DNA of 64,000 bases from Phytophthora quininea (taxonomy: Eukaryota; Oomycota; Peronosporomycetes; Peronosporales; Peronosporaceae). Below are positions 1 to 64,000 of this stretch, one piece after another. Location of the stretch: positions 806,001 through 870,000 of the forward strand of contig JAAVTG010000043.1 of assembly GCA_011947345.1 (NCBI GenBank). The letters run 5' to 3'. A model generated the notes under the pieces. It saw only the letters and a list, made by a program, of their open reading frames with translations. It ran no database searches and was not told where the DNA came from. A program made the position numbers and the translations under genes. Position 1 is the stretch's first letter; every line of letters starts with the position of its first letter.

Positions 1-819
1 TCGTGTTGACGTTGATGAGGGACTTTTCAGGCGCCACGTCGTTGAGGATGTTCTTGATGCATACTGGCAGACGCACGCTATTGAACTTGTTACGTGCTAG
101 GAAGGCTGCAATTTCATACACGGACGTGCCGTTGTCCATGTTCTCCCAGAGCCCAAAGGGGACTGCAAGGCCAGTCTCCATACCGAACCAATTGACGCCT
201 TTGATGCCGACCGGGACCTCGGTGCCGTTCTTCGAGACGGCCCAGATCTGGCCGTCCTTACTTTGGTAGTCAGGAGTTCGCAGCCCATGTCTGGGTACGA
301 CTTGGGGTTGCCCACCTGTCCGTCATCCGAGATGATGACCTGGTCGTCGTTCTGTCCGTCCTTGATCTTGCGCTTATCGCTTTGGCGCTGCTCGTAGTTG
401 GCTTGGTCCACTTTGACCGCCTCGTTCTGGTCGATGGCCTGCAGAGTGACGGCAGCCACCGCTCCACCGACGATCATCAGGAGGACAAGCACTCCAGGCC
501 AAGTCTGCAGAATTAGAAAGCAAGGTCAGTAGGCTGCTTCAAGGGAAAAGGTACTAAGGACTGGGCAGCTCACTCGGATGCGGCCTTTGTAGTCTTTGGT
601 CTGCTCGGGTCTGAGCTCGTCCATCTCGGCAGCTTTGATCTTCATCTCGGTCATCCGCTGGCCGCCGGTCCCGTACGAGGCGGAGCCTCTGTCCCCCGAC
701 CAGTTGAACTGCGGCTCGGCGGAGGTGTCGACGTGGGCGCTGAACCGGCCGCTGGAGAAGTCTCCGGTCGAGTAGGCCAGACTGCCGCGGCGTTCGTCCA
801 CAGGGCGGTTCACCTCCAT
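1..819 (-). CDS. GH5 membrane-anchored glycosidase, copy 1 (5' part, runs off window)
   Basis: This is the N-terminal part of a glycoside hydrolase family 5 (cellulase-fold) gene, the first of four tandem minus-strand copies. Exon 1 is 819-574 and ends in the tail motif DYKGRIR. An intron with GTGAGC/CAG borders spans 573-505 (69 bp). Exon 2 opens with TWPG and a single hydrophobic helix (VLVLLMIVGGAVAAV), so a type II membrane protein with an extracellular catalytic domain is inferred. I chose ATG 819 because its start (MEVNRP) aligns with the starts of copies 3 and 4; the longer open frame upstream begins with TTG. Bases 8-350 are almost identical to 2108-2451. One G is missing near 272 relative to copy 2, which breaks the frame. 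The catalytic residues lie outside the window. Confidence 0.8.
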
Positions 820-1106
820 GCTCACGGGGATTGCATCCAAGCGAGGAGCCTCTGGGGCTTGAGCAGTCGATCGCAAAGTGAGGGGTGCTCTCTAGGCCAC
901 CGCTGAACCCACGACTAATATCCAGGACTTGTGTGAGAATCACATCTGATGTCAGCAAGCAAGTCGTAAGCGCGAGCTAGCGCTGTAAGCCACGCCCGAC
1001 GCGTTGGAATTTTGCGCATGCAACAAGATCAAGTCGTTGAAGGATTGCTATTTGCTGTTCGTACTGATCACGGAGATTAATTTGGTAGCTGAAGTGCGGA
1101 GACGAT

Positions 1107-2880
1107 TTACCTTGCAGGTGACGAAGACGAGGACTCGATGGCCTGCGGGAAGCACGGGAACTGCGCGAGATCTTGGATCGCGTCCAACGCGGCCATGCCC
1201 TCCATAAACACCTTGTTCGGGGTCAGCCAGTCGTCTTCCAACAGCCCCTCGGTGAACGTGCCGTACGTGTCGGCCGGATTGTACTGGTAGGCGCTCTCAG
1301 GGTTTAGAGACCACATGTAGCCGCCTGCATATCCCTTCTCGAGCATCACCTCGATCGTAAAGTCCGTCGTGCGCTTCGTCGTGAGCTTGGGGTGCCTGTC
1401 CTTGCCATACAGGCCTGCAAATTCGCCCAGCACCATCGCATACGGGGACGACTGCTGCAGGTAGCCAAACATGGCGTTCATGGTGGCTGCAACGTTATGC
1501 TTCAGCGTGGCATTGTCCAGTTCCACGTAATCGTCGAGGCCTCCTTCTGCATTGGGGTGCCACCGCCGTAAAGATACCAAGCCACACTCACTCCGGTGTT
1601 GTAGTAGTGCGGGGCCCACACCAATTTGTTCTCAAGATTGAGCGCGACGGGGTTGGCGCCGGCATGCTCCAGACCTCCGCCCCACCAGTCGTAGTAGCCT
1701 CTCTTCTTGCCGTTCAGATTGATGGTGCCGCCGCTGTTGGCGATGCCTTCAACGAACGCCATCCAGTTGGGGCAGCCCTCCAGCATCTGGTTGCCGATCA
1801 GCGCCGCTCCGTCTTGCCAATTCGGGGCGTCTCCACCCCACGAACACTCGTACGGCTCGTTCTTCAAGTCCAAACCGACGATGTTCCAGTACTTGGAGCT
1901 GCACAGGTTCTTGGTCAGAATGTCAACGGCTTCGAGGAACTGATCTTGCGTCACGTTCAGCTCTTCGCTGTACCAGGCACCGCCGGATTTCCGCGGGTCT
2001 AGCGTGTGCAGACTGATCAAGACCGAGACGTGTCGGAAGGCAAGCGCCTCCACGATCGACTGAATGGTCGAGATGTACGACGTGATGTTGATGGCTCGGT
2101 TGGTCTCGACGTTGATGAGGGACTTTTCAGGCGCCACGTCGTTGAGGATGTTCTTGATGCATACTGGCAGACGCACGCTATTGAACTTGTTACGTGCTAG
2201 GAAGGCTGCAATTTCATACACGGACGTGCCGTTGTCCATGTTCTCCCAGAGCCCAAAGGGGACTGCAAGGCCAGTCTCCATACCGAACCAATTGACGCCT
2301 TTGATGCCGACCGGGACCTCGGTGCCGTTCTTCGAGACGGCCCAGATCTGGCCGTCCTTACTTTGGTAGTCAGGGAGTTCGCAGCCCATGTCTGGGTACG
2401 ACTTGGGGTTGCCCACCTGTCCGTCATCCGAGATGATGACCTGGTCGTCGCTGAGTCCGTCCTTGATCTTCCTTTTTCGCTCAGCCGTTGCTCATAGTTT
2501 TCCTGTTTGACTTGAATCACTTTCCGCTCATCGATCGCTTGCAATGTCATCACGGCAAAGGCACCGCCAATGATCACTAGAAGGAGGAGAAGTCCAGGCC
2601 AGGTCTGCGTAACAATCGGTTAGAAACGAGCACTTGGTTGACGGCGATAAAAGAAAACTCAACTCACTCGAATGCGTCCTTTGTAGTCCTTCGCCCGCTC
2701 AGGTGGTCTGGTTAGGTCGAGATCGGCGGCCATCAGCCGCATCTCGGTCATGCGGTAGCCCGAAGAAGAGCTCCCCGACTCTGTCAGGCGAGGACCATTG
2801 GAGCTGTCGAGGTAAAGACTGTAGTGCCCGCTGGAAAAATCACTGGTCTCGACGGTCCGCGGGGTCAAGACTTCACCCAT
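1107..2880 (-). CDS. GH5 membrane-anchored glycosidase, copy 2
   Basis: This is a GH5 glycosidase of about 570 aa, predicted to cut beta-glucan or cellulose chains outside the cell. Exon 1 is 2880-2668, the intron 2667-2605 (63 bp) and exon 2 2604-1107. A cytoplasmic tail is followed by one transmembrane helix and the catalytic domain. Visible GH5 signatures are GVNWFGMET at the domain start, the acid/base Glu in LDLKNEP and the nucleophile Glu in VLGEFAG. ATG 2880 was chosen because the upstream open frame begins with TTG. The frame is broken twice, near 2478 (one A missing from an A run) and near 1558 (one C missing from a C run). Restoring one base at each gives 571 codons exactly, so these look like consensus errors. 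The precise substrate and GH5 subfamily cannot be told by eye. Confidence 0.85.
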
Positions 2881-3183
2881 GGCGCTGTCGGAGGATTGCA
2901 AAATGTGAAGTGAACTTGAGCCGACATACCATCGTCGGAGGACATCGATCCCATAGTCCGTTGACGTTCACGTGAGAAAAATAACGTACCATGGGATGCC
3001 TCCTATGGCGATATCCGTTTTGTTGCTGTCCGCCAAACGAACAATGCGAGGCGCAATTCTACTACCAACACATCTAGCATGACATTGTAGTCGACCTTCG
3101 TCAGCTCGACAAATGCAACAGTCAAGAAAGCTTTTCATCTGGAGGTTGTCTGTGAATTATATTGAAAATCCCTACTAACTACC

Positions 3184-4985
3184 TCACGATGAAACTGTTT
3201 GCGGAAAGCACGGGAACATCTTGAGGTCCTTCAGATCGTCCATCGCCGACATGCCCTTGAGGAACACCTTGTTGGGGGTGAGCCAGTCGTCCTCAAGCAG
3301 ACCCTCGGTGAATGTGCCGAACGTATCGGCAGGATTGTATTGGTAGGCGCTCTCGGGGTTGAGCGACCACATGAAGCCTCCTGCGAAGCCCTCTTTGAGC
3401 ATCACCTGGATCGTGAAGTCCGTTGAACGCTGGGTGGTCAGCTTCGGATGGGCGTCTGTGGCGTACAGACCGGCGAACTCGCCCAAAACCATCGCGTACG
3501 GAGACGATTGTCGAAGGTAGCCGAACATGGTGTCCATCGTCTTTTCCACATTGCTTTTGAGGTCGTCGTCACTCAACTCGACGTAATTCTCGATCGCCCC
3601 ACTTGCCGTCACTTCTCCAGATGCGTACATGTACCAGGCCGGGTAGACGCCCGTATTGTAGTAATGCGGGGCCCATACGAGTTTGTTTTCGACGCTGAAC
3701 TCGATGGGATTGTCGCCAGCCTTCTCCAGACCGCCACCCCACCAGTCGAAGTACGTGTTCGTCCTACTTCCCAGAGTAATCGTTCCTGAGCTAGCGATAC
3801 CTTCGACGAAAGCCATCCAGTTGGGACAACCTTTTAGCATCCGGTTGCCGATCAAAGCCGCTCCTTTCTGCCAGTCTGGTGCAGCACCGCCCCATGAACA
3901 TTGGTACGGCTCGTTCTTCATGTCCAAGCCGATGATGTTCCAGTATTCGGCGCTGCAGAGGTTCTTGGTCAGAATGTCGACGGCCTCTAGGAATTGGTCC
4001 TGCGTCACGCCAAGGTCGTCACTGTACCAGGCACCGCCAGATTTCTTGGGGTCGAGCGTGTGGAGACTAATCATGACCGTGATTTTGCGATACCCGAGCG
4101 CCTGCACGATGGTCTGCAGGGTTGTCATGTACGACGTGATGTTGATCGCTCTGTTGGTGTTGACATTGATGAGATCCTTGTCGGGTGGAGTATTCTTGAG
4201 GATGCTCTTGATACACACCGGGAGACGCACACTGTTGAACTTGTTGCGAGCCAAAATCCCGCAATCTCGTACACGGACGTTCCGTTCATCATGTTCTCCC
4301 ACAGCCCGAATGGAATGGCGAGACCGGTCTCCATGCCGAACCAGTTGACGCCTTTGATAGCGACAGGAACCTCGGTGCCGTTCTTCGAGACCGCCCAGAT
4401 CTGACCGTTCTTGCTTTGGTAGTTCGGTAGCTCGCAGCCCATGTCGGGATACTTTTTCGGATTGCCAACTTGTCCGTCGTCCGAGATGAGAACGCCGTTG
4501 TCCGTGAGCCCGTCGTTAATTCTTCGCCGAGCTTCCGTGTTGTTCTCATAGCGAGCTTGGCCAACTGTGGCCTTATTGTGAACGCTAATCGCACACGCCG
4601 TGATGATGGCAGCCGCTCCGCCCATAACGGTGCACAATAGGATCAGACCTCTATATGTCTGTAGTGACAGCAAGAAGACCATTAGATCAGCAATCCCAAC
4701 GCCAAACTGCTAGTACTGCTCTCAACGTACCCGGATGCGCCCCTTGTAGTCCCTCTGTCGCTCTGGGGGCGAGTCATCGCTCGGTTCCATGGCCATGAGT
4801 TTCATTTCTGTCTTCCGCTCGGCCATACTCTCTCGTCCGGATTCCGATGCGCGGTCTACATATGCGCTAGCACGGCTGCTGGTGTATTCGGTATTCCGGA
4901 AGGCTGAAGCTGGCGGTTCGCCGGCACTACCGGCATCGTTTGTAGTCTCATTCGACTTGGGCGGGACTGGTCGAACTATCTCCAT
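3184..4985 (-). CDS. GH5 membrane-anchored glycosidase, copy 3
   Basis: This third tandem GH5 gene (about 576 aa) has the same architecture as copy 2. Exon 1 is 4985-4731, the intron 4730-4659 (GTACGT...CTACAG, 72 bp) and exon 2 4658-3184. The intron sits exactly after the RIR codons, as in copies 1 and 2. The membrane helix is around LILLCTVMGGAAAIITA. The acid/base motif is GLDMKNEP and the nucleophile motif VLGEFAG. The C-terminus ends in FPCFPQTVSS. There is one frame break near 4257, where a T is missing from a T run inside the conserved GFLARNKF motif; adding it gives 577 codons. Sequence divergence from copies 1 and 2 indicates an older duplication than that between 1 and 2. Confidence 0.85.
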
Positions 4986-5166
4986 GTGCGCACGCAGGTA
5001 TAAGCTCTCTGCAGTCCAATTTGAAGAATGAAAAACTCCTTCTCCGGTCGATCGTGCTCTGCGGTTAAGTGTTTCAGAAACGGATAGCGAAAAACAACTA
5101 CCACGTCGAGTTCAAAATTGTACATATCCAAGGCAAAGGAAACAAAACTGCTCTCTAGAGACCCTC

Positions 5167-6912
5167 TTACACAGACCCAGAGCCGCTTGACACTTTCGTC
5201 TCGAAGCACGGGAACATCTTGAGGTCTTTGATCTCATCCAGAGCAGCAATACCCTCCACAAACACCTTGTTCGGGGTCAGCCAGTCGTCGTCCAGCAGGC
5301 CTTCAGTGAATGTGCCGTACGTGTCGGCTGGATTGTACTGGTAGGCACTCTCAGGATTTAGAGACCACATGTAGCCGCCTGCGTATCCAGCCTTCAGCAT
5401 CACCTCAATTGTAAAATCGGTTGTGCGCTTCGTGGTGAGCTTGGGGTGCTTGTCCTTGCCGTACAGGCCTGCAAACTCGCCCATAACCATAGCGGACTGC
5501 GAGGTTCCCAACAGGTACCCAAACATCTTGTCCATGGTCTTCTCCACGTTGTTCCTCAGCGTGTCATCGTCCAATTCCACGTAGTCCTCCAGCGCTCCCT
5601 CGGCGTTCTGCGTTCCCGAAGCGTAGAGGTACCAGGCAGGGCTCACACCAGTGTTGTAATAGTGCGGGGCCCATACCAACTTGTTGTCAATATCGAAAGT
5701 GATCGGAGCGTTGCCAGCGTCGGCGAGACCTCCGCCCCACCAATCAAAGTACGTGTTTTCCTTTCCGTTCAGAGTGATGGTGCCCGAGCTTGCAATGCCT
5801 TCGACGAAGGCCAACCAGTTGGGACAGTCTTTCAGCATTCGATTGCCGATCAACGTCGCTCCTTTTGCCAGTCCGGGGCGTCTCCACCCCACGAGCACTC
5901 ATGAGGTTCGTTCTTGAGGTCCAGGCCGATGACGTTCCAATACTTGGAGCCGCACAAGTTTTTAGTCAGGACATCAATGGCCCCCAAGAAATCGTCTTCC
6001 GAGACGCCTAATTTGTCACTGTACCAAGCGCCACCCGACTCCTTCGGGTCGAGTGTGTGGAGGCTGATCATGACGGTAATGTGTCGGTACCCCAACGCCT
6101 GCACGATCGTCTGGATCGTCGTAATGTAAGACGTGATGTTGATGGCGCGGTTCGTGTTGGCGTTGATGAGCGTCTTGTCAGGCGCCACGTCGTTCAGGAT
6201 GTTCTTGATGCAGACGGGAAGACGCACACTATTGAACTTGTTGCGCGACAAGAAGCCCGCCACCTCGTACACGGACGTTCCGTTCTCCATGTTTTCCCAA
6301 AGACCAAACGGAATGGCGAGACCAGTCTCCATACCGAACCAATTAATGCCTTTGATACCAACCGGCACCTCGGTTCCGTTCTTGGCGACGGCGAAGATCT
6401 GCCCGTTCTTGCTCTGATAGTCTGGTAGCTCGCAGCCCATGTCGGGGTATTTTTGGGGTTGCCCACCTGTCCGTCGTCCGAGACGATGACCCCATCATCG
6501 GTCAGTCCGTCCTTGATCTTGCGCTTTTCCTGCGCCGCGTTCTCGTATCTGCGGGCGTTGACGCTCATCTGGTCGTTGGTGTTGATGGCGTTGATGGTGA
6601 TCAGCGCGGCGGCCGCACCGATGATGGCCACGAGCAGCAGCAGACCGGGCCACGTGCGGATGCGGCCCTTGTAGTCCTTGGTGCGCTCGGGGGCGTGCCG
6701 AGCTCCGGTTCGACGGCCATGAGCTTCATCTCGGTCTGCCGCTGGCCGGCGGGTCCGTACATGGCGCTCTCGCGCCCCGAGTCGGTCATGCGCATGGAGG
6801 ACTCGACCCCTCCGCTGGAATGCTCGCTGTTGCGGAGGAGTTCGCTGTTGCGGAAGGTCGGGGCGTTGCCGTTACCGGAGGTGGGCCCCATGGGACGAGA
6901 GATCTCCGCCAT
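5167..6912 (-). CDS. GH5 membrane-anchored glycosidase, copy 4 (no intron)
   Basis: This fourth GH5 copy (about 582 aa) starts at ATG 6912 (MAEISRPMG). Unlike copies 1-3, the tail motif DYKGRIR runs straight into TWPGLLLLVAIIG with no intron. The membrane helix, GINWFGMET, the acid/base Glu in LDLKNEPHE and the nucleophile Glu in VMGEFAG are present. Three one-base losses break the frame: near 6695 (C run), near 6455 (A run) and near 5875 (A run). With them restored the coding length is 583 codons. The gene is the most upstream of the minus-strand array. A secreted or membrane-tethered glucanase acting at the hyphal surface or on host wall is the likely role, but the substrate is unproven. 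Confidence 0.85.
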
Positions 6913-7395
6913 TTCGCGCGCAATCGGATCAGCTAACTGAGAGTTGGGAAGACACACGAGAACGTCTGCTGCGGTGGATTCGAGACTGAGGACGAGAGCG
7001 AGTGGAGATTTGTATGGTCATGGAAGAGGAGCTGCGTTGTCGTCTCGCTGTTAGGGCGACCAGCTGGCGCTGCGGGGCAAGTAGGGCGAGCAGAATTTTG
7101 GTCTGAACCTCATCAGAACGCACGGGTCTGCAGCAGCTCGAGAAGGCTGGCACCTCCATTCGAGGGGAACACGACCGTTACCACGTTAGTCCTCGCAGTG
7201 CATCGGAGCGTGGCGACAAGAAGCTTTTATTCAGCAGAAAGAGACTCTCGTTCAAACAGCAAAACAAGTGCGAAATTAATAAATGTGCTGGTGCTGAGAG
7301 ATGTAGATGGCACGCCACGATGGTCAAGAATCCACAACGAGATAACAGAGCCCGCCGCTACGAACTAGGGCTTCGGCTGCGGACGTCGGATCACT
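6913..7395. other. Intergenic region, no gene recognised
   Basis: This stretch lies between the 5' end of GH5 copy 4 and the 3' end of the desulfurase-thiolase gene, both on the minus strand. It should hold the GH5 copy 4 promoter. I see no convincing coding sequence or repeat. Confidence 0.5.
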
Positions 7396-10300
7396 TTACT
7401 CTATTGCTGCCTCGTCCTCCTCTGTCGAGCTGCTCGTCGCCGAGGCGGCGTTGGGCGTGGTCTGCTTCTCTGCGGCCTTCTTGTCTTTGCCTTTGCTGGA
7501 TGGAGCTCGTTTGCGCTCCTGCTTGGCCTGCTCGATGCGGGCGCGCACGGCCTCCAGTGGCGCGTAGCTGGTGTCGTCCATGAGCGGCAGCAGTGCACGA
7601 CGCAGGCTGTTGTACATCTCCGGGTACAGACTCTCCTCCTGAGCGAGCATCTTTTTGATGCGATGGCGCTCCTTGGGCTCCTCGAAGCAGGCGGGGCAGT
7701 TCTCATTAATCACGGGCAAACGCGAGTCGTAGGCAAACTTCTTCAGCTCGACCTCGCGCACGTAGGCCAGCGGACGCAGCACTTGGATGTCGCGCTGGTC
7801 GTTCCAGTACTTGGCCTTCATAGTACGAAGCTGTCCGTTGTGCATGGCCGACATGAAGAAACTCTCGGCCAAATCATCGAGGTGCTGAGCCAGCACCAGC
7901 TTGTTGAAACCCTCCTTACGGCAGCACGTGTACAGCACACCGCGTTTCATGCGAGCGCAGTAGCTGCACAACGAGTCGCCATTCATCTCGCACGTGGCAC
8001 GCTCGATGATGTTCTCCGAGAGGTAGAAATACGGCACGCCCAACGCTCGCATGTACTCTTTCAGAGGGCTCGGATCAAACGACGGCGTCTGAGGGTCCAC
8101 CGTAGCGCAGGCCAGCTCGAAGCGAACTGGGGCGCGCTTCTGGAAGCGCAGCAACACGTGCAACAAGCTCAGCGAGTCCTTGCCGCCAGACACACCCAGC
8201 AGCAATCGGTCTCCGTCCTGGATCATATCCCACTGCATCATTGCCTGCCCCACCCAGCGCATGAGCTTTTTCGGGGGCGTAGGGAACAACTTCGTAGCCG
8301 CTGTCTTCTGCGCCATGGCTGTCGTAGTCCCCTGTACAGTGGCTGCTGTTACGCCAAGTCCACACGTTGGTGGAGTACGCACTGAGCAGCGGCTGGTGCT
8401 ACATTTGCCCGTGCTGCAGACACTCTTAGCCTTCTTCGTAGTTGTGACTGGGGTTTCAGCAGCGTCAGGTCCGTTCGATGTCGAGCGAAGAGGGTATTTG
8501 CCACCAGTCTGCCGATCATTGTCAGCCGAACCACTAAACGCCTTTGCGACGTTGATAGTACCGTTCGCTGGGGCTGGAGTCGCTGGAACGGGGCAGCACG
8601 TCCCTGTTGCGCATACTGGGGCAGGTGCAGCGCCGGCGACTTCTTTCCACTGACCTCTGAGCTCTCCAGTCTGGTATCGTGCAGGTTGATACGGCCCTCG
8701 GATAATCTCAGTCAGTATCGGCTTCTCTCTTCTCGTAACGGCCTCCACTGCCTCTGAAGGATACACGAACCAGCGAAGTGCGTCGTCGTCCGCTTGCTCA
8801 AGCATTTGAGAAGCAGAAGCGGCCACTACCTGGGACGAACTGCTCTTCTCACTCACGAGGACCGCCAGCCTCCGTGCCTCTGCCAAGTTTTCTGCCCGGT
8901 GAGCAGCCAGCTCCTTCTCGTCGCCGCTCAGAGTTTGCGATCGAGTTTTCTCTTCAAGCGAAGTTGCGAAATGGGAAAGCCACTTGCGGTCGGGGAACTT
9001 GGTGAAGCGAGTTGTGTGTTTCCACGCGCCACTTTTGTGGTTGAATTTGTAATGCGGAAGGAACTTCCAGCCGTCCGTTGCTACGAAATGCACGGCAGCG
9101 AGCACATATTCGAGCTCCGACTCGCTCATGAAGTACGGGAAGCTCATTCGCGTGAAGCCAGGACGCAGCATTTCCTTCTTTTCGATCAGCGCGCGTTCAA
9201 GAGCGAGCACATCGTGTCTGGCGAGTCCTAGCAGTCTCGTGGCGTACGGACCGGCACACTGGCAGCCGCCACGCGTCTGAATCCCAAAGAGATCGTTCAG
9301 CAGCGCGCACACAAAGTTGTAGTGCAGAAATCGCTCGCCGAAGCGCACTAGGAAAGAGAAGACAGGGATGTGCTCCACCTTCTCGCTTTGGCGACCTAGC
9401 AGCACGATATGGTCGTTCTGACTCAGCGACTCGCGCACACGTTGCACGTTGCGGCGTTCCAGGGCCATGATGTTCTTCACACCCACACGCTGCTTCAGCT
9501 CAAAGGCGAGGCCCAGTCGTATGCTGCCCAAAATGTCGGGCGTTCCTCCCTCTTCACGCTCGGCACGGTTTGACAGGTAGCGGTGGTCGTTCTCCGTGAC
9601 GAAAAGACCGTTCCACCGCCTGGGGTGGTCGGCACTGCGTTGGTAAGCAGTCGCTTCTTCACAACGAGCACTCCAGGGGACCCGGGACCGCCAATAAACT
9701 TGTGACCGGAGATGAACACTGCGTCCTTGTAGACAAACGGACGCAGCTTCTCATCGGTCACCACGGGGTTCATGTCGATCTTGACGTACGGCGCACACGT
9801 CGCGTAGTCCCAGCAGGCCAGCGCGCCATTTTGATGCAGCAACGCCGAGACTGCGTTTACGTCCGTCAGCACGCCAGTAAGATTCGACGCTGCCGAGAAC
9901 GCCCCGATCTTCAGCGGTCGGTGCGCGTAGACCTGCAGCTGTTGCTCCAGCGCCTTGAGGTCCATCTCTCCGTTGTCATCTTCAGGGATCGATACTATCT
10001 CCGCCGCGCTCTCCCGCCACGGCAGCAGGTTCGAATGGTGCTCAAACGGCCCGGCAAAGACCACGGGTCTCTGCTTCGGGTCGTTCCCAGTGAATTGCAG
10101 GCCAAGAGCAGCCACCAACTTGCTCACTGCACTGGTGGAGCCCTGTCCCGTAAACAGCACGCAGTCCTCCGCCCCGCGCCCCGTGATTTTGGCGTTGACC
10201 GCCTGCGCGACGATCTGCCTAGCCTCGTGGCGGAAGCATGTGGTCTGCAGCCCCGTGATGGACGTGGTGGTGTGCGTGTTGCCGTAGAGAGGCGCGACCT

Positions 10301-10556
10301 CCGAGAGCAGATAGTCCTCGATGCACTGCAGCGGCTTGGAGCTGGCGGTGAAGTCTGCATAGCTCAACACGCGCGGGCCGAAGGGCGAGTCGATGAGCGA
10401 GCGTCTGCCCACGACGTTCTGGGCGATGAGGTGTACAGTCTCGAGTGCAGCGACGTCCACCTGCTCCTGACTGGCGTCCTGGATCTGCGGCGTGAGGTCC
10501 TCCTCCAGCTCCTCGCAGAAGAAGCGAGCGGCAGCGCCCTCGTCCGTCAGCGCCAT
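7396..10556 (-). CDS. SufS-like cysteine desulfurase fused to TtcA-type tRNA thiolase
   Basis: One gene encodes two enzymes. The first half is a class V aminotransferase-fold, PLP-dependent protein: the Schiff-base Lys lies in FISGHKFIGGPGSPG, and a RGGCQCAGP motif aligns with the catalytic-Cys loop of type II (SufS-like) cysteine desulfurases. A linker follows with two cysteine clusters, CATGTCC and CSTGKCSTSRC. The second half is a PP-loop ATPase of the TtcA family, with ATP loop GVSGGKDS, CSYC and NENCPAC, matching the Fe-S cysteines of enzymes that thiolate C32 of tRNA. An intramolecular sulfur relay from cysteine to tRNA is inferred. ATG 10556 (MALTDE) is the likely start; an in-frame ATG at 10709 is possible. 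One T is missing near 9605; restoring it gives 1054 codons. Confidence 0.82.
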
Positions 10557-10959
10557 TGTGAAACAGTCAGATGATGCGATGACCAGCCGTTGGTACCACT
10601 TTTGTTTTGGTACATGGCTACGCAACTTCAACTTGTTGAGTTTCTTCTTCCCATCGGAAGATCGGTCAGGAAGCTGCTGCAAACGACGGAATACCAAAAA
10701 CACGGGCATTACTAAGTTTTGAAATGTTGAAGACAAACACAGTCGTGGGAGCTGGAACTCCCAAAGTGTACCAACGTGTACTTGCTACTGTTTATGCTTG
10801 ACGTGGTAAAACCACAAGTAACCTCTTCATCTCGCCTGCCCTTGCGGGCAGTCCAGGAGACTACGAGTCTACTAATAGTTCCTAACTATCCTGCAACCAC
10901 TGCTGTAACCACCCACATCCTCGCAACCTTATCTAGATGCGATGGTCATCAATCTCAAC
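10557..10959. other. Intergenic region before the MULE
   Basis: This is the presumed promoter region of the minus-strand desulfurase-thiolase gene. An open frame continuous with that gene extends to 10736 but begins with TTG. No other gene is visible. The outer end of the MULE terminal repeat begins at about 10960. Confidence 0.4.
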
Positions 10960-11107
10960 ACTAAGGAGAGCCATTTCGGCGGAGGCCATTTTCAGAAAAG
11001 GATCGCTCGGCGGGCCTATGTACTAGATACAGTCTGACATCGCCTAGCATACTAAATCCTAGTGAAGCAAGCCATCGTGTCCGTTGCAGCCGGGTGTGTC
11101 CGTTGCA
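10960..11107 (+). repeat. MULE left terminal inverted repeat
   Basis: This 148-bp repeat starts ACTAAGGAG. It is inverted at 14567-14722 with few substitutions and one 8-bp length difference. Its inner end carries GTGTCCGTTGCA twice, separated by 7 bp. Confidence 0.9.
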
Positions 11108-11976
11108 CTGGCAGTCCTGCTACGGCGCCTAAACCAAAAAGTGTCCTGCCGCCCTGCGGCTACATCGTAGCCGATCTGGGCCTTCGTCTGGATGTACTAC
11201 GCGCGCTGCAGCTCCACGCGAATGAGCGCGAGTACGTGCCGGTGTTCAAGGAAGTAGGTGGCGTACAGGACGACCCATATCGAATGCAGTCTCGAGTGAA
11301 AACTCCTTCGGGAGCGATCGGTGAAGTGCGTATCGCTTTGGGCGCGCTGTGCTCATGTCTGGAGCCAGACTGGTATCCTACGGTTTTCTCTTTTCTGCTA
11401 TCGCTGGAGGGCGGAGAAGAACAGGAGCCCCATCAGGATTATCCAGCCAAGGTGATCGCGGATGCGAAGAGCCATAGCCAAGGACGGGTTCCAGCTAGTA
11501 TGGTACTAGCGCTTGAGAAGGACACGCAACTGCGCGTGTTTGACGGGTGCTTTGAAGAGCGTGACGATGCTACAAGTCGCGTTGTCGACATTCCAGTTGG
11601 CTTTTGCATCATATACCGTGGCGATCTCATTCACAACGGAATGAGCTACGCAAGTGCGAACCGTCGACTGCATTGCTACCTGTCGTATCGAGGCTTGAAG
11701 TGGGAACCTGATATCGTTTCGAGTGTGCTTCCTGGGCACGGCACATGCCAACACTGCGGTATCAAGCCCGAAAGCTCCGAAAAATTCCGGACGCATCGCC
11801 GATACTGTACTGACAATCCCACCTCGAAGAAGAACCAGCAGACGCGACGTCGTACCGACAACGAGACTGGGAGCTGGAAGTGCGATGTTTGCGGAAAAGT
11901 TTACGAAAAGAGCGGATCGTACCGTTCTTACGTTTTTCGGGGACACTCAAAAACCAAAACAAAACGACGTAGCTGA
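11062..11976 (+). CDS. Transposon-borne 2OG-Fe(II)-oxygenase-like protein with C-terminal zinc fingers
   Basis: This open frame of about 304 codons is uninterrupted inside the MULE. Counting from 11062, His124-x-Asp126 (HQD in EEQEPHQDYP), His191 (GDLIHNG) and Arg201/202 (ANRRLHCYLSYRG) have the order and spacing of the iron ligands and 2-oxoglutarate-binding Arg of double-stranded beta-helix dioxygenases. The C-terminus has a Cys2-His-Cys motif (C229, C232, H245, C249) and a C2H2-like motif (C274, C277, H295) that lacks an obvious first His, then a Lys/Arg tail. This suggests a nucleic-acid-directed oxygenase; the substrate is unknown. The frame opens at GTG in the terminal repeat and the first in-frame ATG is codon 75 (11284), so the true start is unresolved (spliced leader, lost ATG or downstream start). 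Confidence 0.7.
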   Translation: MKQAIVSVAAGCVRCTGSPATAPKPKSVLPPCGYIVADLGLRLDVLRALQLHANEREYVPVFKEVGGVQDDPYRMQSRVKTPSGAIGEVRIALGALCSCLEPDWYPTVFSFLLSLEGGEEQEPHQDYPAKVIADAKSHSQGRVPASMVLALEKDTQLRVFDGCFEERDDATSRVVDIPVGFCIIYRGDLIHNGMSYASANRRLHCYLSYRGLKWEPDIVSSVLPGHGTCQHCGIKPESSEKFRTHRRYCTDNPTSKKNQQTRRRTDNETGSWKCDVCGKVYEKSGSYRSYVFRGHSKTKTKRRS

Positions 11977-12043
11977 CTAAAACAAAATAAAGGATGGGCG
12001 CCTTTATTCAGCAGATATGAAGCTTTATCGTTTTTATCTACAT

Positions 12044-14388
12044 TCAACTCCAGCTAGCATATCCCCAATATCTAGGTGGGATGCTAGTCTCTAAAAACCT
12101 GATGTTGTTGGTGTGTGTTTGACGTGTTGATAAAGTAGTTGCTGTGTTGAAGGTCAAATTTACGAGACCGTTTCCTGGAGGTGAAGCCGGGTGATTCCGA
12201 TCAACCCTCTCGAAAAGGACAGGATCTCGACGAGTGCTGCAAGGTAGCGGCCGAGATCCTCTTCTGGAGGATCGACGGCGCCTTCTTCCAAGTTGCTCGT
12301 TATAAATTGGCTCTTGAATTCGAGTAGGAGCCGCCAGCGCTAGGTTTCTACTGATCCACCAATGGAAATCAAAATCTTGCGGAGTTAGATACCGTTGCTC
12401 ATTCGATTCTGTTATGGCAATGAGTTCGTGAATACAAGGGCGACCGTGGACGATCCTGAATACACCAGAGCACACGTCACGATCCAAGCGATTGAAAAAT
12501 ATAGCTCGTGCCTCCTCCCACAGGTGGTGTGTTTGAGTAAGCGCCCACACAGATATGATACGGGTCACCGCACCATATCGATTGCCTTGAAGCAGAAATG
12601 GTACTCGAACAGAGTTCCGCTGAGCTAAGAGTCTTGTAGAAGATTCAGCAGCGTTCCACCATGGTAGTAAGCAGTTGTAGACAGTGTACAAATCGCCACG
12701 GCTTCCGCGAAGCTAACTCTTGCATTTAGCATGCGCTCCCTCCACGAAACTAGTGTCCGAATACTGTAATGATGATAGCTATCAGTCCACGCCCCAACAA
12801 TTCGAGTTTTGTACTTCCACCAGTGCTGATCTAAATAATCTGATAATGTTGAACTTAGAGATCTTAGCTCGGCGCAATTGCTTTCGAATTTCTCTTCGCT
12901 ACGAGAGTCGACAGTTGCGTAAAACTTAGTCATGAAAGAATCGGTCTGCCAGGTATTCTCGTATTTAGGCTGCCCGGGGATAGGATTTTGCACAGGAACT
13001 TGGCCCAGCACTTGTCGATCCTTCGACAGTACATTTTTGTTCATGTGCCATCGGCATACAAGCGCAGGAATCCCAGGAAAACGCAGTCACAGGCATCCAT
13101 GGAAGCCAAATCTCTGTCCATGAGGATGACACTAGGTAGACCAACTTGCATCTCGATAAGGAAAGTTTTCAACGTATTCATAGCCCATAGGTAATCCTCT
13201 TCACGCTCTCTAGGAAGCCAGCATTGTGCAACAGGAAGGACCGTGTTGAAACCAGTAAGTGAAATGATGTTTAGCAGCGGAAGTGTGTACTTATTTATTT
13301 TGTAAGTACAGTCCATAGCCAGGATCTCCGGATGGCGTCGGAACTGGCTGAGAGTCCCAAGGTGAGCCCAAAACAAGTACAAAATCTGCTGTGTTTCCGG
13401 TTCCACTTCCCAGCGAAAATAAAAGCCATCCGATCTCAGGCGAGCAAATAATGCCTCCATCACTGTCTTCTCCGATAACTCGCGTCGACAAACATTATGC
13501 TTCATGTTAGCAATATCTTGCGGGATTACGAAGAAATTCGGATCCGCTTCAAGTAAACTCGCCCGAACACTCCCGGCTGAAATTCCAACCGCTGTTTGGG
13601 CTTCAATTAATTCTTGTAAGGACGCAGCCGGAGCAATCTCTGCAGCAGCGCGGCGGCGGTGTCCCGGGTGAACACGAGCGTCTTCAGAAAGAGGATGATT
13701 ATGAAGGCGGCTTCTATTGCGTGTGTGCACAATCTTCCACGGGACCGTCCGGCTTCTTCTTGTCGACAGCTCGCAAAATCAATTTCATGCGGCATCCGAT
13801 CCGTATTGATCCCAGCATCGGTTGCTTCCTTTTATCATCAGTAAGATGTTGAGTGCATTTCGGCTTTCCTGCACGGTCGCAATCAAAACCGCGCTTCCAT
13901 ACACGCCTCGGTGCTCTCCCAATGTAGAAAGCTCGCCGTCTAGTCATATCGTATCCGTGATCCCTCGTCCAAGCATGTAAAGCAACAATTGCTTTCTCTT
14001 CAGACTCGTATTGGCTTTGAGGCGGCGGCAAAATTTCGTACGTCAGCATAGGAGCAGCAGCAGCAGACTTGTCTTCATCAGAACTGTCTGAGCGGGAGAC
14101 AGCTAAATTCGAGCTGGAATCACTTCTCAAGTCCTCAAACGCTACAGGTGTATCGACACTCTCCAAAGCGCTTTGCAGTGATCTCATATTCATGTTCGGT
14201 ATGAGCTCTTCATAATCCGCAGAGCTCATACTTGGAGGCGAAGAAGGATTGCTCGACGATTCCGAGTCATCCCAGAGAGGAGGGAGATCATGCAGTGAGT
14301 TGGCAAGGTCGAGTGCCGAAGGAGTGCTTGAACGGTCTTGGATTGCCGAAGCCGAAGGGTCAGCATTGAAAAGTGCGGAAATGTTCAT
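12044..14388 (-). pseudogene. MULE transposase (frame-broken)
   Basis: Starting at ATG 14388, the reading encodes an acidic Ser-rich N-terminus, then a FAR1-like DNA-binding segment ending in WKIVHTRNRSRLHNHP. Next comes the MULE catalytic domain: EILAMDCTYKINKYTLPLLN, then PSVILMDRDLASMDAC, then CRWHMNKNVL. A C-terminal SWIM-like Cys/His segment (DVCSGVFRIVHGRPCIHEL) follows. The protein is split over at least four frames, with breaks near 13720, 13045 and 12650. Some may be consensus errors of the kind seen elsewhere in the window, but several together make it uncertain that the transposase is functional. It would act on the inverted repeats flanking the element. Confidence 0.85.
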
Positions 14389-14566
14389 TTTTGGTTTTAA
14401 GGTTGTTGTGAGTCTCGGGGCTGTGAAGGCGGGTTCTTTCCTGGGGGAGGATTTTGGGAAATGAGTATGTCACCAACCTTTGAATGATACCGTTGTATGT
14501 CTTCGCAACCGAAGACTTGCGTCTTCCGCTCTGACCCGGGATGAACGACCCGGTATTAATAAGTCT

Positions 14567-14722
14567 TGCAACAGACACACCCGGCTGCAACAGACACGCT
14601 GGACTTGCTTCACTAGGGTTTAGTATGCTAGGCGATGTCAGACTGTATCTAGTGCATAGTGCATAGGCCCGCCGAGCGATCCTTTTCTGAAAATGGCCTC
14701 CGCCGAAATGGCCCTCCTTAGT
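14567..14722 (-). repeat. MULE right terminal inverted repeat
   Basis: This 156-bp reverse complement of the left repeat contains an extra 8 bp (a duplicated CACTATGC-like stretch near 14655). High identity between the two ends points to a recent insertion. Confidence 0.9.
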
Positions 14723-14922
14723 AATGCCCCCAAAACACCAGTTGTTTTGTAGCTCAACACCGCACATTCCCCCAATGCACCGGTGCAAAGTCTGGACGTA
14801 GCTGTGCTGCGACAACACCGTGCAAAGTCTGGCTCGATTTAACGACGCCTTCTGATTGGACGGGCTCTAGCGGCAGTATTAGCCAATAGACCTCATACCT
14901 CAATTCCCCCTCCACATGACGA
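14723..14922. other. Spacer between MULE and decayed gene
   Basis: No feature recognised. The sequence just inside this spacer should hold a target-site duplication if the MULE border is right, but none is evident. Confidence 0.3.
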
Positions 14923-15915
14923 TGAGCGCGCCTTACATCAAGAGCCTCCAGGAGCTCGTCGCTAGCGGCGACTACGGCGACAAGAAGTACCCCTGCTGAA
15001 GATTAAGGACAAGATTGAGCAAAGCAAGGACCGCTACATCTTCGGGGCTTTCTCCTGGAAGGTCGTACTGGAAACTGAAGCGCCAGCGCTGCTCTTTGCA
15101 GACGCATGTAACGCTGTAGCCGGCGTGCGAGGCCATCCCCGTATTCCTGAACACCCGCAGCATCTGCTGGACGACTTCGGCGCTGACAGCGTCTTCGAGG
15201 CGGTGGAGCAGCACGTTGAAGAAGCTCGCAGCGCTGGGCGCTCTCCCCGTCAGACGAGGCAAGTGTGGAGCTCCCATCGTACTACTCCAGGCTGCGGTTT
15301 CCGCAAAACGAGGCGTACGCCTGGAAGTCCGAGTACTGGGTTCAAATTGGCAACCGTGAGTCCCCAATTCACGTGGATCACGGGCGGGTCGTGTCCTATT
15401 TCCCCCATGTGCACGACATTGCTTCAAAATTTGGGTATTTTTCCCAAAAGAGACTGCCCAGGCCACCAGATTCAACTACGGAAACAAGAAGAACTCTATC
15501 GAGGGGATGGTAGCGACGGCGGGGAGCGGGGTGCTTCTACAACGCCTGGGTGATGTTGTCTGCCTCAACAACCTAGTGTTTCATTCGGTGCTGCTCGTGT
15601 ACAAGATGAACACGAAGCCTGCAGACAAGTGGGGAGGGATTTTCGGAGACGTGATCGTGTGCGCCGATGACCGCTGGGAGTCATTTCGCTACGCTACCAA
15701 AGTTGCGCCAGGGTCTAAGAAGGCATCTCGTGGCGTGTGGGAGCCGCTAATCTCAGCTTACAGCGTGATGGAGATTGGTAACTATGATCCGACCAAGTAT
15801 AAAGAAGCGAAGAAGAACTTCATGGGAAACTGGAGTTTCCGATCAAGTCGGAGAAGGCCCAAATTGGAGCCGGTGCTAAGCATGCTAAGAAGCGGCGTAA
15901 AGATGACAAGATGAA
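14923..15915 (+). pseudogene. Decayed or frame-broken protein of unknown family
   Basis: Protein-like sequence starts at about 14923 (MTMSAPYIKSLQELV) and continues through at least three frames: a segment rich in acidic residues around 15050-15250, one with EYWVQIGNRESPIHVDHG around 15330-15380, and one with YKMNTKPADKWGGIFGD around 15600-15650. It ends near 15914. Breaks occur near 14992 (one C missing from a C run), near 15240 and near 15500. I recognise no domain. It may be a degraded host gene or an old element-derived gene. The AT-richer sequence after it has no coding signal. Confidence 0.35.
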
Positions 15916-16797
15916 GGCCGTCCGTGCAGCTAAGCATAGAGCTAGAGAGGAATCGAGCCAGTAACCATCCAATGCATTCTGTTTCCAAAAGATATTACTT
16001 GTCGATTTTTTCCCCAGCCTATCTTTCTATGTTGCAACTAGCAGCACTGTTGATACAGTCATATACGCTATTGAACACGCTGAACAACGTGTACAAGCCA
16101 GATTTTGGTAAAGGTGAATATTTTGCAACTTATCCACAGAGTCACAGAGACACAATTTTCGCAGCCACCTTTCATCTAAGCATTCTTGGCAACCGACTGA
16201 GGCTCAAATAGCTTTCTTATCTATCTACGTACATATTGTACAAGTGAGATTGTTACACTGAACAATATTAACGAAGATGGATATATGTTGAAGTTATCAA
16301 ATTATACTTGCAAATCGGAGCCTACTGACGAGTAAAGTGTTACGCATCCCTTCCATAGGCCAAATCTGTAGGAGATACAACACTCTATCCTTCTATAATC
16401 CAAATTTGGTCTACTGTAAATATTGGCATTTCTGTTTGTAGGTTGGCGGTGTGAACTTCAACTTGATGTTTAAAATGATGTGTTAGTCGCAGCCCCGGGT
16501 AACTATGCGGCATTTTACTTAATCCTGTGGCTTAGTATGTCTGCTCATACAACATAGAACACTTTTGACAGCACAAACTCAGACAAACTCGCTATCTTTG
16601 CAGATTCCAACGAAACGGATGAATTTTTTGAATCGCAGCCTATCTTGATTAAGGAAGAGATGGGCCTTCTAAGTTTGTCATACACTTCGTAATAGCAGAA
16701 CAAACAACTTCTACATGGCAAAATCTTACTCAAGTGCTTCTTACCAATCGTATAAGTTTTGCTAAGAGGTACATTGATTACGTCAAAGATCATCGAG
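15916..16797. other. AT-rich intergenic stretch, nothing recognised
   Basis: This is about 880 bp of lower-GC sequence with only short open frames. It lies downstream of a minus-strand MULE transposase and may include that element's 3' flank. No terminal repeat was identified. Confidence 0.4.
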
Positions 16798-18757
16798 CTA
16801 CTCTCGTTCTAAAGCCTGACCGGCATTTCTTGGACGCCCTCCGCGACGAGTTCCAATCTGGCGGTGAGCTGGTGTGCGGTTGACTAGTGTTTCTCTCCCC
16901 ATGATGTCTATCGTTCCTTGCGTTTCCATCGCGTACAGAAGGTGAATGCACGAGCCGTACTTGAAGCAGTAATTACAGGGGCAGACACGAGCCGAGATGT
17001 TGACAGGCCAACCCTGGGCTGGCATTCCACGTGTCTCCATGTTGGCAGTCAATTTACTCAGCTGCGACGAAACTGGCAAGTCTTCAACAGTCCGTCGTCT
17101 TGTCTCGTCAAACACTCGCGGGGATGGTCGACTGACAACGCTGACAACATTAGCATGCTGCACCCGCGCGTCAGCAAGCAGGAATGCAATGCTGCAGCGA
17201 GAGGTGGTGTTCATCGAAAGTAAGTTTGCGCGCATCATCGCTTTAACACGGCGAACTAGTCTCGCGTCGGGCTCACAGGAAGTTGCGAACGGCCTAGCTG
17301 TGGCACCTTCACTACGGCAACGATTCAGCAGTTGCGGAATCAGAGCGCCCACCTTCAGTTTGCGACGTAACGTCACGTCCCGTTTAATAGCAGCATTGTA
17401 GGTTTCACAAGGGTTGTTAGTGGTCGCATATCCCTGTGGTGTATGGAAGCATTGCCACCTCCAGAACCGATGGTTCAACCAAACCTTCGAAAAGTATGCG
17501 GAAAATTGTGCCAGCTCCGTCGAAAGTTGCCACCGAGCTTGAATCTCTGCAAGCTTTGAGTGGAATGCCGCCTCATTTTCAGTAAAGTGTAGATCATGAA
17601 TGTCTTCCATTACCTCAGTTGCTCTGGCCGGGGTAAGAAACCGACTTTTCTCGAAAATCTTCTTGGCTACATGAAAGTAGCACACCAGAAAAGTGCAATC
17701 GCAGTCCAACCCAAACACAGAGTTGACTGCGTCCCACTGGGCTGCGTCGGCATCTCCCACGACGTATTTCACGCGTAGAGGCCTACCCGTCACGGCCGCG
17801 AATACATTGCGTAGCAACAACAGCACTTCAGTATGCTGGTCTTCATGCTGCCTGGATACTATGAAGATAGCTAGAAGGTGAAAGTGCCTTGCCTTGTCCG
17901 ATAGCCCAACGACGATTACCGGATACCCAACTTGAGTGAGCTTGTAGGTTGCGTCCATGTGTAAAACAAAAGACTCGGGATCGCGATCTGCACGGCGCAG
18001 TAGCTTTTGGAGCTGACGCCGGCGACAAATGGATCAGCGTCACTCCCATTCCCCGTCTCGTAGTTTCCGTTCTCATCCCTCCGACTCGTAAACGTGAAGG
18101 CAGCAGTCTCTTCCTCAAGACCACTAAACCCTGCTTCTTGCACCTTTCGGAGCACAGCGCTACGGAGGTCGCTACCGCCTAGTCGTCCAACAACGTGTAG
18201 ATGTGCGAAACGCTGCACCCTCGACAACGGCGGTGCCGTCGTCTCGTCCAAGCCGAAGCGCTCTAAAAGGCGTTCCAAATCCGCTTAGGCTTTAAGCCTT
18301 GCGCAGCTCAGTCCCTCACGACGTCTTTCATGGGTTCCGTGAGTACAGGCTTGCGTGCTGTTTTAGCGGGTGTAGCATGCGTGTAAGCCACTTCGACAGT
18401 GACTACAGCCTCTTCTTGACACGTCATGACACGAGCTCGCCAAGGGAACTCAGCAGTCTTCGCGACATTAGCGCACAGCTTGCACGCGCAGCGAAGTTTC
18501 TGGACACGCATAGCATGGGGAGCTGACTGTAGACACACGAAGCACGGAGACAGATCGCTTTTCTTGATGCAGTACTCCTTGAAGTCGCCGAGTAGATTCG
18601 ATGCTTCGAGGGGCGACATTGCTGAAGCTACGAGCTGCCGGGGGTGAGGAGCAGTCATGGTTACGGGAGGGGGCGTGGCGATTGTCGGAGGTGACGGGTG
18701 GTTCAGGAATGTTCGCTCTTTGCAAAAGCCCCCCTCCCCTTCTTGTGATTGGGTCAT
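16798..18757 (-). pseudogene. Second MULE transposase (frame-broken, no TIRs found)
   Basis: The best-preserved part (16798-17958) begins within the catalytic domain at LHMDATYKLTQVGYPVIVVG, contains YVVGDADAAQWDAV and CYFHVAKKIFEKS, and ends with a SWIM zinc finger (CPCNYCFKYGSCIHLLYAM) and a basic tail. Upstream fragments in other frames (18278-18020 and 18757-18308) supply the N-terminus, including a Cys-rich stretch CACKLCAN. The breaks are near 18020 and 18295. It belongs to a different MULE lineage from the element at 10960-14722, because its SWIM motif and flanking residues differ. I found no long inverted repeats around it, so it may be an old remnant. Confidence 0.8.
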
Positions 18758-19106
18758 ATTTCATACAGCAGCCGTTGCAGATTGGCCCAAACTCCAGTTT
18801 GTGTGTTGCCAAGTCCAAAAGGTGCCCAAAGACAAATTAGAGTGCAGGCAGGCCAAAAATTGGTGGCTCTCAGCGCGTTATTGGTGCTCGTTGTCGTTTG
18901 TCGGTGCTGCCGGCATAGTTTTGGTGTTACGCACACAAACTCTGGTGTAGACAGTGCTCCCTCGCTGCGAACCGAATCGACTGTGGCGTTGATGTCGTCA
19001 GCTCCGCGTTGCAAACGGTTCGCACACGCGGATTGCAAAAGCGGGCACCGCGGTGAACAATTCTCCACTAATTTTGCACTTCCCGATACCCCACCTTCCG
19101 GACACG
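18758..19106. other. Region upstream of the NLP gene
   Basis: No gene recognised. It should carry the NLP promoter, but a clear oomycete Inr+FPR match is absent; the best partial resemblance is around 19067-19085. Confidence 0.3.
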
Positions 19107-19839
19107 ATGAACTTGGCGGTACTTCTCTTCGCTGCAGCTGCTGCCTTCCCTCCGGTTGCCGCCGCCAGCATCGACTACGATGCGGTGGCGCCGTTCCCGC
19201 AGCCCGAGCCGGCCACCGCGTCGGAGAAGACTGCCATCACCTTCAAGCCTTCGCTTCGCATCGACAGCGGGTGCTTCCCATACCCTGCCGTCAATGAAGC
19301 CGGGAGACCAGCGCGGGGCTCAAACCGTCTGTCTTCAGTGGCAGTAAATGCAAGGGGTCGACTCTGGGCTCGCAGGTGTACGGGCGAGCCGTTTGGTATA
19401 ACGGTCTCTGGGCCATCATGTACGCGTGGTATTTCCCTCAAGACAAGCCCAGCTTTCTCAGCTTCAAAAGGGCCAGCTCCATGACTGGGCAAACGTCGTG
19501 GTGTGGCTGAACAACCCCGAGGTGGAGAGGCCGACGATGATCGGCGTGTCCCCCTCATCTTTCGTGAAGACGTACTCCAAGTACACGCCACCCCCTGCGG
19601 ACGGTCTCAATGGCATGACCTGCATGATCAACTACCTGGGCGACGCCAACAACAATGGCTATCACACGGTCGATACGACTTGGAAGACCGGCGGAGAGCT
19701 GCAGGATCTCATCATGTGGGAGCAACTCACAGATGAAGCGCGAAATGCTCTCACCGAGGCGAACTTTGGGGAGAACGCCAAAGTCCCGTTCATAGACGCC
19801 CATTTCGAGGAGAACCTGAAGCTGGCCTGGCCGTACTAG
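19107..19839 (+). pseudogene. Necrosis-inducing (NLP / NPP1-family) secreted protein, frame-broken
   Basis: ATG 19107 is followed by a typical signal peptide (about 19 residues, hydrophobic, Ala-rich). The C-terminal half, read in another frame to the stop at 19839, matches the NPP1 fold family in length and motifs. The expected mature length of about 220 aa fits the family. The frame breaks at least twice between about 19310 and 19490, and two missing bases would give a length divisible by three. In the conserved heptapeptide of the family only the central His-Asp-Trp remains: the preceding residues differ and the acidic residue after Trp is Ala. That acidic residue is needed for metal binding in toxic members. 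Even if the breaks are artefacts, this copy is therefore probably non-cytotoxic. Confidence 0.75.
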
Positions 19840-20021
19840 TTGTGCGACGCAATAGCCTTCGTGTTCCGACCCCTGCCTGTATCATCGTTTGATTTTTGTA
19901 TCGATCCTCAGACATCTAAGAACCGAGGCTTATTATTATTCGCACTCGAGCAGAGCAGCTCATTAATCAAATCACCGCCAACAGCAATCTTCGTTTTGTC
20001 TTCGCATAGGGTTAGCTGCCG

Positions 20022-20478
20022 ATGGATATGACCGCTGAGCAATTGGACCAACACACCGACGATAGCTCCACCACGGACACTCCTCGGACTCGAACAACAC
20101 TACGGAGCCTCAGGCGCCAGTCTTCAGCTTGAATGACCACGAGATCGCTTCCGTCCTCAAGGAAAGCGACCACCGCATGACGGTGGCCACCGCGACCTCG
20201 TCTGTTAAAGGTGACGACGATGACGTTGAGGCAGAAATCGACGACGAAGAAGAAGTTGAACCACTCGACGAGCAGCTGCTGCACGACATCGCCGACAACA
20301 TGATCGGCCGCAACATGCCGTTCGAGTCGCCGTTCGGCACCAAGGCGCAGTGCTACGCCGACTACACGGCCAGCGGCAAGGCCATCGAGAGCATCGAGCA
20401 GTTCATGCGCAACGAGGTCATGCCGACGTACGGCAACACGCACACCACCACGTCGGTGACGGGGCTGCAGACGACGTC
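20022..20478 (+). pseudogene. Truncated N-terminal fragment of SufS-like paralogue
   Basis: From ATG 20022 the sequence encodes an acidic N-terminus and the start of the class V aminotransferase domain, up to TSVTGLQTTS. It is nearly identical to the corresponding part of the paralogue at 21918-24265 (about 23670-24010), but on the opposite strand. One base is missing near 20090. It stops abruptly at 20478, where the hAT-like element starts with CAGGG. No continuation of the gene was found on the far side of the element, so the copy was already truncated or the rest was lost. Confidence 0.75.
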
Positions 20479-21560
20479 CAGGGATCGAAAAAACATTGGC
20501 ATTGTTACATTGCAAAATTGTTCTCCACAATATTGATTGTGGCGACCTCGACCAATATTGTCAGAATCGTGAGGGCAACTAGCAACTTCTACTCGTAGCT
20601 TATCGTACTCTTCCGGCTCAACTTCGCTATCTTCTCATGCTACCCTCTCTGCCTACGAAATGATTTCGTTCGCAACAAGATCCCAGTTAATCCTCAAGGA
20701 GAGGACTGACTCGAGCATCTCCGCATTCACTCGCTTCCGCTTATATTGTCCTCCAAGCATGCACTTCACTGCCGAGAACAGTCGTTCCACCCCGACGGAG
20801 GTAGCAGGAAGCCAAGACAAATCAATGTACTTTGAGCGGTCTTCCTCTCTGGACTTGGATCTCTCTTCGATAGACGCTTTGACTTCCCCAGGTGATCTGC
20901 GGCGTCTGACGGTAGGTGCGACTTCTGCCTCGTTTCGCCGTACACCACTCGGACTTGCAGACCTTAGTGAACGAACACTAGAAGCATTGGTGCGCTTCTT
21001 CTTTGAAGTGCCTGGGCAGGTCGATTTAGATTTTCTGTTTGCGCTTGGTGCTGGGCTCTGAGGAGACACAAGCGCTACCGGAATTAATCGATTCCTCTCC
21101 TGTGGAGCGCAAAAGCCGATGGATAGTGCTGGTTTCTTCTGGAGGCTTGGGGAGCAAACGCCGAGCTGATCGACATCGTTGGTGGAACTGGCTTGCGCGA
21201 GTGATTCGAGACGAACGAGGCTGCTGCGATAGTAACGTGGTTAGCGGAGGGGTTCGATGTGGGGCTGTCGTGGAGGTTGAGCGGCGGCAGTGTGGATTCA
21301 AAAGTGTGAGCTGGAGCGCGCCGTCGTCTAGCAAAAACCTCGCTCGTGCTCTCCCACTTCCTCGTACCTCGAGACCGCAGACGTGGTTATTTGCCTCTGC
21401 CAACTCGTCGAACAAGACCGCACAGACACTTCAACGAGAAGATACACAATTAGATCGATGCATTGCAATTGTTTTCCCAAGAAATTGACATTGTTCCAAT
21501 ATTGATTGTGTCGAGCGTCTCGACAACAATCCATATACAATGGATATTGTCCGATGCCTG
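20479..21560 (-). mobile_element. Internally deleted hAT-like element
   Basis: A minus-strand open frame (21069-20653) ends with a hAT C-terminal dimerisation motif (SWLPATSVGVERLFSAVK followed by MLESVLSLRINWDLV). Another fragment (21415-21026) lies upstream in a different frame. Proposed ends are CAGGGATCGAAAAAAC at 20479 and CAGGCATCGGACAATA reading inward from 21560, an imperfect inverted repeat starting CAGG as is usual for hATs. Both ends also contain a direct copy of CAATATTGATTGTG (about 20529 and 21498). No matching 8-bp target duplication is visible, so the borders are tentative. Most of the transposase is missing, so this is non-autonomous. Confidence 0.6.
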
Positions 21561-21917
21561 TCCTGGAAGTGGCGCGAAGTAGAGTACTTCCCTGAGCCAA
21601 GTAGCGAAGACGTACCAAACAGATATGTACGTTTCTGCCTCACGTTGAGCAACACCAACAACAATCCGACAAATCCTAAGAGCTGGCGTCAACTTACTCC
21701 GTCTTCGGATGAGCTAGGATGTCTTCAAGGACAACATATCTATTATTTTTACCCACGTTGAGCGACATCCCGGCTAGAAAGCTCAGATAAACACGGCTCT
21801 AATACCAATGAGCTACAATTATTGATACGCTGGAGTGCTATAAAACAAGGAACTAACCGGGCTCCACTCGAAGCCACGTTCTCCTTAGCTAAGTACAAGT
21901 TCGGACCCTCGATCAGT
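21561..21917. other. Spacer with possible Copia primer-binding-site remnant
   Basis: On the minus strand at 21810-21795 the sequence TTGGTATTAGAGCC resembles the TGGTATCAGAGC primer-binding site of Ty1/Copia retrotransposons. No intact LTR or gag is recognised, so this is at most an old remnant lying 3' of the next gene. Confidence 0.2.
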
Positions 21918-24265
21918 TTACTGGCATTTTCGGGAGCCACCGAACACGGCGCACAACGCCTCCTCCTCATTCAACACGCTCTTCTCGTCGTTCGTACGCT
22001 TGTCCTTCATCGCGTCCAGCTCCGCCTGCATGAACACCTTCATCACCACGCGACCCACCAAACTCCGCTTCATCTTGCCCAGCGACGGCACGCCGTCCCA
22101 AATGCGGTGGACCGACCCGTCCAGATAGCGCTGCGGCTGCACCGGACCCTCAACCTTCTCGGCGAGAGCAGGCTTTTCACCCGTCTTTTTGAACGCGGCC
22201 ACCGCCTCGTGCGGGTATGCGAACCAGCGCAGCCACTCGTGACTTGCCACCAGCTTCTGACCCTCGACCGCCTCCTCGGCCGACGCGGCCTCCTTCATGC
22301 ACGCGTCCGCCAACACGGCAGCCTGCTCGAGGTTCGCGCGGCGGTGGGCCTCAATGTTGTAAATCGGAGCAGCGCACACCGACGCGCGCATAGTCTCCGC
22401 GTCGTCGAACTGCATGCTCGACAGGTACTTCTTGGCCGGGAACGACGACTGCGAACGGGACTCGTGACGCCACGCGCCATTGTGCGGGTCGTACTCGTAC
22501 TGCGGCAGGAACTTCCAGCCGTGGTCGGCCACGAAGGTAACCGCGTCCAGGACGTACTCCACCTCGGCGGCGTCCGCGAAGTACGGAAAGCTCATGCGGG
22601 ACACGCCCGGCTTCAGCACCTCGTCCTTCGCCACCACCGCGTAGCCCAGAGCCACAATGTGCTCGCGGCTTAGACCCAGCAGTCGGGCTCCGAACGGACC
22701 GGCGCACTGGCAGCCGCCGCGAGCCTGGATGCCGAACAGGTCGTTCAGCAGCGCGCACACGAAGTTGTGGTGCAGGAACCGGTCGCCGAAGCGCACCAGG
22801 AACGAGAACACCGGGAGCCGGTCCATGTTGTCGTGGCCCAGCAGCACGATGTGGTCGTTCTGACCCAGCACCTCCTTCACGCGCTTCACGTGCTGGCGCT
22901 CCAGGTCCATGATGTGTTTGGGACCCACGCGCTGCTTGAGCTCGAAGGCGAGACCGAGACGGATGCTGCCCAGGATGTCGGGGTGCCGCCCTCCTCGCGC
23001 TCCACCTTGTTGGCGAGGTAGCTATGGGCCTTCTCCGTGACGAACAGCACGGTACCGCCACCGGGCATCGTCGGCACCTCGTTTTGCATCAAACTCCTTT
23101 TGACCACCAGCACACCGGGAGAGCCCGGCCCGCCGACGAACTTGTGGCCCGAGAAGAACACGGCGTCCTTGTACGCCGGCTTGTCCTTCGGGTTCATGTC
23201 GATGTCGACGTACGGCGCGCACGTCGCGTAGTCCCAACACGACAGGGCGCCGTACTTGTGAAGCAGCGTGGACACCTTGTCAACGTCGACCAGCATTCCG
23301 GTGAGGTTGGACGCCGCGGCGAACGTGCCGACCTTGAGTGGTCGGTTCTGGTGGAGCTGAAGTTGTCGCTCCAGCTCGCTAAGGTCGAGGCCACCGGTCG
23401 TGGCCTCTGGGATCTCCACCACGTCGACCGCCATGAGCTCGCGCCACGGCAGCAGGTTCGAGTGGTGCGAGAACGGACACGTGAAGATCACTGGGCGTTT
23501 GTTGGGGCGGTGGTGGCGACGCATGTTGTTGAGACCCAGGGCCGTGATGAACTTGTTGATGGCGCTGGTGCAGCCCTGGCCCGAGAAGATGACCACGTCA
23601 TGGGGTCCGCTGCCGCGGAGGCGTGCGTTCACCGCCTTGGCGACGATCTGGCGAGCCTCCTCGCGGAACGACGTCGTCTGCAGCCCCGTCACCGACGTGG
23701 TGGTGTGCGTGTTGCCGTACGTCGGCATGACCTCGTTGCGCATGAACTGCTCGATGCTCTCGATGGCCTTGCCGCTGGCCGTGTAGTCGGCGTAGCACTG
23801 CGCCTTGGTGCCGAACGGCGACTCGAACGGCATGTTGCGGCCGATCATGTTGTCGGCGATGTCGTGCAGCAGCTGCTCGTCGAGCGGTTCAACTTCTTCT
23901 TCGTCGTCGATTTCTGCCTCAACGTCATCGTCGTCACCTTCAACAGACGAGGTCGCGGTGGCCACCGTCATGCGGCGGTCGCTCTCCTTGAGGACAGCGG
24001 CGGCCAATTGAGCATTCATGCTGGGTGTCGGTATTTGTCTATCAGCGATGCTGTTGGAGCTGGACGAGGTGACCGAGGCGCTCTCGCTGTTGTCGTCGCC
24101 GTCCTTTTGGTCGACGCGCTCGGCCTCCATGTCGATGGAGGAGGTCGCGGTGTTGGCGAACGGGTTCGAGTTGGACGACGACAGGTCCTCTATTTCATCC
24201 TTGGGCAGCGTCGCCAGCAGGCTCCGACGCGGTAAGGAGCTCTCATCGACACTGCAGCGCAACAT
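21918..24265 (-). CDS. SufS-like cysteine desulfurase paralogue A
   Basis: This is a PLP enzyme of about 782 aa from ATG 24265 (MLRCSVDES). An acidic, Ser-rich N-terminus precedes the class V aminotransferase domain, in which GNTHTTTSVTGLQTTSF and the Schiff-base Lys in FFSGHKFVGGPGSPG are visible. The RGGCQCAGPFGARLLG motif carries the candidate catalytic Cys of type II desulfurases. A C-terminal domain of about 200 aa follows, with HGWKFLPQYEYDPHNGAWRHES and WFAYPHEA. It lacks the TtcA half of the gene at 7396-10556. One C is missing near 22977 (GGCACCCCGAC); restoring it gives 783 codons. The persulfide acceptor is unknown; the family may also act on other thiol substrates. Confidence 0.82.
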
Positions 24266-26154
24266 GGTGATGACCAACGCCTACAAGCACGACGCAGCGC
24301 GAATGGAGGAGGATCCACACCAGAGCTGTTACGCTTGGCGAGATATTGAAAAATGACCATCCTGTTGGCAGGTCGCAAAGGTGAGGCATTTGAGTATCTC
24401 CGGAGGCTTTGCCCAGCGGCGAGCCTCAGCATTCAGAGCGGGAGCGAGGGAGTCAAGCGACGCAACGCACGCCCTGAGCGGCTGTCCAAAATCACAGCTC
24501 TACAACCAGGAGAAAAGGCTCGGCGATGGCCATTGTCCAGGTCACGTTTGACGCTGCAGCGAGTAGAGACCATAACTCGAGTTGCATGTCTGCTCGTCGA
24601 CGATTTGCGTTTTGCAGACGGGCGTCGGATCGCGACGATGTTCCTTGGTCAAGGTGATCAACAAGCGCCGGATGGTTGCTCCAGATGGGTACTGGCGCCA
24701 TCTGAGAGCTTTCCTGCAGAGCAGAGCAACACGAAAGCGCCGCTGAGCAAGCACCTACCCACGGCGGGCCGTGGCTGCCGCCCGCCGCCCGCTGCCCGCT
24801 GGGCGGAAGCACCCCGAGCGGTGGACCTTGCAACGGCGGGAAGCGAGCCCGGAACCAGCCCTCGCCCGGCGGCCCTAGCTGATCCCTTGGCGGCATCAAT
24901 CCCTCGGCGGCATCAATCCCTCGGCGACACGGCAACGGGCAGCACGCCAGGCGTAGAGCGCGCACGGCCAGCAGGACCGTCGCAGGAAACCGAGCCGAGA
25001 TTGCAGCTGGGGCTCGGCGGGCATCTTTCGTACAGCTCTACCGGCAGTACGCTCTAGGGTGTTGGCCACCCTTGACGTACGTCGAGATGATCAGCGAGCC
25101 TCACGCTGCCCTCGGGACCTCGTCCTGGTCGCGAGGACCCCGGCGACCGCGCGCAAGTTGGCCGTCGTAGGGGCATAGCCATCCGTTCTGCTGATCTGCT
25201 CTCGCGAACGTTCCCGTAGCGGAGTTCAAGCTCGCTGTGCACCGCCGCGACGGCGCCGGGCAAAACCGACTCTTGCTGCAGAGCTCCGGTTGGTCACGCA
25301 TATTGCACGGCAAGCCGACGACGCCGGCGCTCTCAACGGTCGAGTCTCCCGAGTCCATGCTGCCGTGTCGAGTTCACGTGCCGTTGCCGTTGTGCCGGTC
25401 TCGCGCTACGCCGCTGCAGACCCCTGGCATGAATCGACAATGCGCCACGTGGGACCCAATGCCTGATGGTGGGGGTAGCATCTCGGATGTGTCAATTCCG
25501 TTGACAACGGCTCAAGAACACATCAGACTCCACCTCGCGGATATTGGACCGCTCCCCCTTGCAGTCTCCAAACTCACATGTCAAACTCTGCTGATCTTCC
25601 TCGTCCAACACCAGTGATGGAGCTTGCTGCACGAAATACACTATATTGTCAAGACTTTACCGCTTGTCGGGACTTGGACAGGCTTAAGCACACCGAACTC
25701 CAGCATTTCCTGTGCAGTCGTAAAGCCAATCATGCCTCGGCGCTAGTCGCGAGATTGGGAGAATGCATGAACAGGACGATGGATATGCTCGAGATTGGCA
25801 CGAAAGCTCAGTCAAGTTGATGAAAGTGCTGGGAGCACATATTCCGCGCACGGAATCACAGATCGCTTTCGCTCTGCCGAGCGTAATTGTTGATGGCTCC
25901 GACTGTGCAATGTAATCGCCGAACAAACGCAAGAGAAACTCAAAATGACTTACTTACAACACGCCGAACACATAGCATTTGCAGTGGACTCGGACTACGA
26001 CGACTAAGTTATGATACGGACTAACTACGTTTGAGGGTGCAGCTAGCACGCTCGGAACACGGTGGCGGGACTTGCGTCCGTCCCGCCTCGCGAATAACCC
26101 CTCTTTGGGGTGGTGGTCTTGATCGATGGGCGCTGGGCTCGAATCGAACGTCGC
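24266..26154. other. Long intergenic region, small tandem repeat, no gene recognised
   Basis: Several medium open frames occur on both strands (for example 24353-25057) but none has a recognisable domain. A 17-bp unit TCCCTCGGCGGCATCAA repeats 2.6 times at 24883-24927. Two hairpins lie near the 3' end: GGCGGGAC...GTCCCGCC (about 26072-26095) and CCCCTCTTTGGGG (about 26098-26110). They could be remnants of an element or 3'-processing structures for the minus-strand gene that follows. Nothing further is supported. Confidence 0.4.
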
Positions 26155-28180
26155 TCAGACCGTTGGCATGTAGTGCTTGAGCATTAGCCGTCCCATCTTA
26201 CTCCTCTTGAGCTTAGACATCGACGGCATGCCATCCCAGACGTGGTTGATCGAGTCGTTCAGATACAGCTGCGGCTGGCACGGTCCGGTAATCTTCTCCG
26301 TCAACGTCGCCTTCTCGCCGTGTTGCTTGTAGTCCGAGACAGCCTCGTAGGGGTAGACGAACCACCGCAGATACTCGTGCTTCTTCGGAATGCTCAGGCC
26401 CTTGCGGAAAATCTCCTTCAAGCCGGCCTCCTTCATGCAGGCCTCGGCCAGCTTGGGGGCCTGCTCCAGGTTTTCGCGTCGGTGCGCTGCAATGCTGCGG
26501 ATCGGCTCGACGCGCTGCGACGAGCTGCTGGTGCCGTCATTGAAGAACCGCAGCTCGGATAAACAACGTTGCGCCGGAGCGTTTGCACCCGTGTGGCGCC
26601 ACACCGCCGTTTGGATGTCGAAGTCATACTGCGGCAAGAACTTCCAGCCGTGGTCGGCGACAAAGTGCACCGCATCTAAAATGTACTCGACCTCGGCGTC
26701 GTCAGCAAAGTACGGGAAGCTCATTCGCACCACACCAGGCTTGAGCACCTCGTCCTTGTCGACAACAGCGTTGCCGATTGCGATGGTGTGGTCCTTACTG
26801 ACGCCGAGTAGGCGAGCTCCGAACGGACCTGCGCACTGACACCCGCCACGTGCTTGGACGCCGAAGAGGTCGTTCAGCAAAGCGCAGATGAAGTTGTGGT
26901 GCAAGAAGCGCTCGCCGTAACGCATCAGCAGCGAAAAAATCGGCAGCTGGTCCACATCGTCACCGTGACGACCCAGCAGCACGACGTGCTTGTTCTCGCC
27001 CAGCGACTGGCGCACACGTTGAACGTGGCGACGCTCTTGTGCCATGATCCGCTTCGTCCCCACGCGCTGCTTGAGTGAAAAGGCGAGACCGAGACGGATA
27101 CTACCTAAGATGTCGGGGTGCCGCCCTCCTCGCGCTCCACGATGTCTTTCAAGTAGCTGTGAGCTTTCTCAGTCACAAACATCACGGTGCCGCCGCCGGG
27201 CATCGTCGGCACTTCATTCTTCATCAGCCGCTTCTTGACCACCAGCACGCCAGGGAGCCTGGGCCACCGACGAATTTGTGGCCCGAGAAGAAAATGGCGT
27301 CCTTGGACGCCATCTTGTCCTTGGGATTCATGTCGATGTCGACGTACGGCGCGCACGTTGCGTAGTCCCAGCAAGCCAGCGCTCCATGTTTGTGCAGTAG
27401 CTTGGATACATTGTCAACGTCCGCCAGTAGCCCCGTGAGGTTCGCCGCCGCAGTGAACGAACCGATCTTGATCTTGCGACCGCTGTAGTTCTTGAGTTGT
27501 CGCTCCAGCTCCTTGAGGTCGAGACCGCCAGTGGTGGCTTCGGGGATTTCCACAATGTCTGCTGCGAGGCTTTCGCGCCACGGCAGCAGGTTCGAGTGGT
27601 GGGAAAAGGGTCCTGTGAACACCACGGGCCGCTTGGACGACATGTGGAAGCGCTTGGCAGAGTTCAGTCCGAGCGCGGTGATGAACTTGTCAATGGCGCT
27701 GGTACAGCCCTGGCCAGCAAACAGCACCACGTCGTGAGAAGGTCGGGCGTTGACTGCCCGAGCGATAATTTGGCGAGCCTCCTCTCGAAACGACGTCGTC
27801 TGCAGCCCCGTCACCGACGTGGTGGTGTGCGTGTTGCCGTACGTCGGCATGACCTCGTTGCGCATGAACTGCTCGATGCTCTGGAGCGACTTGCCACTGG
27901 CCGTGTAGTCGGCGTAGCACTGCGCCTTGGTGCCGAACGGCGACTCGAACGGCACGTTGCGGCCGATTAAGTCGTTCGCAATGCTCTGCAGCACTTGGGC
28001 CTCGCTCTCGTCGTCCACAATTTCTTCCTCGGTGTCGACGCAAATGCTGTTGTCCCGGGCGGTAGACGAGTTAGAATTGCCTTCGTCCTCGAAGGCGAAC
28101 GAGGTGGTCGACATCCCCAGTGGGTCGACCTCCGAGCTGCGGAAGTTCACGCTCAGCGCCTTCTCTTTCTCGCGGATCAT
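26155..28180 (-). CDS. SufS-like cysteine desulfurase paralogue B
   Basis: This is a PLP-dependent enzyme of about 675 aa. ATG 28180 (MIREKEKAL) is the first in-frame Met; the open frame continues upstream to 28501 without one. The Schiff-base Lys is in FFSGHKFVGGPGS and the candidate catalytic Cys in RGGCQCAGPFGARLLG. The C-terminal domain ends in KHYMPTV. Two single-C losses break the frame: near 27256 (inside GSPGVLVV) and near 27117, at the same GGCACCCCGAC site broken in paralogues A and C. With both restored the gene has 676 codons. It shares the acidic N-terminal tail and the C-terminal domain of its neighbours, consistent with tandem duplication. Confidence 0.82.
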
Positions 28181-29629
28181 CGAGCTGTTGAGACTGCCCC
28201 CGATTCCGAGACGCGGAAGACCTGCGAGATCCACGGCGTGGGGAGCGACGCCGCGGTGCTTTCCTCTTGAGTGGTGGGCGCCATGTTTGCAAATGGAGAC
28301 GCGCTCGACCAGCAAGACCAGCGAGCGGCGAACGAAGAGCAACGCGTCCGCAGGAGTTTTGGAAAGTGTCAACACTGGTCGAGGTTTGGTGAGGCTTTCG
28401 CGAGGTCTGACAGCATGGGCGGGTAGACTCGAATGCGTGCCGCTCTCACCGCTTTGTCCTCGCTTGGCCAGCGCCGCAATATCGCCGGCAACTCGGCGCA
28501 CGAGCGACGATCGGTGTGGGTCAGGCAGGGGGCCGTTGAGCTCCGCGAGTTGAGCTGCCGCCGGCTCTTACAAGCGCCGAGGCACAGCAACCATGCAAAG
28601 ACAAACCGAGACTTCAAACTTTGCCCGGATGGAGATCCGATCGAGAGATTTGACTGGGGGCTGCGTAAAGCCGCCGGTGTCGACTGCGTCTTTCCAAGCG
28701 CAAACATGACATCCCGATGGCCCCCAGGGCCTTCCGGCTGGTCAGGCGCCGCCCCTGCGGCTCGCAGCGGACTATTCTCAGGAATACGGAGACCGAGGTC
28801 AGGCACGGTTGATCACCAGAGATGCAAATGCGGCGAAGAAGCAGGAAGTGAAGAAGTAGGAGATCCAGCCACACATTTTGCAGCAGACCGACAGAGAAAC
28901 GAATTGTGCTGTACGTTGAACACGATTGACAGGAAAGTATTGTATTTTGCGTTGGTGCAGCAGTGCAACCCGTTCAGGCGTGCGATTGTCGCGGTCCAAG
29001 GCGCGCGAGGTAAAGCGGACAGATGCCGTGAAGGCCTCGGCTCAAACACTACGGCACTCAAGGCACAAACGTTACTCGCCTCAATTCGGTGTTGCCACCA
29101 AAGACAACGATGGACGTCGCCTCGACATTTTCGCTTTCGCTGGTTGCGCGGCCAGGGAGGATACTCAGCCTGCGTCAAAGTGATGAAGGTTTTGCATCAG
29201 AGATGTTATTTTGCTTAGCCGCATTGTCGAGCCTCCCGACGCTCCTGCACATCGCTCCCCAGATGCCTGGCGTGCCGGTGGCAAACTTGCCTGGCTCGGG
29301 CGTGAACATGAACAGCAGCACCGATTGCACAACATAACAGTTCAACGACTCGAGTGCAAGCTCGAAAAGGTGACCACCCGCACCCAGCAGGGCAGCGAAT
29401 GTGGTTAGTTATGCTCAACCGGGCCTTCTACATGGCAACAAGAACTACCTCTCGACGAGTCTACAGGGATCGACGTAGGGGTCGTGATTGCAAAGAAGTT
29501 CGAGTAGAGAGAATGCTGCAGCCAACAGTAACGCTGGCGGAGCATTTTGCGATGGAGGCATTCCAGAACAGTAGCTGCAATAAACTTGTGCATGAATGAA
29601 CATTAACTATCGTCGCGGCGATACCTCAC
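28181..29629. other. Intergenic region, no gene recognised
   Basis: This region lies between two tandem desulfurase paralogues. A plus-strand open frame of 261 codons at 28433-29218 has no recognisable motif and unusual composition; I do not call it. The in-frame extension of paralogue B reaches 28501 without an ATG. Confidence 0.35.
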
Positions 29630-31765
29630 TCATCGTCCGAATCGTCGACAGGCTTTCATCTCCATCATGTACGATGTGTCTTGTCTTGGCAGGCAGTACC
29701 GGTTGATGAGCATCCGAGCCATCATTTTCAACGGGTGCCGCTTCATCACCGCCATGGTCGGCACGCCATCCCAGACGTGGTTGATGGCCGGATCAAAGTA
29801 GCGATGCGGTTGGCAAGGGCCACAGATCTCTTCCGAGAGCGGCGGCTTGTCGCCGGTTGCCTGGAATGCGTCGACGGCCTCGCTCGGATACGCGAACCAC
29901 CGCAGCTCCTCGAAGCTCTCCGATACTGCCTCGCTCTGCTGGTAGTCCGACTTTGCCGCGTCTTGAATGCACTGGTCTGCGAGTTCTGCTGCCAGTTCAA
30001 GGTTATGCTGGCGATGAGAAACCACGTCTTGCAGCGGTTCAGTGACAGTCGACGACCGAATGGACTCGACGTTCACGACCTGCATCCCCGAGAGACTTCC
30101 TAGCCTGGGGACCCTCGTCGCTGCGCGAAACGTGGCGCCAAACGCCCGTTCTGCAGCTGAAATCATATTCGGGCAGGAACTTCCAGCCGTGGTCGGCCAC
30201 AAAATGCACCGCGTCCAAGACGTACTCGACCTCCTTTTCATCAGCAAAGTACGGGAAGTTCATACGAGAGGCTTCAGGCTTGAGCACCTCGTGCTTGGCG
30301 ACGACAGCATGGCCCAAGGCAATAATATCGCTCCGACTGAGACCGAGCAGACGTGAACCAAAGGGGCCAGCACATTGACATCCGCCGCGAGCTTGGACAC
30401 CAAACAGGTCGTTCAGCAGTGCGCACACGAAGTTGTGGTGCAGGAATCGATCGCCAAAGCGGATCATCAACGAGAAGATGGGGAGCTGGTCGACATCGTC
30501 AGTCTGTCGTCCAAGTATCACAATATTCTTATTGCGACCAAGGGACTCGCGCACGTGACGAACGTGCTGGCGCTCCAGGTCCATGATGTGTTTGGGACCC
30601 ACGCGCTGCTTGAGCTCGAAGGCGAGACCGAGACGGATGCTGCCCAGGATGTCGGGGTGCCGCCCTCCTCGCGCTCCACCTTGTTGGCGAGGTAGCTATG
30701 GGCCTTCTCCGTGACGAACAGCACGGTACCGCCACCAGGCATCGTCGGCACCTCGTTTTGCATCAAACTCCTTTTGACCACCAGCACACCGGGAGAGCCC
30801 GGCCCGCCGACGAACTTGTGGCCCGAGAAGAACACGGCGTCCTTGTACGCCAGCTTGTCCTTCGGGTTCATGTCGATGTCGACGTACGGCGCGCACGCCG
30901 CATAGTCCCAGCAAGCCAACGCACCGTACTTGTGAAGCAGCGTGGACACCTTGTCAACGTCGACCAGCATTCCGGTGAGGTTGGACGCCGCGGCGAACGT
31001 GCCGACCTTGAGTGGTCGGTTCTGGTGGAGCTGAAGTTGTCGCTCCAGCTCGCTAAGGTCGAGACCACCGCCCTCCGCTTCAGGAATCTGCACTTCGTCG
31101 GCACATGGACTCTCGCGCCACGGCAGCAGGTTGGAGTGGTGCGAGAACGGACACGTGAAGATGACCGGGCGTTTGCTGGCACGATGGCGACGTCGACCTT
31201 TGTTGATACCGAGCGCGGTCACGAGCTTGTTGATGGCGCTGGTGCACCCTTGCCCAGCGAAGATGACAACGTCCTTGGACGCTTGAGCGTTTACAGCATT
31301 GGAGATGGTTTGGCGGGCTTCCTCTCGAAACGAGGTGGTTTGTAACCCCGTCACGGACGTGGTCGTGTGGGTGTTGCCGTAGGTGGGCAGGACCTGGTCG
31401 TGGATGAAGTGCTCGATGCTCTCGAGCGACTTGCCGCTGGCAGTGTAGTCGGCGTAGACTTGTGCCTTGACTCCGAAGGGCGAGTCGAATGGAATGTTGC
31501 GACCGATCACGTTGTCGGCCACGGCGAACAGAAGTTGCTCGACAGCCTCGTCGTCTTCAAGGGGAAGCGCAGCGTTTAGCGAGGTGGTGTCCAAAGTGGA
31601 AGACGCGCAGTCGGTGGAGGGCTCCGATAGTTTCGCATCTCCTTCTTCTACTTGCCGCTTTTGGACGGGAAGAGAAGTTGGGCCCGCTCGAGGTTGCTTC
31701 AAAGTTTTTGTAGGCGCGGAAGTGTCGCTCGAAAGAGTCTCGATCTCTAGGTTGTTGCACACCAT
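29630..31765 (-). CDS. SufS-like cysteine desulfurase paralogue C
   Basis: This paralogue of about 712 aa starts at ATG 31765 (MVCNNLEIETL). It has the same order as A and B: acidic Ser/Thr tail, class V aminotransferase domain with SGHKF Lys, GGCQCAGPFGSRLLG candidate catalytic Cys, and C-terminal domain with WFAYPSEA. Its central part (about 30560-31060) is almost identical to paralogue A (about 22880-23390), which suggests gene conversion. The frame breaks near 30657 (one C missing from CCCC) and near 30105, where a CT-repeat tract differs by two bases. The C-terminus (MEMKACRRFGR) differs from the other copies. Confidence 0.82.
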
Positions 31766-32595
31766 CGGCTGCTGTGGACTTAAGCGCTTGCGGGGTTGGC
31801 GACAGATTGGAGAATGATCGATCTGCTCAAATGCTCGCCTGAAGGACCAGCGGCCTTGTTTGGACGCCGGCGGCGCCGTTCCGCTGAACGCGATCAGTGT
31901 GCTGCTACCTCTACAAACTTTGTGATTTCGTGTGCAGCGCGTCGCTCCATTCCTTAGTATGCACCTCCATAGATCGATGAAGATGGTGCGATACCGCCGT
32001 TGCAGGGCTTGTAATCGAGTTGGTCAGGCACACTGCGGCAAGGCCAGGGCAATCCCGCCGTTGCAGGGCCTGCGTTCAGTCCGTCAGGCATGCGGGGCAA
32101 GTCCGGGCACTGCACCATCACAAAGAAGATAATTCCCACCACTTCCAATGTTGGAGCCCTGCAATTGTATGTACCCGACGAACTTATGTGTCTTTAACCA
32201 GTGGTGAAAGGCTCTGCAGGATCGTAGACGCATTTGAGTACCTCGCGACACGAATTGCCATGCAAGACGATCCTGCTGCCTGACCACCTTCTCGGGGCAT
32301 CCAAGCGGTCGGATTACGATCAAGGAGCGAAGCCATTTCTCAAATCGTTTGACGAGCGGTGGGTCACTGCAACCTCAAATCCCCTGAGCAAGGTCAGTCA
32401 TTCTGCACAATGCGCATCACCTCGAAGCACTTTGCCGCCAACTTGCAACGCCGTCGGATACGATCCAGCAAGGCCAGACAAAAACGTTGGGGAAGTTCTT
32501 TCGTGGCAGTATTTGAAGGCCAAAACGCACACTCATGCCACTTTCAACTTCCACCTTGAGTTCCAGTCAGGATCGTGGCGATTCAACCAACCAAC
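31766..32595. other. Intergenic region with two-copy ~57-bp tandem repeat
   Basis: Two imperfect units beginning CCGCCGTTGCAGGGC occur head to tail at about 31993-32049 and 32054-32109. No gene recognised. The region separates the desulfurase array from the EF-hand gene. Confidence 0.4.
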
Positions 32596-35034
32596 TTAGC
32601 ACGACAGCAACTTCGAGATGCGATCGCCAACGTACAAAAGCGATTCTCTCCAGGGCACGGCAGTTGAGTCGCGAGCACCTTGGTGGTCCGCATCCTCCTC
32701 GAACTGCACCAGCGAGAAAATCGCGTCGATATCGAGTCCTCGCCCACTCACAAACGCACTTTTCAGCTTGAGCACCCCGCTCCAGTGGTTCTGCACGCCT
32801 GCAGCATGGCACACACGCACGTAAAACCGCCGGTCGTTCCAGTCCAAAGCGCCGTCGATGACTAAGCTCACGATGAACAGGAAGAAAATATTGCGCAAGT
32901 GGTACGGCGCCAACAGGAGCTTGGGCGACTCGGTTGCCGTGCATGAAGCGCGTATGGCGGCGAAGGTTGTAGCACCAATTCTGCTCAAACTCTCGAGGAA
33001 TTGGCTCATGTCGTCGAGCACGTGGGCTGGGCACGGGTTGTTAGTCTCCAAAAGGCAAATGCACCCCTCGTCCGTACTTGGCCACGACTCCGAATTCATC
33101 CACCGGTGGCGTAAATGCTCCACCATGATCTCGACGTTGGGGTGGACCATCCGCTTACACACCAAGCAACAGCCCAGCACGCGCATGTACTCGACCCGCT
33201 GGGGCGGCAGGAAGCAAGCGTCCTCAATCAGAAAGGTTTCGAGCGCTGCAATTGCGCACGGCGGTCCCAGGATGTTGATTCGGCAGTTCTGCAGCACTCG
33301 ACGCAGTGTCCAGGCATTCAACAGTCCTTGCAAGGGTAGAACGATGGCACTGAGGGCTGACCGCGCTGCCGCTCGCCATAAAACGCGCTTGACAAAGAGC
33401 TTGAGAAGAAATTTAAGCACGTAGCGCTTGCTTTTGTAGACCAGGTAAGTCATCAGCAGCACAAACTTGGGCGACCCTCGCATCGGGTCCATTCCAAAGA
33501 GTGTGTCCTTCCGATGCTCGACCTGCAGCGCTGCACGCGCCACTGCCCGTGCAAGGAATTCACGCTCTTGGTCGAGAGGATACAGTGTTAGACCCGCGCT
33601 TACTGTCAGCTGGAAGGCAAAAGCTACAGCAGTCAAATAGAGAGCCATCACCTCCACCACCGACACGCCAATGTTGACAAGAAGGGTCCACTCGTTGATA
33701 CCTACTGCGTCTTCCATTCCAGAATTCGAGGGTAGGTAAGTTTCCAGCCCAATGGAGAACAGTCCACTCAAGATCCCGATCAGTCCGCCCAGTAGCGCTC
33801 CAAGCAGCTCGATACGCAGTATCTGGCGCATCGTAGTAGGAGAGGAGCCGTACTGCTGAGAAGGGACTGGCACGTTAGGATCCTGTCCAAACAACCGATT
33901 CTGCGGACCGAGAAGCCCTCGTGTAAGAGGCTGTGGGAGTACAGGACCATCCTGATGCTGAACAGGCTGCAAATTTGAGACTCGTGCTCTGTTGCCAAAC
34001 CGCTCCGACAAACTGACAGCAAGAGTGGCTCGCTTTGCACGCTTGAGACGTTCTTTCGACACGCGTGTGAGGAACTCAACACCGACGCGCTCCATGCGAG
34101 ACAGATAACTTTTAGGCACTCCGTCGGGTGAGTCGCCTTTGCTGGGCGATTCAAGTGATACGCCACCTCGTCGTGCCCTTACTCGCTGATGCATCGTTTG
34201 TCGTCGTGGTCTATCTGGCGAAGCATGGATGAAAGACGGCAGCTCGGTGAAGAGATCCACCGAGAAATAGTCGTGTAGAGCAGAGATGTTGCTGGTCTTG
34301 TGGTCCAACAAATCTTGCCATGCAGCGTACAAGAAATCGCTCCACTCGATGCGACCGTCTCCGTTCGGGTCTAGACGTGCTTCGATCGCGTCTAGCTCCT
34401 CATCGCTGAATACCAGCCCCAACTTCTGCAGAGCGATCTCCAGTTCGTTTCGGGAGATCTCGTGATTTTCGTCCGTATCGCAGCGCTGGAAGGCGTTCTT
34501 GAGTGGTTTGCACTTGGCCACAAAACTACAGGGAGGAAGCGGACGTCGTTCCTGCGCACAGCGCAAGATGAGAGGTCGACAGGCTTCCAGGAACGCGTCG
34601 AAGGTGACGACTTGGTTGCTGCGTGACACCTCGCCACTTGCCGACACGCCAAACGTGCGAGCCTCGGCAGGAGTCCCGCCCATTAATTCCAGAAACACTA
34701 GCAGTTCGCTCAAGGTCACAGCATTATCCTCATCGGAATCGCTGGCGTGGAAGAGTGCGCGCAGGCGACGCATATACTCCTCCCCGACTTCTGCGTTGAT
34801 GCTCTGTGGCCGAGACTTCAGCCTTCTTGCCGCCACTGCTGCGAACAGCGTCGCCTTTCGCCTTCGTTGTGCATCAGTGGCGCTTTCTTGAGGTCGTGGT
34901 CGCGCTTTACTGTTGATCGACAGCTTCTGCGGTGGCGCGAAATGTAAAATTGGTGTTGATGGGAAGCGGAGACTCGAGTCGGTTGGCAGCGACCTGCGTT
35001 TGAGCTCCAAGACGGGTATAACCTTGGATACCAT
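32596..35034 (-). CDS. EF-hand membrane protein, unknown function
   Basis: This is one uninterrupted reading frame of 812 aa from ATG 35034 (MVSKVIPVLEL); the frame upstream starts at GTG. Two to three EF hands lie in the first third: DSDEDNAVTLSEL near residue 100, DTDENHEISRNEL near 185 and DPNGDGRIEWSDF near 225. A basic segment follows. Then there are several hydrophobic stretches, including LLGALLGGLIGILSGLFSIG (near 410), VVEVMALYLTAVAFAFQLTV, and a late one NIFFLFIVSLVIDGAL. A Cys-rich segment (CCLVCKRM, CICLLETNNPC) lies between. It looks like a calcium-responsive integral membrane protein. I recognise no transporter or channel family. It is one of the few long genes here without a frame break. 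Confidence 0.75.
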   Translation of the reverse strand: MVSKVIPVLELKRRSLPTDSSLRFPSTPILHFAPPQKLSINSKARPRPQESATDAQRRRKATLFAAVAARRLKSRPQSINAEVGEEYMRRLRALFHASDSDEDNAVTLSELLVFLELMGGTPAEARTFGVSASGEVSRSNQVVTFDAFLEACRPLILRCAQERRPLPPCSFVAKCKPLKNAFQRCDTDENHEISRNELEIALQKLGLVFSDEELDAIEARLDPNGDGRIEWSDFLYAAWQDLLDHKTSNISALHDYFSVDLFTELPSFIHASPDRPRRQTMHQRVRARRGGVSLESPSKGDSPDGVPKSYLSRMERVGVEFLTRVSKERLKRAKRATLAVSLSERFGNRARVSNLQPVQHQDGPVLPQPLTRGLLGPQNRLFGQDPNVPVPSQQYGSSPTTMRQILRIELLGALLGGLIGILSGLFSIGLETYLPSNSGMEDAVGINEWTLLVNIGVSVVEVMALYLTAVAFAFQLTVSAGLTLYPLDQEREFLARAVARAALQVEHRKDTLFGMDPMRGSPKFVLLMTYLVYKSKRYVLKFLLKLFVKRVLWRAAARSALSAIVLPLQGLLNAWTLRRVLQNCRINILGPPCAIAALETFLIEDACFLPPQRVEYMRVLGCCLVCKRMVHPNVEIMVEHLRHRWMNSESWPSTDEGCICLLETNNPCPAHVLDDMSQFLESLSRIGATTFAAIRASCTATESPKLLLAPYHLRNIFFLFIVSLVIDGALDWNDRRFYVRVCHAAGVQNHWSGVLKLKSAFVSGRGLDIDAIFSLVQFEEDADHQGARDSTAVPWRESLLYVGDRISKLLSC

Positions 35035-35178
35035 GAACAAAGAGCGACTACCGCCGGTGCAAGTCACCGTGCCTGCATTTGGTCAGCCCGCCCCGGCAGA
35101 AATAGCAAGCCGGGAAGCAGGTTCTAAAAATCACCGTTTCTCTCCGATGAAACGTCATATTCACGCCGTCAATCCACC

Positions 35179-35211
<33 letters not shown>

Positions 35212-35537
35212 GGGCAATACCACAAGTGCCTTCAAGCTGCTTTCACTTCAGCATGATATTAACAGCTTTTTCGCAGTCCAATGGCGAACTAGACTCCAAA
35301 GGAGTAAAATTTCTAGCAGCACTGGAGACCACGACTACTTCTGAATTCCATGGCGATAATGGATCTCTTGACACGAGAAGGGTTACCAGGAATTGTATCA
35401 TGACAACTGCACCAACCGTGCTGGAGTCTTCATCACACACAGACGGATAATGGAATATCATCGCGTCTTAGTAAGTATCAGACTTCTTATAAAAACATAA
35501 TAGAAGGCCATAAACACCACCACCACCACAAGTGCCT
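35035..35537. other. Intergenic region with microsatellites
   Basis: It holds an (AG)n tract at 35179-35212 and a (CAC)n tract at 35514-35530. No gene recognised. Confidence 0.6.
35179..35212. repeat. (AG)n microsatellite
   Basis: This is a 34-bp near-perfect dinucleotide repeat with one interruption (ACAG). Confidence 0.95.
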
Positions 35538-36020
35538 TCACGTTGCTGCTTTAATCCCTGCCTTGGCTTGCTGGAGCATCTCGTACGCGACCATGAACTT
35601 GGCGTACTGAACAAAGTCCGGATGATTCGCAATCACCAAGGCACGATTGAGCGTCCACGGCTCGATCTTCATCTTATCCACGCGAACGGCGGGTGGGGTG
35701 AGTCCTGCTTTGATCCATCGCTGGTATTTCTCCAGTGGTTTCGCAGCGCCCCGAGTGACCTTGGCAGCCTTGTCCACCTCGATAACAGACCCTACCTTCC
35801 CGAGCACCGCGTTGATCAGCATTCTTTCCTCATCTGCACTCGAACCTTCGTTGTTATCGCTCGTCGACTTTACTGTTCTCAAGAGCCGGTTGTTGTCTTT
35901 GTTTCCACGTCCAGAAGGGAATTTGATCGGAGCTTGGTCTGTGTCCGTGACGACGTGATCACTATCGACGCAGGCAAGAAGACCGAGTGCGGCTGACAGC
36001 AACACGCACCCGACATGCAT
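35538..36020 (-). CDS. RXLR-dEER effector candidate
   Basis: This is a 160-aa secreted protein from ATG 36020. Residues 1 to about 20 form a signal peptide (MHVGCVLLSAALGLLACVDS). RLLR at 45-48 fits RxLR and DEER at 63-66 supplies the dEER motif, with the usual spacing from the signal cleavage site. The C-terminal domain (about 70-160) contains YQRWIKAGLTPPAV and FVQYAKFMVAYEM, resembling W and Y motifs of the WY helical fold. Such proteins are delivered into plant cells and act on host targets; the target here cannot be told. The frame is intact. I chose the internal ATG because the longer open frame adds 25 residues that would bury the signal peptide. Confidence 0.85.
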   Translation of the reverse strand: MHVGCVLLSAALGLLACVDSDHVVTDTDQAPIKFPSGRGNKDNNRLLRTVKSTSDNNEGSSADEERMLINAVLGKVGSVIEVDKAAKVTRGAAKPLEKYQRWIKAGLTPPAVRVDKMKIEPWTLNRALVIANHPDFVQYAKFMVAYEMLQQAKAGIKAAT

Positions 36021-36903
36021 GGTTCTTGTAAGTGTTGGCCTGTTGCCGGTGAAATGAAAACTGACAATATGCGTTGTACTGCCTCCTGTCCTCATGGTTG
36101 GCTGTGAGACGTCGAGCTTTGAAAATTGGACTGCGAAACAAGAACTGGCCCTGTTGAGAAGCTGAGCGATTTCTCCTCACCTCGACCAGCGGTCAGCGTA
36201 CAGATCATCGGTTCCGTCTGTACTTGCCCTGGGACCGGCAAAACGCAACCAGCTTCTATGTGAGCCAGCTCCTAAGGAGCCTCGTTGGCACTTTGTGTGT
36301 AGTTGCTGTAAATTCGTCGGAGACCTACAAGGAATTGCTCATGGTAAGCTTCCATGGCGAAGTTAGCATCCTCTCCTCAGCTGTAGACCTCATGGCTTTA
36401 GCCTAGCCTATGTCCAGCCACGACGAGTACAACTTACCATCATCTGATACGCAAAACTACTGCATGTTAGCTAGTCTAGGAACGTAGCAAGCCACACCAT
36501 CATTCTCAAATACACTACACGGAGAATCACCCTGCAAGCGTTCAGCAGACCCTCCTTTGCCTATCTCCCAGCCACGATAGAGCTGGATCGCTTGCAGCTC
36601 TCCAAATCCTATCATCACGCCCCGTGCTCCGCCGCCAGGTTGATGAAAATATGTTGGTTATCTTCCAACTAGAGGAAACCCTGTACCGGTAGACCCGGAG
36701 CGCACTGCCGCTATTATAGCTCGAGAATTTGCCGCCAGTGGGAGTCGCCACCAGAAGAAGCCCCAGAGAGGCGAACAGTGAATCTACATTCCCTTTCTAT
36801 AAATGTAGCAATACATTTATAGATTCAATTTCTAGAACTAATTATCTGTCCACTGCAGTCCTAAATCATAGATTGCTAAAAATTCAGGCAACTTGCTGCG
36901 CCG
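36021..36903. other. Intergenic region between divergent genes
   Basis: It separates the RXLR candidate (minus) and the G-patch gene (plus) and should hold both promoters. A perfect hairpin lies at 36796-36823. No additional gene recognised. Confidence 0.4.
36796..36823. promoter_or_regulatory. Perfect 12-bp inverted repeat upstream of G-patch gene
   Basis: TCTATAAATGTA, a GCAA loop, then TACATTTATAGA. It lies about 80 bp before ATG 36904. It could be a dimeric protein-binding site or a hairpin in the 5' leader; its function is unproven. Confidence 0.4.
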
Positions 36904-37876
36904 ATGAAGCTGGGCGGCTTCACGCTCAAGAAAGGCGGGCGCAAGAAGCCCCTGGCGGCATCGGCGGGCTTCTCGGCGGCAGCTTCGACCGCCCCACAGG
37001 CCCCCGAGAAGGTTTTCGTCACGGACTTCGATCCGAACGCGCCCGCCGAGCTGGCTGCGGACGGCCAGAAGCCGCTGGTCATTCCGCTGACTGAGACCAA
37101 CAAGTGGAACGGAGTAGAGAAGCAAGAGGAAGACAAAGAAGGAGAGGACGCTGAAGAAGCAACTGCCGACCTCCAGGCCGTACAGACCACACAGGACAGC
37201 AGCCCCAACGAGACGCTGGTGATCCTCGGCAGCGACCGCGACCAGAAGCGCCAGGAGCTGTTCCAGGACGGGGCCAAGCGAGTCAGTGGGGCGAAGAAAG
37301 TGCCCATTTTGCAACAGAATGCGGTGCCAGGCCTGGACGCGCTGCAGGACGTGACGGACAAGTATCGACACGACGTCTCGCTGCGGCCCGACGCCCCCGA
37401 CGTTCACAGCGATGTATACGAGGCCGTTCCCGTGGAGCAGTTCGGGGCGGCTCTGCTGAGAGGCATGGGCTGGGAGGGCAGTGTCAACGCCGACGACGTA
37501 GGGGAGGCCCCGCAGCCGAGACATAAACTGCTGGGGCTGGGGGCGACTAAGCGACCGAAACTGCCTGGAGAGGACAACAAGAGGAAGCACAAGAAGCAGG
37601 AGAAGGAGGCAAAGGAGGAGCGTCCCTCTGCCACCAAAGAGGACAGGGACAGAGGGAGACGCCCAACTGATCTAGACCGACGGCGGGAGGACAGTCAAAG
37701 AGACCGAAGCAGAGACAGAGACCGCAGTAGAGATCGCGGACGAGATCGGAAGGGAGATCGGGACTGGAGTGATCGAGACCGAGACCGAGACCGAGAGAGG
37801 GATCGAGGACCACTGCAGTCGATCGGATCGACGCAGCCGCAGCAGGAGCCGCGACCGTCGCAGTCGCAGACGGTAG
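36904..37876 (+). CDS. SPP2/GPKOW/MOS2-like G-patch splicing factor
   Basis: The protein starts MKLGGFTLKKGG and contains YEAVPVEQFGAALLRGMGWEG (split about 37420-37480), the G-patch signature of Spp2/GPKOW/MOS2. These proteins activate the Prp2-type helicase during spliceosome activation in the nucleus. A Lys-rich stretch and then many Arg-Asp repeats follow (to about 37810). The same frame stays open to 38694, but beyond about 37820 it runs antisense to the next gene and loses protein character. A one-base shift near 37815 instead gives an Arg/Ser tail ending at a stop at 37876, which I prefer. The C-terminal end is therefore uncertain. Confidence 0.7.
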
Positions 37877-38073
37877 GACGCATCTGGATGGGACAGTTGA
37901 CAAATACGATAGATTTGACGACGTGTGCAGTTGAGAGTGGAGCACAGGCGTCTTCCTACTGGGTTTTGTTGCCGCTAGTGTTGCTGTTGCTGTTGCTCTT
38001 GCTGTCTTCGTCAAGAAGCGACGTGTCGAGCTGCAGCGGCAGCGGAGGAATGGAGGTGCAGATGTCACCCAAG

Positions 38074-38685
38074 CTAAAACACATCGAAAGAAGCGTCAGA
38101 GAGCACGAACGTCCAGTCAACGCTCCACCTCGCCACGTACGCGGACAGCACGGTCTGGCAGTTGTCCCGGAACTTGACCATTTGCGCGCGGTTCTCGTCG
38201 GCCTTGCCGTTCAGCAGGTTGGTGCGCATGGTGTTGATGGCCAGCACGTTGTCCTGCAGCAGCGCCGCCAGTCGTGCCTCCTCCAACTCGCCACTAGATG
38301 CTGTCTTCTGCGCGGTCGTCTCTTGGTACGGGCCGATCTTCATGCGCTTGTTGGCTGTTGTGGCTGTTGGCTGCTCGACCGAGCACCCCAACGCTTTGAC
38401 CTTGAAAGCCACGTCCCGGACACATTTGCGAGGCAGCATGGCGGCCACTTTGATGTAGCGCGTGACGTTGTCGAACTGGTCGGCTGGGAGCTGCGCGAGT
38501 CCGGTTTGCAGCGTCTGCAGTTCCTGCGACGTCCACGCAGCTTGAGCCGTCGAGTAGACCACCATGGGCGAGATGGACGGCAAGTAGTCGGACGCTTGTG
38601 GAGACGACAGCAAGTTCATGGAGGCCTGCTTGGCCGAACTCGCATGAGCCGCGGACACGGCGGCGGCGTGACCAGGCGCGGCCAT
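38074..38685 (-). CDS. SANT/Myb-like protein (DUF3755-like)
   Basis: This is a protein of about 203 aa from ATG 38685 (MAAPGHAAA). The middle (AAWTSQELQTLQTGL...LPRKCVRDVAFKVKAL) is a SANT/Myb-like helix-turn-helix. The C-terminal part (LLQDNVLAINTMRTNLLNG) resembles the helical DUF3755 segment found in plant SANT-like proteins. It is probably a nuclear DNA- or chromatin-associated factor, but the assignment is weak. An in-frame ATG at 38778 exists but lies inside the divergent gene. The two starts (38685 and 38741) are only 55 bp apart, so a shared bidirectional promoter is likely. The 3' end converges on the G-patch gene. Confidence 0.65.
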   Translation of the reverse strand: MAAPGHAAAVSAAHASSAKQASMNLLSSPQASDYLPSISPMVVYSTAQAAWTSQELQTLQTGLAQLPADQFDNVTRYIKVAAMLPRKCVRDVAFKVKALGCSVEQPTATTANKRMKIGPYQETTAQKTASSGELEEARLAALLQDNVLAINTMRTNLLNGKADENRAQMVKFRDNCQTVLSAYVARWSVDWTFVLSDASFDVF

Positions 38686-38740
38686 CTCGACTAAAAACTT
38701 TCGACCGGTCGTCGTATCCGCCCGAGTTATCGGAGAGACC

Positions 38741-39556
38741 ATGTTCTGGCCGTTCCTGGAGCTGCACGGCCAGCTCATGTACTGCCCGCTGGCCGACTTT
38801 GGCGCAAGCGGAGTGCGGGAGGGCCAGGATATCTACGCGCATGCAGTGGTGGCGCAGCCGGTGACGGCCCACATGCCGCTGAAGAATGCGGCGGAGATGC
38901 GGGGAAAGATCGCGGTGCTGCAGCGCGGCTTTTGCGACTTCATCACCAAGACGCTGCACGCTCAACGTGCTGGGGCGGTGGCGGTGCTGGTGGCCAACAA
39001 CTGCGACGACGGTGGTGAAGCGTTCGTCATGGATGCTGGCCATCGGCAGGATCAGTCAGTTGACGCCGTTAAGATCCCGGCCATGATGGTCTCACGAGAG
39101 CACTCGACGGAGATTTTCCAGCAGATACGAGAGGCGTACTTGGCGCGCAGAGAGTTGGGGCTTACGATCCGCTTCTTGGGGGCGGAGACGGCGTCGCGGG
39201 TGTTGGCGCAGCAGGAAAGCCGCGCCCAGCAGCAGCGCTCCGTTAAGATAAAAGATCAGCGTCAAGTGCAGCAGCAAGCGGCAGCGATCTTACTGCGCAC
39301 CCGACTGGGCAAAATAGAGCAGCCAACGGAATTGACGCCACAGCGCCCAGAGAGTGCTGTTGCTACGCCCAATACGACGACGAGCGAGCTCGCGTTCGAC
39401 TTTTCGCCGCCGTCGTCGATCAAAAGCAATTCGGCCTGCTCGACGCACGGGAGTACTGCAGCTGGAGATTGGCGCGTTGCAAAGCAAGGAGCAACCAGGA
39501 CGAGACTGAGATGGAGAGTTTACAGCCGTTGCCAGTCCAGCATTGGTGCCCCATGA
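38741..39556 (+). CDS. PA (protease-associated) domain protein
   Basis: This 271-aa open frame from ATG 38741 (MFWPFLELHG) contains a protease-associated domain. The key stretch is GKIAVLQRGFCDFITKTLHAQRAGAVAVLVANN, split here as GKIAVLQRGFCDF at about residues 55-67 and AQRAGAVAVLVANN at 73-86, followed by IPAMMVSREHS. PA domains are protein-interaction or lid modules, often in proteases and vacuolar sorting receptors. No signal peptide or catalytic domain is seen. The C-terminal 40 residues look less natural, and a one-base error near 39440 is possible. It overlaps the start of the next gene by a few bases. Confidence 0.65.
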   Translation: MFWPFLELHGQLMYCPLADFGASGVREGQDIYAHAVVAQPVTAHMPLKNAAEMRGKIAVLQRGFCDFITKTLHAQRAGAVAVLVANNCDDGGEAFVMDAGHRQDQSVDAVKIPAMMVSREHSTEIFQQIREAYLARRELGLTIRFLGAETASRVLAQQESRAQQQRSVKIKDQRQVQQQAAAILLRTRLGKIEQPTELTPQRPESAVATPNTTTSELAFDFSPPSSIKSNSACSTHGSTAAGDWRVAKQGATRTRLRWRVYSRCQSSIGAP

Positions 39557-40296
39557 CCACAGCACTGGTGATCCTGGACGTGCAAAACTATTTTACACTT
39601 CGACATGGATATGGTGAAAAGCTAACGACGAGGGAAGTGGACGCAGCACTACATCGTCCAAACCAAACCAAAACGCGCACCAGCGCCTCGAGTCTCTTGG
39701 AATTTTACGACCGCGTGGACAATATCTTGCTGCCGGCGATCCAGGACGTGCTTTTAGCCAGTCGGGCCACGGAAGGGATAGAGGTCATTTACTCGGTAGT
39801 GGAGAGCGCAACGCGTGATGGCCGAGAGCGCTCTCGTGCGCACAAACACGCAGGGATCCACGTCTCCAGGGGTGGATTCGGCGCTCAGGTGCCTAAGCGA
39901 GTGGCGCCTGACGACGACTTCGACATCGTCCTCCCTCGCACCGGCGTCAAGTGAGTGGCATACATTTCTGTACCTGGCTCTGGTTGTCTTACTAAATGGC
40001 GTTTTCTGCCCGTTAGTGTGTTTGCAGCGACGAATCTCGACTACGTGCTGCGCAATCTGATGGTCTCGCATGTTGTCGTCATGGGCATTTCCGTTCTAGG
40101 TAGTGTGGAGGCCTGCGTGCAGACTGCAATGGACAGAGGCTACCAAGTCACGGTAGTCAAAGAAGCGCTCGCTCCAATGGCAGCACCGACGTCTGCGAAC
40201 AGTAAAGTCGCGAGAATGATGGCCAAGTTCTCCAAACGAGGTGTGCAGGTCCTTGCGGCTGCAGATTTTGTCGACAAACTGCAGTCGTTTGCTTAG
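39553..40296 (+). CDS. Isochorismatase-family hydrolase
   Basis: This is a cysteine-hydrolase-fold protein of the isochorismatase family, in two exons: 39553-39950 and 40017-40296, with a 66-bp GTGAGT...TTAG intron. Visible motifs are LVILDVQNYF near the N-terminus (catalytic Asp), the region before the intron, and the spliced GVNVFAATNLDYVLRNLMVSH segment. At the usual catalytic Cys site the residue after VFAAT is Asn rather than Cys, so activity on the classical substrate is doubtful. The C-terminus is intact to the stop at 40296. Isochorismatase-like proteins of oomycetes have been proposed to alter host salicylate, but no signal peptide is seen here. Confidence 0.8.
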
Positions 40297-40361
40297 TCCA
40301 AGAAAAGGTGCCAGCAATAAACTGCGCCAATATTATCCCCGCCATTCTTGAACGACAACGA

Positions 40362-42439
40362 CTGATGATGGACGTGGCGCTCGAGGTTGAGGCCGTGGTG
40401 GTCTCTGTGGTGAACATTGTGGCTGCATCGCTTGAGAATGAAGCGACTGATCAGGAGACTGAAGTTCCCGTTGGCGGTTATCTGTGGAAGTTCCCCTCGG
40501 AAGGGAGCAATGCTGAAAGTGACGTTGCTACGCTCCCCCACCAGCGCCGCAAATGCGCGAGTACCCTAGGAAATGCGATCGGTGCCGAGTGTGCTGGGTT
40601 TCTGACCGGGAGTTTGAGTTTGACCATCTACGACGATGTTCAGCTCCGGTGGATTCGAGTCTTCGCGAGGACAAGAAGATGCAAGCCACCAAGTTGGGTG
40701 TGTCGCGACGAGTATGGTGCGAGGTGGACAGCTCGTTCAGTCAGCTACAGTGGCGCTGTGATCGAGAGTTTGATGACGGTAGCGCTTTAAACTCCATCTC
40801 GTTAGCTGAAATCGCCGAGGTATCGCTGGTTGAGGAGCCACCAGAGAGTTTCCAAATTGTAACCCGTGACGGTCGCACCATTGTGTTTCAATGGAGACCC
40901 GACACTGGAGATGAAGTTACCCCCTTGATTTGGTGAATATGGATGCACGCGAATGGCAAGAGTACTTGGATGAAATCAGCAAATATGCACGAGGCTCAAC
41001 TTTTGAGACTCCAGGCACGAAGGCGGGACTGCCAACACCGAGTAATTCGCCCAAGAGAAGCGAGCGCTGTTGTGTTTTCGACCAGATCGGCCGTGTATTC
41101 CAGAACTTTAGCAACGAAAGCGATTCGCCAGTTGCTGAGCGTTTACTTGAGAGCAGACTGAGCTCTCTACTTCAAAAATCGGGGTATGGGACCTCGCTGT
41201 GCGACGACGATGGCAACAGCTTGCTGCATGTAGTTCTCAATCTCAATATCGGGGCGATGACTTCAGCTGCCATTTCAGTTTTACTCCGTATGGGCGTCGA
41301 CTGCAATCTTCAAAACCAAGCGTACGTTAAACTCGTAGCATGTGCGGAAAGTGCGGTGATTCTAACGCGTCTGTTATGACTTGCTCAGAATGGAAAGCCC
41401 TCTACTTCTAGCTGCAGCATCCGGCGACCATGCTACAATGAGCGCATTACTTTCTGCAGCTTCAATCCAAGTGGAGCTACCGTGTGCGCTTGGGGTCACA
41501 GCATTTCATGCTGCCGCCAACGCCGGCGACGTTCAGGTTTGCAAAGAGTATTTTCTCCATCGAAACTAGCTACTTACTCGCGCCGTGTTTGCTGTCTAGA
41601 TGATGCAATTGCTATGCAATGCAGGCGCTCAGCCTGAGCTTCAGGATGAGAATGGTTGGACAGCGCTGCATTATGCTGCTGCGTGTTGTTCGGGGACGGA
41701 GGCACTTCATTTCTTGTGCGAACTTCTGCCTGACGGGTTCATTGATATGCAATGTGGAGAAGGCAACACTGCGTTACATGTGGCAGCCGGGTGTGGCAAC
41801 CAGGATAGCGTTCGCGCACTGCTGGAGACTGCAGCCAGTCCACACGTGCGGAATTCTGGTGGCGAAAATGCGTACAATCTCGCTCTGCGCAACAATCATA
41901 TTCAATGCGCCGTAGTTATCAACGATTACCAGTCGATGGTCCTTCCCACTTACAGCGAGACGCCAGCAAGCCGACGGAAGGAGAATGATGTGTCCGAGGC
42001 TACTACAGTCGTGCAGAATGAATACGAATTTCAACCAGACGAACAAACAGAGGAATGGGTGGAAGGATACACGGACGAGGGCTACGCGTACTACTACAAC
42101 ACCGTCACAGGAGAGTCGTCGTGGTTCAAACCTGAAACTTTCAATGGATGGCAGACATCAGGGGGAAACTGCAGCGAGAAATGGTCGGGAGACGATTCAA
42201 TTCCACAGCCACATACAGTTTCCGAGGGCTCTGCAGTCCGTGGCACTAAGCTTGCAAATGGTGGTCATCAACTCCCGCTGTGCTTGATCCCGATGGTGAG
42301 TCAGTTAACTTCTCTCGATGACCCGACTGCAGTTGCCAAATTCGAAGCTTCCCGTCGAAAGGCGCGTTCCCAGCGCCGGCACCGACAGTCCAAGCACCGG
42401 CTCCAAGACGACGCGCCTAGGCCTAACAATCACAGCTAG
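40362..42439 (+). CDS. PH-ankyrin-WW domain protein
   Basis: One gene in three exons: to 41321, 41389-41536 and 41600-42439, with introns of 67 and 63 bp (GTACGT...CTCAG and GTTTGC...CTAG). The N-terminal third resembles a PH domain (SFQIVTRDGRTIVFQW then REWQEYLDEISKY). Four or so ankyrin repeats follow (GNSLLHVVL, ESPLLLAAASGD, GWTALHYAA, GNTALHVAAG). A WW domain comes next (WVEGYTDEGYAYYYN, then SSWFKP), and a basic tail ends the protein. Frame breaks occur near 40545 and near 40933 (one T missing from TTT). The exact start is uncertain; ATG 40362 is the first good Met. The role is a membrane-associated adaptor, by domain content only. Confidence 0.75.
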
Positions 42440-42787
42440 ACGACCCTCCCATTTGCTTTCATGGATCGCCGAAAGTCTCGACGACCCTCTGGAAAGTGCA
42501 GGAACAACTTGAAAAACATTTTCATGAAGTATCTGCAGTGTGGCTAGCCATTATGGCGACAAGAATTAAAGGCTAAATTGACTTGCATGACACGGGTGCG
42601 GGCTACACCATGCGGCCTCACGGCGAAGTGGGTAGATTAAATCCGCACTTGACACAAGTAATCACCTGGCGGTGAAGAACCTCAGGCGTGGCAGTCGTCG
42701 TGGCACGTTGATTTAATTCGATTTTTTTCTGTTTGTGGACCTGACAAAGTCGAACTCACTTCTCAATTTGTCGTCAAGAGTTAAGAG
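42440..42787. other. LPMO upstream region
   Basis: No gene recognised. It contains the core promoter noted at 42756-42772. Confidence 0.5.
42756..42772 (+). promoter_or_regulatory. Oomycete Inr+FPR core promoter of LPMO gene
   Basis: TCACTTCT followed by CAATTTGTC matches the known oomycete initiator plus flanking promoter region (TCAYTYY then CAWTTT). It is 15 bp before ATG 42788, giving a very short leader. Confidence 0.65.
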
Positions 42788-43783
42788 ATGAAGTTCCCGG
42801 TCTTCGCCCTCACAGTTCTCGGCATCTTTGCTTCTGCATCGGTGGAGGCTCATTCGTGGTTAGTGAAGCCCGTATCTCGTGAGACTGGTCCAGTCACGAC
42901 AGACGGCACGATCGGGTGCCCGAACACTACGCCCCGCACTGCGACGTCGTTCTCCCCGGAGAGACTATCGACGTTCGCTACTGGAGAAACAACCACCTGG
43001 GCGGATTCATCCGCTGGGCCATCTCGCCGGTCGGCAGTGAGACCGCCGTGGATTTCGACAACAACGTCTTCTTCTACACCTGCCGGGAATCCGGACCTGA
43101 CTGCGTCCCTGCTGATGGATCAACGAACCGCTACGCCGGAGACAGTAGTGGCGCCAACACCATCTCGTGTGGCGATACGATCACTCTGCCGGACTGGCTG
43201 GGCGAAGGCGACTACGTGTTACAATGGGTCTGGTTTGGCGTGGGCTCGAGCAACGGCAACATTGGTTGGTCGGAGCCTCAGTTTGTGTCGTGTGCCGACA
43301 TCTCACTGACAGCTGCAGGCACCGGCAGCGAACCTTCATGCCTCACCTTCGTTGGCGGGGATCGCGTGACCAAGAAAAGACCAATGTTTCTACTACTACA
43401 CCAACTCGATCGTTCCGACATTGTACAAGGGAAGCAACAACGACTACGAGCAGTACTACGTGTTTGGGAAGCTGTCGTACGTAGACAAGTGCAGTGGAAG
43501 TTCGGGAAACTCAGCAGCGACATGGTCAACGCAGAGCCCCGCCTCAAACCGAAAGACGCCCACCCCAACGGCTACCCCGGAACCAGTAGGAAGTAGTGTG
43601 GCTGGAGACGATAGCGACCTTGCTGGTGACAGCGCCAGTGATGAAGATCCGGACACTGCGTCGCCCGGGGCTGCAAGGCGAAGAAACGCCATCTCAAACA
43701 AGGCTAATGTCCTAGACCTTCGGTGTTGCTGGTCAGTCTACAGCTCAACTTGCCTTCGTTTTAACAGTCCAGTAGCTTCGTGA
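42788..43783 (+). CDS. Secreted lytic polysaccharide monooxygenase, AA17-like
   Basis: A 21-residue signal peptide ends in SVEA, so the mature protein begins with His22 (HSWLVKPVSRE). An N-terminal His is the copper-brace ligand of lytic polysaccharide monooxygenases. The body has several Cys and aromatic motifs (RYWRNNHLGGFIRW, GDYVLQWVWFG, YYVFGKLSYVDKC) and an Asp/Ser-rich tail. Family AA17, the oomycete LPMOs that oxidise pectic homogalacturonan, is the best fit given the lineage and neighbours, but this is inference. Two one-base indels break the frame: near 42905 (a loss) and near 43375 (a gain in an A run). They cancel in length (332 codons). It lies head-to-tail before four pectate lyase genes. 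Confidence 0.75.
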
Positions 43784-43894
43784 ATCTCGTTTAAATGTCA
43801 AAACAACACATCTATTTGGTACGTCTGCGCTACATGGCTCAAGGAAGGACTCTACTTCACGCCACTTCCAGGGCCCCTCACACTCACTAGAAAC

Positions 43895-46675
43895 TTATTT
43901 GCTAATGTGCACATCGCTCTCCGAGTATTGACAAAGCTTCCCCAATGGTCCGTTGCCGATGATGGTGGGCTCGCCGTTGGCATTACCCTGTGACCACTGG
44001 CAGATCTTGATTGTCTTCTTGCCGTTTGACTTGACCCAGATGTTGCTCAGCATGGCCTCGTCGTTGTAGTTCTTGTTGACCGTCACAATGGCGTTGGTCG
44101 GGTTCACCACGTACACGTTCGACACGTTCACCTTGCGCTGCTTGTCGCCGCACGTGCCGCACGAGCGGTAGAGCTTGCTCACGTCTTCGCCATAGAAGCC
44201 GTCGATCGAGACCGTGCCGAAGCCGTTGTGCTGGATGACCTTGTCGTCGGCGTTGCGAGCACCGCCGCCGATGACCTTGGTCACACTCGAGGCCGAGCCG
44301 CCCTTGACACTCAGGGCGTCTTCACACACATCGTCCCACCAAACGTTCTCGATGATGCAGTCGTGCTTATCGCAGTGGACGCCCTCCATTTGGTTCTTGC
44401 CGATGATGACGTTCTTGAGGTGGCCGCCGGCCTCGACCAGGAAGACAGCGGTGCCCTTGCCGCTCTCGGTCTGTCCCTCGCAGGTAACGTCGGAGCGCTC
44501 GAAAGTCTGCATCTTGCCGTCGAAGACCTCTCCGGCCTTCACAGTGTAGGGCGCGGAGTAGCGGACGGTACCGGTGCTCGTGGGCCACGTGCCGTCGGGG
44601 ACTGATCCAGTTGAATTGGTTAGGGCTGTCTGGGCCGAGCTGCTTCCGTCGGAAGAGCTCTGGATAGTGTTGCTGCTCGAACTGGTGCTGTTGTCAGGCT
44701 GGCCCTGGTTCTGAGCCTCGATGTCGCTACCTGTGGCGACTGAGGAAGAAGTGCTGGAAGTCGACTGCTGGATGGCAGTCTGAGAGACATCAGATCCTGC
44801 GGAAGCACTTGAGCTCGAGGCGGAAGGAGCATTCGTGGGCACTTCAGTCGAGTTCTGCTCGGCGCTCTGGCTTGACGCAATGCTGGCGACCGCGTCCTCG
44901 AAAGCGGCATCTCCGCCGGCCGGAGCTACAGTGCCTGCAGCGGAGCCATCCGCAGACGATGTCGAGGCGGACGATGTAGTTTGTGTCTGTATCTGATTGT
45001 TCGAGGTGGGGAGCTCCACGTTGATGTGGACGTCGCTGTCCGAGTAGTTGCAGAGTGACCCGGACGAACCGTCGCCCAGGTTCTTCGGCGTCTTGCTGCC
45101 TTGAGACCACTGGCACACCTTGACGTCGCTGCTGCCGTCCGACGTCTTCACGTGGATGTTACGCAGCGTGGCCTTGTCGTTGTAGTTCTTGTTCACCGTG
45201 ACGACACTCACCAGAGGGTCCACCGCGTACACGTTCTCGACCGTCACGACGCGGGGGATGTTACCGCACGTGCCGCACGAGCGGTAGAGCTTGCCGAACT
45301 CCTGCGCGTAGAAGCCGTTGATCTTGACGGTGCCGTAGCCGTTGTGCTGCACCACCTTGTCGGAGGCGTAGCGTGCGCCGCAGTTCGTCACGGTGGTGAC
45401 GCTGGAGGCCGATCCGCCCTTGATACTCAGAGCGTCTTCGCACACGTCATCCCACCAGACGTTCTCGATGGTGCAGTCGTGGTCGTCGCAGTGGACGCCT
45501 TCCTTCTGGTTCTTGCCGATGATGGCGTTCTTGAGAGTGCCGCCGGCCTCAACAAGGAACACGGCCGTGTCCTTCTGGCCTTCGCCTTCAGTGCAAGTAA
45601 TGTCGGAGCGGTCAAGGTTTGCATTTTACCGTCGAAGACCTCGCCGGCCTTAATGATGTACGGCTCAGTGAATTGGACAGATCCGGTGCTGGTGGGCCAC
45701 GTGCCGTCCGGGATACCCGTCGTTTCTTTTGAACGGTACTGGTGCCGTCGTTAGTACTGGCATCCGTGCTTGCTGCGACGGTCTGGACTTCATTCTTGCC
45801 ATCATCCTGGCTGCTTATGGAAGGAGAGGACTGCGACGATGACGAAGTTTGCTCCGTGGAGGTCGAGGAGGCCGAAGTTTGAGACGTCGCCTGGGAAATG
45901 TCCTCGTCAATGTGTACATTGCTCTCCGAGTATTGACAAAGCTTCCCCAATGGTCCGTTGCCGATGATGGTGGGCTCGCCGTTGGCATTACCCTGTGACC
46001 ACTGGCAGATCTTGATTGTCTTCTTGCCGTTTGACTTGACCCAGATGTTGCTCAGTGTGGCCTCGTCGTTGTAGTTCTTGTTGACCGTCACAATGGCGTT
46101 GGTCGGTTCACAACGTACACGTTCGACACGTTCACCTTGCGCTGCTTGTCGCCGCACGTGCCGCACGAGCGGTAGAGCTTGCTCACGTCTTCGCCATAGA
46201 AGCCGTCGATCGAGACCGTGCCGAAGCCGTTGTGCTGGATGACCTTGTCGTCGGCGTTGCGAGCACCGCCGCCAATGACCTTGGTCACACTCGAGGCCGA
46301 GCCGCCCTTGACACTCAGGGCGTCTTCACACACATCGTCCCACCAAACGTTCTCGATGATGCAGTCGTGCTTATCGCAGTGGACGCCCTCCATTTGGTTC
46401 TTGCCGATGATGACGTTCTTGAGGTGGCCGCCGGCCTCGACCAGGAAGACAGCGGTGCCCTTGCCGCTCTCGGTCTGTCCCTCGCAGGTAATGTCGGAGC
46501 GCTCGAAAGTCTGCATCTTGCCGTCGAAGACCTCTCCGGCCTTCACAGTGTAGGGCGCGGAGTAGCGGACGGTACCGGTGCTCGTGGGCCACGTGCCGTC
46601 TGGCACGGACGCTGCCGATGTCACTGCAAACAGCAGCGCAGCGGAGGCAGCAAGGGAAGCGAAGGACTTGACCAT
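43895..46675 (-). CDS. Three-domain PL3 pectate lyase (PL-1, domains A-B-A)
   Basis: A signal peptide (MVKSFASLAASAALLFAVTSA) leads into three PL3 pectate lyase domains: A at about 46606-45905, B at 45717-45010 and A again at 44606-43898, joined by Ser/Thr-rich linkers. Each domain has the acidic, Cys-containing core HC-[KD]-HDC and [11 protein letters not shown], then QHNG and RSCGTCG, which supply calcium-binding acids and disulfides. Pectate lyases cut polygalacturonate by beta-elimination outside the cell. The frame breaks near 46107 (one G lost), near 45735 and near 45617 (one G lost); restoring three bases gives 928 codons. The two A domains are nearly identical, showing recent domain duplication or conversion. 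Confidence 0.85.
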
Positions 46676-46742
46676 CGTGGGGATCAGCAGTACGTGGATT
46701 CGAAGGGGTTCGTTGTAGTTGCTGTGCCACTTGCTGGGCCGG

Positions 46743-46762
46743 AGGTGAATTGATGAATGAGC
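46743..46762 (-). promoter_or_regulatory. Inr+FPR-like core promoter of PL-1
   Basis: Read on the minus strand, GCTCATTC then CAATTC matches the oomycete Inr+FPR core with one extra spacer base, about 70 bp before ATG 46675. Confidence 0.55.
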
Positions 46763-47559
46763 AATCGGACAAACTACTCGGTGTTCGAATGATTAACGTT
46801 AATCGACAGAACGACCATCGAGGCGCGGTCACTCGTCGAGGTGGGTCGTTGAGGCTCTTCGTCAGGGCCAGCGAGGCCAGTTGGTTTCCTGCAGTGTTGC
46901 TGCTGGATGAGTTTGCGGACGAGGGCGTTCGTTGGTGTTTTTGTTCGTCATGACCTTGACATGTTTGACAAATTGACAGGCTTGACGCGAATCCTTTCAC
47001 CAGCTGCGAGATTGGCAAGTAACACGGAACGTGAAGTGTGTCCGTAAGCATGAAAATCTTTGCCAAATGCGCACGGGGTCTCTCTGCAACACCTGAGGCC
47101 AAGTAAGTAAAACGATGGCCAGAAGACGCCCGAGATCGGTGAACTAAGTCCACAAAAGGGGTCGATCGCCCCCGAGACGACGAGGATAGCAAGTCACATT
47201 TCTGAGCGCCACGCACGCGCAGGTGGCTTTCACGAACTACGATGCCAACGACTAAAACGCGACTACCGGGACAGATGCTGCACAGCTTCAAGGAAATTAA
47301 TTGCATCGATTGTCAGCATGTTCAGGAACTGCGTCGATTCCACCAGACAAACAAAAGCAGGTCGCAAGCAATTTACACCTGCTCTATTGATCCCCTTGCA
47401 CGTGTTTTGGCAGACAAAGGAACGCGCCAATACGTGTTAATGCTGCTGTGGTCGGTGCCCCCAGCAAGTCGCACGTGCGCTTGCAGGAAACCAACTGGCC
47501 CTGACAAAAACCCATGGGGGCGTCGAAGGATAATCGGCCTCGAGCCGGTGGCGATCGCA
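46763..47559. other. Intergenic region, no gene recognised
   Basis: This is the upstream flank of PL-1. Only short open frames occur. Confidence 0.4.
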
Positions 47560-47745
47560 ACATCGATAGCATGGTCGTCCATCGCAACGGCTATGATCGA
47601 CAGTTTGAGGACGTGAGCAAGATCTACCCATCATTCAGTCCGTGTGGTGACACGCAGAACGTGTTGAACGTGCACGCTGCGAACCCGACGCAACTGCAAT
47701 CGGGGTTTCCGGTCACAAACAAGATCTGGGACGTTAGTCGAGCCA
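47560..47745 (+). pseudogene. PL3 pectate lyase relic
   Basis: One frame reads VVHRNGYDRQFEDVSKIYPS then CGDTQNVLNVHAANPTQ. Position by position this follows the QHNG...[17 protein letters not shown]...NVYVVNPTN part of PL3 domain A. It is in plus orientation between two minus-strand lyase genes, many residues are changed (RSCGTC is lost), and no flanking lyase domain remains. It is a decayed fragment of an older lyase copy. Confidence 0.65.
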
Positions 47746-48016
47746 ATTGGTGTTTCTTCGACTTGCAGCCTTCCGGCGACGCACTGCCCGGATACTCGTA
47801 ATTTCCGCACGATCAACATCAGCACCCCTCTACTCTACACGAAACATCGGGCTGAGAAAGCTTCGACTCGCAGCAATTACATCAATTTCGTTGACTCATT
47901 CGCTTCATACACTACAACACCTGCATCGTCGAAAAGCCTGCTAACTTACTACGACTTGATCCACTACCGCCTGGAAATACTTCCACATATATACATATCT
48001 TCTAGTTGTTTCGCAC

Positions 48017-49979
48017 TCACTGGTTAATGAACACGTCGCTGTCCGAGTAATCGCAGAGTGACCCGGACGGACCGTCGCCCAGGTTCTTCGGCGTCTTGCT
48101 GCCTTGAGACCACTGGCACACCTTGACGTCGCTGCCGTCCGACGTCTTCACGTGGATGTTGCGAAGCGTGGCCTTGTCGTTGTAGTTCTTGTTCACCGTG
48201 ACGACACTCACCAGAGGGTCCACCGCGTACACGTTCTCGACCGTCACGACGCGGGGATGTTACCGCACGTGCCGCACGAGCGGTAGAGCTTGCCGAACTC
48301 CTGCGCGTAGAAGCCGTTGATCTTGACGGTGCCGTAGCCGTTGTGCTGCACCACCTTGTCGGAGGCGTAGCGTGCGCCGCAGTTCGTCACGGTGGTGACG
48401 CTGGAGGCCGATCCGCCCTTGATACTCAGAGCGTCTTCGCACACGTCATCCCACCAGACGTTCTCGATGGTGCAGTCGTGGTCGTCGCAGTGGACGCCTT
48501 CCTTCTGGTTCTTGCCGATGATGGCGTTCTTGAGAGTGCCGCCGGCCTCAACAAGGAACACGGCCGTGTCCTTCTGGCCTTCGCCTTCAGTGCAAGTAAT
48601 GTCGGAGCGGTCGAAGGTTTGCATTTTACCGTCGAAGACCTCGCCGGCCTTAATGATGTACGGCTCAGTGAATTGGACAGATCCGGTGCTGGTGGGCCAC
48701 GTGCCGTCCGGGAGCGACCCTGTCGAGTTGGTGCCAGTTGTCTGGGCTGTGTCGCTACTGCTGGCGGTGTTGCCACTGGAAGCGGTGCTCTGTGCAGTGC
48801 TTTGGGTCGTGTTGCCGCTAGAAGTATCGCTGGGCTCAGTACTTCCGGCATCAGCACGACTGCCCTCGACAGATGCATCCTCGTTCTGGCCTTCGTTGTC
48901 ATGGCCCGAGGTAGTCGAGGCGGACGTGCTCGATGCCACGCTCGACTGCTGCACGGCGGTCTGAGAGACGTCCGTCGACTCACTGGAACTGAAGGTGACG
49001 ACGGACTGCTCGAGGCTGCCGCTGCCGGCGGGGGCGACCGTACCGGCGGCTGACTCGTCCGGCGACGCGTCCGTGTGGGACTGCGACGATGAAGGCGTCT
49101 CCGACGATGTAGATGCCGACGATGTCTGATCCGAGGTCGACGCGGACGATGCTGTCTCCGTCGAGTTCAAATTGGAGGAGCCCGAGGTCGAGACCGATGT
49201 TGCCTGGGACACCTCGCCGTTGATGTGCACGTCACTCTCCGAGTACTGGCAGAGCGTGCCGGACGGTCCGTTGCCCAGAATGGAGGGCTCGCCGTCGGCG
49301 TTGCCCTGCGACCACTGGCAGATCTTCACGTCGTTGTCGCTCGACTTGACCCAGATGTTGCTCAGCGTGGCCTGGTCGTTGTAGTTCTTGTTGACCGTCA
49401 CGATGGCGTTGGTCGGGTTCACCACGTACACGTTCGAGACCGACACCTTGCGCTGCTTGTCACCGCACGTGCCGCAGGAACGGTAAAGCTTGCTCACATC
49501 TTCACCATAGAAGCCGTCAATCTTGACGGTGCCGAGACCGTTGTGCTGGATGACCTTGTCGTCTGCGAACGAGCGCCACCACCGGTGACCGTCGACACGC
49601 TGGAGGCCGACCCGCCCTTGATGCTGAGAGCGTCTTCGCACACGTCATCCCACCAGACATTGTCAATGGTGCAGTCGTGGTCGTCGCAGTGGACGCCTTC
49701 CATTTGGTTCTTGCCGATGATGGCGTTTTTGAGGGTACCGCCGGCCTCGACGAGGAACACGGCCGTGTCCTTGCCGCTCTCGGTCTGGCCCTCGCACGTG
49801 ATATCGGAGCGCTCGAAGGTCTGTAGCTTGCCGTCGAAGACCTCTCCGGCCTTGACGGTGTACGGCTCGGTATACTGGACCGTGCCGGTGCTCGTAGGCC
49901 ATGTGCCGTCGGGCACAGAGGCTGCTGAGGCCGCAGCGATAAGCAGCGAAGCTGCAAGCGGTGCGGAAGACTTGACCAT
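48017..49979 (-). CDS. Two-domain PL3 pectate lyase (PL-2, domains A-B)
   Basis: This is a secreted pectate lyase of about 654 aa from ATG 49979. A signal peptide ([19 protein letters not shown]) is followed by PL3 domain A (about 49915-49215), a linker of roughly 170 residues rich in Ser, Thr, Gln and Asp, and PL3 domain B (about 48711-48020). Domain B differs by an EGEGQKD insertion near its start and by [18 protein letters not shown]. The frame breaks near 49568 (one C lost) and near 48253 (one G lost); both are intact in the mirror copy PL-3. Restored, the gene has 655 codons. It should cleave pectate in plant walls; the glycosylatable linker may separate the two catalytic heads. Confidence 0.87.
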
Positions 49980-50029
49980 CGTGTGGGGCAGTCAGCAGAG
50001 GCGTAGATATGGAGGGTGCTATGCCTCGA

Positions 50030-50047
50030 GGCGAATTGATTAATGAG
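50030..50047 (-). promoter_or_regulatory. Inr+FPR-like core promoter of PL-2
   Basis: On the minus strand, CTCATTAAT then CAATTCGCC resembles the oomycete core promoter, about 55 bp before ATG 49979. Its mirror copy serves PL-3. Confidence 0.5.
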
Positions 50048-50768
50048 GAGTTGCTGTTCGTATCGACTAAATGAGATCCCTTTGGAATGAAGAGGAGCAA
50101 CCATCAAGGCGTAGCGCAGCTGGCTGGCGGTCGATAGGTGTCTGCGCCGTGGTGGACGGAGTGCTGATGGCCTCGCCTCTCGGTGGTTGCATGAGCTCAT
50201 CACGAGTCTCGGAGATCGAGGTGGGCCAGTTGTTTTCTCGCAGTCTTGCTGCCGGATGCGTTTGCGGCCGAGCGTACGGGTCGCATCTGTTTGCCCTGGT
50301 TTTCAACGCGCTTTCAAATCTGTAACGAGCGATCGTGCCTGTGAAGTAGAGTGGCTGGAGCACGTCGGAGTTGACAAGTTGACGCTTGTGCCGGTCGCCA
50401 CGGGCGCCCTGGGACCAGATGCGACTATTTCAAGGAAAGGCAGGGATCGTGCGACTCCCGGATAGCGTCGCGTGGCGGCGCGCTTTGGATCCGTCCTAGC
50501 GAGCGACGATCCATTCTGAGGGCCTCGTGGTTGTGTCGGATGCGCTCAGGTTGGAATTGGTACCAGCTGGGTTTGCGGTCCTCGCGCCGCGTGGCTTGCG
50601 AGCTCCTGGATCTTCAAACTTTCGCTTTGGCAAGCTGGTCGTTTGTTGCGCGCGTGCTGTTCACTGCTGCTGTCGAGGTCATCGCTCCGGATTCCGCGAT
50701 TGCGAACGATGTGCTACCGGATGGACCAAGGTCGTACAGCGAACAGCGGGCCATCTAGCGAGCTTAGA

Positions 50769-51005
50769 CTTTGCAAAGTGCTTTATCTTGATCAACAGTT
50801 TGGATTCGCAACCCGTAATGCTCCAACCGCTGGTAGTCCATTTTGACACCGAGAACTTCGTAGCACGCAGATCAGGGAAGTCTGACTTGTCCTTGATCAC
50901 GTACGACTACCAAAACATGTGCTTCAAAGCTTCAAGGAAACAGTTCGGTCATGTAGTATTTTGTGTCACCGCGTTGTAGACGGCATCGGATCAAGCTCCA
51001 GGTTT
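50769..51005. other. Unique spacer at the centre of the palindrome
   Basis: These 237 bp of non-repeated sequence lie between the two arms. No gene or secondary element recognised. The arms meet it at AGCTTAGA / TCTAAGCT. Confidence 0.7.
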
Positions 51006-51725
51006 TCTAAGCTCGCTAGATGGCCCGCTGTTCGCTGTACGACCTTGGTCCATCCGGTAGCACATCGTTCGCAATCGCGGAATCCGGAGCGATGACCTCG
51101 ACAGCAGCAGTGAACAGCACGCGCGCAACAAACGACCAGCTTGCCAAAGCGAAAGTTTGAAGATCCAGGAGCTCGCAAGCCACGCGGCGCGAGGACCGCA
51201 AACCCAGCTGGTACCAATTCCAACCTGAGCGCATCCGACACAACCACGAGGCCCTCAGAATGGATCGTCGCTCGCTAGGACGGATCCAAAGCGCGCCGCC
51301 ACGCGACGCTATCCGGGAGTCGCACGATCCCTGCCTTTCCTTGAAATAGTCGCATCTGGTCCCAGGGCGCCCGTGGCGACCGGCACAAGCGTCAACTTGT
51401 CAACTCCGACGTGCTCCAGCCACTCTACTTCACAGGCACGATCGCTCGTTACAGATTTGAAAGCGCGTTGAAAACCAGGGCAAACAGATGCGACCCGTAC
51501 GCTCGGCCGCAACGCATCCGGCAGCAAGACTGCGAGAAAACAACTGGCCCACCTCGATCTCCGAGACTCGTGATGAGCTCATGCAACCACCGAGAGGCGA
51601 GGCCATCAGCACTCCGTCCACCACGGCGCAGACACCTATCGACCGCCAGCCAGCTGCGCTACGCCTTGATGGTTGCTCCTCTTCATTCCAAAGGGATCTC
51701 ATTTAGTCGATACGAACAGCAACTC

Positions 51726-51743
51726 CTCATTAATCAATTCGCC
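51726..51743 (+). promoter_or_regulatory. Inr+FPR-like core promoter of PL-3
   Basis: CTCATTAAT then CAATTCGCC, 51-68 bp before ATG 51794; identical to the PL-2 copy. Confidence 0.5.
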
Positions 51744-51793
51744 TCGAGGCATAGCACCCTCCATATCTACGCCTCTGCTGACTGCCCCACACG

Positions 51794-53759
51794 ATGGTCA
51801 AGTCTTCCGCACCGCTTGCAGCTTCGCTGCTTATCGCTGCGGCCTCAGCAGCCTCTGTGCCCGACGGCACATGGCCTACGAGCACCGGCACGGTCCAGTA
51901 TACCGAGCCGTACACCGTCAAGGCCGGAGAGGTCTTCGACGGCAAGCTACAGACCTTCGAGCGCTCCGATATCACGTGCGAGGGCCAGACCGAGAGCGGC
52001 AAGGACACGGCCGTGTTCCTCGTCGAGGCCGGCGGTACCCTCAAAAACGCCATCATCGGCAAGAACCAAATGGAAGGCGTCCACTGCGACGACCACGACT
52101 GCACCATTGACAATGTCTGGTGGGATGACGTGTGCGAAGACGCTCTCAGCATCAAGGGCGGGTCGGCCTCCAGCGTGTCGACGGTCACCGGTGGTGGCGC
52201 TCGTTCGGCAGACGACAAGGTCATCCAGCACAACGGTCTCGGCACCGTCAAGATTGACGGCTTCTATGGTGAAGATGTGAGCAAGCTTTACCGTTCCTGC
52301 GGCACGTGCGGTGACAAGCAGCGCAAGGTGTCGGTCTCGAACGTGTACGTGGTGAACCCGACCAACGCCATCGTGACGGTCAACAAGAACTACAACGACC
52401 AGGCCACGCTGAGCAACATCTGGGTCAAGTCGAGCGACAACGACGTGAAGATCTGCCAGTGGTCGCAGGGCAACGCCGACGGCGAGCCCTCCATTCTGGG
52501 CAACGGACCGTCCGGCACGCTCTGCCAGTACTCGGAGAGTGACGTGCACATCAACGGCGAGGTGTCCCAGGCAACATCGGTCTCGACCTCGGGCTCCTCC
52601 AATTTGAACTCGACGGAGACAGCATCGTCCGCGTCGACCTCGGATCAGACATCGTCGGCATCTACATCGTCGGAGACGCCTTCATCGTCGCAGTCCCACA
52701 CGGACGCGTCGCCGGACGAGTCAGCCGCCGGTACGGTCGCCCCCGCCGGCAGCGGCAGCCTCGAGCAGTCCGTCGTCACCTTCAGTTCCAGTGAGTCGAC
52801 GGACGTCTCTCAGACCGCCGTGCAGCAGTCGAGCGTGGCATCGAGCACGTCCGCCTCGACTACCTCGGGCCATGACAACGAAGGCCAGAACGAGGATGCA
52901 TCTGTCGAGGGCAGTCGTGCTGATGCCGGAAGTACTGAGCCCAGCGATACTTCTAGCGGCAACACGACCCAAAGCACTGCACAGAGCACCGCTTCCAGTG
53001 GCAACACCGCCAGCAGTAGCGACACAGCCCAGACAACTGGCACCAACTCGACAGGGTCGCTCCCGGACGGCACGTGGCCTACCAGCACCGGATCTGTCCA
53101 ATTCACTGAGCCGTACATCATTAAGGCCGGCGAGGTCTTCGACGGTAAAATGCAAACCTTCGACCGCTCCGACATTACTTGCACTGAAGGCGAAGGCCAG
53201 AAGGACACGGCCGTGTTCCTTGTTGAGGCCGGCGGCACTCTCAAGAACGCCATCATCGGCAAGAACCAGAAGGAAGGCGTCCACTGCGACGACCACGACT
53301 GCACCATCGAGAACGTCTGGTGGGATGACGTGTGAAGACGCTCTGAGTATCAAGGGCGGATCGGCCTCCAGCGTCACCACCGTGACGAACTGCGGCGCAC
53401 GCTACGCCTCCGACAAGGTGGTGCAGCACAACGGCTACGGCACCGTCAAGATCAACGGCTTCTACGCGCAGGAGTTCGGCAAGCTCTACCGCTCGTGCGG
53501 CACGTGCGGTAACATCCCCCGCGTCGTGACGGTCGAGAACGTGTACGCGGTGGACCCTCTGGTGAGTGTCGTCACGGTGAACAAGAACTACAACGACAAG
53601 GCCACGCTTCGCAACGTCCACGTGAAGACGTCGGACGGCAGCAGCGACGTCAAGGTGTGCCAGTGGTCTCAAGGCAGCAAGACGCCGAAGAACCTGGGCG
53701 ACGGTCCGTCCGGGTCACTCTGCGATTACTCGGACAGCGACGTGTTCATTAACCAGTGA
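51794..53759 (+). CDS. Two-domain PL3 pectate lyase (PL-3, mirror of PL-2)
   Basis: This is the inverted twin of PL-2: signal peptide, PL3 domain A (about 51858-52560), Ser/Thr-rich linker, PL3 domain B (about 53065-53757), stop at 53757-53759. The frame is open through both places where PL-2 is broken. Near 53334 two bases are missing in the codons for VCEDA (GTGTGAAGAC where PL-2 has GTGTGCGAAGAC), which creates a stop. Restored, it has 656 codons, one more than PL-2 because of a Ser in SDGSSDVKV. Each twin being broken where the other is intact argues that the breaks are mostly sequencing error. Same extracellular pectate cleavage as PL-2. Confidence 0.87.
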
Positions 53760-53976
53760 GTGCGAAACAACTAGAAGATATGTATGTATGTGGAAGTATT
53801 TCCAGGCGGTAGTGGATCAAGTCGTAGTAAGTTAGCAGGCTTTTCGACGATGCAGGTGTTGTAGTGTATGAAGCGAATGAGTCAACAAAATTGATGTAAT
53901 TGCTGCGAGTCGAAGCTTTCTCAGCCCGATTGTTTCGTGTAGAGTAGAGGGGTGCTGATGTTGATCGTGCAGAAAT

Positions 53977-54819
53977 GGTTGAAGCAAAGTAAGCTTGCCA
54001 CCGCCCCCGCGCGCTTGCATCGAGCTCTCGACACAGTCATTGCTGGTAGTGGGAGGTGCTGCTGCTTTTTAATCATCAACACCGAAAGGAAAACATTAAT
54101 CTTGTCATACGTGGCATGTTTACCAGTGTGCTCTACGCCTGTCGGCTCTACGAGTACACGAAGCGGGGGAGCGATGTTGTGCGGCGCCTTTCTCATTACA
54201 ACTGATGCAGCATCGTGACCACATCATGCTATCCGCCTTGATCAGTTGCAGACCAATAGACACGGTGCAATGCAGCAGCAGCGACCTTGCTGATGCCATT
54301 GTTGGGCTACGAGTTTGCCTCTATGACTTTTTGGCCAGAATCCCGCCGACGAAGGTCCAACAAGTTGGAGGACCTTCACGCTGTTCGCACGGTAGAAGCG
54401 GGTCGCTCCGATCCTTGAATTCTATCGAGTGAGCACGCCCGAGGCCAGTTTAGTTTAGTCGGAGCGGACAGCGTTGCGAAACGAGACGCGTCTATCCGAT
54501 TTGACCATTCCGTGTCCTCTTTGAGGTGCTCGAGCAAACGAATGCCGAGAACTCTATGTCTCTGCCATCGCAGGAACGCGGAGCAAAAGCAGATGCCTAA
54601 AATTGCTGGACATGCACTGCCAAGTGAGACGCTGGGGCTCAAACAAATCCAGCATGGGCGAGCTATTTTATCACACCACATGGCCCATGGAAGACGCGCG
54701 CGATTCAAACGAGGCTGGGGAGCCATCACAGGAAGCGACGCTGCTCATTAGAAGAAAATCTCGCTCTTCGACACGTGCTTGCTCGTTTGTGAGATAGTGG
54801 AGGTGCCCGAAGAACGAAC
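53977..54819. other. Intergenic region, no gene recognised
   Basis: This flank beyond the right palindrome arm leads to the Thr/Pro-rich gene. Short open frames only. Confidence 0.4.
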
Positions 54820-55875
54820 ATGACAAAGAGCCTCGCTCAGCTGGCGGTCTGTGCGGCTCTGCTGATCGCGTCCACGTCAGCTGGCGGTGGCTTCTCGAAA
54901 GGATCAACAGAGACAACGAGCTCCGCGGACTCGTATCTGGACTCGGTGAACCCTGCACAGAAGAACAGCTACAACTTTCAGTACGTCGACAAGGCTGACG
55001 ACAACACGTCTGCACGAGCGAAAACGCCGCTTGGCGACACGGTGGTCGCCGGTAAGGACACGAAAGCCACGCCATCGCCAGATACAGTGACTCTGTCGCC
55101 GGAGCTAAAGGCGGACTCAAACATTGTAAACGGGAGCAACGACGCCGGAGTTGAGGACAATAATGCGATGAGCACGGCCACGGACACCAGTACGGACGCC
55201 CCGGAGACGTCACAGGGCGACACGAAGGCCACGAAGGGCCAATCCGTCGACACAAAGGCCACGAAGGGCCAACCTGTTGAGCAGTCCACAGACGCCCCGG
55301 CATCGACGAAGAGTGACGGCGGCAAGGGAGGCGGCAACAACGACCAGGCCAGTGGCGGCGATCAATCTCCGAACCAATCGAGCCAGTGGACTCCTGCGCC
55401 GACGCAGGCAAACAACGGGGTGACAACAACAACAACCAGTGGACCCCTGCGCCGACCCAATCCAACAACGGCATTGACAGTAACAACGGAGGGAACAACA
55501 ACAGCGAAGCTCCTCAGCCAACGCAGGCCACCCAGCCTCCCCACAGCGAGCCACCGCAGCCGACGCAGCCTACTCAGCCGCCGCATAGCGAGGCTCCACA
55601 ACCAACACAACCCCCACAGAACGGCAACTCGAACAATTACTGGGAGGAGACTCCCGCAAGCCCCGTCGTCAAACTGGGGGTCAAATTCAACAACCCCGAC
55701 ACAGGCAACCGAAGCTCCGACATCCAATTGGGACTCTACGGCACAGACACAGTCTACTCCGTCCCCGACCACAACGAACCAAGGCTCTGAGACTAACGGC
55801 GACGCCCCAACCCCAACGGAGGCGAACGCCCCCGTGTCCAACTGCAAGGTTCGAGTGCGGCGTCGCCGAGCCTGA
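54820..55875 (+). CDS. Secreted Thr/Ser/Pro/Gln-rich protein, mucin-like
   Basis: ATG 54820 begins a signal peptide (MTKSLAQLAVCAALLIASTS). The rest, about 330 aa, is low complexity: KATKGQ repeats, QWTPAPTQ repeats, and PQPTQPxQPPHSE repeats that suggest a heavily glycosylated extended protein. It ends NCKVRVRRRRA, a lone Cys followed by basic residues, which resembles the KKKCTLRRKRD end of PL-4. Two indels near 55425 and 55660 shift the frame out and back. No catalytic domain is present. Its motifs QWTPAP and NYWEETP echo the SNTWTQAP repeats in the PL-4 linkers, so it may be a lyase-linker relative that lost, or never had, its lyase domain. The function is unknown; wall or matrix association is a guess. 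Confidence 0.7.
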   Translation: MTKSLAQLAVCAALLIASTSAGGGFSKGSTETTSSADSYLDSVNPAQKNSYNFQYVDKADDNTSARAKTPLGDTVVAGKDTKATPSPDTVTLSPELKADSNIVNGSNDAGVEDNNAMSTATDTSTDAPETSQGDTKATKGQSVDTKATKGQPVEQSTDAPASTKSDGGKGGGNNDQASGGDQSPNQSSQWTPAPTQANNGVTTTTTSGPLRRPNPTTALTVTTEGTTTAKLLSQRRPPSLPTASHRSRRSLLSRRIARLHNQHNPHRTATRTITGRRLPQAPSSNWGSNSTTPTQATEAPTSNWDSTAQTQSTPSPTTTNQGSETNGDAPTPTEANAPVSNCKVRVRRRRA

Positions 55876-57129
55876 TTGCTTTATAGGCCCTTATAGGCTG
55901 ACTGTTAGATTTGTTGCGTTGAGAGCTCCGCGCGGAAGTCTGCGCGCGGAGTAGAGAATTGTCCAATTCGTTAAACATGTTGTTTACCTGACGGTTTTAC
56001 CAGCTCCCGCAGCGTTTAACGTGGGTAGTCGTCTGCCCTTCGAATACAATCTCCAACGTATCGAAGACAACACGTCGGAGCTCGAATGCTAAAGCAATGT
56101 TGACAGGACATTGCGCGCGTGCTATTGTTGATGGGATGCACTCGATGCCATATTCGGAGCACGTCAAGCGAATTCGCTGTTTGCAGCGATGAAAAGTGCA
56201 TGGCGGCTTGGTCGTCCCTTGTGTCGATGACCACGCTGGTAAAGGCTCCAAATCCTTTGCCTGACCGCCACCGCGCAAGTACGTCGGATCTGCTTCGCCA
56301 ACTCTTTGGTGCTTCACGTTTGACACGAGCACCTGATGGTGCATACGAGTACAAATTTGTTCACAGCCACAAACTGGACGAATGCATGTCTCCACGCACT
56401 GCGATTTACTGTTCGACGCCCTCGACAGCAATGAAACAGCCCTACGCATCTGCATCGCTAGCAGGACTGTCATTACCGAGCTTTCTTCAGCAGTTGTGTC
56501 GATGACTGAGCCCAACCTGAAACTAATGCTGAGCAGCGCCGACAAACCGCTGCCCGAAGTCGTTGTTTCACAACCTCGTGCGCTCGCTTGGCGCGAGGGC
56601 TCAACAGCCCCTCTAACGTGTCTATTGAGCAACGTGCTGTCGATTGGGCTGCTACTTTACGTGCCATTCCGTTTCCATGGCGTCTTGGCATCGCCACGCA
56701 GTGATTGCTGCAGCCCCTAGTCGATCGACGGCAGGCTTAATGTGTTCCTCACTTGTTTCAATCATCGTAGACTGCAATCGTCACGAGAAGAAAGTTTTGG
56801 GTGCTGTTGATTCAAATGCCAAGTCACTGCCAATCGGTCCTCGTCGACTACCTAGAGTCCACAAGCGGTCGTCCACCAAGCAGCGACACGACCAGCAAAA
56901 AGACACGAACATCAAAGATCGTGACAAATGATGCGCTAGCCGAGCTGACACGCAAAATGCCAGTCGACTCGGAAACTAAAACGTGTCGGGCAAGCTCTGT
57001 GTTACGCGAGTGCGGCAAAGCCTGGATTAATGCGCTGGCGGTAAAGCAGCGATTCGATTCGAGGTTGCTGCACGGCTTCCAACACAACTTGCCTTCAGCT
57101 GGTGGCGGAAAACGGCGCTAGTTTTACAC
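55876..57129. other. Intergenic region, possible decayed coding fragments
   Basis: Open frames on both strands (for example 56119-56505, 56382-56720 and 56801-57121 plus; 56632-55997 minus) have no clear domain. The segment LAELTRKMPVD...CGKAWINAL near 56940-57050 faintly resembles an HRDC-type helical domain, but not enough to call. It ends at the PL-4 promoter. Confidence 0.3.
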
Positions 57130-57148
57130 GCTCATTTTGCAATTTGGT
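57130..57148 (+). promoter_or_regulatory. Oomycete Inr+FPR core promoter of PL-4
   Basis: GCTCATTTTGCAATTTGG is an almost exact match to the oomycete core GCTCATTYYNCAWTTT. Transcription starting here excludes the upstream in-frame ATG at 57102 and supports ATG 57216. Confidence 0.75.
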
Positions 57149-57215
57149 CAGCTCGTCACACGTCGTCACTACACACGGTTCATACCGTTGTCATCGCGCT
57201 GGTTGTCTATCCAAC

Positions 57216-60200
57216 ATGGTCAAGATCCGCGCTGCCATGGTTGCCTCCGTGGTGCTGTTGCTCAGCACCACGCTCAGTGCAACCATAGCCGACGACTCGT
57301 GGTCCGACATGGCCCAGTACACAAGTAGCGACGATGTATCGCAGCAGCAGTCCACAGAAGCCCCCGTTTCCTCGTCAGATGAAAACCAAAACTCGGACGA
57401 CGACAAAAACTCAGAGGATCAAAACACCGAAGCGCCTCAATCATCGGGTGACGACAACAATGACGACGATAGCGAAAATACCTGGACACAAGCTCCGTCC
57501 TCGTCCTGGCAGTCAAGTGGCGACGGAAACAACGACGATAACAAGTCCTCCGAGAGCAGCGGGAATTCCTGGACGAAGGCTTCTACCAGCTCCTGGGAGT
57601 CAAGCGGAAACTCAAACGACGACAAATCTTCTAACAACGACGATGTCGAGTCGTCTGACAGCAGCGGGAATTCTTGGCAGCAAGGCCCTGTAACTTCCTC
57701 GGTAGCGAGTCAGGCTACCGGTGGCGACACCTCAGCCCAGAGTAACCAAGCTTCAGGCGGAAGCCAAAGTACCGGTGGCACAACTTCATCCACAGGCAGC
57801 CAGACATCAGGAGGCGGCGGCGGCAGCTCCACGCCCTCCACCTCCGGTGGGTCCGTTCCCGACGGCACCTGGCCGACCAGTACTGGCATCGTCTCATTTG
57901 CCGAGGCACACGTGATCAAGGCCGGCGAAATCTTCGACGGCAAAATGCAAACCTTCGACCGATCCGACGTCAAGTGCGAGGGTCAAACCGAGAGCGGCGC
58001 ATCCACCGCCGTGTTCAAACTGGAGGCCGGGGCCACGCTCAAGAACGCCATCATCGGTGTCAATCAGATGGAAGGTGTCCACTGCGACGACCACGACTGC
58101 ACCATTGACAACGTCTGGTGGGATGACGTGTGCGAAGACGCTCTCAGCATCAAGGGCGGGTCGGCCTCCAGCGTGTCGACGGTCACCGGTGGTGGTGCTC
58201 GCTCCGCCGACGACAAGGTCATCCAGCACAACGGTCTCGGCACCGTCAAGATCGACGGCTTCTATGGTGAAGATGTGAGCAAGCTTTACCGTTCCTGCGG
58301 CACGTGCGGTGACAAACAGCGCAAGGTGTCGGTCTCGAACGTGTACGTGGTGAACCCGACCAACGCCATCGTGACGGTCAACAAGAACTACAACGACCAG
58401 GCCACGCTGAGCAACATCTGGGTCAAGTCGAGCGGCAAGAAGACAATCAAGATCTGCCAGTGGTCGCAGGGCGCCGAGGACGGCGAGCCGTCGATGCTCG
58501 GCGATGGTCCGTCGGGCTCGCTCTGTCAATATTCCGAGAGCGACGTGCACATCAACCAGGACGTTTCTCAGGCTGGTGGATCCTCACTGAGTACGAGCAC
58601 TGCGCCATCGACTTCTTCCACGGGAAGCAGCACGTCCCCAACAAAACCTACTGAGGCTCCTGCCTCCTCTTCGGGCGGTAGCAGCAACACTTGGACGAAC
58701 CCCTCCACTTCATCCGAGTTAACGGGGATGGCAACGGTGACAATAACAATGAAGGCACGACCACTTCGTCCAGTGGCAACGGCAATACGTGGACTCAAGC
58801 TCCAGCTTCGTCTTCCGGTGGCAGTCAATCGTCTTGGTCTGAACTTCCTGCCACCTCGACGACGTCTAGCGGCACTGATGACTCCACGGAAGCCCCAGCG
58901 ACCTCTTCGTCTGGGTACAGTGGAAGTACTTGGACTCAAGTCTCCGCAACTTCTTCGACGGGCAGCCAGACCTCCAGTGGAGAGATCACACAAACGCCTG
59001 CCTCTGGTGGTAGCCAAACTTCCCAGACATCACTTTCATCCTCTAGTGGGGCTTTGCCCGACGGCACGTGGCCCATCAGCACCGGATCTGTCCAATTCAC
59101 TGAGCCGTACATCATTAAGGCCGGCGAGGTCTTCGACGGTAAAATGCAAACCTTCGACCGCTCCGACATTACTTGCACTGAAGGCGAAGGCCAGAAGGAC
59201 ACGGCCGTGTTCCTTGTTGAGGCCGGCGGCACTCTCAAGAACGCCATCATCGGCAAGAACAGATGGAAGGCGTCCACTGCGACGACCACGACTGCACCAT
59301 CGAGAACGTCTGGTGGGATGACGTGTGCGAAGACGCTCTGAGTATCAAGGGCGGATCGGCCTCCAGCGTCACCACCGTGACGAACTGCGGCGCACGCTAC
59401 GCCTCCGACAAGGTGGTGCAGCACAACGGCTACGGCACCGTCAAGATCAACGGCTTCTACGCGCAGGAGTTCGGCAAGCTCTACCGCTCGTGCGGCACGT
59501 GCGGTAACATCCCCCGCGTCGTGACGGTCGAGAACGTGTACGCGGTGGACCCTCTGGTGAGTGTCATTACAGTGAACAAGAACTACGGCGACCAGGCCAC
59601 GATGAGCAACATCTGGGTCAAAACGTCGGACGGTAGCAACAAAGTCGCAGTGTGTCAATGGTCGGAAGGCAGCAAAGATCCCAAGACTGTGGGCGATGGT
59701 CCGTCAGGAACGCTGTGTCAGTATTCTGAAAGCGATGTCCACATCAACCAAGACATTTCCCAGGCAGGCGAATCATCGCCGATTACGAGTACTGCTCCCG
59801 CGACATCGTCAGACGGCAGCAGCACTTCGCAGCCTCAGCCAACTCAACCACCAACGGCATCGTGGGAATCCAGCGGAAACTACGACAACGGGGATAACAG
59901 CGACAACGGCAATCAACAATCGTCCGAAAGTAGCGGAAACTCATGGACCCAGACTCCAGCAGCATCAACTGGTGGTAGCCAAGTTTCCTGGTCCGAAGCT
60001 CCGGCAACATCGAGCGAGTCAAGCGGTAAATCCGATGAGCCAGCAACTTCTGCCACAGGCAGCCAGATATCAGGAGGCGGCGGTGGCGGTGGCGGCGGCG
60101 GCAGCTCCACGCCCTCCACCTCCGGTGGGTCCGTTCCCGACGGCACCTGGCCGACCAGTACTGGCATCGTCTCATTTGCCGAGGCACACGTGATCAAGGC

Positions 60201-61397
60201 CGGCGAAATCTTCGACGGCAAAATGCAAACCTTCGACCGATCCGACGTCAAGTGCGAGGGTCAAACCGAGAGCGGCGCATCCACCGCCGTGTTCAAACTG
60301 GAGGCCGGGGCCACGCTCAAGAACGCCATCATCGGTGTCAATCAGATGGAAGGTGTCCACTGCGACGACCACGACTGCACCATTGACAACGTCTGGTGGG
60401 ATGACGTGTGCGAAGACGCTCTCAGCATCAAGGGCGGGTCGGCCTCCAGCGTGTCGACGGTCACCGGTGGTGGCGCTCGTTCCGCCGACGACAAGGTCAT
60501 CCAGCACAACGGTCTCGGCACCGTCAAGATCGACGGCTTCTATGGTGAAGATGTGAGCAAGCTTTACCGTTCCTGCGGCACGTGCGGCAACAAACAGCGC
60601 AAGGTGTCGGTCTCGAACGTGTACGTGGTGAACCCGACCAACGCCATCGTGACGGTCAACAAGAACTACAACGACCAGGCCATGCTGAGCAACATCTGGG
60701 TCAAGTCGAGCGGCAAGAAGACAATCAAGATCTGCCAGTGGTCGCAGGGCGCCGAGGACGGCGAGCCGTCGATGCTCGGCGATGGTCCGTCGGGCTCGCT
60801 CTGTCAATATTCCGAGAGCGACGTGCACATCAACCAGGACGTTTCTCAGGCTGGTGGATCCTCACTGAGTACGAGCACTGCGCCATCGACTTCTTCCACG
60901 GGAAGCAGCACGTCCCAAACAAAACCTACTGAGGCTCCTGCCTCCTCTTCGGGCGGTAGCAGCAACACTTGGACGAACCCCTCCACTTCATCCGAGTCGA
61001 ACGGGGATGGCAACGGTGACAATAGCAATGAAGGCACGACCAGTTCATCAGACGACAACGGAAATACGTGGACTCAAGCTCCCGATGCATCTTCTGGGGA
61101 AACGAGAACTCGGACGATGACAAGAAGAAATCGTCGTCTGATGGCAACGGGAATTCTGACGATGAGAAGGATGACGACAATAAAGACGATGGGAATGGCA
61201 ACCCGACGCAACAGCAGGGTTCTGGAGACAGCGTTACCCAGCAGGAAGTGTCTGACGAGGCTGCAACTTGGAATAGCTCGAGCCTTGACACTGGCACAAA
61301 CACGTTCGTGTCAAACAATCTGGCCCCGGCCACGCAAACGCAAACGGGTGCGACGTCCTCGAAGAAGAAGTGTACCCTTCGCCGCAAGAGAGATTAA
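57216..61397 (+). CDS. Three-domain PL3 pectate lyase (PL-4, domains A-B-A)
   Basis: This is a very large secreted lyase (about 1394 aa). A signal peptide (MVKIRAAMVASVVLLLSTTL) precedes about 200 residues of Asp/Ser/Asn-rich sequence with SNSWTKA-type repeats. PL3 domains A (about 57856-58556), B (59056-59750) and A (60133-60836) follow, each separated by Ser/Thr/Gly linkers including a nine-Gly run near 60090. The C-terminus is acidic then basic (KKKCTLRRKRD, stop 61395-61397). The frame breaks near 58717, 59260 (one C lost) and 61098 (one G lost); restoring three bases gives 1395 codons. The two A units plus flanking linker are almost identical at a 2278-bp offset. ATG 57216 fits the promoter and signal peptide. 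It degrades extracellular pectate. Confidence 0.87.
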
Positions 61398-62211
61398 GCG
61401 GGTGTCGGCGATGGAACCGATGCCCTCGGTGTTGTAATTTGTGAGAGCATCGCGCGTAGAAGCAACGTGACGTTTAAAATGTGCCAGAACAAGGTGATGT
61501 TTGTTTGTTTTTTCCACTTGAGTTTTCAATTTCCAAACATTGGCAGAAACCGGCGCCTCAAAACTGAAAGCCGATCAAGCGAATCCACGAAGCGCTTCCG
61601 GGCATGAAAAGCATATCCTCGCCATCCAATTGCAACAAGGCTGCTCGATCTACAATTCACTTCGGAACAAACAAGAAGCATATAGTACCCAAAGACCACA
61701 ACTTTAAACGGAGAAACGCGTAGTACACACGCAGCGATGAGAAATTCGCCTCGTGAAACTCAGCTGGGCGGTGTTACAGTGTTTCCTTGGACCCCCCACA
61801 CAAAGTTAGCAATGCTGTCCAACTTGACACCGGCCCACCACTTTCCGAAAAAGCGCCGGCATCATATCATGCCGTGGCGAAACGTTTTCCGAGCTGCTTG
61901 TCGCCACTTCCCCTTGCTCTCCGGGACAATAGGTGGTTTCTGGGTGCGGGACTCGCGACTTTGCATCTCCTGGCCTCACTCGCAACGACCAACGGCCTGG
62001 TGTCGATCCTGTGTCTGTCAAGTCCGAGGCGCTAAGGCGTTCAACGAGGCGTTCCTCGCAGAGCTGCTGCAGCTCCCAAAAGCTTGCGCGTCTGGTCCGA
62101 CCGCTGCGGCCAATTTGTCGCTATCAAAGAAATCCAGAAGAGCCAGTCTATTTGAACTGGCTGCCATACAAACTCCAAGTGTGACGTTTTCGCACTTTTC
62201 AATTCTCCGTC
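61398..62211. other. Intergenic region upstream of the PI4K-like gene
   Basis: No gene recognised. An open frame at 61737-62498 overlaps the next gene out of frame and is rejected. An Inr+FPR-like motif lies at its end. Confidence 0.45.
62191..62207 (+). promoter_or_regulatory. Inr+FPR-like core promoter of PI4K-like gene
   Basis: CGCACTTTT then CAATTCTCC resembles the oomycete core promoter with one mismatch in the initiator. It ends about 5 bp before ATG 62212, which would give an unusually short leader. Confidence 0.4.
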
Positions 62212-64000
62212 ATGGACGTCGAAACGCTGCCGGAGACGCCGCTGGGCGCGCTATCTCAGGCCAAGCCGTCGCTCTACGGCGGCTACCTGCGCAAGCGCTA
62301 CTCGTCCAGCGTGTACATGGGCTCGTGGCGCTTCTGCGTGCTGCAGGGCGCGCGTCTGCGCTGGTACAAGTCCAAGGACTGCGCCGAGACGGACAGTCAG
62401 CTGCGGGGCGAGGTCTGGGTGCAGGCCGTGGAGCGCTGGGACGGTCGGGGCGCGCTGGGGAAGGTCAAACACGCCTTCGCCGTGCGCACGTCCAGTAAGA
62501 AGGTGTTGCTGTGCGCTGCCGAGACGGACAGAGACCGAGAGCTGTGGATACAGCAGCTGGAGAGCTGTTTGCAGCGCACCAAGAGCTCCACGGACCTGCT
62601 GGCAGCGGTGGCCAACGAAGAGGCAGGACGCAGGATCGTCCCAGGGGATATGAGGCCCATGGCCCCGTCAGAAGAGAGCGCAGGACCGCCAACGCCTTGC
62701 GCGTTCCCGAGGACCCCACGAGAGACCGCCCGACGGGATCCGACGCCAGTGTTCTATCGTCATCCACAGCGTCTTCCAGTTCGTCCCAGAGTCTGGTAAT
62801 GGGGGACGCAGGCTGCGCCGAGTGCTGCGTGCGGTTCAAACCACTTGTGGCGAGGCGAGTCGTCTGTGCGTCTTGTGCTCGCGCCTTCTGTGCCAGACAC
62901 TGCAGCCACGGCATTCGACTGCAGCACCTCGGACTCCGATACGCCAGAAGGTGCTGCGACCACTGCGCCCAGCGACAGGAGTTTATCGGGTTCTTACGGA
63001 TGACTAAGAGGATCTTGGAGCCCATGATGCAGAGAGGCATCTCGATGGATTCGATCGTGGCGAGAAGTGACGCTGCCGCTGCGGCAGACAGCAGAGCAAG
63101 TGACTTGCTGGCGAGAACGCTTTATAAACTACGACACGGCCCCATGACTCTGAACCGGACCATCAAGATTTTGTACCAGACGAGGAAGAAGCCTCACCTA
63201 TTCCGAGTGGCTTGTGAGCGTCTACCTTTTACACGGAGACGTGTGTGGATCGAGTGGAGAACTTGTGGTATCAGATCCTGCATCTCGTGCAGTGTCTAGA
63301 CGCTGAGCCAGCGCCGCGATGCACAGCCCAACTGTTCTACCTACAGCGATACATCCGAGCGATCTGTCGACGGTCGCCCCGTATTGCGCTACAGACGATC
63401 TGGCACGCCCAGGCGTCAGTGGGGGATGGCAACTGCCACAACCTCCACCCGCACACACTGCTATCTCTGCTGGGATTCCTGTACCCGAACACCACAGCGC
63501 CGGATAGCTCCCGAATGTTTAGTATTTGGAAGGACCTCGTGTTTGCAGACTGCCCAGAACACCAACTCGTGCAGATTCTGGCCGATCTGCGCGAGATCAA
63601 CGCGGGCATGGAGAAACTCATCTCGCTGGAGCCGGACTCGATGATTGAGCGGTGGCTGAATGCTACCACCGTGATCGAGTTCGAAGACTGCGCTGGAGAA
63701 CTGGTGGCGTCAGGTATCGAGTTGTGCGAGTTCCAGTCCAGTATCCTCTACGATTCCTTGGAAGTCGATAGTGAGACGACCCCGGGAGGTCGGATCGAGT
63801 CTCTCGTGCTGGAGCAAGTGAGCTTTGTGCAGTCGCTTGCAGCCATCAGCGAGCGGCTTCGACACATTCAACCTGTGTCGGACCGGGGAAATACTTGGCG
63901 GGAGAGCTCGAAACACTAAACTCTACTCTTCAGTCCTCGGCTCTTTATCCTCTCAGTGCTGCGTCTGACGAGCTGTATCAGGTGGTGCGGATCCCGCCGA
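62212..64000 (+). CDS. PH-zinc finger-phosphatidylinositol 4-kinase-like protein (5' part)
   Basis: The gene runs off the window. From ATG 62212: a PH domain at about residues 20-125 (GGYLRKRY, WRFCVLQGARLRWYKS, LWIQQLESCL), then a FYVE-related zinc finger in another frame (CAECCVRF, CASCARAFCARHC, CCDHC; the basic RHHCR signature is absent), then a helical segment of the PI-kinase accessory type (RSPRIALQTIWHAQA). The last bases encode LYQVVRIPP, the N-terminal edge of PI4K catalytic domains. It probably makes PI4P on membranes selected by the PH and zinc-finger modules. Three one-base losses break the frame: between about 62660 and 62740, near 63211, and near 63885 (one G lost). The catalytic lobe is outside the window. 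Confidence 0.72.

Follow-up and report, generated by a model that had tools for sequence, protein, structure and literature searches.

A predicted 2-oxoglutarate oxygenase with zinc fingers is the second gene of MULE transposons in Phytophthora quininea

Introduction

To our knowledge, transposon-borne oxygenases are otherwise known only as fungal TET/JBP enzymes. The abstract of Kojima 2025 (PMC12730594) lists Kyakuja, Dileera, Zisupton, hAT, Harbinger, EnSpm, ESTA, Plavaka, IS3EU and Helitron as their carriers. In Phytophthora, MULEs with a SET methyltransferase have been described (Dupeyron 2019, PMC6446971, table 1, group 16), and PMC12730594 mentions Harbinger and MuDR elements of Phytophthora that carry SET genes. 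For Phytophthora MULEs, the text of PMC6446971 gives SET and no oxygenase, the word "oxygenase" occurring 0 times. The same source describes Pack-MULEs, which hold host gene fragments and have lost the transposase. In Arabidopsis, VANC of the VANDAL MULEs is a sequence-specific binder with an anti-silencing role (PMC5735166, PMC10398659).

Here we analyse an element in a 64,000-nucleotide stretch of P. quininea DNA (the window; GCA_011947345.1, contig JAAVTG010000043.1, positions 806,001 to 870,000). As in the fungal TET/JBP transposons (PMC12730594), a 2OG/Fe(II) oxygenase passenger is found with several unrelated DNA transposon lineages, Helitrons included. The differences are that the MULEs are those of an oomycete and absent from the carrier list in that abstract, that the oxygenase is of PhyH/P4H type with zinc fingers and appears inactive in its Helitron-linked version, judged by sequence, and that relatives of the host had no detected 5-methylcytosine (5mC) according to PMC6211444. 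With the SET-bearing Phytophthora MULEs (PMC6446971) the element shares an oomycete host and a second gene of chromatin-enzyme type, an oxygenase here taking the place of SET. Like VANDAL elements it encodes an extra MULE protein, anti-silencing there and only putatively so here, but unlike VANC this protein has a predicted enzyme fold (PMC5735166, PMC10398659). Among the titles listed in searches of open-access literature, none reports this oxygenase family in transposons.

Results

The window element and its two decayed genes

The features of the element, which belongs to a MULE lineage that we label A, are as follows.

10960..14729, no strand assigned: whole element, from inverted repeats and comparison with relatives
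10960..11107, plus strand: left terminal inverted repeat, from alignment (91% over 156 columns)
14567..14729, minus strand: right terminal inverted repeat, from alignment with the left repeat and relatives; its start in relatives is GGG....CTAAGGAGGGCCATTT
11062..11976, plus strand: oxygenase open frame as listed among the open reading frames, 304 codons, GTG start inside the inverted repeat
11431..11439, plus strand: H-Q-D codons, first two iron ligands, from the family alignment
11632..11667, plus strand: distal iron-ligand His (11632-11634) to 2-oxoglutarate Arg (11665-11667), from the family alignment
11746..11808, plus strand: first C-terminal zinc-finger motif, C-x2-C..H..C, complete, from the family alignment
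11881..11946, plus strand: second C-terminal finger, C-x2-C..Y..H, with H for Y in most relatives, from the family alignment
12053..14031, minus strand: transposase remnants, in four overlapping pieces that together align to residues 4-662 of the transposase of copy C558 (667 codons)
13041..13730, minus strand: frame with the MULE transposase domain PF10551 (Pfam E 9.6e-13)
13714..14388, minus strand: N-terminal transposase frame with ATG, from open reading frames and match to a relative

The initial annotation had placed a MULE transposase between inverted repeats of about 150 bp, and both were recovered, the repeats aligning between 10960-11107 and 14567-14722 with E 2.9e-58. The left repeat lacks the outermost 7 bases present in relatives, and no exact 8-11 bp target duplication was found at the ends of the window element. 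The oxygenase frame (plus strand) and the transposase frames (minus strand) are convergent and both lie between the repeats. In the unbroken relative C558, a single transposase frame contains PF10551 with E 1.3e-20; since the matches of the window copy to this frame fall in four overlapping pieces, its transposase is frameshifted, in agreement with the earlier view that it is broken. The transposase domain, the terminal inverted repeats and the 8-9 bp duplications (9 of 13 copies; none in the window) are those of the Mutator superfamily. A second MULE-type transposase frame, 35% identical to a lineage that we label B, lies 2.2 kb beyond the right end of the element (16927-17967, minus strand, 411 codons open), with no oxygenase match adjoining it.

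The uninterrupted plus-strand frame of about 300 codons with residues in the order HxD...H...R was confirmed, and each residue was located. However, the description of this gene as intact does not hold. Homology to relatives starts at 11122, where the window reads ACG and relatives share an ATG (present in 12 of 17 inspected copies, counting the window); upstream of 11122 the window frame contains no in-frame ATG, and the next one downstream falls within the domain. Of the two C-terminal Cys/His motifs noted before, the first is complete and the second carries a Tyr for the usual His, a column that holds H in 32, Y in one (the window), E in one and a gap in 14 of 48 aligned relatives. The same Tyr is found in C474, a copy outside this alignment which is the closest relative of the window copy (94%) and has an ATG at the start and one internal stop. 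The contrast drawn between an intact passenger and a broken transposase therefore fails in the window copy, where both genes are decayed and which probably makes no product.

The oxygenase family resembles PhyH proteins and prolyl hydroxylases in predicted fold

Family members consist of an oxygenase domain followed by one or two zinc fingers, and the four catalytic residues, the HxD...H iron triad and the 2OG-binding Arg, are present in 45-47 of 48 MULE-type sequences. The predicted structure is, with confidence, the double-stranded beta-helix of 2OG/Fe(II) oxygenases, the fold that had been expected. Structure comparison pointed to the PhyH family and prolyl hydroxylases (OkaE, AsqJ, FtmOx1, KanJ, P. 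putida P4H and PHD2), which the family resembles in fold and in iron/2OG residues, and from which it differs by its added zinc fingers, by being transposon-borne and by an identity of about 10-22% in structural alignments. Fifteen Pfam families were matched by the 48 members at E 0.01; PhyH (PF05721) was matched by 10 of them, with a best value of 3e-7, the window protein giving no match. Predicted fold and iron/2-oxoglutarate residues are those of a 2OG-dependent oxygenase of PhyH/prolyl-hydroxylase type. None of the 48 members matched a TET/JBP or an AlkB-type Pfam profile at E 0.01, so that by profile search membership in these families, and in the TET-positive transposon class (Kojima 2025), was rejected; the lists of similar folds gave no clear verdict on structural features specific to TET/JBP or AlkB. 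Given the profile results and the likeness to PhyH/prolyl-hydroxylase types, the pairing stands as one analogous to that of the fungal TET/JBP enzymes and apart from it. An NCBIfam scan of 7 proteins gave no match. PDB sequence searches with the whole family profile returned mostly zinc fingers; with the catalytic part alone, the top row was a TALE repeat protein (E 0.0034), which looks like a chance match, and 2OG oxygenases followed weakly below (E 0.0084 and worse).

All relatives from named organisms in a first protein search were from Phytophthora, and a second search added one from Globisporangium. Near the start of two database proteins, P0001 (from a JGI source) and P0004 (Phytophthora cactorum), the residues TKEGH resemble, by eye, the translated inverted repeat, suggesting that the same element is present in other genomes. 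In a distant database relative, P0063, a SET domain (E 1.9e-5) and the same type of oxygenase are joined in one protein; SET is another passenger known in Phytophthora transposons (PMC6446971, PMC12730594).

The oxygenase is the second gene of a two-gene MULE

The assembly (87.2 Mb, 993 contigs) was searched with the oxygenase, and 105 matches (130 of 138 candidates scored) were merged by hand into 65 loci. Transposases of lineages A to C were likewise merged by hand, among the matches listed, into at least 200 loci. Thirty-seven of the 65 oxygenase loci lie within 5 kb of one of these transposases and 34 of the 37 are convergent, counts that are inflated by near-identical contigs (C745/C746, 99.3% over all that was read; C950/C966, 99.8% over 3.35 kb). 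An even spread would pair 2.5%, i.e. 1 to 2 loci, an expectation that is too low because transposons cluster; clustering does not explain, however, why 34 of 37 share one orientation. The 15 best oxygenase matches include 14 that are paired convergently. The other 28 loci have no A-C transposase within 5 kb among the matches listed; ten of them were read, and transposase pieces of lineages A-D were found at six (C754, C60, C610, C967, C611 and C27:28446, the last having lost the first iron-site histidine) and none at four (C543, C352 and two in C29).

Inverted repeats could be aligned in 13 copies. In nine of these, an exact target duplication of 8-9 bp adjoins GGG at each end; C474 has one of 8 bp that adjoins GGG at a single end, and none was found in the window, C75 and C752:290127. 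Mispairing the ends of different copies as a control gave 0 hits. As the duplications differ among copies, the insertions were separate, and the oxygenase genuinely belongs to the MULE as the second of its two genes. Its recurrence within MULE repeats and in several lineages goes against a single host capture, and pairing and target duplications in many copies rule out an ordinary host gene captured once. A coincidence, either an unrelated host gene that happens to adjoin a transposon or an open frame with motifs arisen by chance, could appeal to the lost start codon of the window copy and to its protein matching no Pfam family above the cut-off; with 34 of 65 loci paired in the same orientation where 2.5% would be expected, both genes inside repeats with target duplications and a confident predicted fold, it is refuted, and we give it practically no credence. 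The element is not a Pack-MULE either, its transposase being present and its passenger conserved across subfamilies.

The oxygenase is not always present: at least 47, 71 and 82 A, B and C transposase loci stand against 19, 8 and 7 convergent oxygenase pairs, and the gene is dispensable for transposition in general. Element C517:213685-217018, related by its repeats, has no oxygenase match, nor was an oxygenase found within the DNA read of the MULE-A sister elements C93 and C221. In both sisters (C93:35843-41700 and C221:24726-30300; L033/L041 and L034/L042), the position expected for the oxygenase is occupied by another frame that the two have in common, on the minus strand and 145 and 254 codons long.

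Comparisons between subfamilies show saturation at synonymous sites and an oxygenase dN of 0.37-0.48 (window versus the C19 and C558 types); the gene is still recognisable across such subfamilies in sequence comparison. Pairwise dN/dS between young copies is near neutral or noisy and uninformative, some values, such as 2.45 for C558 versus C3, being probably inflated by gap placement, and we base no argument for selection on it. The second gene could be passive cargo, a host oxygenase gene trapped between element ends and copied without use: MULEs tend to pick up host gene fragments (PMC6446971), many copies are broken and that of the window has no ATG. This would leave unexplained that the gene persists, with unchanged place, orientation and catalytic residues, in subfamilies whose synonymous sites are saturated, and that related genes recur next to several MULE lineages and Helitrons, and we consider it very unlikely. 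Six copies (C19, C256, C113, two in C471 and C752:1264044) have a common oxygenase frame change near residue 67, and several of them a transposase frame change at a like place; either frameshifting is programmed or these copies were mobilised in trans.

Related genes beside further MULE lineages and Helitron genes

The oxygenase family is paired with at least four MULE lineages, A, B, C and D. Lineage B (PF10551 E 2e-8) is convergent to distant oxygenase copies, about 31% identical, in C746, C8 and C745; in C8, ends of its own (GAGA...) and a 9-bp duplication, GTTGTAGAC, enclose both genes, and in C746 a target duplication was sought and none seen. Lineage C is a FLYWCH MULE (PF10551 and PF04500) convergent to a third oxygenase type, 36-45% identical, as in all 7 lineage-C loci at least 71% identical to the query among the matches listed. 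Lineage D has a fourth type in C610, C966 and C967 (C950 being near-identical to C966), and its shared unit of about 4.8 kb, compared between C610 and C966, has oxygenase and transposase on the same strand. For lineages C and D, neither the ends nor a target duplication could be fixed. In C610 and C966 (L017/L043/L065 and L019/L044/L066), a third common frame of 236-280 codons lies between transposase and oxygenase.

Local alignments give 20-23% likeness among transposases A, B and C, and D is 38% alike to C. In a tree of 32 proteins, the oxygenases of A form one group (89/87) and those of C another (100/100), B and D, with one row each, standing apart. Since the transposases are less alike than the oxygenases (A-B 31%; A-C 45%, partial), and given this tree, the oxygenase gene seems to have moved between MULE lineages.

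Of 49 loci of a more distant branch of the oxygenase fold, 32 are convergent to Helitron Rep genes. In all 28 sequences compared, Arg stands in place of the first iron His and the 2OG Arg is missing; the predicted fold is kept despite the lost iron site, and this version is catalytically inactive as judged from its residues. Helitron-type copies with the His-to-Arg change are many, some near-identical by their match values (e.g. C578, C530, C290 and C558:304723; L060-L062 and L064). The presence of related genes beside several unrelated transposon lineages suggests that the oxygenase helps such elements to spread. This help could consist solely of binding, by zinc fingers mounted on a scaffold with the oxygenase fold, as VANC does for plant VANDAL MULEs, with catalysis secondary; the Helitron branch, fold kept and iron and 2OG residues gone, indicates that a non-catalytic role can be selected, but a pure scaffold needs none of the four catalytic residues that nearly all MULE-type sequences keep, and we find this reading unlikely.

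Discussion

The most likely role of the oxygenase, we infer, is that of a putative helper countering host silencing. We put at roughly 0.5 the probability that this second MULE gene promotes spread by finger-guided oxidation of a mark or protein that keeps the element silent or its transposase inactive. The zinc fingers would bring the predicted oxygenase to DNA, probably to element ends or element chromatin, where it would oxidise this mark or protein, and elements bearing it would consequently spread better. The first candidate targets would be N6-methyladenine (6mA) or a methylated or hydroxylatable chromatin protein. The Helitron version would retain binding only, with a role in blocking silencers or in regulation.

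PMC6211444 detected 6mA and no 5mC in P. infestans and P. sojae, found 6mA to be associated with genes of low expression, transposable elements in particular, and reports that DNA elements are more active in a 6mA methyltransferase mutant. If the P. quininea genome is alike, a TET-like role on 5mC is unlikely and an eraser of adenine marks is the natural guess; 6mA on transposable elements does not by itself prove silencing by 6mA. A protein target is nearly as good a guess, because the solved structures nearest in fold have proteins or small molecules, not DNA, as substrates. The oxygenase might in that case hydroxylate the transposase of its element or a chromatin protein of the host, controlling its stability or activity with no nucleic-acid mark involved. 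The low likeness of the partner transposases (20-23%) and the presence of Helitron genes argue against one conserved transposase target, and fingers of a type that binds DNA point to nucleic acid as the place of action, so that we regard a purely protein-directed role as possible, if doubtful.

The boldest reading is a private oomycete helper that would have passed between at least four MULE lineages and into Helitrons, whose MULE form would be a live eraser of the adenine methylation used in a lineage lacking 5mC, or of a chromatin mark in its place, and whose Helitron form would be fixed in a catalytically dead state. We hold this to be doubtful; if true, it would represent a second, independently evolved set of transposon-borne erasers besides fungal TET.

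If oxygenases of another class accompany several unrelated transposon lineages in organisms remote from fungi, whose relatives have 6mA and no detectable 5mC according to PMC6211444, this would show that the uptake of oxidising helpers is a repeated strategy. The active-site-bearing MULE form and the inactive Helitron form offer a built-in comparison of catalysis with binding. The family is a defined set of proteins whose substrate would reveal what silences oomycete transposons.
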